Shown: one piece after another, positions 1 through 64,000 of the stretch
Numbering within the stretch: position 1 is the stretch's first letter
Layout of the letters: each line of letters opens with the position of its first letter
NCBI RefSeq assembly: GCF_000943565.1
Contig: NZ_JTDW01000002.1
Location: forward strand, 248,001 to 312,000
Length of the DNA stretch: 64,000 nucleotides
Direction of reading: 5' to 3'
DNA from: Neotamlana sedimentorum
GTDB taxonomy: Bacteria; Bacteroidota; Bacteroidia; Flavobacteriales; Flavobacteriaceae
Translations under genes and position numbers: made by a program
The notes under the pieces: model-generated
The model's input: only the letters and a program-made list of their open reading frames with translations
The model's database searches: none
Told to the model about the DNA's origin: nothing

Positions 1-209
1 ATTATCCAAACCCTGTAAATAATGTTTTAAATATAGATGTAAATAATGGTTTAGAATTAAAACAAGTAAACATTTACAACATGCAAAATCAATATTTATA
101 TTCTGCAAAAACATCGAAAATAAATGTTAATAAGCTAGTCAGTGGTATGTATTTTATTGAAGTAGAAACCACTCAAGGAAAATCTGCTAAAAAGATAATT
201 ATAAATTAA
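1..209 (+). CDS. C-terminal end of a secreted protein with type IX sorting domain (5' partial)
   Basis: The reading frame is open from the left edge (frame 3) to TAA at 207-209. It reads YPNPVNNVLNI, then VNIYNMQNQ, then a KLVSGMYFIEV strand and a basic tail ending KKIIIN. That order (YPNP opening motif, G-x-Y-x-x-x-V strand, lysine-rich end) is the type A C-terminal sorting domain that directs Bacteroidota proteins through the type IX secretion system to the cell surface or medium. Only about 68 residues lie in the window, so the catalytic or adhesive part of the protein is unknown. Confidence 0.85.
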   Translation, partial: YPNPVNNVLNIDVNNGLELKQVNIYNMQNQYLYSAKTSKINVNKLVSGMYFIEVETTQGKSAKKIIIN

Positions 210-304
210 ATATTAGTTTTTAAATTTTATTTAAATCGATACAAATTTTATAAGCCTTTTTTATGAATTAACTTTTCCTAAACATCGATTAAATTAAATT
301 ATTG

Positions 305-312
305 TAAGTTTG
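305..312 (+). promoter_or_regulatory. Candidate -7 box for rnr
   Basis: TAAGTTTG matches the Bacteroidota primary-sigma -7 consensus TAnnTTTG and lies about 90 bases upstream of the rnr start. No clear TTTG -33 element stands at the expected spacing, so this is tentative. Confidence 0.35.
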
Positions 313-404
313 TGTAAACAAATAGCAATTACTTCACACTAAAAAAGCTATTTACTAACACAATTTCCGTTATCTTAGGAAATAAATATGATTACTCAAT
401 TTTT

Positions 405-2642
405 ATGAACAGAAAAAGAAAAGGAAAATCCAATAAAAAGGGAATTTCCAACCTTACAAATACAATTTTAAGCATATTAAAAAAAGAACGCAACCAGGCA
501 TTTAATTATAAACAAATAGCAGCGAAAATAGGCGTTAACGATGCCAGTAGCCGTAACCAAATTATAAAAACTTTAGCTAAACTTGCAGCTAAACAAGAAA
601 TTGAAGAAGTAGATCGTGGTAAGTTTAAAGCCGTGATAAATACCGAGTATTACACTGGAATTTTAGATTTAGCAGCACGCGGGTCTGGTTATATTATCTG
701 CGACGAGTTTGAAGAAGATATATACATAGCTTCAAACAATATTAATCGTGCGTTAAATGGAGACGAAGTTGAGTTTTACCTTTATAAACGCCGTAAACGC
801 GGTAAAATGGAAGGTGAAATTACTCAAGTTTTAAAACGCGAAAAAAGCGAGTATGTTGGTGTTATCCAATTACATAGCAATTATGCTTTTGTAGTTGCAG
901 ATAGTACAAAAATGTATAAAGATATTTTTGTACCCATAAATAAAACTTTTAAAGCTGAAGATGGTGATAAAGTATTAGTAAAACTTGAAGATTGGCCAGA
1001 AAAAGCTGATTCACCTTACGGAAAAGTAGTAAAAGTTCTGGGGAAACCTGGAGAGCACAACACCGAAATTCATGCTATTTTAGCCGATTATGGCTTACCA
1101 AACGAATTTCCAGAAGCGGTTGAAACTTATGCAAACGAGCTCGATACCTCTATAACCGAAGCAGAAATTGCTAAACGTCGCGATATGCGTAAAGATTTAA
1201 CCTTTACGATAGATCCTAAAGATGCTAAAGATTTCGATGATGCCTTATCTTTTAAAAAATTAGAAAATGGCTTGTACGAAATTGGAATTCATATTGCAGA
1301 TGTGTCCCATTATTTAAAAGAAGGTACCGTTCTCGACGATGAAGCTTACGAGCGTGCCACATCGGTTTATTTAGTAGATAGAGTAGTGCCAATGCTGCCC
1401 GAAGTACTATCTAACAATGCCTGTTCATTGCGTCCGCATGAAGAAAAATATACATTTTCGGCAGTATTTACTTTAAATGATAAAGCTGAAATAAAAGACC
1501 AATGGTTTGGTAGAACGGTAACTTATAGTGATGCTCGTTTTGCTTACGAAGAGGCTCAGGCAATAATTGAAAATAATCCCGATGTCACGCTTGGTGCAGT
1601 CGAAGCGTCAAAAATCAATACCGAAATTCCTGAAGAAGTATCATTAACAGGAAAAACATATCAAACAAAACCCGAAATTGCCGAAGCAGTTTTAGTATTA
1701 GATAAGCTTGCTAAAAAAATGCGCGGTGTGCGTATGCGTTCTGGAGCGATTTCTTTCGATAAAGTTGAAGTAAAATTCAATTTAGATGAAAACAACGATC
1801 CGGTTGGTGTATTCTTTAAAACCAGTAAAGATGCTAATAAGTTAATTGAAGAATTTATGCTTCTTGCTAACCGAAAAGTATCGGAATTTATTGGTAAGCA
1901 ATCACCTAAAAAAACCTTTGTTTACAGAGTTCATGATGAGCCAGACGAAAGTAAATTAGCTAGTTTACAAGGTGTTGTAAAACGTTTTGGCTATAAACTC
2001 GATTTTAAAGATAGAAAATCTACTTCAGCTTCATTAAATAATTTACTTAAAGAAGTTAATGGTAAAAAAGAGCAAAATTTAGTAGATACTTTAGCCATAC
2101 GAAGTATGAGTAAAGCTGAATATTCTATACACAATATTGGGCATTATGGTTTAGCATTCGATTATTACAGCCATTTTACATCGCCTATACGCCGTTATCC
2201 AGACGTTATGGCACACCGATTACTACAACACTATTTAGATGGCGGAAAAAGCGCTAATGAGGATGTTTACGAAGAAAAATGTAAACACTCTAGCGATATG
2301 GAAAATTTAGCGACAAAGGCTGAACGTGATTCTATTAAATACATGCAAATTCGCTTTATGGAAGATCATAAAGATGAAGAATTTATAGGTGTTATTTCTG
2401 GAGTAACAGATTGGGGTATTTATGTTGAAATTATTTCGAATAAATGTGAAGGTATGGTAAGTGTTCGTGATATGACAGACGATCATTATGCTTTCGATCA
2501 AGAACTTTACGCTATGGTTGGCAGAAGCAATAAAATTATTTACCAACTTGGTGATGAAGTTGTTGTAAAAGTAAAAAATACTGATTTAGTTAAAAAGCAC
2601 TTAGATTTTACTTTAATAGGTAAAGTTGAAGAAGAAGCTTAA
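405..2642 (+). CDS. rnr: Ribonuclease R
   Basis: A 745-residue 3'-5' exoribonuclease of the RNB family, which degrades structured RNA and takes part in rRNA and mRNA quality control in the cytoplasm. Domain order as seen: a short basic N-terminus, a winged-helix region (about 15-75), two cold-shock/OB regions (about 80-230), the RNB catalytic domain (about 245-590) and a C-terminal S1 domain (about 650-730, DWGIYVEI strand). The metal-binding cluster IDPKDAKDFDDA places conserved aspartates at D270, D276, D278 and D279. Length is normal for RNase R in Bacteroidota. The ATG is preceded by an AT-rich leader without a Shine-Dalgarno, as is usual in this phylum. The gene appears to stand alone. 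Confidence 0.96.
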   Translation: MNRKRKGKSNKKGISNLTNTILSILKKERNQAFNYKQIAAKIGVNDASSRNQIIKTLAKLAAKQEIEEVDRGKFKAVINTEYYTGILDLAARGSGYIICDEFEEDIYIASNNINRALNGDEVEFYLYKRRKRGKMEGEITQVLKREKSEYVGVIQLHSNYAFVVADSTKMYKDIFVPINKTFKAEDGDKVLVKLEDWPEKADSPYGKVVKVLGKPGEHNTEIHAILADYGLPNEFPEAVETYANELDTSITEAEIAKRRDMRKDLTFTIDPKDAKDFDDALSFKKLENGLYEIGIHIADVSHYLKEGTVLDDEAYERATSVYLVDRVVPMLPEVLSNNACSLRPHEEKYTFSAVFTLNDKAEIKDQWFGRTVTYSDARFAYEEAQAIIENNPDVTLGAVEASKINTEIPEEVSLTGKTYQTKPEIAEAVLVLDKLAKKMRGVRMRSGAISFDKVEVKFNLDENNDPVGVFFKTSKDANKLIEEFMLLANRKVSEFIGKQSPKKTFVYRVHDEPDESKLASLQGVVKRFGYKLDFKDRKSTSASLNNLLKEVNGKKEQNLVDTLAIRSMSKAEYSIHNIGHYGLAFDYYSHFTSPIRRYPDVMAHRLLQHYLDGGKSANEDVYEEKCKHSSDMENLATKAERDSIKYMQIRFMEDHKDEEFIGVISGVTDWGIYVEIISNKCEGMVSVRDMTDDHYAFDQELYAMVGRSNKIIYQLGDEVVVKVKNTDLVKKHLDFTLIGKVEEEA

Positions 2643-2699
2643 AATATAAAATAGAATAAAAAAAGAGCTTGTTTAAAATATTTTAATATTATCAACCTT

Positions 2700-3248
2700 T
2701 TAATAGTCTGTAACCGAGCTCCAGTTTTCTCCAGATTTTATGCGGTATAATTGCATTTCTGAAATTCCAAATTGTTTAGCAATCATTTTTAAACGTGTTC
2801 TGCGGTTAGGGTCGTTTATTTTTCGTTTTATCAATCTAACTTTACTTTCGGTAAGTTTCGCATAAGTACGCTTTCTAGGTTTATTTTTATATTCTGGATT
2901 ACTAAATTGATGAATTTCTTTTTCACGTTTAGTGGCCCATTTTAAGTTTTCAACCCGGTTATCATTTTTATCGTAATTTAAATGAATTACGTAAACGCCA
3001 TCATTTTGTTCTAAAAAGTGTTGTGCAACAAGTTTATGAATATATCGGCTAGTAGATTTTCCATTTACCTTTTGTTTTACTGGTAAATTTCGATACCCGT
3101 TTATATACGATTCTTTTACTAAAAATTCTTTTTCACCTTTACAATTAATAACTCTTCCGTAGTTCGAAATTTTAAATTTTTCATTTTCTGCAATAGCATC
3201 ATCAAATTTAATTTCTTTCCATTCTTCTTTCCAATAATCTCGTATCAT
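2700..3248 (-). CDS. NUMOD4/HNH-type DNA-binding protein
   Basis: 182 residues. The N-terminus carries a NUMOD4-like motif (W-K-E-I ... FKISNYGRV, about 10-35). The centre looks like the HNH_3 fold of homing endonucleases: YIHKLVAQHF followed by VIHLNYDKNDNRVENLKWAT, keeping one histidine and the asparagine, but with Ile where the usual Asn precedes the His. The C-terminus (about 130-175) has a basic helix-turn-helix ending FGISEMQLYRIKSGENW, resembling a NUMOD1/sigma-like DNA-recognition helix. No intron or intein surrounds it. It is transcribed towards rnr and the two stop codons are about 60 bases apart. It may be a domesticated homing endonuclease acting as a DNA-binding regulator; nuclease activity is unproven. 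Confidence 0.7.
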   Translation of the reverse strand: MIRDYWKEEWKEIKFDDAIAENEKFKISNYGRVINCKGEKEFLVKESYINGYRNLPVKQKVNGKSTSRYIHKLVAQHFLEQNDGVYVIHLNYDKNDNRVENLKWATKREKEIHQFSNPEYKNKPRKRTYAKLTESKVRLIKRKINDPNRRTRLKMIAKQFGISEMQLYRIKSGENWSSVTDY

Positions 3249-3432
3249 AGTTTTTTTTTAAAGTAAAAATAGCAAGTATGTAATTTACGTAAAATAGAAG
3301 GAAGCTAGAAGCATTTTAACCAAAAACTATTAATTTTCGCTATAATGAAAGAAATAATATACATTTAAATTTATATATTTTTGTTAAATTATAGTTTTAA
3401 AATATAATATAGTTTATTTCGAATGGTTTTGT

Positions 3433-4272
3433 TTACATATTAAATTGTTCGGTAGTTAATCCGTTATTAAATTTAATATTGCTCCAGTTTACAAGTATCC
3501 AAGGATCTTGAGAAACAGTTGCATCCCAAGTAGATTTTTTATACTTACGAGTTGTTGGTATTAATAGATCATCAATCTTTTCGTATTCTAAAGTCATTAA
3601 AAAAGGTGTTTCCATAACACCAAAATCGGCAACAGTAAATAAAAATTGGTCTACTAATTGAGTTTCTTTATTAATGTAAAGCTGATAAATATCGGTTGGT
3701 TTATCGTTTTTAGTTTCAAACGATACTTTTACAATTTGGTAATTGGTTTCGTTTATAACAGTATCGCCTAAATAGTCGTAAATTAAACCTGGATCTAATA
3801 ATTTTTGAAACATAGTAAACCAATAAAAATTGGTAGGTCTATTAAATGCAACACGTTTTAAAGCCGTTTCGTCGTTAATTGGGTCACCTTCATGTTTTAA
3901 CCAATAGTTTTTTCCGTCGTAACCTTGTTCTAGAACGCCTTTTAAATAGGGTAAAGTTCTTTCGTGTTGTTCATATTTTCCATACGAAAGTTCGCCATTA
4001 AATATGTATTTTTCTGTCGATACATCTTTTTTACCATCAGGAGTTTGGTAAGTATAAGTGTAAACAACATCTTTTTTTGCGCGAAGTGTTTTGTAATTTC
4101 CAACGGTTTGTACCAGGTTATAAACCAATTCGTGTCCTTTATTTTTAAAGGTTTGTTTTGGAGTTTCTGTAGTTTGTTTAATTTCTGTTTTTTCTGTCTT
4201 GACTTTGTTATTACACGATAAAGCAAGCAAACTCGATAGCATTACAGCCGAAAAGTAATTTTTTGTAATCAT
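3433..4272 (-). CDS. Putative lipoprotein, DUF6503-like
   Basis: 279 residues starting with a lipoprotein signal (hydrophobic stretch ending SLLALSC, predicted lipidated Cys at about residue 20). The mature part alternates beta strands and includes the stretches GYDGKNYWLK, LGDTVINETNYQIVKVSF and YQLYINKETQLVDQF. These resemble the LolA-like, one-sheet lipoprotein folds common in flavobacteria (I believe DUF6503). It probably sits on the periplasmic face of a membrane. No substrate can be assigned. It is a single gene read leftwards, divergent from the YbjQ-like gene. Confidence 0.6.
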   Translation of the reverse strand: MITKNYFSAVMLSSLLALSCNNKVKTEKTEIKQTTETPKQTFKNKGHELVYNLVQTVGNYKTLRAKKDVVYTYTYQTPDGKKDVSTEKYIFNGELSYGKYEQHERTLPYLKGVLEQGYDGKNYWLKHEGDPINDETALKRVAFNRPTNFYWFTMFQKLLDPGLIYDYLGDTVINETNYQIVKVSFETKNDKPTDIYQLYINKETQLVDQFLFTVADFGVMETPFLMTLEYEKIDDLLIPTTRKYKKSTWDATVSQDPWILVNWSNIKFNNGLTTEQFNM

Positions 4273-4379
4273 AACTATTATTTTTTGTATAAAAATATAA
4301 CTAAATAAACGGTTAGCTATGTTTTATATGTAACTTTAACAATCTTTTAAATACTAATAAGTAAATAAAATAGATAAAC

Positions 4380-4673
4380 ATGATTTTAACTACAACACCT
4401 AATATTGAAGGCCATAAAATTGTTGATTATTTAGGAATTGTTTCTGGTATTTCTAGCAATATAAAAACCTCGTTTTCATTTAAAACCGAGAAGAATTTAA
4501 AATTGTTTTCTGAGGCTATAGATAAAGCTAAAGAAGAAGCATTTCAAAAACTAAAAGTAAATGCTGTACAGTTGCAAGCTAATGCTATTGTTGGTATTAG
4601 TGTAGATATGGAAACCGAATCGAGCGCATATTTTTTTATTTCGGTGACAGGTACTGCTGTGAAAGTAGAATAA
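4380..4673 (+). CDS. YbjQ/UPF0145 family protein
   Basis: 97 residues beginning MILTTTPNIEGHKIVDYLGIVSG, which is the hallmark start of the YbjQ (DUF74) family of small pentameric proteins. The pattern continues with alternating Ala/Glu/Lys helices (AIDKAKEEAFQKL), a conserved ANAIVGI strand and a closing strand VTGTAVKVE. The family is sometimes called heavy-metal-binding, but no metal ligand cysteines are present here and the cellular role is unsettled. Full length for the family. The following gene starts about 100 bases downstream. Confidence 0.85.
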   Translation: MILTTTPNIEGHKIVDYLGIVSGISSNIKTSFSFKTEKNLKLFSEAIDKAKEEAFQKLKVNAVQLQANAIVGISVDMETESSAYFFISVTGTAVKVE

Positions 4674-4771
4674 ATTATAATGTTTTGCTAAAGTTTTTAG
4701 GTAATGGAACAATTATTGATTCCTTTACGTAAATTATAAAAAAGTAGAATTTAAAATTTTTAAAATTTAAA

Positions 4772-5446
4772 ATGAAAACCTTAGTTAAAACACTTGTATT
4801 ATTTATTACTGTAAACTTATTTTCTCAAAATGTTATTGAAAAAACGGTTGGAGAATTTAAAGAACTTAAAGTTTACGATTTAATAAACGTAGAACTTGTT
4901 AAAGCAGACCAAGATAAAGTTGAAATTACAGGCGATAATAAAGACGATGTTGTAATTGTAAACAAAAACGGTACTTTAAAAATAAAAATGAAGTTGGGTG
5001 AATCGTTTGAAGGAAACCAAACTAAAGTAAAATTGTACTACACCAACGTTGATATTATTGATGTAAATGAAGGCGCTACAGTAACTTCAAACGATACAAT
5101 AAAACAATTTGAAATAGATTTTAATGCACAAGAAGGTGGTATAATTAAAATACCTGTAGATGTGTCGTTTACCAATGTTAAAGCGGTAACTGGTGGTGTG
5201 GTTGAAGTGTTAGGAACTTCTAAAAGTCAAGATATTTCTTTATTAACAGGTGGCGAATATCATGGTAAAGAATTAGCATCCGAAAAAGCTAAAGTATCAA
5301 TTAATGCTGCTGGTTCGGCATATGTAAAAGCCTCAAAATCAGTAGACGCTAAAGTTAGAGCTGGAGGCGAAATATTTATTTATGGTAATCCAGAAACAGT
5401 TAACGAAAGTAAAATTTTTGGTGGTAGCATAAAGCGTATAGATTAA
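4772..5446 (+). CDS. GIN-domain (DUF2807) secreted protein
   Basis: 224 residues with a short Sec signal peptide (hydrophobic core, cleavage likely after LFSQ at about residue 19). The mature part is a run of short beta repeats rich in Gly, Val and Asp (LKVYDLINVEL, ATVTSNDTIKQFEI, GSAYVKASKSVDAKVRAGGEIFIYGNP). This is the single-stranded beta-helix pattern of the DUF2807 head-GIN domain. It is presumably exported to the periplasm or surface. The function of the family is unknown. A strong hairpin follows directly, so it is likely monocistronic. Confidence 0.82.
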   Translation: MKTLVKTLVLFITVNLFSQNVIEKTVGEFKELKVYDLINVELVKADQDKVEITGDNKDDVVIVNKNGTLKIKMKLGESFEGNQTKVKLYYTNVDIIDVNEGATVTSNDTIKQFEIDFNAQEGGIIKIPVDVSFTNVKAVTGGVVEVLGTSKSQDISLLTGGEYHGKELASEKAKVSINAAGSAYVKASKSVDAKVRAGGEIFIYGNPETVNESKIFGGSIKRID

Positions 5447-5450
5447 CTTT

Positions 5451-5498
5451 TAAGCTTTACAACACCTATACACGAGTGCTTGTAAAGCTTATTTTTAG
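5451..5498 (+). terminator. Rho-independent terminator after the GIN-domain gene
   Basis: A perfect 12-bp inverted repeat (TAAGCTTTACAA at 5451-5462 pairing with 5480-5491) with a 17-base loop is followed by a T-rich run (TTATTTTTAG). It separates the GIN gene from the regulator downstream. Confidence 0.75.
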
Positions 5499-5531
5499 TA
5501 ATTTAGCTATACAACAAACTAAATTTTACCG

Positions 5532-8339
5532 TTGAAGCTAACTAAATTTTTAAGTTTTGTAGCTGTAATATATTCTTTTTTAATAGTTACAGCTCAGGAA
5601 CGCCCGCCTATTCAAATTTTTACACCATCGCAATATGGTGCCGAAAATCAAAATTGGTCTATTTCTCAAGCCAAGAATCAATCTATTTTTATTGCTAATA
5701 ATAAAGGTTTATTAGAATTTAATGGCGCAAAATGGCGTGTTTATGCTTCGCCAAATAAAACGATTATCCGATCGGTAGCGGTTATAAACAACGTTATTTA
5801 TACTGGTAGTTTTAGAGAGTTCGGACTTTGGAAACGCGATAATTATGGAAATTTAAAATATACATCTTTATCTCAACAATTAAACATTCCATTTTTAGAA
5901 GATGAAGAGTTATGGAATATTATTGGTATAGACGATTATGTTCTGTTTCAATCCCTTAACAGAATTTATATTTACAATACTAAAAATAAAAGTTATTCTA
6001 TAATAAATTCTCAAGACACTATTTATCGTTTGTTTAAGGTCGACGATTCTATTTATTTTCAAAAGTTAACCAATGGTTTATTCGAAATAGTAAATGGTGA
6101 AGCACGTTTAGTTTCAAACCATAACATTATCAAGCAAAATTTACTGGTTAATGTTTTTAAGAAAAATAATAAATTGTTTTTTTTAACCGAGGATAATGGT
6201 TTTTACTATTTAGAAAATAATGAAATATTGCCATGGCAAATTCCTGCAAGTAGTTCTTTAGAAAAATTACGCATTTACAGTAGTAAAAAATTAAAAGATG
6301 GAAGTTTTGTATTAGGAAGTATTTCCGATGGTATTTTACTTTTATCATCTACTGGCGAAATTCTTCATAAAATCAATCAAAAATCTGGTTTAAGTAATAA
6401 TACGGTTTTATCGGTTTTTGAAGATGTTGAAAATAACATTTGGTTAGGCTTAGAAAACGGTATTAACTGCATCAATATAAAATCACCTTTTAGTATTTAT
6501 AATGACACCGAAGGCCATATTGGAGCTGTTAATGCTTCAGTTTTACATGATAATTACTTATACATTGGTACTAACCAGGGGTTGTTTTATAAACGATATA
6601 AAAGTAACGAAGATTTTAAGTTTATAAACGGAACTCAAGGTGCTGTTTGGTGTTTAAATATAATTGATAATCAGTTATTTTGTGGTCATAATTCAGGCAC
6701 ATTTTTAGTTAGTAAAAATCAGGCTAATTTAATTTTGAATGTACAAGGAACTTGGAATATTAAAAAACTTAACGATAGTTTATTAATTCAAGGTAATTAT
6801 ACTGGTTTATATCTTTTAGAAAAAGGTAAAAATACTTGGAAACTTCGTAATAAAATTAAAGGCTTTAATATTTCTAGTCGTTATTTTGAAGTGCTTAATA
6901 GTAAAAATGTTTTTGTAAGTCATGAATATAAAGGAGTGTTTAATATTACCCTTAATAATGCACTTAACGAAGCAGTTAAAATTTCGCAAGAAGCTATTGA
7001 AACCGGCCTAAAAACCAGTTTAATTAAGTACGAAAACAACATTTATTATTCCCAAATTAGTGGCGTTTATAAGTATAATAAAACCGATAAATCTTTCGAG
7101 CGTGATTCTATTTTTAGTCAGCTTTTTAATAAAGAAGAGTATATTTCTGGTAAACTTATTGTCGATAACCAAACGAATAAACTTTGGGCAACTTCGGTTT
7201 CTGGTTTAAGTTACATGGCGAGTAGTAAACTTAGTAATACGCCAAAAATAAATCATATTGCTATACCAAGTCATTCTAGAAATGATGTAGCAGGTTACGA
7301 GAATATAACACACTTAGAACAAAATAAATTCCTTTATGGTAATTCTACAGGCTATATTATTTTTAATTTAGAACAGGTAAAGCAAAAACCATTTAAAGTT
7401 TATTTAAATAGAGTCATTAATAGTGCTTTTAAAAATAGAAACGATTCATTAATTTTTGTAAACACTAGTAAAGCGCAAAAGTTTAAATACGCTAATAATA
7501 ATATTCGATTTACTTTTAGTGTTCCAGAATATCAAAAATATGCTTTAGCCGAGTATCAATATCAATTAGAAGGCATTCAAAACACTTGGAGTAAATGGAG
7601 TAAAAAACCCGAAGAATTTTTCGAAAATTTACCGCATGGAAACTATACTTTTAAAGTACGCGCCAAAATAGGAAGTACACCTTCTACCAATACCGAAACA
7701 TATAGTTTTACGATACAACGACCTTGGTATATTTCTAATACCATGATGATTTGTTATGGTGTTATGGTGCTGTTATTTTCTTGGTTTATGCACAACCAAT
7801 ATAAGCGAAGTTTTAAAAAGCAACAGAAAAAATTAATTATTAAAAAACAACGTGAACTAGAATTAAAAGAACTTGAAAATAAAGAACAATTAACTCGATT
7901 TAAAAACGATAAACTGCAACAAGATATTGAAAATAAAAACCGTGAACTTGGTATTTCTACCATGAACTTAATCAAGAAAAATGAGTTTTTAAATAATCTT
8001 AAAAAAGAACTTCAAAATGTAAACGATGTTAAATCTATAAAACGAGTAATTAATATTATTGATAAGAATATTAATAATACAGACGATTGGCATTTGTTTG
8101 AAGAAGCTTTTAATAACGCCGATAAAAATTTCCTTAAAAAAATAAAACAACTGCATCCAGAACTCACCTCAAACGATTTACGTTTATGTGCCTATTTGCG
8201 TTTAAATTTAGCTTCAAAAGAAATTGCGCCATTACTTAATATTTCTCCTCGAAGTGTTGAAGTAAAACGTTACCGATTGCGAAAAAAGATGAATTTAAAG
8301 CACGAAGCCAGTTTAACCAATTATATTTTAAGCGTATAG
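5532..8339 (+). CDS. Membrane-bound Y_Y_Y / LuxR-type transcriptional regulator of the glucan locus
   Basis: 935 residues. A signal peptide (1-21, ending VTAQ) is followed by a periplasmic beta-propeller region with Reg_prop-like repeats (for example NTVLSVFEDVENNIWLGLENG near 290). Then come a Y_Y_Y domain (about 660-735, LAEYQYQLEGIQNTWSKW and NYTFKVRA), one membrane helix (about 738-756), a charged coiled coil (about 760-850) and a C-terminal LuxR-type helix-turn-helix (LTSNDLRLCAYL, SKEIAPLLNISPRSVEVKRYRL). No histidine kinase or receiver domain is present, unlike classical hybrid two-component systems. This suggests direct coupling of periplasmic ligand sensing to DNA binding. The start must be TTG at 5532: an in-frame stop lies 12 bases upstream and the signal peptide begins there. 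It precedes SusC on the same strand and is probably its activator. Confidence 0.88.
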   Translation: MKLTKFLSFVAVIYSFLIVTAQERPPIQIFTPSQYGAENQNWSISQAKNQSIFIANNKGLLEFNGAKWRVYASPNKTIIRSVAVINNVIYTGSFREFGLWKRDNYGNLKYTSLSQQLNIPFLEDEELWNIIGIDDYVLFQSLNRIYIYNTKNKSYSIINSQDTIYRLFKVDDSIYFQKLTNGLFEIVNGEARLVSNHNIIKQNLLVNVFKKNNKLFFLTEDNGFYYLENNEILPWQIPASSSLEKLRIYSSKKLKDGSFVLGSISDGILLLSSTGEILHKINQKSGLSNNTVLSVFEDVENNIWLGLENGINCINIKSPFSIYNDTEGHIGAVNASVLHDNYLYIGTNQGLFYKRYKSNEDFKFINGTQGAVWCLNIIDNQLFCGHNSGTFLVSKNQANLILNVQGTWNIKKLNDSLLIQGNYTGLYLLEKGKNTWKLRNKIKGFNISSRYFEVLNSKNVFVSHEYKGVFNITLNNALNEAVKISQEAIETGLKTSLIKYENNIYYSQISGVYKYNKTDKSFERDSIFSQLFNKEEYISGKLIVDNQTNKLWATSVSGLSYMASSKLSNTPKINHIAIPSHSRNDVAGYENITHLEQNKFLYGNSTGYIIFNLEQVKQKPFKVYLNRVINSAFKNRNDSLIFVNTSKAQKFKYANNNIRFTFSVPEYQKYALAEYQYQLEGIQNTWSKWSKKPEEFFENLPHGNYTFKVRAKIGSTPSTNTETYSFTIQRPWYISNTMMICYGVMVLLFSWFMHNQYKRSFKKQQKKLIIKKQRELELKELENKEQLTRFKNDKLQQDIENKNRELGISTMNLIKKNEFLNNLKKELQNVNDVKSIKRVINIIDKNINNTDDWHLFEEAFNNADKNFLKKIKQLHPELTSNDLRLCAYLRLNLASKEIAPLLNISPRSVEVKRYRLRKKMNLKHEASLTNYILSV

Positions 8340-8502
8340 TTACTATACAAATTTAATTTTTACCTATACAACACCACAACATACACCTTTTTTGTCTTTT
8401 TTTAGTGTTTCATTAAATTCCTTTATTTAAAGCCTATAACAAGTTAAAATTATATAATTAATAATATTTTTATATTTTTTTTACGATGTATGTTTTTTGT
8501 TG

Positions 8503-8523
8503 AGGTGTTTTTTAATAATACCT
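8503..8523. promoter_or_regulatory. Candidate operator dyad upstream of the SusC gene
   Basis: An imperfect palindrome: AGGTGTT (8503-8509) and AATACCT (8517-8523), with 6 of 7 positions symmetric. It lies 45-65 bases before the SusC start in a 228-base intergenic region that holds no gene. A TTTTTTG stretch just upstream (8493-8499) could serve as a -33 element. Binding by the adjacent LuxR-type regulator is only an inference. Confidence 0.3.
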
Positions 8524-8567
8524 AAAACGTCTTTTGTAATTTTATTTCAAACTAAAACTAAATTTTT

Positions 8568-11500
8568 ATGAGACACACGCTAATTAAATGTTTAGCCTTT
8601 TTCTTATGTGTATTGTCCTATGCTCAAACTACCAATTTGAGCGGTACAGTTCAAGATGAAACCGGTTTACCTGTTCCTGGTGCCAATATCATTATTAAAG
8701 AAACAAACAATGGAACTACCACAGATTTTGATGGTAATTTTACACTAAGTAAAGCTAAAATTGGTGCAACTATTACAGTAAGTTTTATTGGTTATATTAC
8801 TAAAGAAATAGTTATTACAGACAGTAAAAACCTAACCATTACATTAAAAGAAGATGTATCGCAACTTGATGAAGTTGTAGTTGTTGGTTATGGTACACAA
8901 AAGAAAAAAGATGTTACAGGAGCTGTTTCTACAGTTTCTGCCGAAACATTAGAAGATTTAAAACCTATCGATGCCGCTCAAGCCCTTCAAGGTACATCTG
9001 CCGGAGTTTCGGTTACGGCTCCTTCGGGTTCTCCTGGTGGTAATTTTAATATTTTAATTCGTGGAGTTAGTTCCAACCTTAATAATGGGCCGTTAGTAAT
9101 TATCGATGGTTATAAAGGCGATTTAAACTCTATTAACCCAAGTGATATTGAAACGTTTACCATTTTAAAAGATGCGCAAGCGGCTATTTATGGTATTCAA
9201 GGCGCTAACGGTGTGGTGTTAGTTACCACAAAATCTGGTAAGAAAAATGCGAAAGTTAAAATTAACTACACGGGTTATACGGGTATACAAGAAACCACTA
9301 GAAAATTACCATATTTAAATGCTACAGAATACGCTTTAATTTTAAACGAAAGTTATGCGGCCAATGGGCAAGCCTTACCATATCCAAATGTAAGTGGCTT
9401 AGGTGTTGGTGTCGATTGGCAAGATCAATTATTCGAAAGTGCGCCTATTACAAGCCATAGTTTATCCGTAACCGGTGGTGGAGAAAAAAGCACTTATTAT
9501 TTTGGTGGTTCTATTTTAGAGCAAGATGGTATTATTGCAAGCGATAAATCTAATTTTCAACGTGCCAATGCCAAAATTAAATTAAGTTTCGATGTTTCCG
9601 ATAAATTAAAATTTACAACTTCGGCAAACTACTTTGCTAATAATCGTGCTACAATTGGCGAAAATGCTTTGGGAACACCATTATTCAACGCTTTAAATTA
9701 TGCACCAACCTATAGTCTAAATCAAGAAGATACTAGTGGATTTTTAGGAAACGAAGTAGTGAATCCTTTATCTCAAATAGCAAATACCTTTAACGACTAT
9801 AAAGGAAGTTCTATTGAAGGAACCTTTCAAGCTGATTACGAACCTATCGAAGGTTTAACCATTACCTCACGTATTGGTTTAAAAGCCTACAACGACACAA
9901 ATAAAACCTTTGCTCCTATTGTAAATTACGGTTCGGGTAAAGTGTTTAATAACGACCGTAGCAGTGTAACACAAACTAAAAACACCAATAATTCCTATAC
10001 TTGGGATACCTTTGCTACATACAACAAGGGTTTTGGTGAAAATCATAATACAACTTTTACTTTGGGTACTAGTTCACAACGCGCTTGGGGCGATAATTTA
10101 CAAGCCACTGGTTTCGATGTACCTAATAATTCTTGGGAATTTGCCGATATTTCTTTAGCCAATGGTTTAAGCGAAGCAAAATCTACAAGCTCATACATTT
10201 ACGATACGCGTTTATCATCATATTTCGGAAGATTACAGTACGATTACAATAGTAAATATTTATTATCGGCAATGATTCGTCGTGATGGATCTTCAGATTT
10301 CGCACCAGAAAACCGAATCGATTATTTTTATTCGGCTACTGCAGGTTGGAAAGTTTCCGATGAAAACTTTTTAAAAGATTCAAAAACAATCAACTTTTTA
10401 AAACTTCGTGCCAGTTACGGTACGCTTGGTAATAATGTAGGGGAAGATTTATATCGAGCTTTATTAAGTGGTGAAGCTACTTATGTTTTCGATGGTGCTT
10501 TGGTTACTGGAACAGCAAATGGTAGAATACCTAATGCTGATGCTAGTTGGGAAACTGCCGAAAAATTAGATATTGGTTTAGATTTAAATTTATTTGATAA
10601 CAAACTTGAAATTGTTGCCGATTATTTTGTTGAAGATAGAAACGATTTATTAATTGGAGATTTTCCAATTTCAGGAATTATTGGTGGTAGTGCTCCTGGT
10701 GCTGGTTTGCCAACCGTTAATGCTGGTACAACAAGAAATAAAGGGGTGGAGTTATTTTTAAATTATAAACAATTTATTAGTGACGATGTTTCGTTTGGGT
10801 TAAGTTATAATGTTACTAAAATTGATGGTGAAGTTACAGCGGTTAACAACAATATTGTGTCCGAAGGTGGTTCGTTTAGTGTTGGGCAACCTGCCATTGC
10901 TAGAATGGAAGTTGGGCAGCCTATTGGTTATTTCTACGGATTAAAAACCGATGGTATTTTTCAAAATCAAGCCGTAGTCGATGCGCATCCTTCGCAATCT
11001 GGATTAGGTGCCGAGGCTTCTCCTGGCGATATTCGTTTTGTTGATGTTAATGGCGATGGCGAAATTACTATCGACGACAGAACGTATTTAGGTAAACCAG
11101 TGGCCGATTATATTATGGGGCTTAACTTAAGTTTCAATTATAAAAACTTCGATTTTGGAGCTTACATGTATGCCGAATTAGGTAAAGAAACTGTACGAAA
11201 CTACGAACGCGATCAGCCTAATGTAAATCGTTTAAATCTGTATTTAAATCGATGGACAGGCGAGGGTACAAGTAATACCGTACCGCGTGCTACAACGGCT
11301 GGAACTACCAATAAATTGTTTTCCGATTTTTATGTTGAAGATTCTTCATTCTTAAGAATTCAAAACATCCAATTAGGGTATTCTTTACCCAATGCTGTAA
11401 TCGAAAAGTTAGGCATGAGTAAATTCCGTTTATATGCTTCTGTAAATAACGCTTTTACTTTTACTAAATACAATGGTTACGACCCTGCTGCAACCAATGG

Positions 11501-11582
11501 AGACGCTATTGGTGGTGGTATCGATTATGGATTTTATCCTATTTCAAGACAATTTATCATTGGTTTAAACTTATCAATTTAA
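8568..11582 (+). CDS. SusC-like TonB-dependent outer membrane glycan transporter
   Basis: 1004 residues. Signal peptide (1-20, ending SYAQ), then a carboxypeptidase-regulatory-like beta-sandwich (about 22-100, GTVQDETGLPVPGANI), the SusC signature LDEVVVVGYGTQKKKDVTGA (about 100-120), a plug domain with LIRGVSS and GANGVVLVTTKSG, and a long outer-membrane beta-barrel. It imports oligosaccharides across the outer membrane with TonB/ExbBD energy, in complex with the SusD lipoprotein encoded 10 bases downstream. The enzymes encoded further on indicate beta-1,3-glucan oligosaccharides as cargo. Length is typical of SusC. It is the first gene of the six-gene operon. Confidence 0.96.
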   Translation: MRHTLIKCLAFFLCVLSYAQTTNLSGTVQDETGLPVPGANIIIKETNNGTTTDFDGNFTLSKAKIGATITVSFIGYITKEIVITDSKNLTITLKEDVSQLDEVVVVGYGTQKKKDVTGAVSTVSAETLEDLKPIDAAQALQGTSAGVSVTAPSGSPGGNFNILIRGVSSNLNNGPLVIIDGYKGDLNSINPSDIETFTILKDAQAAIYGIQGANGVVLVTTKSGKKNAKVKINYTGYTGIQETTRKLPYLNATEYALILNESYAANGQALPYPNVSGLGVGVDWQDQLFESAPITSHSLSVTGGGEKSTYYFGGSILEQDGIIASDKSNFQRANAKIKLSFDVSDKLKFTTSANYFANNRATIGENALGTPLFNALNYAPTYSLNQEDTSGFLGNEVVNPLSQIANTFNDYKGSSIEGTFQADYEPIEGLTITSRIGLKAYNDTNKTFAPIVNYGSGKVFNNDRSSVTQTKNTNNSYTWDTFATYNKGFGENHNTTFTLGTSSQRAWGDNLQATGFDVPNNSWEFADISLANGLSEAKSTSSYIYDTRLSSYFGRLQYDYNSKYLLSAMIRRDGSSDFAPENRIDYFYSATAGWKVSDENFLKDSKTINFLKLRASYGTLGNNVGEDLYRALLSGEATYVFDGALVTGTANGRIPNADASWETAEKLDIGLDLNLFDNKLEIVADYFVEDRNDLLIGDFPISGIIGGSAPGAGLPTVNAGTTRNKGVELFLNYKQFISDDVSFGLSYNVTKIDGEVTAVNNNIVSEGGSFSVGQPAIARMEVGQPIGYFYGLKTDGIFQNQAVVDAHPSQSGLGAEASPGDIRFVDVNGDGEITIDDRTYLGKPVADYIMGLNLSFNYKNFDFGAYMYAELGKETVRNYERDQPNVNRLNLYLNRWTGEGTSNTVPRATTAGTTNKLFSDFYVEDSSFLRIQNIQLGYSLPNAVIEKLGMSKFRLYASVNNAFTFTKYNGYDPAATNGDAIGGGIDYGFYPISRQFIIGLNLSI

Positions 11583-11592
11583 TACAAGCATC

Positions 11593-13071
11593 ATGAAAAT
11601 ATATATAAATAAAACAGTTAAAAGTATACTGCTTGTTTTAGTACTTTTTGGTGCTAATTCTTGCGGTGATTCTTACCTTGAAGAGGTAGATCGTTATAGT
11701 ATAGATTCCGAGAATTATTTTAATTCCGAAGACGATTATTATCAAGCCCTTGTTGGTGCTTACGATTTGTTACAATCTACATATCTCAATGTTATTTTAG
11801 GCGAAATAGCTTCCGATAATACCTTATGTGGTGGCGAAAGTGCTACCGATGTTATTGGTTGGCAACAAATTGATGATATGATTCATACGCCTGTAAATAG
11901 TCAACTTAAAAACCTTTGGGATTGGATGTATGCCGGTGTTAATCGAGCTAATTTTATCCTAGAATTTCAAGATAAAACTGATTTTGATGGTAGAGAAATC
12001 ATTATTGGTGAAGCGCGATTTTTAAGAGCTTATTATTATTTTGAATTAGTAAAATGGTTTGGTCCAATTCCCTTAAAAGAAACACGTTTTCAAATTGGCG
12101 ATGAAACTAGTTTACCACGCGCTTCTGTAACCGATGTGTATGCTTTAATTGAAGCCGATTTAAAATATGCTATCGATAACTTAAACTATACGGCACCTCA
12201 AATTGGAAGAGCAACAAAAGGATCGGCTCAAGCACTATTAGGAAAAGCCTATTTGTATCAGGATAAATTTTCTGAAGCTGCCAGTGTTTTGAATAATTTA
12301 ATTGAAAACGGACCTTATGATTTGGTTACCGATTACGATACTATTTTCGAAAACGAAGGTGAAAATAATATAGAATCTGTTTTCGAAGTACAATATTCTG
12401 ATGCCGAAGGTGCTGGTTTCGATTGTTTACAATGTAGCGAAGGTAATGTTGCTGTTGGTTTTAACGGTATTCGTAATTATTCTGGTCCGTTTTTCGATTC
12501 TGGTTTTAGTTTTAATGTACCAACTCAAGAAGTGGTTGATGCTTTTGAAGCCGACGATTTACGTAAAGATGTAGCTATTTTAGATATTGAAAATTGGGCA
12601 GCTTTAAATGCCGCTACATTTGGTACGGGTTTCGAACATACAGGGTATTATAACCGTAAATATATTGCCCGTAAAGGCGATTTAAATACAGGCGATCAAA
12701 ACCTTACAAATCCTAATAACTACAGAGCCATTCGTTTTGCCGATGTATTATTAATGGCAGCCGAAGCTTATAATCGTGGAGATATAGACGATACCAAAGC
12801 ACAACAGTTTTTAAACCGGGTTCGTGCCAGAGCTTTTGGAGATAACAATCATGAGGTTACTTCAACAGGAGCAGCTTTAACCGATGCTATTGCTCACGAA
12901 CGTCGTGTAGAATTGGTAGGTGAAGGGCATCGTTTTTTCGATTTGGTAAGAACCGAAAAAGCAGCTCAAGAAATTGATGGATTTACCGCTGGTAAACACG
13001 AAGTTTTTCCTATTCCCTTTGAAGAAATTCAATTTTCTAATGGAAACTGGGAACAAAATCCAAACTACTAA
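11593..13071 (+). CDS. SusD/RagB-like glycan-binding lipoprotein
   Basis: 492 residues. A lipoprotein signal with predicted lipidated C24 (FGANSCGD) is followed by SusD-type helical TPR units: ARFLRAYYYFELVKWFGPIPL (split by the canonical W-F-G-P), KGSAQALLGKAYLYQDKF, and a C-terminal half with RFADVLLMAAEAYNRG, FLNRVRARAF and ERRVELVGEGHRFFDLVR. These are diagnostic SusD/RagB motifs. It is the surface lid that binds glycan over the SusC pore. The gene starts 10 bases after SusC and ends 12 bases before the PKD lipoprotein, so co-transcription is very likely. Confidence 0.96.
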   Translation: MKIYINKTVKSILLVLVLFGANSCGDSYLEEVDRYSIDSENYFNSEDDYYQALVGAYDLLQSTYLNVILGEIASDNTLCGGESATDVIGWQQIDDMIHTPVNSQLKNLWDWMYAGVNRANFILEFQDKTDFDGREIIIGEARFLRAYYYFELVKWFGPIPLKETRFQIGDETSLPRASVTDVYALIEADLKYAIDNLNYTAPQIGRATKGSAQALLGKAYLYQDKFSEAASVLNNLIENGPYDLVTDYDTIFENEGENNIESVFEVQYSDAEGAGFDCLQCSEGNVAVGFNGIRNYSGPFFDSGFSFNVPTQEVVDAFEADDLRKDVAILDIENWAALNAATFGTGFEHTGYYNRKYIARKGDLNTGDQNLTNPNNYRAIRFADVLLMAAEAYNRGDIDDTKAQQFLNRVRARAFGDNNHEVTSTGAALTDAIAHERRVELVGEGHRFFDLVRTEKAAQEIDGFTAGKHEVFPIPFEEIQFSNGNWEQNPNY

Positions 13072-13083
13072 AAAAACAAGACT

Positions 13084-15189
13084 ATGAATTCATTAAAACA
13101 TATATTTAAATTTTGCCTGATAGCATTATTCTTAGCGAGTTGTGTTCAGGAAGACGATAATACCAATTATGTAGATAACATAGAGGCACCGTCAAACATT
13201 TCGGCAGCTGTTACCGTAACGCAAGATAATACAGGCTTAGTAACGCTAACACCACTTGGTGAAGGCGCTATTAGTTTTGTAATTGATTATGGAGATGGTT
13301 CGGGAACATCAAACGAAATTGAACCAGGAGATAGTGTTGAACATACCTATACCGAGGGCACTTACGAAGCATCAATTACAGGTACAGGTATAAATGGTTT
13401 AACAACTACAGTAACACAACAAGTAATAGTGTCTTTTAGAGCTCCAGAAAACTTAGTCGTTACTATCGAGAATGATGCAGCCATATCAAAGCAAGTTAAT
13501 ATTACAGCAACCGCCGATTTTGCAACCATGTACGATGTGTATTTTGGCGAAGCTGGAAACGACGATCCGGTTTCTGCCAATAATGGCGAAAGTGTGTCGT
13601 ATGTGTATCAAGAGGCTGGTACTTATACTATTCGTGTGGTATCAAAAAGTGCCGCAATTGCAACTACCGAATATACCGAAGAGTTTGAGGTTACGGCTAT
13701 TCTTCAGCCTTTAAATTCGGCGCCAACGCCATTGTCTCGTAATACAGAAGATGTTATTTCTATTTATAGTGGGGCTTACACCAATGTAGAAGGCACAAAT
13801 TATTTCCCAGATTGGGGACAAGCAGGACAAGGTAGCGGATGGGCAGAATTCGATTTAAATGGCGATACCATGCTGCAATACATTAATTTAAGTTACCAAG
13901 GTATTGCTTTAGCAGATGGTACTTCAGTGGATCTATCAGGTATGGAATATCTGCACCTTGATGTTTGGACAGCTGAAGGCATTAATACTATTGAAACCTC
14001 ACTTATTAACAACGCAGGAGGAACCGTAACCGAAGCTCCTGTAGTTTCTGCGTTAACAGCAGGTGAGTGGACTAGTATTGAAATTCCTATTTCAGATTAT
14101 ACAGATCAAGGACTTACTGTTACCGAAATTTTCCAATTAAAATTCGTAGGCGATCCTTGGGCTTCTGGTACTGTTTTTATAGATAATATTTATTTCTATA
14201 AGGAGCCAACTATGGTTTCAACTGGTTTAGCTGGAACATGGAAACTAGCGCAAGAAGCTGGAGCTTTAGGTGTTGGTCCTGCGGTAGGAGATATTGGTTG
14301 GTGGAATTGTGATGCCGATTGTGTCGATTTAAGAGCCTGTTATTACGACGATACTTATGTATTTGGAACCGATGGCTCTTTTACAAATAATTTAGGTAGC
14401 GAAACCTGGACCGAAGGTTGGCAAGGTGGTAGCGATTCTTGTGGAGCACCAATAGCACCACACGATGGTTCTAACACTGCAACTTATGTTTATAATGAAA
14501 CTGCAGGAACAGTTACTCTTAATGGCACAGGGGCATTTATAGGGCTTGCAAAAGCTGTTAATTCTGGTGAATTAAGTAATCCGGCAGATGCTCCAGCTTC
14601 GGTAACTTATAATGTTGATTTTATAGATGCTAATACTATTTCTGTTTATATCGAAGCGGGTGCAGGTGTATTCTGGCAATATAAATTAGTTAGAGATGGT
14701 GCAGTGGTTTCGCCAGTTGTAGGTACTTGGAAATTAGCCGAAGAGGCTGGGGCTTTAGGTGTTGGTCCTGCGGTTGGAGATATTGGTTGGTGGAATTGTG
14801 ATGCCGATTGTGTAAGTGCAAGAGCGTGTTATTACGACGATACTTATGTATTTGGAACCGATGGCTCTTTTACAAATAATTTAGGTAGCGAAACCTGGAC
14901 CGAAGGTTGGCAAGGTGGCAGCGATTCTTGTGGAGCACCAATAGCTCCGCACGATGGTTCTAACCCTGCAACTTTTACTTACGATGACAGTACTGGAACA
15001 ATAACTTTAAACGGATTAGGTGCTTTTATAGGATTAGCTAAGGCTGTTAATAGCGGTGAATTGAGTAATCCTGTAGATACCCCTGCTTCTGTAGTTTATA
15101 ATGCCACGTTTATCGATAATAATACCATGTCGGTTTATATTGAATCTGGTGCTGGCGTTTTTTGGCAATACAAACTGGTAAGAATTTAA
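13084..15189 (+). CDS. PKD-domain surface lipoprotein with CBM-like domain and duplicated C-terminal domain
   Basis: 701 residues, in the SusE/SusF-like position. Lipobox with C20 followed by VQEDD, which fits the Bacteroidota surface-lipoprotein export signal. Order: a PKD domain (about 35-120, FVIDYGDGSG), a second PKD-like domain (about 120-205), a beta-sandwich resembling carbohydrate-binding modules (about 215-377, DVISIYSGAY to FIDNIYFY), then two copies (384-539 and 547-701) of an unnamed domain beginning GTWKLA.EAGALGVGP. Each copy has four to five cysteines and ends in WQYKLVR. No catalytic domain is visible, so the likely role is glucan capture at the cell surface alongside SusD. 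The same C-terminal domain occurs in the next protein. The two copies are nearly identical at DNA level in part, indicating recent duplication. Confidence 0.85.
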   Translation: MNSLKHIFKFCLIALFLASCVQEDDNTNYVDNIEAPSNISAAVTVTQDNTGLVTLTPLGEGAISFVIDYGDGSGTSNEIEPGDSVEHTYTEGTYEASITGTGINGLTTTVTQQVIVSFRAPENLVVTIENDAAISKQVNITATADFATMYDVYFGEAGNDDPVSANNGESVSYVYQEAGTYTIRVVSKSAAIATTEYTEEFEVTAILQPLNSAPTPLSRNTEDVISIYSGAYTNVEGTNYFPDWGQAGQGSGWAEFDLNGDTMLQYINLSYQGIALADGTSVDLSGMEYLHLDVWTAEGINTIETSLINNAGGTVTEAPVVSALTAGEWTSIEIPISDYTDQGLTVTEIFQLKFVGDPWASGTVFIDNIYFYKEPTMVSTGLAGTWKLAQEAGALGVGPAVGDIGWWNCDADCVDLRACYYDDTYVFGTDGSFTNNLGSETWTEGWQGGSDSCGAPIAPHDGSNTATYVYNETAGTVTLNGTGAFIGLAKAVNSGELSNPADAPASVTYNVDFIDANTISVYIEAGAGVFWQYKLVRDGAVVSPVVGTWKLAEEAGALGVGPAVGDIGWWNCDADCVSARACYYDDTYVFGTDGSFTNNLGSETWTEGWQGGSDSCGAPIAPHDGSNPATFTYDDSTGTITLNGLGAFIGLAKAVNSGELSNPVDTPASVVYNATFIDNNTMSVYIESGAGVFWQYKLVRI
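14233..15186 (+). repeat. Tandem 489-bp in-gene duplication
   Basis: Two direct copies with a 489-bp period: 14233-14721 and 14722-15186. The stretch 14338-14429 is identical for 92 bases to 14827-14918, including all third codon positions. The flanks have diverged modestly. The duplication keeps the reading frame and doubles a complete domain of the PKD lipoprotein. Confidence 0.95.
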
Positions 15190-15202
15190 AAATTTAAGAA
15201 AA

Positions 15203-16861
15203 ATGAAAAATATAAAATATAAAATTACAATCATACTTTCATTGGCATTAGTAGTTTTTAATTGTCAAGAAGATGATGCCACAATTGGAGATATTACAGC
15301 ACCAAATACTGTTGAAATTACGGCCGAAATTGTTGGTGCAGATACTGATAATCCAGATGGTGATGGTAGCGGATTTGTAAATTTAATTGCAACGGCAAAT
15401 AATGCCGTTAGTTATAAGTTCGATTTTGGCGATGGTTTAAGCGAAGTGGCGCCGTCAGGAGTAGTAACACATCGTTTTACTAATGTAGGTACGAATACTT
15501 ATACTGTTGTGGTAAATGCTATTGGTACTGGTGGTTTATCGTCTAGTACGGCTATGGAAATAACTGTACGAAGTGATTTTGACGATCCAGAATTAAAACA
15601 ATTACTTTCGGGTGGTTCGTCTAAAACGTGGTACTTAGCTTCTTCTGAAGCTGCTCATTTAGGTGTTGGTCCTGGAAATATTGGTGTGGATGCTGAAGGG
15701 TTTTGGTATCCAAAATGGTATGCAGCACAACCTTTTGAAAAATGTGAAGACGACATTAGCGCTTGTTTATGCGACGATGAGTTAACTTTTACTTTAGATG
15801 CTAACGGACAACTAACTTACGAATTAGATAATAACGGATTTACATTCTTTAATGCAGGACACCAAGGAATAGTTGGTGAAAATGCTGGTGAAGATGCCTG
15901 TTTTGCTTACGATACTTCTGGAGCTAAAATTGTGTCTTTAGCACCATCATTAACCGATTGGACTACTGTTCCCGATCCTGATTTTGCAGCACGCGGAACG
16001 GCTATGAATATTGCCGAAGGTGGATTTATGGGTTACTATGTTGGTTCTTCTGTTTACGATGTTATTTCAGTATCCGATACCGAATTATATGTTAGAACTT
16101 TAGATGCAAACGATTCTGGTTTAGCATGGTATCATAAATTTCAAACAAGTCCAGCAGATAATACATTTGAAACTGTTTTTACCAATTTGGTTTGGCAAGA
16201 CGAATTTGATATACCTGGTACACCCGATGCTACAAAATGGACCTACGATTTGGGTGCAGGCGGTTGGGGAAATAACGAAGTACAAACTTACACCAACAAT
16301 GTCGAAAATGTTATTGTTGAAGATGGTTTACTTAAAATTACAGCTAGAGCCGATGGTTCTGGTGGCTATACTTCTGCCCGATTAAAATCTCAAGATTTAC
16401 AAGAATTCACCTATGGAAGAGTAGAAGTAAGAGCAAAATTACCAGCGGCACAAGGTACATGGCCAGCTATTTGGATGCTTGGAGCAAATTTCGATACAGT
16501 TGGATGGCCAACGTGTGGAGAAATAGATATTATGGAACAAACCGGTCAAGATAAATTTAATACTTCTGCTGCTTTACATTTTCCTGGAAATTCTGCAGGC
16601 GATGCTATTACCGAAGAAACATCGAACGAAACTTCAACAACAGAATTTCATAATTATACTGTTGAGTGGACTTCAACTGCCATAAAAGTTTTAGTTGATG
16701 ATACCGTGTTTTTAAGTTGGGCAAATACATCAGATTCTGCTTTTAATGCCGACTTCTTCATGATTTTAAATGTAGCTATGGGCGGTACTTTAGGAGGAAC
16801 CATTGATCCGGCATTTACGCAAGACACTATGGAAATTGATTATGTAAGAGTTTATCAATAA
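15203..16861 (+). CDS. GH16 beta-1,3-glucanase (laminarinase), PKD-containing surface lipoprotein
   Basis: 552 residues. Lipobox with C21 followed by QEDD, a probable surface-export signal. A PKD domain (about 27-125, YKFDFGDGLSE) is followed by one copy of the unnamed LGVGP domain (about 128-312, beginning KTWYLASSEAAHLGVGP) and a GH16 catalytic domain (about 315-552). The catalytic motif GEIDIMEQTG gives nucleophile E440, assisting D442 and acid/base E445. Other GH16 laminarinase landmarks are GWGNNEVQTYT, GTWPAIWMLG and NVAMGGTLGG. Predicted endo-hydrolysis of beta-1,3-glucan such as algal laminarin at the cell surface. It starts 13 bases after the PKD lipoprotein and ends 3 bases before the GH3 gene. 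Pure laminarin versus mixed-linkage specificity cannot be read from sequence. Confidence 0.93.
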   Translation: MKNIKYKITIILSLALVVFNCQEDDATIGDITAPNTVEITAEIVGADTDNPDGDGSGFVNLIATANNAVSYKFDFGDGLSEVAPSGVVTHRFTNVGTNTYTVVVNAIGTGGLSSSTAMEITVRSDFDDPELKQLLSGGSSKTWYLASSEAAHLGVGPGNIGVDAEGFWYPKWYAAQPFEKCEDDISACLCDDELTFTLDANGQLTYELDNNGFTFFNAGHQGIVGENAGEDACFAYDTSGAKIVSLAPSLTDWTTVPDPDFAARGTAMNIAEGGFMGYYVGSSVYDVISVSDTELYVRTLDANDSGLAWYHKFQTSPADNTFETVFTNLVWQDEFDIPGTPDATKWTYDLGAGGWGNNEVQTYTNNVENVIVEDGLLKITARADGSGGYTSARLKSQDLQEFTYGRVEVRAKLPAAQGTWPAIWMLGANFDTVGWPTCGEIDIMEQTGQDKFNTSAALHFPGNSAGDAITEETSNETSTTEFHNYTVEWTSTAIKVLVDDTVFLSWANTSDSAFNADFFMILNVAMGGTLGGTIDPAFTQDTMEIDYVRVYQ

Positions 16862-16864
16862 GAT

Positions 16865-19147
16865 ATGAAACAATTAAAAATATACACGCTCCTAATTTTA
16901 TTTACAGCTTTAAGTTGTGGTAAAAATCAGGAGGTCATAAAGGATGAAAACAGTTCAGTTTCTTCAAACATAGAGAGTAAAGTTGAAGATTTACTTTCTA
17001 AAATGACATTAGAAGAGAAAATAGGACAAATGAACCAATACAATGGTTTTTGGGATGTTACTGGACCTACTCCAGATAATGGAGATGCCGCTAAAAAGTA
17101 TGAACATTTGCGTAAAGGTTATGTAGGCTCTATGCTTAATGTAACCGGAGTTGAAAACGTTCGTGCTGTACAAAAAATAGCGGTTGAAGAAACCCGATTG
17201 GGCATTCCTCTTATAATAGGTTTCGATGTTATTCATGGTTTTAAAACCTTAAGCCCAATTCCGTTGGCAGAATCTGCTAGTTGGGATTTGGAAGCTATTA
17301 AAAAATCCGCCGAAGTTGCAGCACTTGAAGCTTCTGCAGCAGGTATAAACTGGACCTTTGCGCCAATGGTTGATATTTCTCGCGATGCCCGCTGGGGTCG
17401 TGTTATGGAAGGCGCTGGCGAAGATCCGTTTTTAGGTTCTAAAATAGGTGTGGCCAGAATAGAAGGGTTTCAAGGTGTAGATTTAGGTTTAGAGCATACC
17501 ATAGCCGCATGTGCAAAACATTGGGCAGGATATGGTTTTGCAGAGGCTGGTAGAGATTACAATACAGTCGATGTTGGTACATCTACTTTAAACAATATTA
17601 TTTTTCCTCCATTTGAAGCCGCTGTAAATGCAAACGTGAGAACCTTTATGAATTCTTTTAATGAGCTTAACGGTGTTCCAGCAACAGGAAATAGTTATTT
17701 ACAACGTGATATTTTAAAAGGAAAATGGAATTTTGATGGTTTCGTTATTTCCGATTGGGGCTCTATGATAGAAATGGTTAATCATGGTTTTGCAAAAGAT
17801 AAAAAACAGGCAGCAGAATTATCTGCTACTGCAGGGTCAGATATGGATATGGAATCTTATGCTTATGTTACAGAATTAGCAAATTTGGTTAACGAAGGTA
17901 AAGTTTCAGAAGATTTAATAAATGATGCGGTTAAACGCATTTTACGCGTAAAATTCGAGTTAGGTTTATTTGACGATCCTTATAAATATTGCAATTTAGA
18001 GCGTGAAAAAGAAGTAACGGGAAGCCAACAAATACACGATGCTGTTCTAGATATGGCTAAAAAATCTATTGTGCTTTTAAAAAATGAAAATAATATACTT
18101 CCATTAGAAAAAGAAGGTCAAAATATAGCCGTAATAGGAGCTTTGGCTAACGATAAAACAAGTCCGTTAGGAAGTTGGAGAATAGGAGCAGAGGATGGTA
18201 CAGCGGTATCTTTTTTAGAAGGCATGAAACACTATCCTAATAACAAAATTAGTTACGCAAAAGGTGCTAATGTTATTACTGGAGACGCTTCTTTTCCTTT
18301 TGAATTAAACATTAATACAACTGATAAAAGTGAGTTTAGTAAAGCTGTTTCAACGGCTAAAAATGTAGATATAGTTGTCATGGTTTTAGGTGAACATGCT
18401 TTTCAAAGTGGTGAGGCTCGAAGCAGATCAGAATTAGGTTTACCAGGTGTTCAACAAGAATTGTTAGAAGCTGTTTATGCAGTTAATAAAAATATCGTTT
18501 TAGTGTTAAACAATGGTCGTCCGCTAACTATTCCGTGGGCAGATGCTCACATTCCAACTATTGTTGAAGCATGGCATTTAGGAACGCAAAGTGGTAATGC
18601 TATTGCTCAAGTTTTGTATGGCGATTATAACCCTAGCGGAAAGTTACCAATGACGTTTCCAAGAAGTGTAGGGCAAGTGCCTATATATTACAACTATAAA
18701 AATACTGGAAGGCCAACAGCAAACGAACCAAATAGTGTGTTTTGGTCGCATTATACCGACGTGAGTAATACACCGCTGTATCCGTTTGGTCATGGTTTAA
18801 GTTATACAACGTTTCAATATTCTAACTTAAATGTAACTGTTAAAAGTGAAAATGAAGTTGAGGTATCTTTCAATTTAAAAAACACAGGAAGTTTAAAAGG
18901 TAAGGAAGTAGCTCAGGTTTACATTCGCGATTTGTTTGCAAGTGTAACTCGCCCTGTAAAAGAATTAAAAGGCTTTGAATTAGTTGAATTACACCCTGGT
19001 GAAACAAAGCAAATTACTGTAACATTAACCGAAAATGAACTTGGTTTTTATAATAATTCAGGCGACTATGTTGTAGAACCTGGAGATTTTACAGTGTTTG
19101 TTGGTGGAAGTTCTAACACTGCTTTAGAAAACAATTTTACGTTATAA
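16865..19147 (+). CDS. GH3 beta-glucosidase (exo-acting, lipoprotein)
   Basis: 760 residues, a standard three-domain GH3 enzyme. Signal with predicted lipidated C18 (TALSCGKN), a TIM-barrel domain (about 45-365), an alpha/beta sandwich (about 400-625) and a fibronectin-III-like C-terminal domain (about 660-755). The nucleophile is D297 in GFVISDWGSM; KHWAGYGFAEAGRDYN and GRVMEGAGEDP are substrate-site motifs of BglX-like enzymes. It should cleave glucose from the non-reducing end of oligosaccharides released by the GH16 enzymes. There is no QEDD-type motif after the lipid Cys, so it probably faces the periplasm. The 3-base gaps on both sides indicate tight operon coupling. Confidence 0.94.
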   Translation: MKQLKIYTLLILFTALSCGKNQEVIKDENSSVSSNIESKVEDLLSKMTLEEKIGQMNQYNGFWDVTGPTPDNGDAAKKYEHLRKGYVGSMLNVTGVENVRAVQKIAVEETRLGIPLIIGFDVIHGFKTLSPIPLAESASWDLEAIKKSAEVAALEASAAGINWTFAPMVDISRDARWGRVMEGAGEDPFLGSKIGVARIEGFQGVDLGLEHTIAACAKHWAGYGFAEAGRDYNTVDVGTSTLNNIIFPPFEAAVNANVRTFMNSFNELNGVPATGNSYLQRDILKGKWNFDGFVISDWGSMIEMVNHGFAKDKKQAAELSATAGSDMDMESYAYVTELANLVNEGKVSEDLINDAVKRILRVKFELGLFDDPYKYCNLEREKEVTGSQQIHDAVLDMAKKSIVLLKNENNILPLEKEGQNIAVIGALANDKTSPLGSWRIGAEDGTAVSFLEGMKHYPNNKISYAKGANVITGDASFPFELNINTTDKSEFSKAVSTAKNVDIVVMVLGEHAFQSGEARSRSELGLPGVQQELLEAVYAVNKNIVLVLNNGRPLTIPWADAHIPTIVEAWHLGTQSGNAIAQVLYGDYNPSGKLPMTFPRSVGQVPIYYNYKNTGRPTANEPNSVFWSHYTDVSNTPLYPFGHGLSYTTFQYSNLNVTVKSENEVEVSFNLKNTGSLKGKEVAQVYIRDLFASVTRPVKELKGFELVELHPGETKQITVTLTENELGFYNNSGDYVVEPGDFTVFVGGSSNTALENNFTL

Positions 19148-19150
19148 AAG

Positions 19151-19927
19151 ATGAAACCAAGTTTAGTTATTGTTCTTTTTCTAAGTATTTTTTCTTATAA
19201 AGGTCAGGATACAGAATTATTATGGGAAGAAAATTTTGATGGAAATACTTTAAATGAATCAGTTTGGAATTTCGAGTTAGGTAATGGTTGTCCAAATATT
19301 TGTGGTTGGGGAAACAATGAGCTTCAAGAGTATACAAAAACCAATCATAAGGTGGAAAATGGTTTACTTACTATTACTGCAAAACATGAAGATTCGGTGT
19401 ATTCTTCAACAAGAATAACAACCAAAAATAAATTTCAATTTAAATATGGCAAAATTGAAGCTAGAGCTAAATTACCTGTTGGTAAAGGCTTGTGGCCAGC
19501 TTTTTGGATGTTAGGTAGTAATATTGATAAGGTGGGCTGGCCGAAATGTGGTGAAATAGACATTTTGGAATATGTGGGTAAAGAACCGCATAAAATTTTT
19601 AATTCGTTGCATACCCGGGATAGCCATGGAAACACGGTTAATACTAAAAAAACAAAAATTGAATCGATTGAAGAAGGATTTCATGTGTATTCAGCTAACT
19701 GGACAGAAACAAAAATTGAATTTTTTGTAGACAATAAGTTGTTATACACGTTTGCGCCAGATGAATTAGAGAATGATAATATTTGGCCATTTAATCAATC
19801 GTTTTACGTTATTCTAAACTTGGCTATTGGCGGTAATTTTGGTGGTCCAGAGGTTGATGATTCTATTTTCCCGCAAGAATTCGTAATAGATTATATTAAA
19901 GTATTTAAACACAAATATTCTGATTAA
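19151..19927 (+). CDS. GH16 beta-1,3-glucanase (single-domain, secreted)
   Basis: 258 residues. Short Sec signal peptide (cleavage near YKGQD, no lipobox) and a lone GH16 catalytic domain. The motif GEIDILEYVG gives nucleophile E135, D137 and acid/base E140. GWGNNELQEYT, GLWPAFWMLGSN and LNLAIGGNFGG match bacterial laminarinases. It lacks the PKD and LGVGP modules of the upstream GH16, so it is probably a soluble periplasmic enzyme acting on imported oligosaccharides. Last gene of the locus, followed by a strong terminator. Confidence 0.93.
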   Translation: MKPSLVIVLFLSIFSYKGQDTELLWEENFDGNTLNESVWNFELGNGCPNICGWGNNELQEYTKTNHKVENGLLTITAKHEDSVYSSTRITTKNKFQFKYGKIEARAKLPVGKGLWPAFWMLGSNIDKVGWPKCGEIDILEYVGKEPHKIFNSLHTRDSHGNTVNTKKTKIESIEEGFHVYSANWTETKIEFFVDNKLLYTFAPDELENDNIWPFNQSFYVILNLAIGGNFGGPEVDDSIFPQEFVIDYIKVFKHKYSD

Positions 19928-19971
19928 TAGCACTTAAAACCTTTAGTTTTTAGTTTGTTTGTAGTTTGATT

Positions 19972-20010
19972 AGCGAGGTTGTTTTTTACAATCTCGCTTT
20001 GTTTTTGTTA
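19972..20010 (+). terminator. Terminator at the end of the glucan operon
   Basis: An 11-bp stem (19972-19982 with 19988-19998, one G-T pair, loop TTTTT) is followed by TTGTTTTTG. It closes the SusC-to-GH16 transcription unit. Confidence 0.85.
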
Positions 20011-20081
20011 AATGAAAGTTTAAATACTTTCTCTTAAATTAAAAAAAAGCTTTATTTTGTAAAGAAACCACCACAGCATTT

Positions 20082-20765
20082 ATGTTCGACGATATTTTAG
20101 CAGCAATTCCTTTTGGTATTATTTTATCCTTTACTATAGGGCCTGTATTTTTTGTTTTGCTTGAAACTAGTGCTACTAAAGGCATAAAGAGTGCTTTAAT
20201 ATTTGATTCTGGGGTTATTCTGGCAGATATACTATTTATTATTGTTGCCTTTTTTAGTACCAATAAACTTTTAGATAAAATTAAAGACGATCCTAATTTT
20301 TTAATTTTTGGTGGCGTTTTATTAACCGCTTATGGTGTTATTACCTTTATAAAAACATCAAAATCGTTTAGAGAAATTGTTCGAGAATACCATAGAGTAG
20401 AAATTAAAAAAGGCTATGGAAAGCTATTTTTAAAGGGTTTCCTGCTTAATTTTATAAATATTGGTGTGCTATTAGGTTGGGTTGCTTTTATTGTATTAGC
20501 AAATAGCTTAACGAGTTCTAAAAACGGAGTAATAGTATTTTTATCTACTATTTTAATAGTGTATTTGTTAGTAGATATTATAAAAATAATAGTGGCTAAA
20601 AAGCTAAAAAATAAGCTCACGCCAAGAGCTATTTTTAAAACCAAAAAAATTATAGCTTTAGTAATTTTAGCATTTGGTATTTTGTTGCTTGTTCAAGGGT
20701 TTTTTCCAAAAGAAAAGGAATTAATTAAAGAGAAGTTCGAACAAATTAACCCTATTATCGGATAG
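20082..20765 (+). CDS. LysE/RhtB-family translocator
   Basis: 227 residues with about six hydrophobic helices. The N-terminus IPFGIILSFTIGPVFFVLLETS is the LysE family signature, a P-G-P-like first helix here written TIGPVFF. A lysine-rich cytoplasmic loop separates helices 3 and 4 (about 85-110). The family exports amino acids or related small molecules across the inner membrane by proton antiport. The substrate cannot be assigned. Stands alone, with terminators on both sides. Confidence 0.85.
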   Translation: MFDDILAAIPFGIILSFTIGPVFFVLLETSATKGIKSALIFDSGVILADILFIIVAFFSTNKLLDKIKDDPNFLIFGGVLLTAYGVITFIKTSKSFREIVREYHRVEIKKGYGKLFLKGFLLNFINIGVLLGWVAFIVLANSLTSSKNGVIVFLSTILIVYLLVDIIKIIVAKKLKNKLTPRAIFKTKKIIALVILAFGILLLVQGFFPKEKELIKEKFEQINPIIG

Positions 20766-20774
20766 TATAAAGTT

Positions 20775-20818
20775 GGTTTTACCAAGAGAAAACCCTTTCG
20801 AATTTTCTCTTGTAAACC
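20775..20818. terminator. Bidirectional terminator between convergent genes
   Basis: A long imperfect inverted repeat, GGTTTTACCAAGAGAAAA against TTTTCTCTTGTAAACC (20803-20818), with two small bulges. It lies between the convergent LysE and cupin genes and can serve both. Confidence 0.7.
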
Positions 20819-20831
20819 AGTATTTTAGTAA

Positions 20832-21206
20832 TTATTTTTTGTCTCCGAAATAAGAAACACCATCACCAGTTAAGAAATCTTCTCTTACTGGGCTAAAAGT
20901 ATCAATTAAAATTCCAGCTTCTAAACAAACAGCGCTGTGTAATAAGTTTGGCTCGATGTAAACACCATCACCAGCTTCAACAATTTGTTTTACGCCATCA
21001 ATTTCAAACTCAAATTTTCCGGCAGCACAATATGTAGCTTGTGTATGAAAATGTTTATGAGGAGAACCTAAAGCTCCTTTTTCAAATTTTACTTGTACCA
21101 TCATTATTTGGTTATCGTATCCTAAGAATTTTCTAGATACACCACCGCCAAGGTCTTCCCATTCCATGTCTTTAGTAATGATGTACTTGTCGCTAAATCT
21201 TTGCAT
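20832..21206 (-). CDS. Small cupin-domain protein
   Basis: 124 residues folding as a single cupin. Motif 1 is GSPHKHFHTQATYCAAGKFEFEID with the expected G(X)5HXH(X)3-4E(X)6G spacing, except that the usual Glu is Gln/Thr-like. Motif 2 is GDGVYIEPNLLHSAVCLEAG, with the second-motif histidine. The histidines could bind one metal ion. Related small cupins act in sugar or ligand sensing, but no substrate is indicated. No signal peptide, so cytoplasmic. Confidence 0.85.
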   Translation of the reverse strand: MQRFSDKYIITKDMEWEDLGGGVSRKFLGYDNQIMMVQVKFEKGALGSPHKHFHTQATYCAAGKFEFEIDGVKQIVEAGDGVYIEPNLLHSAVCLEAGILIDTFSPVREDFLTGDGVSYFGDKK

Positions 21207-21317
21207 TTTATTATATTTTTAGTTATTTCTTTTGCAAGATAATTTATTTCTATGGAAGTTAAAATGACAAAAGTTAGATTTTTAAAGTCTAATGTGCTTA
21301 AATAAGTTTGTAAACAA

Positions 21318-21348
21318 AAAAAGCCTTCAGAAATACTGAAAGCTTTTT
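21318..21348 (-). terminator. Terminator of the tRNA-Cys transcript
   Basis: AAAAAGC-C-TTCAG / CTGAA-A-GCTTTTT forms a 12-bp stem with one mismatch and loop AAATA, immediately downstream of the minus-strand tRNA. Being A-rich and T-rich on its two sides, it can work in either direction. Confidence 0.75.
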
Positions 21349-21354
21349 GTTTTG

Positions 21355-21425
21355 AGGCGTCTAGCGGATTCGAACCGCTGTACAAGGTTTTGCAGACCTC
21401 TACCTAGCCACTCGGTCAAGACGCC
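21355..21425 (-). tRNA. tRNA-Cys (anticodon GCA)
   Basis: The minus strand folds into a complete cloverleaf. The acceptor stem GGCGTCT pairs with AGACGCC, the discriminator is U as in tRNA-Cys, the anticodon stem GAGGT/ACCTT carries loop CTGCAAA with anticodon GCA, and the T-stem AGCGG/CCGCT has a TTCGAAT loop. CCA is not encoded. 71 nucleotides. Confidence 0.97.
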
Positions 21426-21437
21426 ATAATTGGAGTG

Positions 21438-21445
21438 CAAATGTA
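21438..21445 (-). promoter_or_regulatory. Candidate -7 box for tRNA-Cys
   Basis: On the minus strand this reads TACATTTG, a perfect TAnnTTTG match, 12 bases before the 5' end of the mature tRNA. Confidence 0.5.
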
Positions 21446-21476
21446 AAAAAAAATAAGACTATTTTATACCTAAGTT

Positions 21477-21839
21477 TTATTTTTTCCTTTTATCGGTCAT
21501 TTTAATGGTCACTTTAGCTACATCGCCACCAATTGGCGGGTTAACTTTACTTACCAAAACCGTTGCTTTTTTAACTAATTTATCTTCGTTAAAAATACGA
21601 TCTAAAATACGTCTTGCTACCGTTTCAAGAAGGTGCGACGGTTTTGCCATTTCTTCTTTTATAATACGATTTAAAAAAACATAATCTACCGTATCGCTTA
21701 ATTGGTCGGTTTTTGCCGAAGGTTGTAAATTCGCTTTAACTTCTAAATCTACACGATAATCGCTACCTATTTTAGTTTCTTCTTTTAAACAGCCATGATA
21801 TGCAAATACACGAATGTTTTCAACTTTTATAATTCCCAT
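21477..21839 (-). CDS. folB: Dihydroneopterin aldolase
   Basis: 120 residues from the chosen ATG (first residues MGIIKVENIRVFAYHG). Family marks are the YHGCLKEE motif, GSDYRVDLEV, the LSDTVDYVFLNRII segment with catalytic-site Tyr, SHLLETVARRI with the conserved Glu, and KVNPPIGGDVAKVTI near the end. It converts 7,8-dihydroneopterin to 6-hydroxymethyl-dihydropterin in folate synthesis. An ATG 24 bases further upstream (21863) is in frame but lies inside an intergenic palindrome and adds residues foreign to the family, so the inner start is preferred. A zinc-ribbon gene lies upstream on the same strand. Confidence 0.9.
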   Translation of the reverse strand: MGIIKVENIRVFAYHGCLKEETKIGSDYRVDLEVKANLQPSAKTDQLSDTVDYVFLNRIIKEEMAKPSHLLETVARRILDRIFNEDKLVKKATVLVSKVNPPIGGDVAKVTIKMTDKRKK

Positions 21840-21861
21840 ATTGCAAAAATAATACTTTTTC

Positions 21862-21881
21862 ATTCCTGCAAAGGCAGGAAT
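21862..21881. repeat. Short intergenic palindrome, REP-like
   Basis: ATTCCTGC-AAAG-GCAGGAAT, a perfect 8-bp-arm palindrome between the folB and zinc-ribbon genes. Similar CATTCCTGC...GCAGGAATCT units occur as dispersed intergenic repeats in many genomes (general knowledge). Only this copy is in the window. Confidence 0.6.
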
Positions 21882-21883
21882 CT

Positions 21884-22084
21884 CTAGTTTGTAAAAAAGT
21901 CGAAAATATTACCTAATGCACTGGTTTTCGATTTATAAAACTCGGTATAGGTGCATTTTTTACATGTTACCGATGAGAATTTTTTGTTTTGAACATCAAA
22001 AATTTTGGCAAATGCCCCACCAGTAGCACGCATTTCGTCTATTTCGTAGGTTGTATTTCCGCACTTTGGGCAATGGTAATTCAT
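21884..22084 (-). CDS. Small zinc-ribbon protein
   Basis: 66 residues with one zinc ribbon: CPKCG near the start (C5, C8) and CKKC at about residues 36-39. The hydrophobic tail contains ALGNIFDFF. It belongs to the small predicted nucleic-acid-binding zinc-ribbon proteins widespread in bacteria. No enzyme domain and no signal peptide. Probably co-oriented with folB by chance, since a REP-like palindrome lies between them. Function unknown. Confidence 0.8.
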   Translation of the reverse strand: MNYHCPKCGNTTYEIDEMRATGGAFAKIFDVQNKKFSSVTCKKCTYTEFYKSKTSALGNIFDFFTN

Positions 22085-22188
22085 TTTTAAAAGGTTTTAA
22101 TTAATATTTATGTACTATTAGTATTAACTTTCTCTGTTTTGTTACGAATTTCATTAATTTTACGCTTTATATTAAGTACAGTTTATAT

Positions 22189-24198
22189 ATGTCTGAAGAA
22201 ACAAAATCGCTCAACTTTATAGAGCATATTATTGAAGAAGATTTAGCTAACGGATTAGCTAAAGATAAACTACGTTTTCGTTTTCCGCCAGAGCCAAATG
22301 GCTATTTACACATTGGGCACACTAAAGCTATTGGTATTAGTTTTGGTTTAGGATTAAAGTATAACGCCCCTGTAAATTTAAGGTTCGATGATACAAATCC
22401 GGCAAAAGAAGAACAGGAATATGTCGATGCTATTAAAAAAGATGTGGCTTGGTTGGGTTACCAATGGGAAAACGAATTATACTCTTCAGATTATTTCCAG
22501 CAGCTGTATGATTGGGCTGTTCAATTAATAAAAGATGGTAAAGCTTATGTTGATTCGCAATCTAGTGAAGCTATGGCAGAACAAAAAGGCACACCTACAC
22601 AACCAGGAGTAGATGGTCCTTATAGAAATCGTTCTGTTGAAGAAAACTTAGACCTTTTTACACGCATGAAAAATGGCGAGTTTGAAGAAGGCGAACATAT
22701 TTTACGCGCTAAAATTAACATGCAACATACAAATATGTTAATGCGTGACCCTATTATGTATCGTGTTATTAAAAAAGACCATCATAGAACTGGAAGCGAT
22801 TGGTGCATTTACCCAATGTACGATTGGACGCATGGCGAAAGTGATTATATCGAGCAAATTTCGCACAGTTTATGTTCGTTAGAATTTAAACCACACCGCG
22901 AACTTTACGATTGGTTTAAAGACCAAGTTTACGATTATTCGAAAACCGAATACCCAATGTTACCTAAGCAACGTGAATTTGCACGTTTAAACTTAAGTTA
23001 TACCATAATGAGTAAACGTAAGTTGCTTAAGTTGGTTGAAGATAAAGTGGTTTCTGGTTGGGACGACCCACGAATGCCAACCATTTCTGGATTACGTCGT
23101 CGTGGTTATACTCCAAATTCTTTAAGACAATTTATTGATAAAGTTGGTGTTGCTAAACGTGAAAATGTAATTGATGTAGCGCTTTTAGAGTTTTGTATTC
23201 GTGAAGATTTAAACAAAATTGCACCACGAGTTATGTCGGTTTTAAACCCATTAAAAGTAGTTATTACCAATTATCCCGATGGAAAAGAAGAATGGTTAGA
23301 TGCCGAAAATAATCCGGAGGACGAAAGTGCTGGTTCTAGAAAAGTACCTTTTTCAAAAGAAATTTATATAGAGCAAACCGATTTTAAAGAAGAAGCAAGT
23401 AGTAAATATTTCAGATTAAAATTAGGTGGCGAAGTTAGATTGAAGAATGCCTATATTATAAAAGCAGAAAGCGTTGTAAAAAATGCAAACGGTAACATTA
23501 CCGAAGTGCATTGTACTTACGATACCGATACTTCTAAAAAAGTAAAAGGAACGTTGCATTGGGTATCTATAAAACACGCAATAAAAGCAGAAGTTAGAGA
23601 ATACGATCGTTTGTTTATGGATGAATCTCCAGATAGCCACGACGGAAAAGATTTTATGGAGTTTTTAAATCCGAATTCTTTAAAAGTAATTGAAGCATTT
23701 GTAGAGCCAAGTTTAGTCGATGCTAAAGTAGGCGAGCAGTTCCAGTTTCAACGTTTAGGTTATTTTAATGTAGACGACGATTCTAAACCAAGCGCTTTAG
23801 TATTTAATAAAACTGTTGGTTTGCGCGATAGTTGGGCAAAACAAGCACCAAAACAAAACACCGATCAAAAACCACAACAAAATAAGCCACAGCAGCAACG
23901 TAAAGCAATTAATGTGGTGCAGCAGTTAGGTAAAAAATACACCAATTATCCGCCAGAAAAACAAGAAAAAGTTAAAGCCGAAATATTAGAATTAGCCAAG
24001 GACGTAAGCTACGACGAGTTAGAACCGCTATTTAACACGGCAGTTAAAAAAGTAGGAACTCGTATTGCAGCGATGTTAGTTTTACAAGTAAAATTAAATG
24101 AAGGCCAAGAAAAAAACGAAGCAATTAATAGTTTTATTGAAAAAGCTTTAAATGATAAAAATGAATTGCTTGTAACTCAAGCAAAAGAGATAGGTTAA
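22189..24198 (+). CDS. glnS: Glutaminyl-tRNA synthetase with C-terminal appended domain
   Basis: 669 residues, class I synthetase charging tRNA-Gln. The HIGH signature is at 41-44 (PPEPNGYLHIGHT) and the KMSKS-type loop is MSKRK at 274-278. The two-lobed beta-barrel anticodon-binding domain follows to about 550. A Gln/Lys/Pro-rich linker (about 551-571) then leads to a roughly 95-residue helical domain (YPPEKQEKVKAEILELAKDV onward) absent from E. coli GlnRS and reminiscent of YqeY/GatB-tail-like tRNA-binding appendages. Presence of GlnRS implies that direct glutaminylation, rather than the amidotransferase route, is used for Gln. Single gene. Confidence 0.96.
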   Translation: MSEETKSLNFIEHIIEEDLANGLAKDKLRFRFPPEPNGYLHIGHTKAIGISFGLGLKYNAPVNLRFDDTNPAKEEQEYVDAIKKDVAWLGYQWENELYSSDYFQQLYDWAVQLIKDGKAYVDSQSSEAMAEQKGTPTQPGVDGPYRNRSVEENLDLFTRMKNGEFEEGEHILRAKINMQHTNMLMRDPIMYRVIKKDHHRTGSDWCIYPMYDWTHGESDYIEQISHSLCSLEFKPHRELYDWFKDQVYDYSKTEYPMLPKQREFARLNLSYTIMSKRKLLKLVEDKVVSGWDDPRMPTISGLRRRGYTPNSLRQFIDKVGVAKRENVIDVALLEFCIREDLNKIAPRVMSVLNPLKVVITNYPDGKEEWLDAENNPEDESAGSRKVPFSKEIYIEQTDFKEEASSKYFRLKLGGEVRLKNAYIIKAESVVKNANGNITEVHCTYDTDTSKKVKGTLHWVSIKHAIKAEVREYDRLFMDESPDSHDGKDFMEFLNPNSLKVIEAFVEPSLVDAKVGEQFQFQRLGYFNVDDDSKPSALVFNKTVGLRDSWAKQAPKQNTDQKPQQNKPQQQRKAINVVQQLGKKYTNYPPEKQEKVKAEILELAKDVSYDELEPLFNTAVKKVGTRIAAMLVLQVKLNEGQEKNEAINSFIEKALNDKNELLVTQAKEIG

Positions 24199-24214
24199 TT
24201 TTTTTAGAACTCTT

Positions 24215-24261
24215 CGTCCATTCGAGTAATTCTGAGGCACGAAGAATTGTATCGAGAATAA
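24215..24261. repeat. Dispersed 47-bp intergenic repeat, copy 1
   Basis: A 47-base unit beginning CGTCCATTCGAGTAATTC and ending TTGTATCGAGAATAA. It matches the copy at 26054-26100 at 40 of 47 positions without gaps. It lies just downstream of glnS. This TTCGAGTGATTT...CGAGAA unit is familiar from flavobacterial intergenic regions. Confidence 0.85.
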
Positions 24262-24334
24262 TTCTACCAAGGTCTTTTTTATCTAATATCCATTTTTTAA
24301 GTATCTTTAAATACTAACTTTAACTAATAAACAT

Positions 24335-24817
24335 ATGGAAATTAATTTTTTAGCTGTGGTGGTAGCTGCAGCTTCGGCGCTGGTTTTGGGTTTTATTTGG
24401 TATAACCCAAAAACCTTTGGAACGGCTTGGATGAAAGCCGCAGATATGACTGAAGAAAAAATGCAAGGAGCAAACATGGCTAAAATTTTTATATTGGCCT
24501 TTATTTTTGCTTTATTACTCGCAATGAGTATGCATACATTGTCGGTGCATCAAATGGGTGCTATGGGAATGGTTGGTGGCGATATTGAAAATGCGTTACC
24601 TTCGTATAATGCCTTTATGGCCGATTATGGAACGGCTCATCGAAGTTTTGGTCATGGTGCGTTACATGGTTTTTTCGCTTCTATTTTTATTGTTTTACCC
24701 GTTCTTGGAACTAATGCTTTATTCGAAAGAAAAAGCGCAAAATATATTTTAATAAACTCTGGTTATTGGGCTTTAACTATGGCGGTTATGGGCGCAATAA
24801 TTTGTGGTTGGCATTAA
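24335..24817 (+). CDS. DUF1761 family membrane protein
   Basis: 160 residues with four hydrophobic helices (about 5-25, 50-68, 105-128, 138-158). The start INFLAVVVAAASALVLGFIWYNPKTFGTAW is characteristic of DUF1761, small integral membrane proteins of unknown function. Two paired histidines and several methionines lie in the loops (MHTLSVHQMGAMGM). Monocistronic, with a hairpin terminator downstream. Confidence 0.85.
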   Translation: MEINFLAVVVAAASALVLGFIWYNPKTFGTAWMKAADMTEEKMQGANMAKIFILAFIFALLLAMSMHTLSVHQMGAMGMVGGDIENALPSYNAFMADYGTAHRSFGHGALHGFFASIFIVLPVLGTNALFERKSAKYILINSGYWALTMAVMGAIICGWH

Positions 24818-24841
24818 GTTTTGTAATTATTTCATATAAAT

Positions 24842-24873
24842 AAAGACTGAGAATTGTATTTTCAGTCTTTTTT
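24842..24873 (+). terminator. Terminator after the DUF1761 gene
   Basis: AAAGACTGA (24842-24850) pairs with TCAGTCTTT (24862-24870), loop of 11 bases, followed by TTTATTT. It ends just before the start of the next gene. Confidence 0.8.
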
Positions 24874-24883
24874 ATTTCAAGCT

Positions 24884-26038
24884 ATGCAATTTAAAATTTA
24901 TACATCGGTAAACGAGCTTCCAGAAAACTGGGATGGTTTTGTTAGTCACGATGTATTTTTACAAACGCTCTATTTTAAAGCTATAAAGCAATCATCACCA
25001 GGCAATATTAGCTGGTTTTTTGTAGGTGTTTTTAAAAATGAAAATTTAGTTGGTGTTGCTGTTATTCAGCGTGTGGCCTTGTATTTAAAAGATATTTTTA
25101 GGGATGAAAGAGAAAAATGTATCAGAACATTTTTGCAAGACACCGTTGCTAAAGTTTTAAAAGGAAATATTTTAGTTGTTGGTAATTTAATGCACACAGG
25201 GCAACATGCATTTTCTTTTAATGAAGCTTTAATATCGTATCCTGAATTTTTGCAAGGTATTTTTAAAGCCATTGATGAAATAAAAACACTAGTTAAACGC
25301 ACCCAAAACAAGAAAATTAGAGTTATAATGCTCAAAGATTTTTTTGAAACCAATGCTATTCACAAAGAAACAGTTCTGTTTAATCAGCAAAAACTATATA
25401 AAGTAAAAGTGCAGCCCAATATGTTGCTTTCGGTGACTGCAAATTGGCTTAAATTTGATGATTATACAGCAAGTTTAACAAAGAAGTACCGCGACCGATA
25501 TAAACGGGCTAAAAAGAAACTAAATGGCATTCAAATAAAGGAATTATCGCTTGTTGAAATGGAAAAGCTCCAAAATATAATGCATGAGTTTTACTTAAAT
25601 GTTTCAAACAATGCAAAGTTTAATACCTTTATTTTACCCGAAAATCATTTTTATAGTTTAAAAGAAAATCTTCAAGACAATTTTAAAGTATTCGGTTATT
25701 TTTTAAATGAAGAGTTGGTTGGTTTTTACACCTTAATTTTAAATAAGGATAATTTAGAAACCTATTTTTTAGGCTATCACCAAACGCATCAATACAAAAA
25801 CCAGTTGTATTTAAATATGCTTTACGATATGCTAAAGTTTGGCATTGAAAATAAGTTTAAAACTATAGTTTACGCGCGAACAGCTATGGCTATAAAAAGT
25901 TCGGTGGGCGCAGAAGCAAAAAATATGTTCGTTTATATGAAGCATACAAATGTTTTAATTAACGGATTGTTAAAGCAAATTTTCAAACTTATGAATCCTA
26001 AGCAAGATTGGGAAGAACGACATCCGTTTAAAACATAA
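24884..26038 (+). CDS. GNAT/FemAB-like acyltransferase-fold protein
   Basis: 384 residues from ATG 24884; an in-frame TTG at 24854 lies inside the preceding terminator and is rejected. The protein appears to be two GNAT-like lobes. The second lobe contains LVGFYTLILNKDNLETYFLGY and LYLNMLYDMLKFGIENKF, like FemAB/peptidogalycan acyltransferases (GNAT superfamily). Between the lobes, KKYRDRYKRAKKKL is strongly basic. No signal peptide or membrane helix. A role in transferring an amino-acyl or acyl group to an envelope precursor is possible but not shown. Dispersed repeats flank the gene region on both sides. Confidence 0.65.
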   Translation: MQFKIYTSVNELPENWDGFVSHDVFLQTLYFKAIKQSSPGNISWFFVGVFKNENLVGVAVIQRVALYLKDIFRDEREKCIRTFLQDTVAKVLKGNILVVGNLMHTGQHAFSFNEALISYPEFLQGIFKAIDEIKTLVKRTQNKKIRVIMLKDFFETNAIHKETVLFNQQKLYKVKVQPNMLLSVTANWLKFDDYTASLTKKYRDRYKRAKKKLNGIQIKELSLVEMEKLQNIMHEFYLNVSNNAKFNTFILPENHFYSLKENLQDNFKVFGYFLNEELVGFYTLILNKDNLETYFLGYHQTHQYKNQLYLNMLYDMLKFGIENKFKTIVYARTAMAIKSSVGAEAKNMFVYMKHTNVLINGLLKQIFKLMNPKQDWEERHPFKT

Positions 26039-26053
26039 TTTTTTAGTTTTTAA

Positions 26054-26100
26054 CGTCAATTCGAGTGATTTCGAGGGACGAGAAATTGTATCGAGAATAA
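26054..26100. repeat. Dispersed 47-bp intergenic repeat, copy 2
   Basis: CGTCAATTCGAGTGATTTCG to ATCGAGAATAA, same orientation as copy 1 at 24215-24261. It lies between the acyltransferase-like gene and the histidine kinase. The two copies bracket the DUF1761 and acyltransferase-like genes. Confidence 0.85.
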
Positions 26101-26174
26101 CTTAAAAACGATAATAGATTTTAATCAAGAATCAAAAAATCACGATATTTACAATTACAACCAACAACTAAACC

Positions 26175-27839
26175 ATGAGCTTGCGATCGTTAATATTAAT
26201 TATTATAAACAGTCTTGTGTTTTTAGTTATTGTATTGCTTTCGGTAACGTTTTACAATCAGTTTTCTAAGGTTTTAGACGATAGAATTCTGCTTCAGCTT
26301 AACTCGATTAAAACTTTAAAACAAATTCAAATTGAGCGTTTAATTACTTCAGAATGGGAAGCATTTCGAAATAATCCACAAACGGCATCCTTCAGCGACA
26401 GCTTAAAAATTATAAATCCAGAACAGTTATTTTCATCATCTGGAGTTTACGATTTAACCGAGTTTCATCTTAATAAAAAAACATCAATTGCTTTAGTTTT
26501 ACGCGATAGTAATCAAACTAAAATTAAAATAATCGATTATAATAAAATTAAAAATATTCTTTTAGAGCGTACTGGAATGGGTGAATCAGGAGAATCGTAT
26601 TTGGTAGGTCAAGATTTTTATTTGCGTTCGCAATCGCGGTTTTTAACTCAAAAAACACCTGCCACGATTTTAGCAAAAACAGTTGGAGTTACTCAAGCAT
26701 TTTCTGGACAATCGGGTAGGGGAATTTATCCAGATTATCGCGGTATTAAAGTTTATGGCGTTTACGATGTAATAAAAATTAAAAATTTAAAACTCGCCAT
26801 AGTTTCAGAGATTGACGAAAATGAGGTTAATGCGCCATTAAAAGATTTACGATTGCGGCTATTTGGGTTAATTGTTTTAATAACGGTTTTGGCTATTGTT
26901 CTGTCGTTGTTTTTAACCAGAATTATTACCAATCCGGTCGAGAATATGAAAAAGAGTTTAAAAATTATGGCAAATGGCGATTATTCCGAGAGTCATCAAT
27001 TTAATAAAAACTCTACCGAAATTGCCGAAATGTTTAACGCGCTTGGGCAATTAAAAAAATCGTTGCAAGGTGCTGTTAGTTTTTCGGAAAACATCGGAAA
27101 AATGAATTTAAATGCGCAATACACACCAAAAAGTACGAATGATGTTTTAGGTAAAAGCTTGGTAAAAATGCGTGATAAATTGGTTGAATTTCGAAATAAT
27201 GAAAACAAAAACAGATTAAACACCAAACGTCAATTGGTTGATGGTTTAGAAAAAGAACGTCGCCGTTTAGCAAGAGAGTTACACGATGGTTTAGGCCCGT
27301 TGCTAACCTCTTTAAAATTCTATATCGATAATAAAATAGAAAATGATGCGCAGCGTCTTGAAATGAAAACGATTTTAGATGAAACTATTACAGAAATCCG
27401 TGTTATGTCTAATGCGCTTATGCCTTCTAGTATTGATGATTTTGGAGTGTCAACAGCTATTTTAAACTTTATTGAAAGCATAAAAAACTCCACTAAAACT
27501 CAAATAATTTTTGAAGATTTAACCAAACAAAATGATAGTAAAATAACTAAAAACCAGCAAATTAATATTTTTAGAATCACCCAAGAACTTATTAATAATA
27601 CCATAAAACACGCCCAAGCAAAACATATTAGAATTAGCTTATCGGAATTTGACGATTTTATATCGCTATTTTATTTTGATGACGGCATAGGTTTTAATTT
27701 AGACCATGTAACTTTAGGTTCTGGCATAACAAATATTAAAGAACGTGTAGATATTTGTAACGGCGATGTAAACATAAATTCTAAAGCCGGAAATACCACT
27801 TTTGAAATTGAATTACCCATTGATTATGAAACCAATTAA
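26175..27839 (+). CDS. Sensor histidine kinase (NarL-type partner), Cache-HAMP-HisKA_3
   Basis: 554 residues. TM1 at about 5-27, a periplasmic Cache-like sensor (about 28-225, with the GMGESGESYLVG motif seen in small-molecule-sensing Cache domains), TM2 at about 230-252 and HAMP to about 305. A HisKA_3 dimerisation box RRRLARELHDGLGPLL follows with phospho-accepting H370, then an HATPase domain with the N box ELINNTIKHAQA and the G box DDGIGFNLDHVTLGSGI. It phosphorylates the response regulator whose gene overlaps its 3' end by 14 bases. The ligand is unknown; Cache domains usually bind amino acids, carboxylates or similar. Confidence 0.93.
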   Translation: MSLRSLILIIINSLVFLVIVLLSVTFYNQFSKVLDDRILLQLNSIKTLKQIQIERLITSEWEAFRNNPQTASFSDSLKIINPEQLFSSSGVYDLTEFHLNKKTSIALVLRDSNQTKIKIIDYNKIKNILLERTGMGESGESYLVGQDFYLRSQSRFLTQKTPATILAKTVGVTQAFSGQSGRGIYPDYRGIKVYGVYDVIKIKNLKLAIVSEIDENEVNAPLKDLRLRLFGLIVLITVLAIVLSLFLTRIITNPVENMKKSLKIMANGDYSESHQFNKNSTEIAEMFNALGQLKKSLQGAVSFSENIGKMNLNAQYTPKSTNDVLGKSLVKMRDKLVEFRNNENKNRLNTKRQLVDGLEKERRRLARELHDGLGPLLTSLKFYIDNKIENDAQRLEMKTILDETITEIRVMSNALMPSSIDDFGVSTAILNFIESIKNSTKTQIIFEDLTKQNDSKITKNQQINIFRITQELINNTIKHAQAKHIRISLSEFDDFISLFYFDDGIGFNLDHVTLGSGITNIKERVDICNGDVNINSKAGNTTFEIELPIDYETN

Positions 27840-28458
27840 CCTAATTATAGCAGACGACCACGAACTTTTTAGAAACGGCTTAAACGAGCTTTTAAAGAAG
27901 TACGACGATGTACATGTGGTTGCTCTTGTTGAAGACGGAAACGAGTTGTTTAAAGAATTAGAAAAACATAAAGATATTGCTATTGTTTTACTAGATATAA
28001 CCATGCCAAATATGGATGGATTTCAGGTTTTAAATAAGTTGAAAAACAGTGATAACAACATAAAACCAATTGTTATTTCTATGCACGACGAAGGTAATTA
28101 TATTGCAAGTTGTGCCAAAAACGGAGCATATAGTTATTTGTTAAAAAATACCGACCAAGATGAGCTTATAAAAACCATTAGAATTGTAAATGGCGGAAAA
28201 AAGTATTTCCAACCGCAAATTGCAGAGAAAATGATTAATTATATGTCGGAACAATCGGTAAGTGAAAATATATTATCAAACAAAGAAAAGGAAGTTTTAG
28301 ATTTGATTTCTAAAGGATTAACTACCAAAGAAATAGCAAAACGGTTGTTTGTTAGTAGCCGAACTATTGAAACCCATCGGGCTAATATTATTAAAAAACT
28401 AGAGGTAAAAAACACAGCAGAACTTATTAAAAAGGCTACAGAAATTAACTTGATATAA
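27826..28458 (+). CDS. NarL/LuxR-family response regulator
   Basis: 210 residues. The receiver domain (about 3-120) has acidic pocket ADDHE near residue 10, phospho-acceptor D57 in VLLDITMPNMDG, and the switch residues IVISMHD and LLKNTD. The C-terminal LuxR-type helix-turn-helix (about 145-205) reads LSNKEKEVLDLISKGLTTKEIA and RTIETHRANIIKKL. ATG 27826 is chosen because the in-frame TTG at 27802 would extend the protein beyond the family start. The 14-base overlap with the kinase gene indicates translational coupling and a cognate pair. Targets are unknown. Confidence 0.94.
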   Translation: MKPINLIIADDHELFRNGLNELLKKYDDVHVVALVEDGNELFKELEKHKDIAIVLLDITMPNMDGFQVLNKLKNSDNNIKPIVISMHDEGNYIASCAKNGAYSYLLKNTDQDELIKTIRIVNGGKKYFQPQIAEKMINYMSEQSVSENILSNKEKEVLDLISKGLTTKEIAKRLFVSSRTIETHRANIIKKLEVKNTAELIKKATEINLI

Positions 28459-28758
28459 CTGTTGATTCTGTTTTTAAAAGAAAATGTAGTTAAACTTCTA
28501 GTGATTTCTTCCGAATTGAATAATATTTATAAGTCACCTTGAGCGTAGTAGAAAGGTTTTTGAGTATTGTTTTAATAGATTTTAAAATCCATAAAAAGCT
28601 AATTAATTTGGTTTCGACTGCGCTCAACCTGACATCACGTTCCACTATGATATTCTAAAAATCAGTATAAATACGGATGCTATTTCGGTAGTTTCATAGA
28701 CCTGTAAACAGGCTAATCTGTTATTAATTTTATAAAAGAATTTAAAACAGAATTAGTT
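28459..28758. other. 300-base intergenic region with repeat, no gene
   Basis: No credible ORF on either strand. It holds the inverted-repeat element described separately (28533-28633) and a small dyad CCTGT-AA-ACAGG near 28702-28713, and it must contain the promoter of the small secreted repeat protein. Confidence 0.6.
28533..28633. repeat. Inverted-repeat element, MITE/REP-doublet-like
   Basis: The left arm 28533-28554 (GTCACCTTGAGCGTAGTAGAAA) and the reverse complement of 28612-28633 agree at 18 of 22 positions, around a 57-base AT-rich centre. The arm sequence TTTCGACTGCGCTCAACCTGAC is a familiar flavobacterial intergenic repeat. No transposase is present, so it would be non-autonomous. 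Confidence 0.75.
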
Positions 28759-29079
28759 ATGAAAAAAATAGCATTTACCGCATTAGCAATTATAATTTCG
28801 TTTGGAGCTTACGCACAAAAACGAAACGAATTTAAAGGGCCTGCCTATAAAAATTACAAACCTTGGCAACACGATGTTGAGCCTACAGTTGTTTATACCA
28901 TTATTGAAAAAGAAAGTTTAACTGGGCCAGAATATAAAAACCAAAAGGTTTGGGAAAATAAGAATATAGAAGATTATAAAGTAATTTCTATTGGTACAAA
29001 ACGGTCTAAATTAAAAGGGCCTGCTTATAAAAATTACAAACCTTGGTTGCATAAAAATGAAGAGGATCAAGATTCTTAA
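28759..29079 (+). CDS. Small secreted protein with GPxYKNxKxW repeats
   Basis: 106 residues. A signal peptide (1-19, ending GAYAQ) is followed by three degenerate repeats of about 30 residues: FKGPAYKNYKPWQH, LTGPEYKNQKVWEN and LKGPAYKNYKPWLH. Repeats 1 and 3 share a 33-base segment with one mismatch (28834-28866 and 29014-29046). The mature protein is highly basic with conserved Trp, Tyr and Lys, and has no cysteine. I do not recognise a named family. Export to the periplasm is likely. The repeat could bind a polyanionic or aromatic surface, but this is speculation. Confidence 0.75.
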   Translation: MKKIAFTALAIIISFGAYAQKRNEFKGPAYKNYKPWQHDVEPTVVYTIIEKESLTGPEYKNQKVWENKNIEDYKVISIGTKRSKLKGPAYKNYKPWLHKNEEDQDS

Positions 29080-29151
29080 AACTTTAGCAACTCTTTAAGA
29101 CAAAGTGTGTTATATTTTTTATAAGTTATATGAAAACAAAAAATATAATTT

Positions 29152-29358
29152 ATGAAAACTGCAAATAGCGAGATACTTACAGAAATAGCAACTTTAACAA
29201 GAACTATTGAAGACAATTATCCAGAGCTTCAAAAGTATTTAGATGAGAGTAGAAGCACTTTACCAAAAGGAAACTTTAATAAAGGAGAACTTGATACGGA
29301 AGAATTAGAAAATTACCGAAATAGTTTAAAGAATTTAATTAGCAAATACAACAATTAA
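29152..29358 (+). CDS. Small helical hypothetical protein
   Basis: 68 residues, charged and predicted largely alpha-helical (SEILTEIATLTRTIEDNYPE, then LENYRNSLKNLISKYNN). There is a short Gly/Pro-containing turn in the middle (STLPKGNFNKGEL). No signal peptide, metal site or known motif. Codon use and composition fit the neighbours. It starts 72 bases after the preceding small gene and is followed by a clear terminator, so it is a real transcription unit. Function unknown. Confidence 0.65.
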   Translation: MKTANSEILTEIATLTRTIEDNYPELQKYLDESRSTLPKGNFNKGELDTEELENYRNSLKNLISKYNN

Positions 29359-29376
29359 AATTTAGAGTGAAAAGAT

Positions 29377-29426
29377 GCCTTATTAAGCTAGTACATTTAC
29401 CAGTTTAATTAAGGCTCTTTTTTTTT
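29377..29426 (+). terminator. Terminator after the 68-residue gene
   Basis: GCCTTATTAAGCT pairs with AGTTTAATTAAGGC (one bulge, one G-T pair), loop about 12 bases, followed directly by a run of ten or more T. Confidence 0.75.
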
Positions 29427-29471
29427 AAGAAATGTAAATCGTTTTCGACTAAGTTTAAAACAATTTACAAA

Positions 29472-29978
29472 ATGAGAAAATTAGCTTTCCTTCTTTTAAT
29501 ACTGCCTTTTTTATCGTTTTCGCAAAGTATGACAAATGCAACATTGCATGAATTATATACTTCGGTAAGCGATTCTATTAATGGAAAATCTGGACGTTGG
29601 GAATTTTTCGTAAATCAAGTACCAATGCTTTCTGTTACAGATGAAAACCATAATAGGATGCGTATAATTTCTCCAATAACAGATGCTAATAATTTAAACG
29701 ACGAACTTATAAAAGCTGCTTTAGTTGCTAATTTTCATACTGCTTTAGATGTTAAATATGCGGTGTCAGATGGTATATTGTGGTCTGTTTTTATTCATCC
29801 TTTAAAAGAATTAACAAAAGAACAAGTTGAAGATGCAGTAAGGCAAGTTTATAACGCAAATGTAAATTTTGGAACTACTTTTAATAGTACATCTTTAACA
29901 TTTCCTGGAAGTATAAATAATAAGGAAAGTAGGGAAGTGGTACCAGAAAAAACAACTATGAAATTTAAAAAATCATAG
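29472..29978 (+). CDS. Secreted hypothetical protein
   Basis: 168 residues with a clear Sec signal (LAFLLLILPFLSFSQ, cleavage near residue 18). The mature part has a compact alpha/beta pattern: a helix LHELYTSVSDSING, strands WEFFVNQVPMLSV and RMRIISPI, a helix ELIKAALVANFHTAL, then strands VKYAVSDGILWSVFIHPL and the helix KEQVEDAVRQVYNANV. That resembles small chaperone/YbjN-like folds only in outline. A polar tail follows. It is probably periplasmic. I recognise no family and assign no function. Confidence 0.65.
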   Translation: MRKLAFLLLILPFLSFSQSMTNATLHELYTSVSDSINGKSGRWEFFVNQVPMLSVTDENHNRMRIISPITDANNLNDELIKAALVANFHTALDVKYAVSDGILWSVFIHPLKELTKEQVEDAVRQVYNANVNFGTTFNSTSLTFPGSINNKESREVVPEKTTMKFKKS

Positions 29979-29994
29979 TTGCAATAAAATAACA

Positions 29995-30029
29995 AAGGCT
30001 GTTTGAAATGCTTCAAACAACCTTGTTTT
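29995..30029. terminator. Bidirectional terminator
   Basis: AAGGCTGTTTGAA (29995-30007) pairs with TTCAAACAACCTT (30012-30024), with one mismatch and loop ATGC, then GTTTT. It lies between the convergent secreted-protein and SPFH genes. Confidence 0.8.
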
Positions 30030-30054
30030 AAATTTATAAGGCTTATATTAAAAT

Positions 30055-30990
30055 CTAGTCTTCGTTTTCGCTGTTATTTTTCTTTTTGGCATTTTTCATA
30101 GCTTCACCAATTTGGTTACTAGCTGTAAAACTAGCGACCATTTCGTTAAGCATGTTACTACCTGTTTGAGGTGAATTAGGTAATAAAATAAGATTACTAT
30201 TAGTTTCTTCACCTAGCGATTGTAACGTGTCGTAATGTTGCGTAACAACAATTAAGGCAGAAGCTTCTTGGCTATTTATACCCACACGATTTAAAACTTC
30301 AACCGACTCTTCTAAACCACGAGCAATCTCACGGCGTTGGTCTGCAATACCTTGCCCTTGTAAACGCTTGCTTTCAGCTTCAGCTTTAGCTTTTTCTACA
30401 ATTAAAATACGTTGAGCATCACCTTCATATTGAGCGGCTGTTTTTTCACGTTCTGAAGCGTTAATTCGGTTCATTGCAGCTTTTACTTGTGCATCTGGAT
30501 CGATATCTGTAACAAGTGTTTTGATAATATCGAAACCGTATTCTAACATGGCATCGTTTAATTCGGCTTTTACAGCCAAAGCAATATCATCCTTTTTAAC
30601 AAAAACATCATCAAGTTTCATTTTAGGTACTTCGGCACGAACTACATCAAACACATAACTTGTAATTTGCTCGTGCGGATAATCAAGTTTATAAAATGCA
30701 TCGTATACTTTTTGACTAAGCACGCGATATTGTACAGATACTTTTAAGCGAACAAATACATCATCTAAAGTTTTAGTTTCAACAATAACATCTAATTGCT
30801 GAATTTTTAAACTTAGTTTACCAGCTATTTTATCTACTAAAGGAATTTTAAATTTTAGTCCGGATTGGCGTATACTATGAAACTTACCAAAACGTTCAAT
30901 AATAGCAGCGGTTTGTTGTTTTACAGTAAAAATAGAGGAGATTAAAATTACGATTCCAATAAAAAGAATGGGAATAAATACGAAGTTCAT
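30055..30990 (-). CDS. SPFH/band 7 (stomatin-like) membrane protein
   Basis: 311 residues. One N-terminal membrane anchor (about 3-22) is followed by the SPFH domain (FTVKQQTAAIIERFGKF, GLKFKIPLVDKI, VRLKVSVQYRV). A long Ala/Glu/Lys helix (INASEREKTAAQYEGDAQRI, KAKAEAESKRLQGQG) and a C-terminal oligomerisation segment complete it. It resembles QmcA/HflK-HflC and paraslipin proteins, which assemble into large membrane-bound cages that organise lipid microdomains and regulate proteases such as FtsH. No NfeD partner gene is adjacent. Divergent from the next gene with little space between them. Confidence 0.92.
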   Translation of the reverse strand: MNFVFIPILFIGIVILISSIFTVKQQTAAIIERFGKFHSIRQSGLKFKIPLVDKIAGKLSLKIQQLDVIVETKTLDDVFVRLKVSVQYRVLSQKVYDAFYKLDYPHEQITSYVFDVVRAEVPKMKLDDVFVKKDDIALAVKAELNDAMLEYGFDIIKTLVTDIDPDAQVKAAMNRINASEREKTAAQYEGDAQRILIVEKAKAEAESKRLQGQGIADQRREIARGLEESVEVLNRVGINSQEASALIVVTQHYDTLQSLGEETNSNLILLPNSPQTGSNMLNEMVASFTASNQIGEAMKNAKKKNNSENED

Positions 30991-31068
30991 AATAATTAAG
31001 GTTTAAACATGGTTAAAAAATTAAGGTACAAAATAAATGTTATATTTGGGATGATTTTCTCTCAATCC

Positions 31069-31752
31069 ATGAAACATAACCAATTTATAATATTAGTAGC
31101 TATTTGTACATGTTTTGTTACAAAAAGTTTTTCTCAAAGAGGAAATCAACGGATCCAGAACGGTATTGGTTTAATGGGAGGGATTACAAAATTTGATATT
31201 GTAACCAGTAATTTTGAAATCGAACAAGGCAATGGATTTTTAGGAGGAACCGCAGCAACTGTTGATATTCCTTTTAAATGGTATAATATAGGTTTTGGAA
31301 TGCAACTATCTGAAAATCATGTTAATATTTTAGGTCGACCGACTAGTGCAAGCACAGAAAGCGAGTTTATAGATTATAAGTTGTTTGCTGTACAAATTCC
31401 TTTATTAATACATATTAAGGTTTTTTCTCATTATTTTAATGTCGACGTCGGCCCTATGTTTCAATACAATAGTAAACTAGAACTTGTCGATGATTCACAA
31501 GAAGGATATTACATAAATAACTATAATAATTTAATGGCAGAAGATATTGTAAATATCTCTCAGTTTAACATTAATGGTGTTATTGGTGCTTCGCTTGGAA
31601 TTAGAAATTTTAAGCTTAAAGCACAGTATATTTATGGATTCACAAATATTTTTAACAAATTAGAAAAACAAAATTTAGAAACTTCTGGAGGCGATTCTCG
31701 TTTTAAAGGGAACCAAAGCCAAATATTTTTAGGTGCCGCCGTGATGTTTTAA
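31069..31752 (+). CDS. Outer membrane beta-barrel protein (PorT-like)
   Basis: 227 residues from the chosen ATG, which gives a clean signal peptide (MKHNQFIILVAICTCF, cleavage after KSFSQ). An ATG at 31009 would add 20 residues before it. The mature part has alternating hydrophobic/polar strands with glycine turns (NGIGLMGGITKFDI, YNIGFGMQLSENHV, FNVDVGPMFQYNS, KLKAQYIYGFTNIF) and ends on a barrel strand with C-terminal Phe (QIFLGAAVMF). This matches the small eight- to ten-stranded PorT/OMP_b-brl_2 barrels of flavobacteria. Function unknown. The next gene follows 9 bases later, so the two may be co-transcribed. Confidence 0.75.
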   Translation: MKHNQFIILVAICTCFVTKSFSQRGNQRIQNGIGLMGGITKFDIVTSNFEIEQGNGFLGGTAATVDIPFKWYNIGFGMQLSENHVNILGRPTSASTESEFIDYKLFAVQIPLLIHIKVFSHYFNVDVGPMFQYNSKLELVDDSQEGYYINNYNNLMAEDIVNISQFNINGVIGASLGIRNFKLKAQYIYGFTNIFNKLEKQNLETSGGDSRFKGNQSQIFLGAAVMF

Positions 31753-31761
31753 AATTTATTT

Positions 31762-32877
31762 ATGAAAAGAAGAACATTTTTAGAAACAGGTTTAAAAGCC
31801 ACAGCAGCCTTAGCATCTCTTCCTTTATTAAACTGTGTTGATGCACCAAAAAAAGAAGAAGCATTTATTGATAAAATTTTACCAGCTCCAAAAAACGGCG
31901 GTTTTCGTGATGATAATTACTGGATTTGGGGATCGTCTGTTATAAAAGGTGAAGATGGAAAATACCATATGTTTGCCTCAAGATGGTCTAAAGATGTTGG
32001 TTTTGGTAATTGGGTTACAAACTCAGAAATTGTTCGTGCTGTTGCCGATACACCTGTTGGTCCTTATAAATTTCAAGAAGTAGTTTTACCTCCAAGAGGT
32101 AAAGCGTTTTTCGATGGTATGTGTACGCATAACCCAAGAATAGTAAAATATAAAGACAAATATTTATTATATCACTTTGGTACAACTTACGATTTCGATA
32201 TGCCTACCAAAGAAAACCGCAAACCAGAAGGTTATAATTGGAACCAAGCATGGTTAAATAAGCGCGTAGGTTTGGCCATTAGCGATTCGGTTTTTGGACC
32301 ATGGGAACGTGTTGATAAACCGGTAATTGAACCTAGAGAAGGCCATTGGGATGCTACAATAACATCTAATCCATCTCCAGCGGTAGATCCTGAAACGGGA
32401 AAAATTTTATTAATGTATAAGTCTTCGGCGACACCAAAACCACCTTTATTATTGGGTGTAGCTATGGCAGATAGCCCTACAGGCGAATACAAGCGTTTAA
32501 GCGAAGAACCTGTATTTAGATTTGAAACACCAGATAACAACCATATTGATGTTGAAGACCCATTTATTTGGTGGGCAGGCGATAAATATGAAGGCGTTAT
32601 AAAAGACCGCTCCGGATTAATTTGCGGAGAAGAAGGTGGCGGTGTTCACATTTGGTCTAAAGATGGTGTAACCTGGAATTTATTCGACAAGGTAAAAGCC
32701 TATAGCCGAAATATACTTTGGGAAGATGGTACAACTACGCATCAAAATCACTTTGAGCGTCCGTTTGTTTTAGTTGAAGATGGAAAACCAACACATTTAT
32801 TTGCTGCTGTTGGTAGCGGGCCAAAAGCTTGGAGTTTTGAAAATACTTGGAATATGGTAATTCCTTTAAAGCATTAA
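31762..32877 (+). CDS. Tat-exported five-bladed beta-propeller glycoside hydrolase-like protein
   Basis: 371 residues. The N-terminus KRRTFLETGLKATAALASLP is a twin-arginine signal followed by LLNC, so it is a likely Tat-dependent lipoprotein. The body shows repeating blade motifs of the GH43/GH32/GH117 five-bladed propellers: WIWGSSVIKGEDGKYHMF, HNPRIVKYKDKYLLYH, VGLAISDSVFGPW, GVAMADSPTGEY and DVEDPFIWWAGDKYEG. The acidic residues in DDNYW, the His-Asn pair THNPR and DVEDPF are candidate active-site residues. The substrate cannot be assigned. The stop codon is embedded in a hairpin terminator. Confidence 0.75.
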   Translation: MKRRTFLETGLKATAALASLPLLNCVDAPKKEEAFIDKILPAPKNGGFRDDNYWIWGSSVIKGEDGKYHMFASRWSKDVGFGNWVTNSEIVRAVADTPVGPYKFQEVVLPPRGKAFFDGMCTHNPRIVKYKDKYLLYHFGTTYDFDMPTKENRKPEGYNWNQAWLNKRVGLAISDSVFGPWERVDKPVIEPREGHWDATITSNPSPAVDPETGKILLMYKSSATPKPPLLLGVAMADSPTGEYKRLSEEPVFRFETPDNNHIDVEDPFIWWAGDKYEGVIKDRSGLICGEEGGGVHIWSKDGVTWNLFDKVKAYSRNILWEDGTTTHQNHFERPFVLVEDGKPTHLFAAVGSGPKAWSFENTWNMVIPLKH

Positions 32878-32900
32878 GCTTTAAAGGAATTTTCTTTTTA
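32859..32900 (+). terminator. Terminator overlapping the stop codon of the propeller gene
   Basis: A perfect 14-bp stem (32859-32872 with 32878-32891). The five-base loop ATTAA contains the TAA stop at 32875-32877, and TTCTTTTTAAT follows. The convergent gene ends at 32904, so the hairpin may serve both. Confidence 0.85.
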
Positions 32901-32903
32901 ATA

Positions 32904-33905
32904 TTATTCTGCTAAGAAAGTTTTTAATGGCTTTATAAAACTATCAAACTTTTCAATATGTGGTAAATGTCCCACGTTTTCAATTTCAACTAATTTGGCA
33001 TTTGGAATTGCTTTTTGCGTTTTTTTGCCTAATTCTGCATAAAGTCCCATGGTTTTTCTAACAGCTTCTGTAACTAATGGCTTTCCTAAAGCGGTTCTGT
33101 CTCTAGTTCCAATTATTAATAGAGTAGGAGCGGTAATGTTTTTAAATTCGTACACTACAGGTTGTGTAAAAATCATATCGTAGGTAAGCGCATTGTTCCA
33201 CGCAATAGTTTCGTAACTAGAGTTTAATGTCCAACCGGCTAATAAGTTAACCCATTGATCGTATTCTGGTTTCCACTTGTTATCGTAATAATTAACTAAC
33301 TGATATTTTTTAATGCCTTCGTAACTCTTTTTTAACTCGTTGTTATACCACCACTCAACAGGTTTGTAAGGTACTTTTAGTTTCCAATCTTCTAAACCAA
33401 TTGGATTTTCTAAAATAAATTTCTCTGTAGTTTCTGGATACATTAAAGCAAATCTAGTAGCAAGCATACCACCCATAGAATGACCTAAAATGGCTGTTTT
33501 TTTCACATTTAAACTATCTAATAATGTTTTTGTGTTTTGAGCTAATTGCTGAAATGTATAATGAAAATGATTTGGTTTTGATGATTTACCAAAACCTATT
33601 TGGTCTGGAACAATTACTCGATAACCTTCCGATGCTAAACTATTAATGGTAGTTTTCCAGTATGCTCCATTAAAGTTTTTACCATGAAAAAGTACGATGT
33701 TTTTACCATTGTAATTTTCTGGTTTTACATCCATATAAGCCATTTTTAAATCTTGGTTTTGGATGTTTAAATCTAAAACGTTAACAGTAAACGGATATTC
33801 GTAATTTGATAATTCAATATCTAACCATTCCAATTGATTGGTTTGTGCATTAATGTTAGTAATGGTTAAAATAACTAGGCATAGGTTTAAAAATAATGTT
33901 TTCAT
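32904..33905 (-). CDS. Secreted alpha/beta hydrolase
   Basis: 333 residues with a Sec signal (LFLNLCLVILTITNINAQ). Alpha/beta-hydrolase motifs follow: oxyanion region VLFHGKNFNG, RVIVPDQIGFGKSS, the nucleophile elbow GHSMGG (catalytic Ser), the acid in IIGTRDRTALG and the catalytic His in ENVGHLPHIE. It is probably a periplasmic ester-bond hydrolase or a related C-C or haloalkane-type enzyme. The substrate is not predictable. It is read convergently with the propeller gene and lies downstream of gltX on the same strand, separated by a terminator. Confidence 0.88.
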   Translation of the reverse strand: MKTLFLNLCLVILTITNINAQTNQLEWLDIELSNYEYPFTVNVLDLNIQNQDLKMAYMDVKPENYNGKNIVLFHGKNFNGAYWKTTINSLASEGYRVIVPDQIGFGKSSKPNHFHYTFQQLAQNTKTLLDSLNVKKTAILGHSMGGMLATRFALMYPETTEKFILENPIGLEDWKLKVPYKPVEWWYNNELKKSYEGIKKYQLVNYYDNKWKPEYDQWVNLLAGWTLNSSYETIAWNNALTYDMIFTQPVVYEFKNITAPTLLIIGTRDRTALGKPLVTEAVRKTMGLYAELGKKTQKAIPNAKLVEIENVGHLPHIEKFDSFIKPLKTFLAE

Positions 33906-33920
33906 AAATGTGAGGATTTA

Positions 33921-33955
33921 AAAAAAGCCCTGATGTTTTTCAAGGCTTTTGTTTT
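33921..33955 (-). terminator. Terminator of gltX
   Basis: AAAAGCCCTGA pairs with TCAAGGCTTTT (one mismatch) around a TGTTTT loop, with A/T runs on both sides. It lies directly downstream of the minus-strand gltX. Confidence 0.75.
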
Positions 33956-33958
33956 ATA

Positions 33959-35467
33959 TTATATTTTTTCAATGAGGTTGTCAATGCGTTTTACAGTTTC
34001 GTTTTTGCCTATTAAAAACATAATTTCAAAAACATCAGGACCTTGTAAGGCGCCAACTAAAGCTAAACGTAAAGGCATCATAATTTTTCCAAAACCAATA
34101 TTGTTGTCTGTAATCCAGCCTTTAATATCGGTTTGTAAAGCATTAACGGTAAAATCGTCTATATGTGTTATAATCCTTTTTACTTTAGTTAATATTTCGG
34201 CAGTATCGTCTTTTATAGCCTTTTTAAAAGCCTTTTCATCGTAGTTTGAAGGCGATGTAAAGAAAAAGTGCGATAAGCCCCAGAAATCGTTTATAAATGT
34301 TGCGCGTTCTTTTACTAAACTTACAACCATTTCAATATAGTCTACATCAATAGTTTTTAATTCTTCTTGATGGTTTTTAAACGCTTCTGCAAGTTTTAAA
34401 TTGTCTTGCTCTTGCATGTAATGGTGGTTAAACCATTTTGTTTTATCTGGATCGAAACGAGCACCAGCTTTATTTACTTTGTTTAAGTTAAAAGCTTCAA
34501 CCAATTCTTCTAAACTAAAAAGTTCTTGTTCGGTTCCTGGATTCCATCCTAAAAATGCTAAAAAGTTTACAACAGCTTCTGGGAAATAACCATCTTCTTT
34601 GTAACCTCTAGAGATGTCGCCTTCTGGAGATTTCCATTCTAAAGGAAAAACAGGAAAACCTAATTTATCGCCATCACGTTTGCTTAATTTTCCTTTTCCG
34701 GTTGGTTTTAAAATTAATGGTAAATGTGCAAATTCTGGAGCTTCCCAATTAAAAGCACGATAAAGTAAAATGTGTAATGCTAAACTTGGTAACCATTCTT
34801 CACCGCGAATTACGTGCGAGATTTCCATTAAGTGGTCGTCAACAATATTTGCTAAATGGTAGGTTGGCATACCATCGCTTTTAAACAAAACTTTATCATC
34901 TAAAATATTAGTATCAATTTTTATATCGCCACGAATAATATCTTTTAAGTGTAGAGTTTCATCTTGCGGACTTTTAAATCGTATAACATAATCTTCGCCA
35001 GCTGCAATTTTGCTTTGCACTTCTTCCGCGCTAAGCGATAATGAATTATTTAGTTTTAAACGGTTATGCCAATTGTAAATAAAAGTTTTACCGTTAGCTT
35101 CGTGCTCTTTTCTATGTTTGTCTAATGCTTCGGCAGTATCAAAAGCATAGTATGCATTGCCCGATGCAATTAATTCATCGGCATATTGCTTGTACAAATG
35201 TTTGCGTTCGCTTTGTCTGTATGGGCCAAATTTTTCGTTTATGTTTGGGCCTTCATCAAAAGGAAATCCGCACCAGTTTAAGGCATCAATAATGTATTGT
35301 TCGGCACCTTCTACGTAACGGTTTTGGTCGGTATCTTCAATACGTAAAACAAAAGTTCCGTTATGTTTTTTAGCGAACAAATAATTGAATAATGCTGTAC
35401 GAACACCACCAATATGTAGTGGACCGGTTGGGCTTGGTGCAAAACGCACACGAACGTTTTTTGTCAT
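33959..35467 (-). CDS. gltX: Glutamyl-tRNA synthetase
   Basis: 502 residues, a class I synthetase charging tRNA-Glu. Signatures: PSPTGPLHIGGVRTALF (HIGG at 18-21), FVLRIEDTDQNR, the KMSKS-type loop KLSKRDGDK at about 258-266, and the C-terminal helical anticodon-binding part (about 330-500). Length is standard. Together with glnS in this window it indicates discriminating GluRS and GlnRS. Start ATG 35467; a TATCTTTG -7 box lies about 37 bases upstream. Confidence 0.97.
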   Translation of the reverse strand: MTKNVRVRFAPSPTGPLHIGGVRTALFNYLFAKKHNGTFVLRIEDTDQNRYVEGAEQYIIDALNWCGFPFDEGPNINEKFGPYRQSERKHLYKQYADELIASGNAYYAFDTAEALDKHRKEHEANGKTFIYNWHNRLKLNNSLSLSAEEVQSKIAAGEDYVIRFKSPQDETLHLKDIIRGDIKIDTNILDDKVLFKSDGMPTYHLANIVDDHLMEISHVIRGEEWLPSLALHILLYRAFNWEAPEFAHLPLILKPTGKGKLSKRDGDKLGFPVFPLEWKSPEGDISRGYKEDGYFPEAVVNFLAFLGWNPGTEQELFSLEELVEAFNLNKVNKAGARFDPDKTKWFNHHYMQEQDNLKLAEAFKNHQEELKTIDVDYIEMVVSLVKERATFINDFWGLSHFFFTSPSNYDEKAFKKAIKDDTAEILTKVKRIITHIDDFTVNALQTDIKGWITDNNIGFGKIMMPLRLALVGALQGPDVFEIMFLIGKNETVKRIDNLIEKI

Positions 35468-35503
35468 GTTTTATTATGATTTTTTAAACTTCAGTATTTT
35501 TTG

Positions 35504-35511
35504 CAAAGATA
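35504..35511 (-). promoter_or_regulatory. Candidate -7 box for gltX
   Basis: On the minus strand this reads TATCTTTG, an exact TAnnTTTG match, 37 bases from the gltX start. No clear -33 TTTG is visible. Confidence 0.4.
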
Positions 35512-35585
35512 CAATTAACAGCTAATTATGATGCGTGTAAAAAATAAAATTGTAGTTTAGTAATTTATAGTGTTTTACCCAAATC

Positions 35586-38500
35586 ATGACAAATTTTAAC
35601 GACATACAAAACAAAGTTGAAGCCTTTATAAAAAGGTATTATACCAACGAATTGCTTAAAGGTGTTATCCTGTTTTTCGCTATTGGTTTATTGTATTTTT
35701 TATTCACGCTTTTTATTGAACATGTTTTGTGGTTAAGCACAAATGCACGAACCATTTTATTTTGGCTTTTTATTGCTGTTGAAGCTGGGTTACTCTTCAA
35801 ATTTATTCTTTTGCCTTTGGCGAAGTTATTCAAACTTAAAAAAGGCATTAATTATTTAGATGCTTCAAAAATTATTGGACAACATTTTCCCGAGGTTAAC
35901 GATAAATTGGTTAATATTTTTCAACTTGAAAATAACGAATCAAAATCGGAATTACTTTTAGCGGGTATCGATCAAAAGTCTGTAGAATTAAAACCAGTGC
36001 CGTTTAAACTCGCTGTTAATTTTAAAAACAATGTTAAGTATTTAAAGTATGCAGCAATTCCAATAGCTATTATTTTATTGTCGTTTTTCTCTGGTAACTT
36101 TAATTGGTTTAACGAGAGTTACAATAGGGTAGTGCATTATAAAACTGCTTATACACCTCCGGCACCTTTCGAATTTTTTGTGATTAATGATAAGTTAACG
36201 GCTGTTGAAAATACAGCGTTTAAATTATTGGTTAGAACTGCTGGAGAAGTGGTTCCTGAAACAATGGAAATTTTGTATAACAACGAAACCTATTTTTTAC
36301 AGCAAAAAGGTAATGGGGAATTCGAGTATGTTTTTACCAAACCAAAAAAGGATATAGAATTTGGGTTAGTGGCAAACGATGTGAGTTCTAAACCTTATAA
36401 AATTAATGTGGTAAAAACACCAAGTATTGTTAATTTTAAAATGCATTTGGACTATCCTGATTACACAAATAAAAAGGATGAAATTTTAAATAGTTCTGGA
36501 AATGCTTTGGTTCCGGAAGGCACTAAAGTAACGTGGGAATTAATTACCGAAGCGACCAATTCGGTGACCCTGTTTTCAAATGATACGATTCCCTTTTCTA
36601 AGGAAAGTGATAATTCTTTTCAGGCTTCAAAACGTATGTTTAATAACATCAATTATACTTTAAGCACAAGCAATACTGATTTAAAAAATTACGAAAATTT
36701 AAACTTCAATATTCAAGTTATTAAAGATGCTTACCCTGAAATTAATATTGAAGTTAAACAAGATAGTTTAGATAATGAATCACTTTATTTTCATGGTAGA
36801 TTAACCGACGATTACGGATTGCGTAAAGCGCAAATGGTTTACTATCCATCTGATAGTTTTAATAAGAAAGAAACTTTAGATTTAGGTGTTTCTGGTACTA
36901 ATTTTTCTGAGTTTGTTACAGCATTTCCAAATAATTTAAATATTGAAGAAGGCGTAGCTTACAGTATTTATTTTGAGGTTTTCGATAACGATGCGGTTCA
37001 TAATTTTAAGCAAATAAAAAGTGGCGTTTTCACGTATAGAAAACGGACTAAAGAAGAAGAGAACAATCGTAATTTGGAGCAGCAAGGTAAAACTTTAAAC
37101 GATTTACAAAAGTCTGTTGAGAAGTTTAAGTTGCAAGAAAAAAGTTTAGAGGAAATTACACGTCTTCAAAAGGAAAAAAACGATCTTAATTTTAATGATA
37201 AAAAGAAATTAGAATCGTTTATAGAGCGACAAAAAGAACAAGATGAAATGATGAAACATTTCAACAATAAATTAAAAAATAATATTGATGAGTTTCAAAA
37301 GGAAGAACAAGACGATCCGTTTAAAGAAGCTTTAAAAAAACGTCTTGATGAAAATGAAGAACGGTTAAAAAAAGACGAGCGTTTGCTAAAAGAGTTAGAG
37401 CGCATGCAGGATAAAATTAGTAAAGAAAAATTAACCGAAAAGCTTGAAGAACTAGCTAAGCAAAACAAGAATAAAAAACGAAGTTTAGAGCAGTTGTTAG
37501 AGTTAACAAAAAGGTATTATGTTGAAAAGAAATTAAATCAGTTAAAAGAAGATTTAATGAAACTTGCTATCGATCAAGAGAAGCTTTCTAACGAAAACAA
37601 AGAACAAAATACAACTGAAAAACAGAAGGCTTTAAACAAGAAATTTGAAGCGTATAAAAAGCAAATTTCAGACCTAGAAGAAGAGAGTAAATCTTTAAAA
37701 AAGCCGGTTGATATTCCAAGAGATAAACAAGATGAAAAGGAAGTTGATCAAGATCAAAAAACAGCATCCGAGGAATTAGAAAAGAAAGAACAAGAGAATG
37801 CTTCAGATAATAAAAAGCAGCAACAAAACAGTACAGATGAAAATTTAAAAAAGGCTCAAGAAAGTCAAAAGAAGGCTGCAAAAAAAATGATGCAAATGAG
37901 CCAAAGTATGCAGGAAGCAATGCAAAGTTCTGGTGGTGAACAATTGCAGGAAGATGTTGATGCGCTTCGGCAAATTTTAGATAATTTGGTGTTGTTCTCT
38001 TTCGATCAAGAGGATTTAATGAACTTGTTTAAATCGTCCGAGACTAACGAAAATGGCTTTGCTTCAAATTTAAAAAAGCAACATAATTTATTGGAACATT
38101 TCGAGCATGTAGACGATAGTTTGTTTGCGCTGTCACTTCGTAATCCTAAGTTGTCCGAACAGGTTAATAAAGAAATTTCAGAAGTGTATTATAACATGGA
38201 AAAGAGTTTAGAAAACTTTGCTGATAATAGAGTGTATCAAGGTGTTTCTAACCAGCAGTTCGCCATCACTGCAACAAACAATTTAGCCGATTTTTTAAGT
38301 GATGTTTTAGATAATATGCAAGAGAGTTTGAGTATGTCTGCAGGAAAAGGAGGTAGTGGCGATATGCAATTACCAGATATTATTATGAGCCAAGAAGAGC
38401 TTAATAAAATGATGGAGGAGGGTATGAAAAAAGGAGAAGGAAAACCTAAAGATGGTGAGGGAAAAAAGCCTGGAGAAGGACAAAAACCGGGTGAAGGTTC

Positions 38501-39017
38501 TCAGGGTTCTGGTGGAGAAAATGATGGTGGCGAAAATAATGGAGAAGGTAAAAACGGAAAGAATGGGCAGAAGCAACCAGGTGAAGGTGAAGGTACAAAT
38601 GAAGATTTAAACGGACTGCTTTATCAAATTTACCAAGAACAACAAAAGCTTAGAAATGAACTGGAAGATCGTATTGCTAAGGAAGGTTTAAAAGGAAACG
38701 CAAGGAATCTAGTACGCCAGATGGAAAACGTTGAAATGGAATTATTGAATAAAGGATTTACGCAACAAACGCTTCAAAAAATGATGCAATTAAAGCATCA
38801 ATTATTAAAATTGGAGAATGCGACGCATCAGCAAGAAGAAGACAATAAAAGGCAATCTAAAGCTAATTTTAATCAGTTTAAAAACACAACTTCAAATCAA
38901 ATTCCTACCGCAAAACAATATTTTAATACTACTGAAATATTAAACAAACAAGCATTACCTTTGCAGCCTGTTTATAAAGTTAAAGTACAAGAATATTTCA
39001 ATCAAACCAATGATTAG
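35586..39017 (+). CDS. Giant DUF4175 membrane protein with coiled coils
   Basis: 1143 residues. Two N-terminal membrane helices (about 24-45, 57-80) and a third (about 155-172) precede a periplasmic region with Ig-like beta sheets (about 190-500). A very long Glu/Lys/Gln-rich coiled coil follows (about 505-800), then a helical section with methionine-rich KKMMQMSQSMQEAMQ, a Gly/Lys/Glu-rich low-complexity stretch (about 940-1000, repeats of KPGEGQ type) and a helical tail. This is the DUF4175 family of flavobacteria. The function is unknown. A mechanical or scaffold role across the periplasm is an inference from the architecture. Its end overlaps ybeY by 8 bases. Confidence 0.85.
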   Translation: MTNFNDIQNKVEAFIKRYYTNELLKGVILFFAIGLLYFLFTLFIEHVLWLSTNARTILFWLFIAVEAGLLFKFILLPLAKLFKLKKGINYLDASKIIGQHFPEVNDKLVNIFQLENNESKSELLLAGIDQKSVELKPVPFKLAVNFKNNVKYLKYAAIPIAIILLSFFSGNFNWFNESYNRVVHYKTAYTPPAPFEFFVINDKLTAVENTAFKLLVRTAGEVVPETMEILYNNETYFLQQKGNGEFEYVFTKPKKDIEFGLVANDVSSKPYKINVVKTPSIVNFKMHLDYPDYTNKKDEILNSSGNALVPEGTKVTWELITEATNSVTLFSNDTIPFSKESDNSFQASKRMFNNINYTLSTSNTDLKNYENLNFNIQVIKDAYPEINIEVKQDSLDNESLYFHGRLTDDYGLRKAQMVYYPSDSFNKKETLDLGVSGTNFSEFVTAFPNNLNIEEGVAYSIYFEVFDNDAVHNFKQIKSGVFTYRKRTKEEENNRNLEQQGKTLNDLQKSVEKFKLQEKSLEEITRLQKEKNDLNFNDKKKLESFIERQKEQDEMMKHFNNKLKNNIDEFQKEEQDDPFKEALKKRLDENEERLKKDERLLKELERMQDKISKEKLTEKLEELAKQNKNKKRSLEQLLELTKRYYVEKKLNQLKEDLMKLAIDQEKLSNENKEQNTTEKQKALNKKFEAYKKQISDLEEESKSLKKPVDIPRDKQDEKEVDQDQKTASEELEKKEQENASDNKKQQQNSTDENLKKAQESQKKAAKKMMQMSQSMQEAMQSSGGEQLQEDVDALRQILDNLVLFSFDQEDLMNLFKSSETNENGFASNLKKQHNLLEHFEHVDDSLFALSLRNPKLSEQVNKEISEVYYNMEKSLENFADNRVYQGVSNQQFAITATNNLADFLSDVLDNMQESLSMSAGKGGSGDMQLPDIIMSQEELNKMMEEGMKKGEGKPKDGEGKKPGEGQKPGEGSQGSGGENDGGENNGEGKNGKNGQKQPGEGEGTNEDLNGLLYQIYQEQQKLRNELEDRIAKEGLKGNARNLVRQMENVEMELLNKGFTQQTLQKMMQLKHQLLKLENATHQQEEDNKRQSKANFNQFKNTTSNQIPTAKQYFNTTEILNKQALPLQPVYKVKVQEYFNQTND

Positions 39018-39432
39018 TTTTAATTACGAAACCGATTTTAAATTGTCTTCTGAAGAAGATGTTTCTAAGTGGATTTTAGAAACCATTACATTAGAAAACC
39101 ACAAATTAGAAGAGGTGAATTATGTGTTTTGTGATGACGAATATTTGCATAAATTAAATGTTGAGTTTCTTAATCATGACACCTTAACCGATATTATTAG
39201 TTTTGATTATTCTGTAGGTAAACAAGTAGCTGGAGATATCTTTATTTCTGTTGAAAGAGTTGCAGATAATGCAAAGGATTTTAATGTTTCTTTTGATGTT
39301 GAATTGCAGCGCGTAATCATTCATGGTATTCTGCATTATTGTGGTTATAAAGATAAAACCGATGACGATGCTAAGGTAATGCGAAGTAAAGAAGATAGCT
39401 ATTTAGAGCTTTATAATCAGAAGTTTAGTTAA
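39010..39432 (+). CDS. ybeY: Endoribonuclease YbeY (16S rRNA maturation)
   Basis: 140 residues. Family motifs are NYVFCDDEYLHKLNVEFL, the TDIISFDYS strand and the zinc site HGILHYCGYKDK. The third zinc-binding His of the E. coli HGxLHxxGYDH motif is replaced by Lys/Asp-type residues, as in other Bacteroidota YbeY proteins. It acts in 16S rRNA 3'-end processing and ribosome quality control. The start codon lies within the end of the DUF4175 gene (8-base overlap), so the two are translationally coupled. Confidence 0.92.
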   Translation: MISFNYETDFKLSSEEDVSKWILETITLENHKLEEVNYVFCDDEYLHKLNVEFLNHDTLTDIISFDYSVGKQVAGDIFISVERVADNAKDFNVSFDVELQRVIIHGILHYCGYKDKTDDDAKVMRSKEDSYLELYNQKFS

Positions 39433-39455
39433 TTTTAAAGTATATTCATTATTAG

Positions 39456-39471
39456 TGTTCCACGTGGAACA
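39456..39471. promoter_or_regulatory. parS-like ParB-binding palindrome, site 1
   Basis: TGTTCCACGTGGAACA is a perfect 16-bp palindrome (18 bp with the flanking G/C) matching the near-universal bacterial parS sequence family. It lies 18 bases before the mnmG start, between ybeY and mnmG. Confidence 0.8.
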
Positions 39472-39488
39472 CTTCAAATTTCCACGAT

Positions 39489-41360
39489 ATGTTTAACGAA
39501 GTTTATGATGTTATTGTTGTAGGTGCAGGTCATGCTGGTAGCGAAGCTGCTGCGGCTGCCGCCAACATGGGAAGTAAAACCTTATTGGTTACTATGAATC
39601 TTCAAAACATTGCTCAAATGTCTTGTAATCCTGCCATGGGTGGTATTGCTAAAGGGCAAATTGTGCGTGAAATTGATGCGCTTGGAGGTTATAGTGGCAT
39701 TGTTTCAGATACGTCTGCAATCCAGTTTAAAATGCTAAATAAGTCTAAGGGGCCTGCAATGTGGAGTCCGAGAGTGCAGAGTGATAGAATGCGTTTTGCT
39801 GAAGATTGGCGAATGCTTTTGGAGCAAACAAAGAATTTAGATTTCTATCAGGAAATGGTGTCTGGTTTGCTTATTGAAGGCGATAAGGTAGTTGGGGTAA
39901 AAACGTCTTTAGGTGTTGAGGTTCGTGGTAAATCTGTGGTGTTAACAAACGGTACTTTTTTAAATGGCTTAATTCATATTGGAGATAAAAATTTTGGTGG
40001 AGGTAGAGCTGGTGAAAAAGCGGCAACTGGAATTACTGAGCAATTGGTTGATTTAGGTTTCGATTCCGGTAGAATGAAAACAGGAACTCCGCCAAGGGTT
40101 GATGGTAGAAGTTTAGATTTTTCTAAAATGATTGAGCAACCTGGTGACGAAAACCCTGAGAAATTTTCATATTTAGACACTACAAAACCATTAAAAGAGC
40201 AACGTTCTTGTCATATGTCGTATACAAGTGCTTTGGTGCATGATTTGCTTCGTGAGGGTTTTGATAGGTCGCCAATGTTTAATGGTAGAATTAAAAGTTT
40301 AGGGCCTCGTTATTGTCCGTCTATTGAAGATAAAATTAATCGGTTTGCAGATAAAGATCGTCATCAGCTTTTTGTGGAACCAGAAGGTTGGAATACCGTA
40401 GAATATTATATAAATGGTTTCTCTACATCGTTGCCAGAAGATGTTCAGTTTAAGGCTTTGCGTTCTGTTGTTGGATTCGAAAATGTTAAGTTTTTCCGTC
40501 CTGGTTATGCAATTGAATACGATTATTTTCCGCCTACACAATTAAAACATACTTTAGAAACTAAATTGGTTAGTGGGTTGTATTTCGCTGGTCAAATAAA
40601 TGGAACAACGGGTTACGAAGAAGCGGCTTCTCAAGGTTTGATGGCTGGTATAAATGCGAGCTTAAAAGTTCAAGAAAAAGATCCTTTTATGTTGAAAAGG
40701 GATGAAGCTTATATTGGAGTTTTAATTGATGATTTAATTACGAAAGGTACCGAAGAGCCGTATAGAATGTTTACTTCGCGGGCTGAATATAGAACATTGT
40801 TGCGTCAAGACAATGCTGATTTGCGTTTAACTCCTAAGGGTTATGAGTTAGGTTTGGCTTCTGAAAAGCGATTAAAACGCATGGAGCAAAAACATGAGTC
40901 TGCTAAAGATTTTGTTTCTTTTTTCGAAAGCACAAGTGTAAAACCTGAAGAAATTAATCCGATTTTAGAGTCTAAAAATTCTTCTCCTGTTAATCAATCG
41001 GGTAAATTGTTTAAAATTTTTGCGCGCCCTAATATTGATATGTACGATGTTAGAAAGGTAAAAAGTGTTGAGGCATATATTCAAGAACATCATTTAGATC
41101 GTGAAGTTATAGAGCAAACTGAAATTCAAGTTAAGTATTCTGGTTATATCGCTAAAGAAAAAAATAATGCCGATAAGTTAAGTCGATTAGAGTATGTAAA
41201 AATCCCAGCCGATTTCGATTATTCTAAAATTAAATCGATGAGTTTTGAAGCTCGCGAAAAGTTGAAAAAAATTCAGCCAACAACGGTTTCTCAAGCATCA
41301 AGAATTAGTGGTGTTTCGCCTAACGATATTTCTGTTTTATTGGTTTATATGGGTAGATAA
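39489..41360 (+). CDS. mnmG: tRNA uridine-5-carboxymethylaminomethyl modification enzyme MnmG
   Basis: 623 residues. The N-terminal FAD-binding Rossmann motif is [21 protein letters not shown] (split here as one dinucleotide fold at about 7-27). Family blocks include [50 protein letters not shown] and [21 protein letters not shown], plus the C-terminal helical MnmE/tRNA-binding domain. With MnmE it installs cmnm5U at wobble U34 of several tRNAs. Length is standard. The gene is flanked on both sides by parS-like sites, consistent with its frequent position near replication origins. Confidence 0.97.
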
Positions 41361-41378
41361 TTTAAAAATTAGTAAAAG

Positions 41379-41394
41379 TGTTCCACGTGGAACA
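41379..41394. promoter_or_regulatory. parS-like ParB-binding palindrome, site 2
   Basis: An identical TGTTCCACGTGGAACA palindrome, 18 bases after the mnmG stop codon and 1923 bases from site 1. Confidence 0.8.
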
Positions 41395-41444
41395 GAAAAT
41401 AAATATCTAAAAAACAATAAATTTTTAATAATATTCATGAATTC

Positions 41445-42302
41445 GTGGTGCTAAAACAATCGAAAAATATCATTTTAAAAGTAAAAGATTATTCAGTTTC
41501 TGGTGAAGATTTCGAGTTGTTAGAAAACGAAAGCTATGGTTTTTTAGAAACACATCCGCAACCTTCAAAAGAAAAACTTCCGGAGTATTATAAAAGCGAA
41601 GATTATATTTCGCATACCGATGCTAAACGAAATCTTTTTGAAAAAGTATATCATTTAGTTCGTGTTTATGCTTTAAATAAAAAGTTGAGTTTAATAAACA
41701 ACCATGTGTCTGCAGAAAAAAATTTATTAGATGTTGGTTGTGGCACAGGAGATTTTTTAAGTGCAGCTATAAAAAACGGTTGGCAGGTAAGCGGAGTAGA
41801 GCCTAACGAACAAGCAAGAGACATTGCTAATAAAAAAACAAACAACGCTGTTTTTAATGTTGAAAAACTAAAAGAATTTCAAGAAGCTTCGTTTAATGTA
41901 ATTACGCTTTGGCATGTTTTGGAACATTTAGCAAACCTCGAAGAACATATAGAGTTGTTTAAAAAACTATTAAAACCCAATGGTGTTTTAATAATTGCAG
42001 TGCCAAATTATAAAAGTTACGATGCTAAACATTATAAAAGTTTTTGGGCGGCTTACGATGTGCCAAGGCATCTTTGGCATTTTAATAAATCTTCAATTAA
42101 AAATTTAGTGGAACGTTATGGTTTTAGTTTAAATCAAATTAAACCCATGTGGTTCGATGCGTTTTATGTAAGTCTGCTTTCGGAAAAATATAAAACAGGT
42201 AAAATGAATTTTATAAAAGGATTTTTTATCGGCTTAATTTCAAATGTAAAAGCATTGGCTTCAAAAGAAACATCTTCTTTAATTTACGTCGTAAAAAAAT
42301 AA
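41445..42302 (+). CDS. Class I SAM-dependent methyltransferase
   Basis: 285 residues. SAM-binding motif I is LLDVGCGTGDFLSAA (about residue 97), followed by VSGVEPNEQARDIA (acidic motif II), NVITLWHVLEHL and the motif NGVLIIAVPN: the UbiE/Methyltransf_11-23 pattern. The N-terminus (NESYGFLETHPQPSKEKLPE) with YYKSEDYISH is shared by flavobacterial members that may act on glycans or lipids. The start is GTG 41445 (or GTG 41448): the nearest upstream in-frame codon is a stop at 41418 and no in-frame ATG is available. Substrate unknown. Confidence 0.85.
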   Translation: MVLKQSKNIILKVKDYSVSGEDFELLENESYGFLETHPQPSKEKLPEYYKSEDYISHTDAKRNLFEKVYHLVRVYALNKKLSLINNHVSAEKNLLDVGCGTGDFLSAAIKNGWQVSGVEPNEQARDIANKKTNNAVFNVEKLKEFQEASFNVITLWHVLEHLANLEEHIELFKKLLKPNGVLIIAVPNYKSYDAKHYKSFWAAYDVPRHLWHFNKSSIKNLVERYGFSLNQIKPMWFDAFYVSLLSEKYKTGKMNFIKGFFIGLISNVKALASKETSSLIYVVKK

Positions 42303-42371
42303 ATTACGATAATTTGGTTGTGAAATTTTACAACATTTAAAAACACTCAATTTTTTATTTATTTTTCTAAT

Positions 42372-42393
42372 AATCCTTTTTTTAGGATTTTTT
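42372..42393 (+). terminator. Possible terminator after the methyltransferase gene
   Basis: AATCC-TTTTTTTA-GGATT, followed by TTTTTAAG. The stem is short (5 bp) but sits inside a larger paired region (42344-42409). Confidence 0.45.
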
Positions 42394-42619
42394 AAGTGGT
42401 TTTTGAGTGAAAAAAACTAAAATATTTATTTTAAGAATAAATATTAAATCAATTTTAAGGTCAATAACTATTTATATGTCTTTTTTATGAAAGTGGCTTA
42501 AAACGCTTTAAAACGGGTTGTTTTTTATAAAGGAATTTTATTTTTAGTGAATTGTGTTATAAGTTTTCTTTATTTGTTAAAAACAGAATAATTTTCGGTT
42601 ATTCTAAAACTTACTTTAT

Positions 42620-42627
42620 TACATTTG
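42620..42627 (+). promoter_or_regulatory. Candidate -7 box for the OmpH-like gene
   Basis: TACATTTG, an exact TAnnTTTG match, 42 bases before the start codon. The dyad at 42585-42605 covers the place where a -33 element would be. Confidence 0.45.
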
Positions 42628-42668
42628 TTTGATTAAAAAAAAATGATCTAACTAATTTTCATAAAACC

Positions 42669-43187
42669 ATGAAAAAATTAATTTTTACTGCTTTTGCAGT
42701 TTTAGCATTAACTGCTTGTCAAGAGGAAAAAAAAATAGCATTTGTAGATAACGGAGAAGTTATAAATGAATACCAAGAGAAAAAAGATGTTGAAGCTAAG
42801 TTTCAATTAAAAGATGAAGCTTTTAGAAAAAGAGCCGATAGTATAGGGCAAGCATTTCAAGCCGAAGTACAATCTACACAAGCGACTGCTCAAAAATCGT
42901 CGCAACGTAAAGCGCAAGAATTAATGGCTGGTTTACAACAAAAGCAACAACAATTACAGCAGCAAATGCAAATTGAGCAGCAACAATTAACGCAGGAGTT
43001 TCAAGCCGAAATTGACTCTGTTATTGGTAAAGTGAAAGACTTTGTTAAAGATTATGGTAAAACAAACGGTTACACTTATATTTTAGGAACGAGTGATGCA
43101 GCTGCAACAGTTATGTATGGTTCTGAAGAAAACAATTTAACCGAAACAATATTAAATGCGCTTAACGATTCTTATAAGTCAGAATAA
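42669..43187 (+). CDS. OmpH/Skp-like lipoprotein
   Basis: 172 residues. The signal ends LALTACQEE, giving a predicted lipidated C18. The mature protein starts IAFVDNGEVINEYQEKKDVE, the typical first strand and helix of Skp/OmpH periplasmic chaperones. A long Gln-rich coiled coil follows (KSSQRKAQELMAGLQQKQQ onward) and a C-terminal cap YTYILGTSDAAATVMYG. E. coli Skp is soluble, whereas this copy appears membrane-anchored. The QEE after the Cys resembles the acidic export signal of surface lipoproteins. It likely binds unfolded outer-membrane proteins. Monocistronic. Confidence 0.85.
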   Translation: MKKLIFTAFAVLALTACQEEKKIAFVDNGEVINEYQEKKDVEAKFQLKDEAFRKRADSIGQAFQAEVQSTQATAQKSSQRKAQELMAGLQQKQQQLQQQMQIEQQQLTQEFQAEIDSVIGKVKDFVKDYGKTNGYTYILGTSDAAATVMYGSEENNLTETILNALNDSYKSE

Positions 43188-43218
43188 GGTTTTAAGCTTA
43201 GTATTTTAAAATATCAGG

Positions 43219-43247
43219 CCAGAAGTTAATAGCTTCTGGTTTTTTTT
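43219..43247 (+). terminator. Terminator after the OmpH-like gene
   Basis: CCAGAAG-TTAATAG-CTTCTGG, a perfect 7-bp stem followed by eight T. Confidence 0.85.
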
Positions 43248-43405
43248 ATGTCTTTTTTTAATTATTAGTGTAACAAACTTAGGGTTATGGTCGTCTTTAT
43301 TAAGTGTTTACCAATGTTTTATCGTTAATAAATACATAAAGGTAAATGTCATTTTATTTATTAAACATAACCTAACTTTATCAAATCAAAATAAGAACAG
43401 TTTTA

Positions 43406-45781
43406 ATGAAACATTTAAGTTTAATTATTGTCTTGTTTACGAGCTTTATGTGCTTGTCGCAAGAAAAATTTAGTATCAGCGGTACTATAACCGATGCGAC
43501 TAACGGAGAAACACTTTTAGGAGCAACTGTTTACTTAAAAAACACCAATTTTGGCGCTACAACTAACGAGTACGGGTTTTTCTCGCTAACTGCCCCAAAA
43601 GGAGATTATGGCCTAGTAATTTCATACGTGGGTTACCAAACATTTTCTCAAAATATACAGCTAAATGCAGATAAAAAACTGGATTTCGAATTACAAGAAT
43701 CGGCAACTTCTTTAGATGAAGTTGTTATAATTGCAGAAGAATCGGAAGTAGTAAGCATTAAAAAACCACAAATGAGCGTGTCTAAACTTAACGCTCAAAC
43801 TATTAAGGAAATGCCTGCGGTTTTAGGCGAGGTAGATGTTATAAAATCGATACAAATGTTACCTGGTGTTACGAGTAATGGCGAAGGTTCAGCTGGTTTT
43901 CATGTGCGTGGTGGTGCGGCCGATCAAAATTTGGTGCTTCTCGATGAAGCTATAATTTATAATACCTCACATTTCTTTGGTTTTTTCTCGGTATTTAATA
44001 CTGATGCGATTAAAAATATTAAACTTTATAAAGGTGATATTCCTGCGAAATTTGGTGGGCGGGTCTCATCTGTACTCGATGTTCGACAAAAAGATGGAAA
44101 TAACAAACAATTTGAGCTTAACGGTGGCGTTGGTTTAATATCTAGCCGCTTAACTGCAGAGTCTCCAATTTTTAAGGATAAAGGCTCCTTTTTAATATCA
44201 GGCAGAGCCTCGTATGCACATTTATTTATGCCTTTAATAGAAGATGTTAAGGATGATAAAATTTCTTTTTATGATTTAAACCTAAAAACAAATTTCGAAC
44301 TTAATAAAAAGAATAAGTTGTATTTGTCGGGTTATTTTGGTCGCGATGTTTTTAACCTATCAAGTTTAATTGAAAACAACTACGGGAACGCTACCGGAAA
44401 CTTAAGATGGAACCATGTTATTAGCGATAAACTATTTTCTAATTTATCGTTTATTTATAGTAAATACGATTACAATATTGTCCTTGATTTTATTGAGCTC
44501 GATTGGGATGCCGATATTGTTAATTACAACATAAAATACGATTTAGGTTATTATGTAAATAACAATTTAACACTAGATTTTGGAGTAAGCGCTTTAACTT
44601 ATAATGTTAATCCAGGAGAAATCCATCCTTCTACAGAAACATCTTCGATAAATGCTTTAATTTTAGACGAAAAACGCGCGTTTGAAGGCGCAGCTTATGT
44701 GAGTGCAGAACATAAAATTACCGAAAAATTAGCTCTAAATTATGGTTTAAGATTTAGCACTTTTTCGAGACTTGGAGGACAGACTATGACGAATTATATT
44801 AATAACCAACCGGTTGTTTACAATAGCGAATTAGATGTTTACGAGCGCGGTGAAGTCGAAAGCGAAACTGATTATTCAAAGGGCGAAAGCATAAAAACAT
44901 TTGGAAATTTCGAGCCTCGTTTTGGTGTTTCTTATCAGTTAAATAAGGCATCATCTATAAAAGCAAGTTATACAAAATCGGCTCAATATTTGCATTTATT
45001 GTCTAACACATCCTCGGTAACGCCATTAGATGTTTGGACACCAAGTGGGCAGTATATTAAGCCACAAATTTCCAATCAGTATGCATTGGGTTATTACAAA
45101 AATTTTAAAGAAAACACCTTTACATTAGAGCTTGAAACTTACTTTAAACAGGTAGATAATAGAATAGATTACATCGATGGATCGGATTTAATAGGTAATA
45201 ATAATATTGAAACCGAAATTTTAAACGGTGAAGCAAGAGCGTATGGTTTAGAATTGTTGTTTCGTAAAAACAAGGGTAATTTTACCGGTTGGTTGGCTTA
45301 TACCTTATCAAAATCCGAACAGCGTGCGCTTGGTGGAAATGCAGGAGGACCAGGAATTAATAATGGAGATTGGTACAACACCTATTACGACAGAACACAC
45401 GATGTGTCTTTAACAGGTTCTTATAAATTAAACGATAAGTGGCGTTTTAGTAGTAATTTTGTGTTTCAAACGGGGCGCCCTGTAACTTATCCTAATGGGC
45501 AATATAATTATGAAGGCTTGTCTATAGCTACTTATGCTAATCGTAACGAGAATCGTTTACCAACCTATCATAGACTCGATATTTCGGCTACTTTAACTCC
45601 AAAACGAAAAGCAGATAGACGCTGGAAAGGCGAGTGGGTGTTTGGTATTTACAACTTGTACGATCGTCGTAATGCGGCTTCAGTTGGTTTTAATCAGAAT
45701 AACCAAACCGGATTAAACGAAGCTTCAAGAATTTCTATTTTCGGCCGAATTCCTTCAGTAACCTACAATTTCAAATTTTAA
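43406..45781 (+). CDS. TonB-dependent outer membrane receptor
   Basis: 791 residues. Signal peptide ending FMCLSQ, carboxypeptidase-regulatory-like domain (about 22-105, GTITDATNGETLLGATVYL), plug domain (about 120-225, VKSIQMLPGVTS-type segment, FHVRGGAADQNLVLLD and IYNTSHFFGFFSVFN) and a barrel ending TYNFKF with C-terminal Phe. It is shorter than SusC and lacks the SusC signature. Its partner is the DUF4249 lipoprotein encoded 3 bases downstream, a pairing seen repeatedly in Bacteroidota. It imports an unknown ligand using TonB. Confidence 0.92.
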   Translation: MKHLSLIIVLFTSFMCLSQEKFSISGTITDATNGETLLGATVYLKNTNFGATTNEYGFFSLTAPKGDYGLVISYVGYQTFSQNIQLNADKKLDFELQESATSLDEVVIIAEESEVVSIKKPQMSVSKLNAQTIKEMPAVLGEVDVIKSIQMLPGVTSNGEGSAGFHVRGGAADQNLVLLDEAIIYNTSHFFGFFSVFNTDAIKNIKLYKGDIPAKFGGRVSSVLDVRQKDGNNKQFELNGGVGLISSRLTAESPIFKDKGSFLISGRASYAHLFMPLIEDVKDDKISFYDLNLKTNFELNKKNKLYLSGYFGRDVFNLSSLIENNYGNATGNLRWNHVISDKLFSNLSFIYSKYDYNIVLDFIELDWDADIVNYNIKYDLGYYVNNNLTLDFGVSALTYNVNPGEIHPSTETSSINALILDEKRAFEGAAYVSAEHKITEKLALNYGLRFSTFSRLGGQTMTNYINNQPVVYNSELDVYERGEVESETDYSKGESIKTFGNFEPRFGVSYQLNKASSIKASYTKSAQYLHLLSNTSSVTPLDVWTPSGQYIKPQISNQYALGYYKNFKENTFTLELETYFKQVDNRIDYIDGSDLIGNNNIETEILNGEARAYGLELLFRKNKGNFTGWLAYTLSKSEQRALGGNAGGPGINNGDWYNTYYDRTHDVSLTGSYKLNDKWRFSSNFVFQTGRPVTYPNGQYNYEGLSIATYANRNENRLPTYHRLDISATLTPKRKADRRWKGEWVFGIYNLYDRRNAASVGFNQNNQTGLNEASRISIFGRIPSVTYNFKF

Positions 45782-45784
45782 ATA

Positions 45785-46633
45785 ATGAAAAAGATATATA
45801 AATCAGTCATTTTTATCGCTTTAAGTTTAATACTTTCTTCTTGTGAAGATGTTATTGATGTCGATGTAAATACAGCAGAACCGCGCTTAGTTATTGAAGC
45901 TTCTTTAGATTGGGAAAAAGGAACAACCGGAAGTGAGCAAACCATAAAATTAAGCATGTCCTCACCTTATTTTAGTACCGATACAGACACCAGTGTAACT
46001 GGCGCTTTGGTAACTGTTACGAATATGAATAGTGGATCTGTTTATTCTTTTACAGATGAAAATAATGGTTCGTATTCCATTGATAATTTCGAACCAATTA
46101 TTGGTAACACTTACCAATTAAGTGTAGCCTATAATGGTGAAACTTATGAGGCCACAGAAACTTTAATGGAGGTTTCAAGTATAAACCAAATTAATCAGAG
46201 TATTGAAGACGGTTTTGATGACGAATTGCCTGAAGTAAACATTTATTTTGATGATCCAGCCGAAGAAGAAAACTTTTATTTAGTAAGTTTTTATGAAATA
46301 GGTGATATGTTTCCATTTTTTGCAGATGTTTCAGACGAATTTGTAAACGGTAATGAGGTATACTACTTTTTTGAAAAGGAAGAAGATGAAGACAGTAACA
46401 TGACTCCATTTGAAGCTGGTGATACTGTTGAAGTTAAACTATATGGCATTTCAGAGCAATATTATCGTTTTATTAGACTTTTAATAGAACAGTATTATAA
46501 CTCAGGCAACCCATTTGCATCAAATGCTGCTCTTATAAAAGGAAATTGTATTAACCTAACTAACCCAGATAATTATGCTTATGGGTATTTTAGAGTTACA
46601 GAAGTGGATATAGCTACTTATACTTTCGAGTAA
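45785..46633 (+). CDS. DUF4249 lipoprotein, partner of the TonB receptor
   Basis: 282 residues. The lipobox ends LILSSC with predicted lipidated C20, then EDVIDVDVNTAEPRLVIEASL, the typical DUF4249 opening. The rest is a beta-rich domain (GALVTVTNMNSGSVYSF, NTYQLSVAYNGETYEATE) and a C-terminal part rich in Tyr and Asn. By analogy with SusD it may act as a surface lid or binding protein for the upstream receptor. The 3-base spacing and the shared terminator place both in one operon. Confidence 0.88.
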   Translation: MKKIYKSVIFIALSLILSSCEDVIDVDVNTAEPRLVIEASLDWEKGTTGSEQTIKLSMSSPYFSTDTDTSVTGALVTVTNMNSGSVYSFTDENNGSYSIDNFEPIIGNTYQLSVAYNGETYEATETLMEVSSINQINQSIEDGFDDELPEVNIYFDDPAEEENFYLVSFYEIGDMFPFFADVSDEFVNGNEVYYFFEKEEDEDSNMTPFEAGDTVEVKLYGISEQYYRFIRLLIEQYYNSGNPFASNAALIKGNCINLTNPDNYAYGYFRVTEVDIATYTFE

Positions 46634-46659
46634 AATAGACATATAAATTAAACTTATTT

Positions 46660-46695
46660 GACCTATCGGTTGTTAAACCTGATAGGTCTTTTTTT
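46660..46695 (+). terminator. Terminator of the TonB receptor/DUF4249 operon
   Basis: GACCTATC (46660-46667) pairs with GATAGGTC (46681-46688), loop 13 bases, followed by seven or eight T. Confidence 0.88.
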
Positions 46696-46782
46696 AACAG
46701 CAAAACAAAACATAAAAAACATTAGTCTGCATTTGTAATATAATCTATGTCTATAAGAAAAAGAATGGTTAATAGCTGGAAA

Positions 46783-47937
46783 CTAATTCTCTTTTTTATG
46801 CAATAAACGAGTTAGTTTTATGCTTAAATCTGTTAAAATAATTTTAGAGTTGCCGTTACGCTCAATATGGTAAATAGCATCTTGAAGTTCGTTACTAATA
46901 TCCATAATATTGTTTCCATGAACGTAAGGTGCGAATTTATTTAAATTAAAAGCCTCACTTCTAGGTTCAAAAAACACTAAATTGTTAGCATTATAGTTTA
47001 ATAGTAGTGCTTGTCTAAAAAAATCTAAACAAAAATTCAAAAATTGTTTTTGAGTTTCTCTCCCTGTTTTTGCAACCTCTTCACTCCATGAAATTAAATC
47101 GTGAATTGAGGCTTTGTTGCCTTTAGCTTTAAAAGCAGTACGTACCCAAAACACAAACCACTTTTCAAATTGAATATCTTCACTATCGTTATAAACTAAA
47201 TCGCAAGCTTTGTTGTAGTTTCCGTTAGCCTGATGCGCAATTTTTATAGCATCGGCTTCAGGGATATTATATTGCTTAATTAAAGCGTCTTTAACGTGGT
47301 TTTCTGCTAAAGGCGGGAAATGTAAAACTTGACAACGCGATTTTATCGTGTTAATTATTTGTTCTTCATCTTCAGCAATTAATAAAAATATCGTTTTTGC
47401 TGGTGGTTCTTCAATAAGTTTTAAAAGTTTGTTTGCAGCTGCAGTATTCATTTTTTCGGCCATCCAAACCAAAAGAATTTTATAACCACCTTCGTAAGCT
47501 TTTAACGATAACGATTTTACTATATCTTGAGCTTCATCTACACCAATTTGGCCTTGTTTATTATCAACACCAAGTAGTTTATACCAATCGAATAAATTCC
47601 CATAAGGTTGCTCGTTTAATAATTTTCGCCATTCTTCTAAATAATGACTAGAAACAGGGTGTTTTTTTACTTTTTCGCTGGTTGTTACCGGAAATGCAAA
47701 ATGTAAATCGGGATGCGAAAAGTTTTTAAATTTAAGGTTACAACTGTCGTTTCCTCCGGTATTTTCGCCATTGGTATTATTGCAAAGTATGTATTGTGCA
47801 TAAGCCAAAGCCATTGGTAGAGTACCAGAGCCCTCGTTACCAACAAAAAGTTGGGCGTGTGGTATACGGCCATTATCGGCACTTTGCGTAAGGTGCTTTT
47901 TTATATGTTCTTGTCCTATTATTTCATTAAATAGCAT
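46783..47937 (-). CDS. holB: DNA polymerase III subunit delta-prime
   Basis: 384 residues from ATG 47937 (MLFNEIIGQEHIKKHL); a TTG two codons upstream is in frame but less likely. AAA+ clamp-loader features: GRIPHAQLFVGNEGSGTLPM in the P-loop position, where the usual GKT is GTL, as in non-ATPase delta-prime subunits. It keeps an IGVDEAQDIVKSLS segment, the sensor region VWMAEKMNTAAANKLLKLIE and a helical collar domain. The cysteines around C54 and C67 may be remnants of the zinc module. It loads the beta clamp onto primed DNA. Convergent with the DUF4249 gene. Confidence 0.9.
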   Translation of the reverse strand: MLFNEIIGQEHIKKHLTQSADNGRIPHAQLFVGNEGSGTLPMALAYAQYILCNNTNGENTGGNDSCNLKFKNFSHPDLHFAFPVTTSEKVKKHPVSSHYLEEWRKLLNEQPYGNLFDWYKLLGVDNKQGQIGVDEAQDIVKSLSLKAYEGGYKILLVWMAEKMNTAAANKLLKLIEEPPAKTIFLLIAEDEEQIINTIKSRCQVLHFPPLAENHVKDALIKQYNIPEADAIKIAHQANGNYNKACDLVYNDSEDIQFEKWFVFWVRTAFKAKGNKASIHDLISWSEEVAKTGRETQKQFLNFCLDFFRQALLLNYNANNLVFFEPRSEAFNLNKFAPYVHGNNIMDISNELQDAIYHIERNGNSKIILTDLSIKLTRLLHKKEN

Positions 47938-48078
47938 AAGCAAACCTACATATTTTTTTGTATTAATTTTAATTCTTATAACGATAAAAAATGCCTATAA
48001 AAAATTAATTTCAAAAAAATCTTTGTAAGCTATATCGATTTCGTGAAAAATCGCATTTTAATTAGGCTATTTATTAGT

Positions 48079-48086
48079 TACATTTG
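48079..48086 (+). promoter_or_regulatory. Candidate -7 box for pgk
   Basis: TACATTTG, an exact TAnnTTTG match, 27 bases before the pgk start codon. The -33 region is only T-rich. Confidence 0.45.
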
Positions 48087-48112
48087 TAGGACAAAATAGT
48101 AAATACAAAATA

Positions 48113-49300
48113 ATGAAAACGATAAACGATTTTAATTTCGAAAATAAAAAAGCACTTATCCGTGTAGATTTTAATGTGCCTTTAAATGATAAGTTTGAGG
48201 TAACCGATACCACAAGAATTGTTTCGGCAAAACCTACAATTATTAAAATTTTAGAAGATGGTGGTAGCTGTATTTTAATGTCGCATTTAGGTAGACCAAA
48301 AGGGGTGCAAGATGAATTTTCGTTAGGTCATATCGTTGAAACTGTCAAAGATATTTTAGGAGTAGAGGTTATTTTTGTAAAAGCATGTGTTGGCGAAACG
48401 GCCGAAGCTGCTGCTGCAAAATTAGAACCAGGACAAATTTTGTTATTAGAAAATTTACGTTTTCATGCCGAAGAAACCGCGGGCGATATTGCTTTTGCAG
48501 AACAATTATCTAAACTAGGTGATATTTACGTGAATGATGCTTTTGGTACAGCGCACCGCGCGCATGCTTCAACTACTATAGTTGCACAGTTTTTTGAGGG
48601 TAAAAAGTGTTTTGGTACGTTATTAGCTCAAGAAATTGAAAGTATTAAAAAAGTGTTAGAAACAGGTGAAAAACCAGTTTTAGCAATTTTAGGAGGTGCT
48701 AAAGTATCTTCTAAAATTACAATTATTGAAAATATTTTAGATGCCGTAGATCACTTAATTATTGGTGGTGGTATGGCCTTTACTTTTGTTAAAGCTCAAG
48801 GTGGAAAAATAGGAAATTCTATTTGTGAAGACGATAAAATGGAACTGGCTTTAGATATTTTAAAACAAGCTGAAGCTAAAAATGTAAAAGTTCATATTCC
48901 AATAGATACAATAGCTGCCGATGCGTTTAGTAATGATGCTAACACACAAACGGTTGATATTAATGTTATTCCTGATGGTTGGGAAGGTGTTGATGCTGGA
49001 CCAAAATCGAGAGCACAATTTCATGAGGTGGTTATGCAATGTAAAACTATTTTATGGAATGGGCCATTAGGTGTTTTTGAAATGGAAAGTTTTGCCGGTG
49101 GAACTATTGAGTTAGGAAATTCTATTGCCGAAGCTACTAAAAACGGAGCATTCTCACTAGTAGGTGGTGGCGATTCTGTTGCTGCAGTGAAGCAATTTGG
49201 TTTCGACGATAAAGTAAGTTATGTTAGTACAGGTGGTGGCGCTATGTTAGAAAGCTTAGAAGGAAAAACATTACCAGGAATAGCTGCAATTTTAAAATAA
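48113..49300 (+). CDS. pgk: Phosphoglycerate kinase
   Basis: 395 residues, two-domain glycolytic kinase transferring phosphate from 1,3-bisphosphoglycerate to ADP. N-terminal signature [13 protein letters not shown], substrate-site [23 protein letters not shown], then the nucleotide-binding C-domain with [35 protein letters not shown] and [16 protein letters not shown]. Length is standard. Likely monocistronic with its own promoter box. Confidence 0.98.
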
Positions 49301-49434
49301 AACCTTTATTTAAAGGAGTTTAGGGATGTTTTTTTGTTTGTATTGAAGCGCATTACTATGCAGTTGAATTCGGCAAACGGAAAAAATTAAATTTAAGTTT
49401 TTTAATTCCCTTAAAAAATACGAATTTAGCCATA

Positions 49435-50979
49435 ATGTCGTTGATTAACATGTTAACCGATTTTATGGCTATTCGTTTTTATATTGTTTTGTTTGTGTGT
49501 GGTTTAGGATTTTCTCAAACTACAGATTCTATTATTGATGGAAGTAATAACACCTTAAAAACAATAGAAGTTAAACCCGATTCTACCGAAGTAAAAGGGT
49601 TTGTTGATAATGAATACGCAGCGCAAATAGATGAAAAATGGCTCGAAGAATTGTATAGTAATGCCTTGTTTGACACCATTTACAAATCAGTCACAGAACT
49701 CGATTTTAAAGCTGTCGATTTTCCAGAGTTATCTACCGATACTTTAAAAGCACGATTAAAAGAACTCGATGCCAGAACACCTTTTAATGTAGAGTATAAT
49801 CCGTCGCTAGAAAGTGTAATCAAATCTTATTTAAAACACCGCAGAAACTCCATTCAAAAACTTATTAGTTTAAGTGCGTATTATTTTCCAATGTTCGAGC
49901 GCGAGCTGGATTTATACGATATTCCGTTAGAAGTTAAATATTTGGCCATTGTAGAATCGGCTTTAAAACCACGTGCCAGATCTCGAGTAGGAGCAACTGG
50001 GTTGTGGCAATTTATGTTTAGCACAGGTAAAATGTACGGACTCGATGTAAGTAGTTATGTCGACGAGCGTAGCGACCCCATAAAATCTACCGAAGCAGCA
50101 GCAAAATATTTAGCTAAATTATACAGCATTTTTGGCGATTGGGATTTGGCTTTGGCAGCCTATAATTCCGGACCAGGAAACGTATCTAAAGCCATTCGTC
50201 GTTCTGGTGGATATAAAAATTATTGGAATATTAGGCACAATTTACCTCGTGAAACCGCTGGTTATTTACCAGCATTTTTAGCTAATATGTATATTTTTGA
50301 ATATGCCGAAGAGCACGGTTTTAAAAAAATAAAACCCGAATTAGCCTATTTTGAAACCGATACCGTTCGAGTAAAAGAAATGATAACTCTCGATCAAGTT
50401 TCAGAAGTCACCGGAACACCAATCGAAGAACTTCAATTTTTAAATCCGTCTTATAAATTAGATATTATTCCATTTATTAAAGACGAAAACTATACGTTGC
50501 GATTACCTCGCGATGTCGTTGGTGCTTTTGTAACTAACGAAGATTCTATTTATGCCTTTGCTAGAGCCGAATTTAATAAACGCGAAAAGCCTTTACCACA
50601 ATTTTCAAATGCCGATGAAAAAGTGCGTTATCGTGTAAAATCGGGCGATTATTTAGGTAAAATATCAAGAATGTATGGTGTTCGTGTAAGCGATATAAAA
50701 CGTTGGAATGGCTTGCGAAACAACGATTTAAGTATTGGGCAGCGTTTAACTATTTACCCTAGAAAACCACATGTTTCAACACAGCAAAAGGTGGTGCCAA
50801 CAACACAAACAAAACCTATTTCTGGACCAGTTACAATTTATATCGTGAAATCTGGAGATTCGCTTTGGAGCATTTCTCAAAAATTTCCAGGCGTTTCTAT
50901 TCAAAATATTAAAGATTGGAACGGTATTGGTGGTAGTAAACTAAAACCAGGAATGAAGCTTAAAATTGCCAAGAGCTAA
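49435..50979 (+). CDS. Membrane-associated lytic transglycosylase with two LysM domains (MltD-like)
   Basis: 514 residues from ATG 49435; ATG 49465 gives a tidier signal peptide (MAIRFYIVLFVCGLGFSQ) and may be the true start. A goose-lysozyme/SLT catalytic domain spans about 130-300, with YLAIVESALKP carrying the catalytic Glu (E174 from the first ATG) and GATGLWQFM, DPIKSTEAAAKYLA and LALAAYNSGPGNV. Two LysM peptidoglycan-binding repeats follow (about 400-445, RVKSGDYLGKISRMYGV; about 465-513, IVKSGDSLWSISQKF). It cleaves glycan strands of peptidoglycan in the periplasm. The DUF4837 gene follows 24 bases later. Confidence 0.93.
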   Translation: MSLINMLTDFMAIRFYIVLFVCGLGFSQTTDSIIDGSNNTLKTIEVKPDSTEVKGFVDNEYAAQIDEKWLEELYSNALFDTIYKSVTELDFKAVDFPELSTDTLKARLKELDARTPFNVEYNPSLESVIKSYLKHRRNSIQKLISLSAYYFPMFERELDLYDIPLEVKYLAIVESALKPRARSRVGATGLWQFMFSTGKMYGLDVSSYVDERSDPIKSTEAAAKYLAKLYSIFGDWDLALAAYNSGPGNVSKAIRRSGGYKNYWNIRHNLPRETAGYLPAFLANMYIFEYAEEHGFKKIKPELAYFETDTVRVKEMITLDQVSEVTGTPIEELQFLNPSYKLDIIPFIKDENYTLRLPRDVVGAFVTNEDSIYAFARAEFNKREKPLPQFSNADEKVRYRVKSGDYLGKISRMYGVRVSDIKRWNGLRNNDLSIGQRLTIYPRKPHVSTQQKVVPTTQTKPISGPVTIYIVKSGDSLWSISQKFPGVSIQNIKDWNGIGGSKLKPGMKLKIAKS

Positions 50980-51003
50980 CTTCTTTTAAAAAAAATTAAA
51001 ACA

Positions 51004-51987
51004 ATGATACGTTACATTATTTTATCAGCATTTACATTATTTTTTTTAGTGTCATGTGGAAATAAAAAGAAATCAGATAATGATATTTATATCGCCGATG
51101 CTTCTGGAGCTATTAATAATGTGTCGGTGGTTATGGAAAACGATTTATGGAATGGAAGTGTTGGTGAAGCTGTTAGAAGCGTGCTTGCGAAACCTATTTA
51201 TGGATTGCCACAAGATGAACCTACATTTACAATAAGTCAAATTCCTCCAACCGTTTTTTCGGGTTTTGTAACTAAAAATAGAACAGTTTTAAAAATTGAA
51301 ACCAATAAAGCTCCTGGGTTTGTTGTAAAGGACGATGTTTACGCGAAACCACAAAAGGTAATAGTTGTATCGGGAAAAACAAAACAAGAAATCATTGATT
51401 TAATTTTAGAAAATGAAGTTAAAATTGTTGATGTTTTTCATAACATGGAACTTGCCGAACGCGCCAGACAAATGGCAAAATCACCTCATAATTATAAATC
51501 GATTGAAGAAAAATTAGGTTTAACTATAGATTTCTCTTCAATTTACAGAATAGCGAAAGAAACTGATAATTTTTTCTGGATTAGAAAAGACATTACTACA
51601 GGAACAACAAATTTACTGCTTTACGAGTTACCATACGATGCTATTAAACGAAACGATAGTGTAGTTAATCAAATAATAGCCATTAGAGATTCTATTGGAA
51701 AACAATTTATTGAAGGTCCAGTGGAAGGCTCTTATTTAGCAACAGAAGCCGCTTATACGCCATTTCATGGTGAAACTATTCTAGATAATAAACCAACCTT
51801 AGAAACCAAAGGTATTTGGGATGTGAAAAATGCGTTTATGGGTGGCCCATTTATTAATTACGCAATAGAAGATAAAGTAAATAATCGTTGGGTGGTTATT
51901 GAGGGCTTTGCCTTTGCGCCGTCGGTAGATAAACGAAACTATGTTTTAGAACTGGAGTCCATTATAAAATCAATTGAAATAAAATAA
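51004..51987 (+). CDS. DUF4837 lipoprotein
   Basis: 327 residues. Lipobox LFFLVSC with predicted lipidated C18, then a Lys-rich spacer and the family start YIADASGAINNVSVVMENDLW. Further typical stretches are GEAVRSVLAKPIYGLPQDEP, FFWIRKDITTGTTNLLLYEL and GGPFINYAIEDKVNNRWVVI. DUF4837 is a Bacteroidota lipoprotein family of unknown function. Its place behind a lytic transglycosylase gene suggests an envelope role. Ends at a bidirectional terminator. Confidence 0.88.
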   Translation: MIRYIILSAFTLFFLVSCGNKKKSDNDIYIADASGAINNVSVVMENDLWNGSVGEAVRSVLAKPIYGLPQDEPTFTISQIPPTVFSGFVTKNRTVLKIETNKAPGFVVKDDVYAKPQKVIVVSGKTKQEIIDLILENEVKIVDVFHNMELAERARQMAKSPHNYKSIEEKLGLTIDFSSIYRIAKETDNFFWIRKDITTGTTNLLLYELPYDAIKRNDSVVNQIIAIRDSIGKQFIEGPVEGSYLATEAAYTPFHGETILDNKPTLETKGIWDVKNAFMGGPFINYAIEDKVNNRWVVIEGFAFAPSVDKRNYVLELESIIKSIEIK

Positions 51988-51989
51988 AA

Positions 51990-52015
51990 AAAACCAGCAA
52001 ATCTGCTGGTTTTTT
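51990..52015. terminator. Bidirectional terminator between the DUF4837 gene and tatA
   Basis: AAAACCAGCA-AATC-TGCTGGTTTT, a perfect 10-bp stem with an A-run before and a T-run after, placed between convergent genes. Confidence 0.9.
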
Positions 52016-52035
52016 ATTATTGGTATAAATCTAAA

Positions 52036-52218
52036 TTATTCTTTTTTCGATGTATCGGCACTATCTTCTTTACTAGCATCTTTAAATTCTTTAATACCAC
52101 TACCAAGTCCTTTCATAAGCTCCGGAATTTTTTTACCTCCAAAAAGTAACAAAACTACAACGGCTATCAAAACTATTTGAGGCCAACCGATAACTAATGG
52201 TAACATATATAAGCTCAT
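52036..52218 (-). CDS. tatA: Sec-independent protein translocase subunit TatA/TatE
   Basis: 60 residues. One membrane helix (about 12-29, [13 protein letters not shown]) is followed by the conserved [20 protein letters not shown] amphipathic helix and an acidic, Lys/Ser-rich tail. This is the full family pattern of TatA. It forms the pore-like part of the twin-arginine pathway, which would export for example the RR-signal propeller protein at 31762-32877. No tatC is adjacent. Confidence 0.95.
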
Positions 52219-52237
52219 AATATTAAATTTTAAAGCA

Positions 52238-52245
52238 CAAAGTTA
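52238..52245 (-). promoter_or_regulatory. Candidate -7 box for tatA
   Basis: On the minus strand this reads TAACTTTG, an exact TAnnTTTG match, about 20 bases before the tatA start. Confidence 0.4.
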
Positions 52246-52360
52246 CTAATTAAACTTTAATAAAATTGTTTTAAACATAATTTTAGCATAGTCTTATATT
52301 TAAAAAGATTTTATGGCGTTATACTTTACTTAAAAGCACAGAGCATTTAATAAATTCTAT

Positions 52361-52368
52361 TATTTTTG
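52361..52368 (+). promoter_or_regulatory. Candidate -7 box for the M23 peptidase gene
   Basis: TATTTTTG, an exact TAnnTTTG match. Only 7 bases separate it from the ATG, which would give an almost leaderless mRNA, so it may instead be coincidental. Confidence 0.3.
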
Positions 52369-52375
52369 TTTAACT

Positions 52376-53245
52376 ATGGCTACTAAAAAAAAGAAACCAA
52401 AAAAAATTAAAAAGAAATTACTCGATAAGTATCGTTTACTTGTACTTAATGAAGTAACTTTTGAAGAGCGTTTATCGTTTAAGTTAACACGTTTAAATGT
52501 GTTTGTTTTAGGTTCTATAATTTCGGTGTTTTTAATAGCGTTAACCTATTTAATTATTGCGTTTACACCATTGCGTGAATACATTCCGGGATATTCTTCA
52601 ACAGCTTTAAAAAAGAAAGCCACAGAATTAAACTATAAAACAGATTCTTTACAACAAGTTATTGCTATTAACGAAACCTATTATGCATCAATTAAAAAAG
52701 TATTAAAAGGAGATATAAGTGCCGAAGATTTTAATAAAGATTCAATTGTTGAAGCCATAAAAATTGAAGCAAGTGAAGTCGATTTAAACCCAAGCATCGA
52801 AGATTCATTATTGAGAGAAAAAGTCGACAAAGAAGATAAATACAATTTGTTCGAGTCGGCCATATCGGCTACAAACTTTGTATTATTTCCTCCTGTAAAT
52901 GGCACGATTAGTTCGCATTACAATGCTAAAGAAAAACATTATGCTGTAGATGTTGTGGTTGCCAAAGACACACCTGTAAAAGCCACCGCCGATGGTATTG
53001 TTATTTTTGCAGAATGGACAGCTAACACAGGTTACGTTATAATTTTAGAACATAGTCATGGTTTAATTTCAATTTATAAACACAACGGTTCTTTAACAAA
53101 GTCTCAAGGCGATTTAGTAAAGGCGGGGGAAGTAATTGCAACCTCAGGAAACACGGGCGAATTAAGTACTGGTCCACATTTACATTTTGAATTATGGAAC
53201 GATGGCTACCCAATTAATCCAACAAACTTTATAGATTTTAAATAA
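52376..53245 (+). CDS. M23 family metallopeptidase, membrane-anchored
   Basis: 289 residues. A Lys-rich cytoplasmic N-terminus (about 1-35), one membrane helix (about 43-65, VFVLGSIISVFLIALTYLII), a helical stalk and a C-terminal LytM domain. The zinc ligands are visible as HYAVD (H188, D192) and HLHFE (H268, H270). All key residues are kept, so it is predicted to be an active peptidoglycan endopeptidase in the periplasm, or an activator of amidases. Its stop codon directly abuts the ATG of the next gene. Confidence 0.93.
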   Translation: MATKKKKPKKIKKKLLDKYRLLVLNEVTFEERLSFKLTRLNVFVLGSIISVFLIALTYLIIAFTPLREYIPGYSSTALKKKATELNYKTDSLQQVIAINETYYASIKKVLKGDISAEDFNKDSIVEAIKIEASEVDLNPSIEDSLLREKVDKEDKYNLFESAISATNFVLFPPVNGTISSHYNAKEKHYAVDVVVAKDTPVKATADGIVIFAEWTANTGYVIILEHSHGLISIYKHNGSLTKSQGDLVKAGEVIATSGNTGELSTGPHLHFELWNDGYPINPTNFIDFK

Positions 53246-54739
53246 ATGATTTCATTAAAATCGGCGTTAGCAAAACCTTTTGCAAAACGTGTATATAAAA
53301 GCATACAAAAATGGGCAAATAACCCCATTGAAACACAAGAAAAAGTGTTTCAGGAACTTATTGCAACGGCAACAAAAACTGTTTTTGGTCAAGATCACGA
53401 TTTTGTAAGCATAAACAATCATGCCGATTTTGTAAAGCGAGTTCCTGTGCGCGATTACGAAGGTTTAAAACCTTATGTAGAACGCATGGTAGCCGGCGAA
53501 CCCGATATTTTGTGGGAAGGAAAACCTCTTTATTTTGCAAAAACTTCAGGAACAACTTCGGGATCTAAATTTATTCCAATTACCAAAGAAAGCATGCCAA
53601 CGCATGTTGAGGCAGCAAGAAATGCTATTTTAATGTACATTAAAGAAACAGGTAATGCTAAGTTTGTAAATGGTAAAATGATTTTTTTACAAGGTAGTCC
53701 CATTTTAAAAGAACAAAACGGTATTCAGTTAGGGCGATTATCTGGTATTGTGGCCCATTATGTACCTAAGTATTTACAAAAAAACAGGTTGCCATCGTGG
53801 GATACTAACTGTATCGAAGATTGGGAAACTAAAGTAGATGCTATTGTTGAAGAAACTTTGCCTGAGAATATGACTGTTATTTCTGGAATTCCATCGTGGG
53901 TACAAATGTATTTCGAAAAAATTAAAACCAAAACAGGTAAACCAGTAGGCGAAGTGTTTAAAAACTTTAACCTGTTTATTTTTGGCGGTGTAAATTACGA
54001 ACCTTATCGTGCAAAATTCGAAAAATTAATTGGAAGAAAAGTTGATAGTATAGAGCTTTATCCGGCAAGTGAAGGCTTTTTTGCATTTCAAGATAAACAA
54101 AACGAAAAAGGCATGTTACTTCAATTAAATTCAGGTATATTTTATGAGTTTATTAAAGCCGACGAATTTTTTACCGAAAACCCAAAACGAATTACAATTA
54201 AAGATGTAGTTGTTGGTGTAAATTATGTTATGTTAATTTCAACCAATGCGGGGTTATGGGCATATAATATTGGTGATACTGTCCAGTTTACTTCAACAAA
54301 ACCGTATCGTGTTATTGTTTCCGGAAGAATAAAGCATTTTATTTCGGCCTTTGGTGAGCATGTAATTGGTAAAGAAGTAGAGCAAGCCATGCAAGAAGCT
54401 ATTTCTGGAACAAACGTTCAAGTTTCAGAGTTTACGGTAGCTCCTCAAATTAATCCTGAACAAGGTTTGCCTTACCATGAGTGGTTTGTAGAGTTTGAAA
54501 ACGCACCCGAAAATCTGTCAAAATTAGCCAGAAAAATAGACCAATCGTTGCAAAAACAAAATACTTATTATTTTGATTTGATTCAAGGTCATGTTTTACA
54601 ACCTTTAAAAATAACAACTGTAAAAAAAGATGGTTTTCAAAAGTATATGAAATCTATTGGTAAATTGGGAGGGCAAAATAAGTTGCCAAGACTAGCAAAC
54701 GACCGCAAAATTGTAGACCAATTTCCTCAATTCAATTAA
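53246..54739 (+). CDS. GH3-auxin-responsive-family acyl-adenylating enzyme
   Basis: 497 residues of the GH3 superfamily named after plant auxin-conjugating enzymes (not a glycoside hydrolase). Motifs: the phosphate-binding YFAKTSGTTSGSKFIPIT, IFGGVNYEPYRAKFE, ELYPASEGFFAFQ and YNIGDTVQFTSTKPYRVIVSGR. These are the adenylate-forming ATP/AMP-binding blocks. It would activate a carboxylic acid with ATP and transfer it to an amine or thiol; substrates are unknown. The ATG follows the peptidase stop with no gap, indicating co-transcription. Confidence 0.88.
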   Translation: MISLKSALAKPFAKRVYKSIQKWANNPIETQEKVFQELIATATKTVFGQDHDFVSINNHADFVKRVPVRDYEGLKPYVERMVAGEPDILWEGKPLYFAKTSGTTSGSKFIPITKESMPTHVEAARNAILMYIKETGNAKFVNGKMIFLQGSPILKEQNGIQLGRLSGIVAHYVPKYLQKNRLPSWDTNCIEDWETKVDAIVEETLPENMTVISGIPSWVQMYFEKIKTKTGKPVGEVFKNFNLFIFGGVNYEPYRAKFEKLIGRKVDSIELYPASEGFFAFQDKQNEKGMLLQLNSGIFYEFIKADEFFTENPKRITIKDVVVGVNYVMLISTNAGLWAYNIGDTVQFTSTKPYRVIVSGRIKHFISAFGEHVIGKEVEQAMQEAISGTNVQVSEFTVAPQINPEQGLPYHEWFVEFENAPENLSKLARKIDQSLQKQNTYYFDLIQGHVLQPLKITTVKKDGFQKYMKSIGKLGGQNKLPRLANDRKIVDQFPQFN

Positions 54740-54751
54740 GTTAAATAGTAC

Positions 54752-54759
54752 TATATTTG
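54752..54759 (+). promoter_or_regulatory. Candidate -7 box for the DUF6909-like gene
   Basis: TATATTTG, an exact TAnnTTTG match, 20 bases before the start codon. No clear -33 element. Confidence 0.4.
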
Positions 54760-54778
54760 TATCCGACTAAATCTTAAT

Positions 54779-56467
54779 ATGAACAGTAAAAAACATCAAG
54801 GAAGAACTAGAGCACAGGAAAGTTCAAACGCTATAGAACGCATGTATATTACAATGCGACACCTTTTTAATCGTGGGTTTTATAAACCAATGGGTATTTC
54901 GGGCGAAACTTTAAGGCAGGCGTTATTGTCGTTACGCCCCGAAATTTATGGTTCTATAGCCGATGAAAAAGCCGAATTAGAAGGATTGTTATATGTAATC
55001 GACAGGCTTCCATCTGGCATTGAAGAATGTACGTTTATAAATTTAACCAGCGATGAAGGTTATTCCGATTCGCATTTTAAAGCCATAATTCCCGAAAAAC
55101 GACGCCGAAATTGTTATCGCATCGATAATGAGCAAATGAATATTGAAATTACGCGAGGGCGATCGGAAATTTACGATATTTTAACGCATCTTACTTTTTT
55201 ATTTATTGAATCGCATAAAATTAGTAATCGGGTTTTAATTAACGAAGAAGGTTTAACCACACGAGATTGGGAAAAGCTTGAAAAAGCCGTTTTAAGTAAA
55301 AAGAAATTAAGTCAAGAAGAACGAGAAATAGCAATAACACATACGGCTAATATTTTAGGTAGAACTTTTAGAGAGATAACAGCTGTTTATAATAATTTTG
55401 CCACGCAAAAACAACCGGAAAGATTATTACACATTGTATACTGGCTTGGTAAATTAGCTATTGAAGAACAAGTAAATAACAATAAGCGCACCGTTACTTT
55501 TACACCAGTGCTTAGAGAGCGTATTGGACATCATATTCATGGAGAAATTTGGGCCGATGCAGTAAAAGAAACACTTTATAAAAACGGTTTAATAAATCGT
55601 CCAATTCATATTATTAGTGCTAATATGCATAGTGTAATGAATACACTATTTGCATTTAGTGCTTTAAAAACAGAGTTTAATAAAAAGGATGCTTTTCAGG
55701 TTTACGAGGCCTTAAGTAATAGTGAAAACACTAGTTTAAGGAATAAAATTAGTAAGGAAGCTTTGCAAAAGGGTATGATTTATATTGATGATACATCTGG
55801 TGCAAATATTGATGTTCAAATTTTCGATACTGAAAAACTTGACGCTTCAAAAATTGATTTAGATATTTCAGAAAAGGTTTTAAAAGAAACCAAACCCGTT
55901 ATTTTAGTTATGGATTATGCGTTTGGGGAGCAGGCTTACGAAACTATCGACGAATTATTAAAACCTTACCAAGTTAAAGGAAAAAAAATACATTTAAATG
56001 TTGAGTCCGTTTCCATAATGGGAAAAGCGGGGATTTTAGAAGGCGGTAAAGGCGATATTATGATTCCGTTTGCACATATATTTGAAGGAACAGCCGATAA
56101 TTATCCTTTTGAAAATGAGCTTAAAAAAGAAGATTTAGAAGGTCAAGGCGTTGATGTTTACGAAGGTTCTATGATTACCGTTTTAGGCACCTCGTTACAA
56201 AATAAAGATATTTTAAAGTTTTTTTACAACTCCACTTGGCAGGTTATTGGGTTGGAAATGGAAGGTGCGCATTATCAAAAAGCTATTCAAGCAGCTGCAA
56301 AAGTACGAGGAAGTATTGGTCCAGATGTAAAAGTACGTTATGCCTATTACGCTAGCGATAATCCGTTAGAAACAGGAGCAACTCTAGCATCGGGAGGTTT
56401 AGGAACCTCTGGAGTTAGGCCAACTTATTTAATAACAAGAACAATTTTAAAACAAATACTAAATTAA
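54779..56467 (+). CDS. DUF6909-like protein of unknown function
   Basis: 562 residues, cytoplasmic (no signal or membrane helix). The N-terminal 250 residues are helical and strongly basic/acidic (TRAQESSNAIERMYITMRHL). The C-terminal half looks like an alpha/beta Rossmann-type domain: PVILVMDYAFGEQAYETIDE, KIHLNVESVSIMGKAGILEG, GKGDIMIPFAHIFEG and VIGLEMEGAHYQKAIQAA. The GxEMEGA segment recalls purine nucleoside phosphorylase/nucleosidase active sites, but the full motif set is not verified. I believe this is the flavobacterial DUF6909 family. It carries its own promoter-like box and is followed 12 bases later by the Wzz-like gene. Confidence 0.6.
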   Translation: MNSKKHQGRTRAQESSNAIERMYITMRHLFNRGFYKPMGISGETLRQALLSLRPEIYGSIADEKAELEGLLYVIDRLPSGIEECTFINLTSDEGYSDSHFKAIIPEKRRRNCYRIDNEQMNIEITRGRSEIYDILTHLTFLFIESHKISNRVLINEEGLTTRDWEKLEKAVLSKKKLSQEEREIAITHTANILGRTFREITAVYNNFATQKQPERLLHIVYWLGKLAIEEQVNNNKRTVTFTPVLRERIGHHIHGEIWADAVKETLYKNGLINRPIHIISANMHSVMNTLFAFSALKTEFNKKDAFQVYEALSNSENTSLRNKISKEALQKGMIYIDDTSGANIDVQIFDTEKLDASKIDLDISEKVLKETKPVILVMDYAFGEQAYETIDELLKPYQVKGKKIHLNVESVSIMGKAGILEGGKGDIMIPFAHIFEGTADNYPFENELKKEDLEGQGVDVYEGSMITVLGTSLQNKDILKFFYNSTWQVIGLEMEGAHYQKAIQAAAKVRGSIGPDVKVRYAYYASDNPLETGATLASGGLGTSGVRPTYLITRTILKQILN

Positions 56468-56479
56468 TATAAAATAAAA

Positions 56480-57562
56480 ATGAGTAAAGATTTACAACCA
56501 TCATCGCAAAAATCTGAAGAAGTCGATTTAGGGCTTTTATTCAATGTTATTGGTTCTGTTTTTAATCGGTTTATCAAGTTTATAGAAAAGGTTTTTAAGT
56601 TAATATATAATTTATTATTAATATTACTTTTTCATATTTATAAAAGGTTTTTATGGTATGTTGGAGCTGCTTTAATTGGAGCCGTAGTTGGTTTTATAAT
56701 TGACATGAATTCTGAGCAAATTTATGGAGCCAATATGTATATTGAAACTAATTTTAAGTCATCAAGACAAGTTTATGAAAATATTAAACAATTTAATCAA
56801 TTAGCTTCAGAGGATAAAGATTCATTGGAGTTAGCCAAGGTATTAAAGATATCTGTTAAAGATGCTTCAAAACTTAAAGGATTTTATATCGAACCTGATT
56901 TGGACGAAAATAACATCGCTAAAATGTATTCTGATTTTTATAAAAATTTAGATTCTGTTTCTAGAGATGAAACTAATTATGAAAAATATAAGGAGTCATT
57001 AACACCACATAATTTTAATGTTCATAGAATAGGAGTAGCGAGCTCAGATAAACATTTATATACAAAAATAGAAAAAGCATTTACAAAGGAGCTAACGAAT
57101 AACTCTTATTTATACGATCTTCTTCATGTATCAAATGAAAACCTTGACAATGAAGATTTAACTTTACAGACTCAAGTAAAGAAAACAGATTCTTTAGTAG
57201 CAGAGTATTTAACTATTAGAATGAATGAATCTAAACGGCAGACAGCTTCAGGAAGTAATACAAACCTATATATGGGTAATGCTGAAGCAAACAACTTAAT
57301 TGTAGATGAAACTAAACTTATAGACAAACGCTTAGATCTTGAAGCGCGTAGACGTTTTGTAAACACAAATAAGGTGGAACAACAAGACGTTATAAATGTT
57401 TTAGCAGGCTTTCCAAAAACAGGTTACGATATAAGTGTGTGGCATCAAAAAATGAAATTTGTTTTGCCGTTAATTATTTTTGGATTAACATTTTTGTTTT
57501 TCTTACTTTTTGGTTTAAAAAAATATCTAGATTCTGAAAGTAAAAACTTATCATTAAAATAA
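56480..57562 (+). CDS. Wzz-like polysaccharide chain-length protein
   Basis: 360 residues with the topology of chain-length determinants. A hydrophobic N-terminal region (about 40-75, ending ALIGAVVGFIIDM), a large periplasmic helical domain (about 76-325) and a C-terminal membrane helix (about 327-347, VLPLIIFGLTFLFFLLFGL) complete it. There is no kinase domain. It probably controls the length of the O-antigen or capsule polymer. The gene is followed after one base by rfbB, in keeping with a surface polysaccharide operon. Sequence similarity to Wzz is weak, so the call rests on topology and context. Confidence 0.7.
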   Translation: MSKDLQPSSQKSEEVDLGLLFNVIGSVFNRFIKFIEKVFKLIYNLLLILLFHIYKRFLWYVGAALIGAVVGFIIDMNSEQIYGANMYIETNFKSSRQVYENIKQFNQLASEDKDSLELAKVLKISVKDASKLKGFYIEPDLDENNIAKMYSDFYKNLDSVSRDETNYEKYKESLTPHNFNVHRIGVASSDKHLYTKIEKAFTKELTNNSYLYDLLHVSNENLDNEDLTLQTQVKKTDSLVAEYLTIRMNESKRQTASGSNTNLYMGNAEANNLIVDETKLIDKRLDLEARRRFVNTNKVEQQDVINVLAGFPKTGYDISVWHQKMKFVLPLIIFGLTFLFFLLFGLKKYLDSESKNLSLK

Positions 57563-57563
57563 T

Positions 57564-58607
57564 ATGAAGGTTTTAATTACCGGCGGTGCAGGTTTTATTG
57601 GTTCCCATGTGGTTAGGTTGCTTGTTAAAAAATATCCTAATTACCACATTTATAACCTTGATGCTTTAACTTATGCTGGAAATTTAGAAAACTTAACAGA
57701 CATTGAAAACGAACCAAATTATACGTTTTTAAAAGGCGATATAACATATGAACCTGCCATTAGTGAGCTTTTTAAAACCTATAAATTTGACAACGTAATT
57801 CATCTAGCTGCAGAATCGCATGTCGATCGTTCCATTACCGATCCATTAGCGTTTGTAAAAACAAATGTAATTGGTACTTTAAACTTATTAAATGCCTTTA
57901 AAGAACTTTGGAAGGACAAATTTGAAGGCAAACGTTTTTACCACATAAGTACAGATGAGGTTTATGGTACCTTGGGCGAAACGGGTTTGTTTACCGAGAC
58001 TACGTCTTATAATCCAAACTCACCGTATTCAGCGTCAAAAGCAAGCTCAGACCATTTTGTGCGAGCGTATGGCGAAACATATGGCTTACCTTTTGTTATA
58101 ACCAATTGTTCTAATAATTATGGACAAAATCAGTTTCCAGAAAAGTTAATTCCGTTATTTATAAACAACATAATTAATAAAAAACCTTTGCCTGTTTATG
58201 GTGATGGTAATTATACTAGAGATTGGTTATATGTTATAGATCATGCCATAGCAATCGATTTGGTTTTTCATAAAGGAAAGAACGCCGAAACTTATAATAT
58301 TGGCGGATTTAACGAATGGAAAAACATCGATTTGGTAAAAGAATTATGTAAACAAATGGATGTTAAATTGAGGAATCCGGAAGGCACATCTGAGCAATTA
58401 ATTACATTTGTTAAAGATCGTCCAGGGCACGATTTACGTTACGCTATTGATGCCTCAAAAATTAATAGAGAATTAGGGTGGAGCCCTTCGGTTACGTTCG
58501 AAGAAGGATTAAAAATTACCATCGATTGGTATTTGTCGAATGCCAATTGGTTAAAAAGCGTTACCTCTGGTGCTTATCAAAATTATTACGAAAAACAGTA
58601 TAGCTAA
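57564..58607 (+). CDS. rfbB: dTDP-glucose 4,6-dehydratase
   Basis: 347 residues, extended SDR. NAD motif ITGGAGFIGSHVVRLL (about 4-19), HLAAESHVDRSI, STDEVYGTLGE (catalytic Thr/Asp/Glu triad region), active-site YSASKAS and the substrate loop NYGQNQFPEKLIPLF. It converts dTDP-glucose to dTDP-4-keto-6-deoxyglucose, step 2 of dTDP-L-rhamnose synthesis. It is followed directly by rfbA, rfbC and rfbD. Confidence 0.97.
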   Translation: MKVLITGGAGFIGSHVVRLLVKKYPNYHIYNLDALTYAGNLENLTDIENEPNYTFLKGDITYEPAISELFKTYKFDNVIHLAAESHVDRSITDPLAFVKTNVIGTLNLLNAFKELWKDKFEGKRFYHISTDEVYGTLGETGLFTETTSYNPNSPYSASKASSDHFVRAYGETYGLPFVITNCSNNYGQNQFPEKLIPLFINNIINKKPLPVYGDGNYTRDWLYVIDHAIAIDLVFHKGKNAETYNIGGFNEWKNIDLVKELCKQMDVKLRNPEGTSEQLITFVKDRPGHDLRYAIDASKINRELGWSPSVTFEEGLKITIDWYLSNANWLKSVTSGAYQNYYEKQYS

Positions 58608-58613
58608 TCATAT

Positions 58614-59483
58614 ATGAAAGGGATTATTTTAGCAGGCGGATCGGGAACTAGGTTGCATCCTTTAACACTTAGTGTTAGTAAGCAGCTTATGCCGGTATAC
58701 GATAAACCTATGATTTATTATCCACTTTCAACATTAATCTATTCTGGTATAAAGGAAATATTAATTATTTCAACAGCTAAAGATTTACCGCTATTTAAGG
58801 ATTTATTAGGCGATGGAAAAAAATACGGATGTTGTTTTGAATATGCTGTTCAAGATGCGCCAAACGGATTAGCTGAAGCTTTTATAATTGGAGCAGATTT
58901 TATTGGTAACGATAAAGTTGCCCTTATTTTGGGCGATAATATTTTTTACGGTTCGGGTTTAAGCAAGTTGTTACAGGCTAATAATAATCCAGAAGGCGGT
59001 ATTATTTACGCCTATCGTGTTCATGATCCCGAACGTTATGGCGTTGTTGAGTTTAATAACGAAGGACAAGCCGTATCTATTGAAGAAAAGCCAGATAATC
59101 CAAAATCTAATTATGCTGTACCAGGTATTTATTTTTACGATAACTCGGTGGTAGAAATAGCAAAAAACATAAAACCAAGTAATAGGGGAGAACTTGAAAT
59201 AACCGATGTAAATAAAACCTATTTAAAACAAGGTAAACTTAACGTAAGCGTACTCGATAGAGGTACCGCTTGGTTAGATACAGGTACGTTTCAATCACTA
59301 ATGCAAGCCTCACAGTTTGTTGAGGTTATCGAGGAGCGTCAAGGTTTAAAAATTGGCTCTCCAGAAGCAGCAGCTTTCGAAATGGGTTTTATAAACGAAA
59401 CAGAATTTAAAGCTTTAGCAAATCCACTACTTAAAAGTGGCTACGGAAAAAATTTATTAGGATTACTTAATAGTAAAAAATGA
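58614..59483 (+). CDS. rfbA: Glucose-1-phosphate thymidylyltransferase
   Basis: 289 residues. Nucleotidyl-transferase motif [16 protein letters not shown] at the N-terminus, then [27 protein letters not shown] (metal-binding Asp), [19 protein letters not shown] and [10 protein letters not shown]. It makes dTDP-glucose from glucose-1-phosphate and dTTP, step 1 of the pathway. The stop codon overlaps the rfbC start by 4 bases (ATGA). Confidence 0.97.
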
Positions 59484-60025
59484 TAGTTTCAGAAACCAAA
59501 CTAAAAGGTTGTTTTATTTTAGAGCCTAAAGTTTTTAACGATAGTAGAGGTTATTTTCTTGAAAGTTTTAATCAAAAAACGTTTGAAGAAAAAACAGGTG
59601 TTGCTGTAAATTTTGTTCAAGATAACGAATCGCTTTCTTCAAGAGGTGTTTTACGTGGCCTGCATTTTCAAAAAGGAGATTTTGCTCAAGCAAAATTAGT
59701 GAGAGCTGTTAAAGGAAGTGTTTTAGATATTGTGGTCGACATAAGAAAAGACTCCTTAACTTTTGGAGAGCATGTTTCGGTCGAACTATCCGAAGAAAAT
59801 AAAAAACAATTATTTGTACCTCGTGGTTTCGCTCATGGGTTTGTGGTGTTAAGTGAAATAGCTTTGTTTTCATATAAATGCGATAATTTTTATAATAAAG
59901 CTTCTGAAGGAGGTATTATTTACAACGATAAAAATCTGAATATAGATTGGAAACTAAACGAATCTGAATTTATAATTTCAGAGAAAGATTTGGTGCTTCC
60001 AACGCTCGAAATGGCTAAGATATGA
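59480..60025 (+). CDS. rfbC: dTDP-4-dehydrorhamnose 3,5-epimerase
   Basis: 181 residues, small cupin-fold epimerase. GVLRGLHFQ carries the catalytic His; [20 protein letters not shown] and [15 protein letters not shown] are typical, and the Tyr near YKCDNFY fits the active site. Step 3 of dTDP-L-rhamnose synthesis. It overlaps rfbA and rfbD by 4 bases each (ATGA), so translation is coupled. Confidence 0.96.
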
Positions 60026-60873
60026 TACGAATTTTGGTTACTGGCGCTAATGGGCAGTTAGCCCAATGCTTAAAAACGTTGACTAAAAACCTTGAAGGGT
60101 ATCAATTTTCCTTTTATTCTCGTAACGATTTCGATGTTTCAGATAAAGCTAAAGTTGAGGCTATATTTAAAACCAAAAACTTTTCATTTTGTATAAATTG
60201 TGCCGCTTTTACAAATGTTGACACAAGCGAATCTAATAAAGAAACATCAGATTTAGTAAACCATAAAGCGGTTTATAATTTAGCGGTCGCTTGTAACCAA
60301 AATAACGTAAAATTAATACATGTTTCAACTGATTTTGTGTTTGATGGCAACCAATCTTTCCCTTATAAAGAAACCGATAAAACGAATCCGTTAGGAGCGT
60401 ATGGAAACTCCAAATTGTTGGGAGAGCAAGCTATACAAAACACCTGTAGCGCGCATTATATTTTACGAACATCGTGGTTGTATTCCGAGTTTGGTAACAA
60501 TTTTTTAAAAACTATGTTGCGTTTAGCAGAGACTAGACCAGAAATTGGGGTGGTTTTCGATCAGGTAGGAACACCAACTTATGCGATAGATTTGGCTGCG
60601 TTAATTATTACAATTATTCAAAAAAATAACGATGCTTTTGGCGTGTATCATTACAGTAACGAAGGTGTTGCTAGTTGGTACGATTTTGCAATGGCTATTT
60701 TCAATTTAAAAAATTTAAATACAAAAGTGTTGCCAATTCGCTCAATACAATATCCAACACCAGCAAAACGACCAAGTTTTAGTGTTTTTGATAAGCAAAA
60801 AGTAAAGTATACCTTTAACATTTCTATTCCACATTGGAGAACAAGTTTAGAAAAGTGTTTACAAAACGTTTAA
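60022..60873 (+). CDS. rfbD: dTDP-4-dehydrorhamnose reductase
   Basis: 283 residues, extended SDR. ILVTGANGQLAQCL at the N-terminus, CAAFTNVDTSESN, HVSTDFVFDG, the active-site YGNSKLLGE and LRTSWLYSEFGNNF. It reduces the keto sugar to dTDP-L-rhamnose, the last step. It is coupled to rfbC by a 4-base overlap, and the next gene begins immediately after its stop. With rfbB, A and C the full pathway is present. Confidence 0.96.
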   Translation: MIRILVTGANGQLAQCLKTLTKNLEGYQFSFYSRNDFDVSDKAKVEAIFKTKNFSFCINCAAFTNVDTSESNKETSDLVNHKAVYNLAVACNQNNVKLIHVSTDFVFDGNQSFPYKETDKTNPLGAYGNSKLLGEQAIQNTCSAHYILRTSWLYSEFGNNFLKTMLRLAETRPEIGVVFDQVGTPTYAIDLAALIITIIQKNNDAFGVYHYSNEGVASWYDFAMAIFNLKNLNTKVLPIRSIQYPTPAKRPSFSVFDKQKVKYTFNISIPHWRTSLEKCLQNV

Positions 60874-62145
60874 ATGATGAATTATAACATAGCAATAATA
60901 GGTTTAGGATATGTGGGTTTACCGCTTGCAGTTGAATTTGCTAAAAAATACAAGGTTCTTGGTTTCGATATTAGCGAAAGCCGAATAAACGAACTTAAAA
61001 ATGCTAACGATAGCACTTTAGAGGTTGAAGAAAGTAGTTTAAAGCAGGTATTAAACACACAGGAAAACGGATTAACCTTAACAACAATACCAGCAGAGAT
61101 TGCCGATTGTAATATTTATATTGTAACGGTACCAACTCCAGTCGATAAAAATAATAAACCAGATTTTACACCTTTATTAAAATCGTCGGAACTTGTTGGA
61201 AGCGTTTTAAAACACAACGACATTGTAGTTTATGAATCTACCGTTTATCCTGGAGCTACAGAGGAGGTTTGTGTTCCTGTGTTAGAAAAAGTAAGCGGAT
61301 TAACCTTTAATAAAGATTTTTTCTGTGGTTATTCTCCTGAGCGAATTAACCCGGGAGATAAAACAAGAACGGTTACAAAAATTATCAAAGTAACTTCTGG
61401 GTCTACGCCCGAAATTGGTAAAACTGTCGATACACTTTATAAATCAATTATAGAAGCTGGTACGCATTTGGCTCCAAGTATAAAAGTTGCCGAAGCTGCT
61501 AAAGTTATTGAAAACGCTCAAAGAGATATTAACATTGCCTTTGTTAACGAGCTGGCAAAAATATTTAATCTTTTAAATATTGATACGCATGCGGTTTTAG
61601 ATGCTGCTGCTACAAAATGGAACTTTTTACACTACAAACCGGGTTTGGTGGGCGGCCATTGCATTGGCGTCGATCCGTTTTATTTAGCACAAAAAGCACT
61701 TGAAGTAGGTTATCACCCAGAAATTATTTTGGCTGGACGCCGATTAAACGATAGTATGGGCGAATTTGTAGCCACAGAAGTATTAAAGCTAGCCGTAAAG
61801 CGTAATATTGAAATAAATACAGCTAAAGTGCTTCTGTTGGGCATAACATTTAAAGAGAATTGTCCAGATATTCGAAACACTAAAGCTATTGATGTGTATC
61901 GCGCATTAAGCGATTTTAATATGAATGTAGATGTTTATGACCCAAGAGCATCATTCGAAGACGTTAAAGCAGAATACGGAATTGATTTAATAAAAAATAT
62001 TAATAAAACCTACGATGTTATTGTTCATTGCGTATCGCATAGTGATTTTTTAAATCTGAATTTTTTAGAAATAAGAACCGAAAATTCGGTGTTTTACGAC
62101 GTAAAAGGCACTTTAGATGTTAATTTAATTGACAAACGACTTTAA
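60874..62145 (+). CDS. UDP-N-acetylhexosamine (UDP-GalNAc-type) 6-dehydrogenase
   Basis: 423 residues of the UDP-glucose/GDP-mannose dehydrogenase family, closest in pattern to TviB/WbpO. NAD site IAIIGLGYVGLPLAVEFAKK, YESTVYPGATEEVCVP, FFCGYSPERINPGD, the catalytic Cys C263 in VGGHCIGVDPFYLA and a C-terminal UDP-binding domain (LLLGITFKENCPDIRNTKA). It probably oxidises a UDP-N-acetylhexosamine to its uronic acid. The downstream 4-epimerase-like gene supports the TviB/TviC-type pathway to UDP-GalNAcA. Two ATGs are adjacent (60874 and 60877). Confidence 0.9.
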   Translation: MMNYNIAIIGLGYVGLPLAVEFAKKYKVLGFDISESRINELKNANDSTLEVEESSLKQVLNTQENGLTLTTIPAEIADCNIYIVTVPTPVDKNNKPDFTPLLKSSELVGSVLKHNDIVVYESTVYPGATEEVCVPVLEKVSGLTFNKDFFCGYSPERINPGDKTRTVTKIIKVTSGSTPEIGKTVDTLYKSIIEAGTHLAPSIKVAEAAKVIENAQRDINIAFVNELAKIFNLLNIDTHAVLDAAATKWNFLHYKPGLVGGHCIGVDPFYLAQKALEVGYHPEIILAGRRLNDSMGEFVATEVLKLAVKRNIEINTAKVLLLGITFKENCPDIRNTKAIDVYRALSDFNMNVDVYDPRASFEDVKAEYGIDLIKNINKTYDVIVHCVSHSDFLNLNFLEIRTENSVFYDVKGTLDVNLIDKRL

Positions 62146-62147
62146 AT

Positions 62148-63131
62148 ATGTACGAAAATAAATATCACGACCAAGATTTAAGTCAATATTCCTTTTTGGT
62201 AACGGGTGGCGCAGGGTTTATTGGATCTAATCTCGTAGAATATTTGTTAAAGTATAATGCAAAACAAGTGGTTATTTTAGATAATCTTGAAACAGGATTA
62301 CTAAGTAATATTGAGCATTTTATTAAACAGGAAAATTGTACGTTTATTGAAGGCGATATTTGCGATTTAGAAACCTGCCAAAAAGCCGTAGAAGGTGTCG
62401 ATTTTATTTTACATCAAGCGGCATTAGGTTCGGTGCCACGTTCAATAAAAAACCCGATAAAAACAAACGAGGTAAACGTAACGGGTTTTCTAAACATGTT
62501 AATGGCAGCAATAGCATCACCTACATTAATTAAAATGGTTTATGCAGCCTCTTCTAGCACCTATGGCGATCATCCAGATTTACCTAAAGTTGAAGATAAA
62601 ATTGGTAACCCTTTATCACCTTATGCCGTTACAAAATACATTAACGAGTTGTATGCCAACGTTTTTAATAAAACCTACGACCTACAAATTGCAGGTTTGC
62701 GCTATTTTAATGTTTTTGGGCCAAAACAACAGCCCAATGGTGCTTATGCGGCTGTAATTCCGTTGTTTTTTAAAGGGGCAATAAATAATTCCGAAGTAAA
62801 AATAAATGGTGATGGTGAGCAAACCAGAGATTTTACTTATATCGAAAATGTAGTTCAGGCCAATATAAAAGCACTTTTTGCCGAAGTAGATAAACACGAA
62901 GTTTACAATGTAGCTTTTGGTGAAAGAATAAGCATAAACAAGCTATGGGAAACTATTAAAGCGTTTACCAATTCGCAAGCTAGTGCAGAGTATGGACCAA
63001 CTAGAGTAGGTGATGTAAAAAACTCTTTAGCTAATATCGAAAAAGCAAAAAATCAATTGCAATACAATCCTCTATTTAACTTACAAGAAGGCTTACAACA
63101 AGCCTTAAAATGGTATTTAGCAAATAATTAA
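62148..63131 (+). CDS. UDP-GlcNAc/GlcNAcA 4-epimerase-like SDR (TviC/WbpP-like)
   Basis: 327 residues. An N-terminal extension (YENKYHDQDLSQYSF) precedes the NAD motif LVTGGAGFIGSNLVEYLL. HQAALGSVPRSIKNP, YAASSSTYGDHPDLPK and the active-site YAVTKY follow, then LRYFNVFGPKQQPNGAYAAV and DGEQTRDFTYIENVV. These match the TviC/WbpP/WbgU group, which epimerises C4 of N-acetylated UDP-hexosamines. It begins 2 bases after the dehydrogenase gene. The pair would supply an N-acetyl-galactosaminuronate donor for the polysaccharide. Confidence 0.9.
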   Translation: MYENKYHDQDLSQYSFLVTGGAGFIGSNLVEYLLKYNAKQVVILDNLETGLLSNIEHFIKQENCTFIEGDICDLETCQKAVEGVDFILHQAALGSVPRSIKNPIKTNEVNVTGFLNMLMAAIASPTLIKMVYAASSSTYGDHPDLPKVEDKIGNPLSPYAVTKYINELYANVFNKTYDLQIAGLRYFNVFGPKQQPNGAYAAVIPLFFKGAINNSEVKINGDGEQTRDFTYIENVVQANIKALFAEVDKHEVYNVAFGERISINKLWETIKAFTNSQASAEYGPTRVGDVKNSLANIEKAKNQLQYNPLFNLQEGLQQALKWYLANN

Positions 63132-63142
63132 TCTATAAAAAA

Positions 63143-63172
63143 TTGGAATAAACCGCAATTATTCTATTTTTG
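63143..63172 (+). promoter_or_regulatory. Promoter upstream of cysQ
   Basis: TTG (63143-63145) is followed after 19 bases by TATTTTTG (63165-63172). This matches the Bacteroidota TTTG-N19..21-TAnnTTTG arrangement and is the best promoter match in the window. It lies 64 bases before the cysQ ATG and just after the epimerase gene. Confidence 0.6.
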
Positions 63173-63235
63173 TAAAAAATTAAACCCTATTAAATTGGTA
63201 GGAAAAATAGAAATTACATATTAAAGCAAATTTTT

Positions 63236-64000
63236 ATGTTACAAAATTTAGTTCTAGCCATTGAAGCTGCTTTATTAGCAGGAGAAGAAATCTTAAAAAT
63301 TTACAATAAAGATTTTAGTATAGAAATTAAAGATGATAAGTCGCCATTAACCGAAGCCGATTTAGCTTCAAACGAAATAATAGTTAAAAAGCTTCAGGAA
63401 ACTAATATTCCAATAATTAGCGAAGAGAATAAAACCATCGATTTCGCAACCAGAAAAACGTGGTCGCAATGCTGGATTGTCGATCCTATTGATGGTACAA
63501 AAGAATTCATTAAAAAAAATGGCGAGTTTACTGTAAATATTGCTTTAGTTGAAAATGGAAATACTAAACTAGGTATTATTTATGTACCAGTTTCAAAGGA
63601 ACTTTATTACACAAACGTAGATCAAACAAAAGCCTATAAAACCATAATTTCAGCTCAAGATTCAGCTATTGATGCTTTGCTTTTTAAGGCTGAAGATGAA
63701 ATTAATAAGGCAGAAGCAAATACTTCAGAAATTAAAGTTGTTGGTAGCCGCTCACATATGAATGACGATACTTTACAATTTGTAGAAAGCTTAAAAACAA
63801 ACGGAAAAGAAGTAGAAATAGTATCGAAAGGGAGTTCGTTAAAATTTTGTTTGGTAGCCGAAGGTAAAGCTCATGTGTATCCAAGATTTGCACCAACCAT
63901 GGAATGGGATACCGCTGCAGGACAAGCCATTTGCGAAGCCGTTGGTTTAGCCGTAATAGACCAAGGAACTAAACAGCCCATGGTTTATAACCGAGAAAAC
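63236..64000 (+). CDS. cysQ: 3'(2'),5'-bisphosphate nucleotidase CysQ (3' partial)
   Basis: 255 residues visible, running off the right edge without a stop. Inositol-monophosphatase-family motifs: the metal-binding Glu in PIISEEN, the WIVDPIDGTKEFI box, KGSSLKFCLVAEGKAHVYPR and the second metal site WDTAAGQAI. The Lys-Glu-Phe after the DGT motif is typical of CysQ rather than SuhB. It hydrolyses 3'-phosphoadenosine 5'-phosphate from sulfate assimilation. It has its own promoter, although it follows polysaccharide genes. Confidence 0.94.
   Translation, partial: MLQNLVLAIEAALLAGEEILKIYNKDFSIEIKDDKSPLTEADLASNEIIVKKLQETNIPIISEENKTIDFATRKTWSQCWIVDPIDGTKEFIKKNGEFTVNIALVENGNTKLGIIYVPVSKELYYTNVDQTKAYKTIISAQDSAIDALLFKAEDEINKAEANTSEIKVVGSRSHMNDDTLQFVESLKTNGKEVEIVSKGSSLKFCLVAEGKAHVYPRFAPTMEWDTAAGQAICEAVGLAVIDQGTKQPMVYNREN

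Follow-up and report, generated by a model that had tools for sequence, protein, structure and literature searches.

A predicted lipocalin-like beta-barrel present three times in a laminarin gene cluster of Neotamlana sedimentorum

The window, a 64,000-nucleotide stretch of Neotamlana sedimentorum contig NZ_JTDW01000002.1, harbours a laminarin gene cluster in which a domain with the motif LGVGP occurs three times in two adjoining genes. The domain, predicted from its model to be a lipocalin-like beta-barrel, is probably a glycan-binding module of the kind found at the C-terminus of Bacteroides fluxus SGBP-B (BfSGBP-B), with a tandem of barrels and a beta-sandwich that would catch beta-1,3-glucan and a third barrel that would tether a GH16 enzyme. 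The evidence consists of the homology of the copy in the GH16 protein, the fold predicted for the lipoprotein copies, the lipoprotein anatomy, with signals judged by eye, and a PUL context seen across species. The barrel fold of BfSGBP-B, the laminarin PUL type and a BfSGBP-B-like domain in front of GH16 are already known; new elements are the divergent subfamily to which the lipoprotein copies belong, its occurrence in tandem, and the combination of a CBM30-like sandwich and two barrels in one lipoprotein.

Locus and domain anatomy

For marine Flavobacteriia, a passage of PMC6298971 describes laminarin PUL variant A as SusC/D and a GH3 framed by two GH16. By Pfam, the window locus contains the same gene set, SusC/SusD and a GH3 between two GH16 (Table 1), and two of the only three Pfam GH16 matches in the whole genome lie within it. 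The words PKD and hypothetical are absent from the text of the variant-A paper (PMC6298971), and its passages on the variant give no description of SGBP domains.

Table 1. Features of the laminarin locus, in positions of the window.
Feature	Position	Strand	Evidence
Regulator: Reg_prop propeller, Y_Y_Y, LuxR-type HTH	5532..8339	+	Pfam
SusC-like TonB-dependent transporter	8568..11582	+	Pfam Plug, CarbopepD_reg_2
SusD-like protein	11593..13071	+	Pfam SusD_RagB, 101 bits
SGBP-B-like lipoprotein, 701 aa	13084..15189	+	ORF, N-terminus, model, slot after SusD
Two PKD / Ig-like domains, residues ~35-118 and ~121-204 of 701-aa protein	13186..13695	+	Pfam, model strands
CBM-like beta-sandwich, residues ~218-378 of 701-aa protein	13735..14217	+	Model comparison
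SGBP-type LGVGP barrel, copy 1, residues 382-540 of 701-aa protein	14227..14703	+	AlphaFold model, fold match
SGBP-type LGVGP barrel, copy 2, residues 545-701 of 701-aa protein	14716..15186	+	Identity to copy 1, model
Lipoprotein, 552 aa: PKD, LGVGP barrel, GH16	15203..16861	+	ORF, Pfam, lipobox by eye
PKD domain, residues ~35-121 of 552-aa protein	15305..15565	+	Pfam PKD, 25.6 bits (cut-off 23.5)
GH16-type LGVGP barrel, copy 3, residues 139-316 of 552-aa protein	15617..16150	+	phmmer to 7kv5
GH16 catalytic domain	16172..16858	+	Pfam, 85.7 bits; motif GEIDIMEQ
GH3 enzyme, probable beta-glucosidase	16865..19147	+	Pfam
Second GH16	19151..19927	+	Pfam

The 701-aa protein has the features of an SGBP-B, namely PKD and CBM-like modules and the slot after SusD. 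Read by eye, its N-terminus displays a putative signal peptide and a lipobox-like LASC followed, after one residue, by QEDD. The PKD pair scored 30.9 bits with PKD_4 (cut-off 27) and 22.8 bits with PKD, just below the cut-off of 23.5. The middle sandwich had no Pfam match and its PDB sequence search was empty at E≤10; by structure it matched CBM30 (2c24; VIA Z 14.4, rmsd 2.7 over 147), CBM11 (Z 13.0) and CBM29 (Z 12.0). This sandwich is shared with the SGBP-B of B. thetaiotaomicron (7kwb, VIA Z 9.6), the top Foldseek match, a protein with a tandem of CBM-like domains according to a passage in PMC12016534. In the full-length lipoprotein model, the strand order of copy 2 is that of copy 1. The GH16 domain of the 552-aa protein matched the GH16 endo-1,3-beta-glucanase 4bq1 (E 4e-59), and its GEIDIMEQ fits the GH16 signature ExDxxE.

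Relatedness of the copies and their link to BfSGBP-B

LGVGP was found twice in the 701-aa protein, at residues 395 and 558, and once in the 552-aa protein, at residue 153, the places where the initial annotation had recognised three copies, and the motifs described there as shared (W, EA, LGVGP, DD, G-F/M-G and a closing W) are present in them. Between copies 1 and 2, protein identity is 87% (BLASTP E 7e-103), and 386 of 462 bases agree in the DNA. The GH16 copy is 34% identical to copy 1 over 97 residues and 31% to copy 2 over 111, at a BLASTP E of about 5e-4 in a two-sequence comparison. So weak a value might be expected if the lipoprotein and GH16 segments were unrelated and their pattern had arisen by chance. 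The two types were compared in a non-circular manner, each HMM being built from one type only (E<1e-3, Z=100,000). The lipoprotein-type HMM reached only 6 of 33 GH16-type domains and gave the window GH16 copy a non-significant 8.6 bits, the best of 330 shuffled sequences scoring 7.8. The GH16-type HMM, however, matched 85 of 112 lipoprotein-type domains, among them the two window copies (1.3e-4 and 5.9e-5), none of the 330 shuffles was matched, and hhalign of the two profiles returned a probability of 97.9 and an E of 4e-13 (one comparison). The likeness thus goes beyond chance, yet the GH16 copy is only a distant relative. Since one type is linked to 7kv5 by sequence and the other by fold, and a cysteine pair is kept or lost jointly in both, chance similarity is so improbable that it was dropped.

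The paired cysteines of the initial annotation proved real. In the pair just mentioned, Cys 419/453, both cysteines occurred in 93 of 105 domains, both were missing in 12, and neither was ever found singly. Cys 409 and 413 occurred together in 31 of the 105 and were both missing from the other 74.

The PDB contains BfSGBP-B, the protein of a gut bacterium, as 7kv5, as 7kv6 with mixed-linkage glucotriose and as 7kv7 with laminaritriose. The GH16 copy (query 15584-16138) matched residues 126-284 of the 7kv5 chain at a phmmer E of 8.8e-9, its sole PDB sequence match at E≤1, and with the 552-aa protein the similarity to BfSGBP-B runs into the preceding PKD (residues 59-314, E 8e-15). The mixed profile (105 rows) had this glucan-binding protein as its sole PDB match at E≤10, with an E of 3.5e-14 and profile positions 2-154 of 156 aligned. 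In contrast, phmmer of the whole 701-aa lipoprotein against the PDB gave nothing at E≤1, nor did the profile of SGBP-type domains only (44 rows) at E≤10, which weakens a plain assignment of copies 1 and 2 to BfSGBP-B. With the direct sequence searches empty, these two copies are tied to BfSGBP-B through the GH16-type domains as intermediates and through predicted structure.

The AlphaFold model of copy 1 (14227-14697) had a pLDDT of 98, and 7kv5, 7kv6 and 7kv7 were its only Foldseek matches at E≤1e-3 (E 5.5e-7). They also fitted best by VIA (Z 13.9, rmsd 2.8, 135 residues aligned), the runner-up being a lipocalin-like protein at Z 9.1. A second model, made from lipoproteins only, matched 7kv5-7 over residues ~120-539 at a Z of about 14; its rmsd of 23 is uninformative because two separate domains are involved. 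Foldseek also listed WD40 and fatty-acid-binding entries, which were dropped for low probability or TM.

BfSGBP-B is presumably bimodular, with a PKD and a barrel, and the entry name and chain lengths agree; in the crystal paper (JBC 2021) the ligand is reportedly located on the barrel. It shares with the window the barrel fold, sequence kinship to the GH16 copy and its place as SGBP of a beta-glucan PUL. The window lipoprotein differs in having two PKD domains, a CBM30-like sandwich and a pair of barrels from a divergent subfamily; the barrel that resembles BfSGBP-B is, in the window, fused to GH16. Passages in PMC7157763 report laminarin binding by BfSGBP-B in affinity gels and ITC, the ligands being LdLam and EbLam laminarins, barley mixed-linkage glucan and, weakly, yeast glucan.

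In the literature searched, "BfSGBP-B" or the codes 7KV5-7 were found only in PMC7157763 and PMC11345257. The latter (Kalenborn 2024) has a passage in which the BfSGBP-B-like domain of Maribacter GH16_3 enzymes is called laminarin-binding, by homology. As described there, the Maribacter laminarinase shares the order PKD, BfSGBP-B-like domain, GH16 with the window enzyme, but it is ~700 aa long and is said to carry, within its GH16 fold, a second domain related to BfSGBP-B, whereas the window enzyme has 552 aa and one barrel; the Maribacter genes are scattered, those of the window lie in a PUL. The initial view of the module as unrecognised must accordingly be given up, the fold being already in the PDB with laminaritriose bound and a BfSGBP-B-like domain already named laminarin-binding in that passage. 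The accompanying guess of beta-1,3-glucan binding gains support from the kinship with BfSGBP-B, and with the PUL type and the Maribacter precedent it is well supported by homology.

Lipocalin likeness and distribution

Pfam and NCBIfam gave no match for the isolated window copies, and no Pfam lipocalin family matched the window proteins (E≤1) or copies (E≤0.01). Among 38 full lipoproteins, PKD was the only widespread Pfam match, others being confined to single members, such as Lipocalin_4 at E 0.0036. Of the 105 single domains, Lipocalin_4 matched three, none of them a window copy (best E 0.0037), and among ten further relatives the three-barrel protein of L035 scored 22.4 bits at a cut-off of 22.4. 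G-x-W, the lipocalin signature, stands in the first strand of 74 of the 105 domains. The Bacteroides lipocalin-like proteins 4qrl, 4gzv and 4iab resemble the barrel model of copy 1 (Z 8.7-9.1; 4qrl 9.1, 4gzv 8.9), over a shorter alignment than BfSGBP-B, ~100 against 135 residues.

Of 299 genomes sampled from the family of the window, 100 had the barrel, and so did 56 genomes of nine families in a phylum sample of 395. Matches below 80 bits, with fewer than 130 profile positions or with X were dropped, leaving 246 of 254 domain matches. Sixty loci were collected by the domain alone; among them SusC was detected in 51, SusD in 52, GH16 in 48 (fused included) and GH3 in 29, by phmmer with the window's own proteins for these four families (E≤1e-10, within 8 kb or to the contig end).

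Lipocalin-like barrels have varied roles, and the copy 1 model also matches the fold of Tannerella potempin E (Z 7.5). The barrel could on these grounds be a structural spacer, a SusC/D docking domain or a module with another lipocalin-type role, for example peptidase inhibition; the PFAM 13004 domains of BuGH16 bind no glucan and are probably spacers, as stated in a passage of PMC7157763. The closest relative is, however, a glucan-binding SGBP, GH16 lies close to the domain in 48 of the 60 loci (GH16 and GH3 being the enzymes covered), and a functional surface is suggested by the large number of invariant Trp, Glu, Gln, Lys and Asn residues. Such roles are hence improbable, and glycan binding is the preferred reading.

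Twelve regions around frames of ~300 aa or ~450-490 aa were picked by hand as illustrations. L122 and L123 follow the gene order of the window with two frames, one of 300-320 aa holding a single barrel and, after it, a GH16 frame of its own; Pfam PKD was not found in these one-barrel frames. When nine one-barrel proteins were compared with the N-terminal part of the window's GH16 protein, seven matched strongly (L122 and L123 at E of about 1e-34 to 1e-36), L131 weakly (0.00075) and L132 not at all. Broken GH16 genes were dropped as an explanation of the ~300-aa frames, as the N-terminal matches and separate GH16 frames fit fission or fusion.

Two subfamilies and the proposed role

In a tree of 161 domains from the named loci L003-L062 and the window, which also served for the identity comparison, SGBP-type and GH16-type domains formed two clades (support 100/99). 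The lipoprotein copies are a divergent subfamily, whose own sequence profile gives no link to a solved protein. Alignment A2 consisted of 105 rows chosen from the 148 left after 85% clustering; its "SGBP" group (76 rows) includes three one-barrel frames (L087, L088, L089) and its "GH16" group (29 rows) includes L046, a frame without GH16. Alignments A3 (38 rows) and A4 (44 rows) were selected by hand. W442, E444, Q447, K490 and N493 are invariant in the SGBP-type, W446 and E496 nearly so. These residues are mostly unconserved in the GH16-type, all 29 rows of which have gaps at positions 493 and 496, and part of the set lies on a loop missing from that type. The barrels of the lipoproteins come as tandem twos and threes, alike within each protein; the two-copy set (n = 35) includes L054, a protein with a T9SS tail.

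The lipoprotein-type barrels may, as a tentative proposal, constitute a separate glucan-binding family of lipocalin fold, with a site of its own made of the residues above and the loop absent from BfSGBP-B and the GH16-type. Its tandems would have been homogenised repeatedly within proteins, keeping repeated sites matched to a repeating polymer. The clade split, the different invariant set and the failure of the SGBP-only profile to reach 7kv5 might also mean that these barrels have changed their job within the fold, binding glycan at another face or by another feature (branch points, mixed linkages or a different polymer); the binding mode of BfSGBP-B would then not be transferable to copies 1 and 2. 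We consider this unlikely: the fold is the same, with 7kv5-7 the best match by far, and the barrels belong to the same PUL. From the shared PUL and the GH16 genes close by in 48 of 60 loci, the polymer is very likely still beta-1,3-glucan.

With BfSGBP-B as the guide to function, the two tandem barrels and the CBM30-like sandwich would capture chains of beta-1,3-glucan next to SusC/SusD on the cell surface, the two PKD spacers holding the sandwich outward and the tandem barrels possibly acting by avidity. The third barrel would tether a GH16 laminarinase, probably surface-exposed, to the same polymer, and oligosaccharides would move through SusC/D and then be cut by GH3. Copies 1 and 2 are thus proposed to bind beta-glucan, and most likely all three copies would help the cell to grip laminarin, although binding by each barrel and the exact ligand are extrapolated from the relative.

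More than 10% of the carbon dioxide fixed each year is attributed to laminarin in the abstract of PMC11345257, and PUL papers, in the passages concerned, tag some proteins beside laminarin enzymes only as "PKD" or "hypothetical" (PMC13188888, PMC6246565). SGBP-B proteins are noted in part of PMC12016534 for poor sequence similarity, and the barrel gives them a traceable part. A profile of the barrel would name a module in 100 of the 299 genomes of the family and in nine families of the phylum sample, and would show one module type serving both binding proteins and laminarinase.

Three copies of the LGVGP domain in a laminarin-type locus

The LGVGP domain is carried by two proteins of a laminarin-type polysaccharide utilisation locus (PUL), whose genes are listed in their order below. 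Two of the only three Pfam GH16 matches in the genome lie inside this PUL. In PMC6246565, a laminarin-expression figure for Formosa includes a PKD-domain protein among the PUL proteins, known there by its PKD label.

Features of the laminarin-type PUL of Neotamlana sedimentorum (window positions)
Feature	Position	Strand	Remarks
Propeller/LuxR regulator	5532-8339	+	
SusC	8568-11582	+	
SusD	11593-13071	+	
701-aa lipoprotein	13084-15189	+	two PKD/Ig, sandwich, two barrels
Middle beta-sandwich of the lipoprotein	13735-14217		CBM30/CBM11-like by fold, no Pfam
LGVGP copy 1	14227-14703		in the lipoprotein
LGVGP copy 2	14716-15186		in the lipoprotein
552-aa GH16 lipoprotein	15203-16861	+	PKD, barrel, GH16
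LGVGP GH16 copy	15617-16150		between PKD and GH16
GH3	16865-19147	+	
Second GH16	19151-19927	+	

The initial annotation had placed the domain three times in this locus, and this was confirmed by the LGVGP motif, which the lipoprotein has at residues 395 and 558 and the GH16 protein at residue 153. Copies 1 and 2 were 87% identical as protein and shared 386 of 462 bases. Identity of the GH16 copy was 34% to copy 1 (97 residues) and 31% to copy 2 (111 residues), with weak BLASTP matches (E about 5e-4, two-sequence comparison). Kinship was tested with HMMs built apart for each type, which avoided circularity. Of 112 lipoprotein-type domains, the GH16-type HMM detected 85 (E<1e-3), both window copies among them; the lipoprotein-type HMM found only 6 of 33 GH16-type domains and missed the window GH16 copy, which scored 8.6 bits when the best of 330 shuffles reached 7.8. 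When the two profiles were aligned to each other, they matched with a probability of 97.9 (E 4e-13). W386, G398, P399, F427, Y509 and W531 (lipoprotein numbering) were kept in at least 90% of both types. The paired cysteines described earlier were borne out in 105 domains: Cys 409 and 413 were both present in 31 and both absent in 74, and Cys 419 and 453 were both present in 93, both absent in 12 and found singly in none. Because the latter are always kept or lost together, they are suggested to form one disulfide.

A predicted lipocalin-like barrel related to BfSGBP-B

The earlier view that this is not a recognised carbohydrate-binding module holds in that no Pfam or NCBIfam model matched the isolated window segments, but not in that the domain is traceable to a solved protein. 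The GH16 copy alone matched a single chain among solved structures, 7kv5 (E 8.8e-9), which was also the sole PDB match of the 105-domain profile of both types (E 3.5e-14). By their Foldseek titles, 7kv5 (apo), 7kv6 (with mixed-linkage glucotriose) and 7kv7 (with laminaritriose) are the surface glycan-binding protein (SGBP) B of Bacteroides fluxus, BfSGBP-B. An AlphaFold model of copy 1 (pLDDT 98), made from a mixed-type alignment (of its 105 rows, 29 were GH16-type and 3 were one-barrel frames), matched only 7kv5-7 in Foldseek at E<=1e-3. VIA-align gave Z 13.9 for these (rmsd 2.8, 135 residues), followed by a lipocalin-like Bacteroides protein with Z 9.1. In a full-length model based on 38 lipoproteins only, the strand order of the barrels was unchanged and 7kv5-7 were matched again.

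The predicted fold is a lipocalin-like barrel, since the first barrel (residues 135-233) of a three-barrel protein of Hyunsoonleella (L035, 6615-8465) scored 22.4 bits with Pfam Lipocalin_4, exactly the cut-off, and a G-x-W was found in the first strand of 74 of 105 domains, which we take to fit the lipocalin signature. The Lipocalin_4 match of L035 is the sole direct Pfam link at cut-off of the barrel family to the lipocalins; the window copies fell below the cut-off. In a Kordia protein (L042, 7500-9458), residues 591-612 matched Pfam TruB-C_2 with 32 bits (cut-off 21), the best stretch being 22 residues within a barrel; this match is probably spurious.

In affinity gels and ITC, BfSGBP-B bound laminarins and barley mixed-linkage glucan, and yeast glucan only weakly (PMC7157763). 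Homology and fold therefore support the proposed beta-1,3-glucan-binding module. The LGVGP domain is real and most likely a beta-1,3-glucan-binding barrel.

Divergent tandem barrels and a CBM-like sandwich

The profile of 44 lipoprotein-type domains had no PDB match at E<=10, nor had the full 701-aa lipoprotein at E<=1. In the tree, the GH16-type domains (34 rows) were separated from all others (127 rows) with support 100/99. W442, E444, Q447, K490 and N493 were invariant among the 44 domains, W446 and E496 nearly so; positions 493 and 496 were gaps in all 29 GH16-type rows, and BfSGBP-B resembled the GH16-type in this region (profile alignment, by eye). Given this tree split, these residues of their own and the PDB-blank profile, copies 1 and 2, modelled with the BfSGBP-B fold, may have a different binding face.

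Within-protein identity exceeded that of copy 1 to the median copy 1 elsewhere in all 35 two-copy proteins compared (loci L003-L062 and the window), and in 13 no other copy 1 compared was as close as the protein's two copies were to each other. Counted from the drawn tree, at least 12 of the 35 pairs are sisters, and 9 of these carry starred support. Other copies grouped by position, such as those of the window and Tamlana sargassicola (copy 1, support 100/84; copy 2, 99/73). As likeness within proteins and grouping by position occur side by side, the sequences point to repeated but not constant homogenisation (gene conversion) or re-duplication.

In the full-length model, the two barrels come after two PKD/Ig domains and a beta-sandwich (residues about 218-378). 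The sandwich had no sequence match in Pfam or the PDB; by fold it matched CBM30 (2c24, Z 14.4), CBM11 (6r3m, Z 13.0), CBM29 (Z 12.0) and B. thetaiotaomicron SGBP-B (7kwb, Z 9.6). From its modelled fold, it is likely another glucan-binding module. A JBC study of 2021 reportedly treats the tandem CBM-like SGBP-Bs of B. thetaiotaomicron and B. uniformis and the bimodular, barrel-ending SGBP-B of B. fluxus as distinct architectures; the window lipoprotein has parts of both architectures within a single chain. Neither this combination nor the SGBP-B lipoproteins' subfamily of divergent tandem barrels was found described in the literature searched, most subscription papers lying outside it.

Distribution, layouts and proposed role

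The domain was detected at E<=1e-3 in 100 of 299 genomes of the family sample and in 56 of 395 genomes, from nine families, of the phylum sample, the window genome counted in both. The 60 named loci were mostly from Flavobacteriaceae; Marinifilum is also among them, and four carry the label of gammaproteobacterial MAGs (L051, L055-L057). All 60 were picked by domain, not context, and phmmer with the window proteins (E<=1e-10, within 8 kb or to the contig end) found SusD in 52, SusC in 51, the regulator in 49, GH16 in 48 and GH3 in 29. The MAGs (SAR92 and Porticoccaceae, with L051 labelled Gammaproteobacteria only) encode proteins with one to three barrels, possibly by transfer or as misbinned contigs. 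In one of these proteins, of 1530 aa (L055, 1453-6042), three barrels stand beside Ig-like domains, a CBM6 and, at the end, an abhydrolase match just below threshold. Two other barrel proteins (L053, 3215-6292; L054, 2-1999) carry a C-terminal Por secretion (T9SS) tail, the latter with a sub-threshold CBM56 match.

Four layouts recur: two PKD, sandwich and two barrels (~700 aa); an N-terminal part and three barrels (~620 aa), most often adjoining a GH16 without barrel; a one-barrel frame like BfSGBP-B (~300 aa); and PKD-barrel-GH16 (~555 aa). L122 (7352-8251) and L123 (8205-9164) keep the window gene order, but the N-terminal part with barrel and the GH16 are two separate open frames, and the window GH16 protein has a matching N-terminal part. 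These sequences suggest a fusion for the window enzyme or a fission for the split frames.

PMC11345257 annotates, in Maribacter and other Flavobacteriia, a PKD and a BfSGBP-B-like laminarin-binding domain ahead of GH16_3, as well as another related domain that interrupts the GH16_3 catalytic domain. Because a BfSGBP-B-like domain is annotated there before GH16_3, the window GH16 copy is by analogy of an already known kind; the two are likened through their common homology to BfSGBP-B and set side by side by description.

Homology, predicted fold, anatomy and context of the barrels are plain from these comparisons; surface location, binding, ligand and avidity we infer. By homology to BfSGBP-B, the GH16 copy would anchor its enzyme to beta-1,3-glucan; the tandem barrels and the sandwich, on their PKD spacers, would gather polymer for GH16 and SusC/D.
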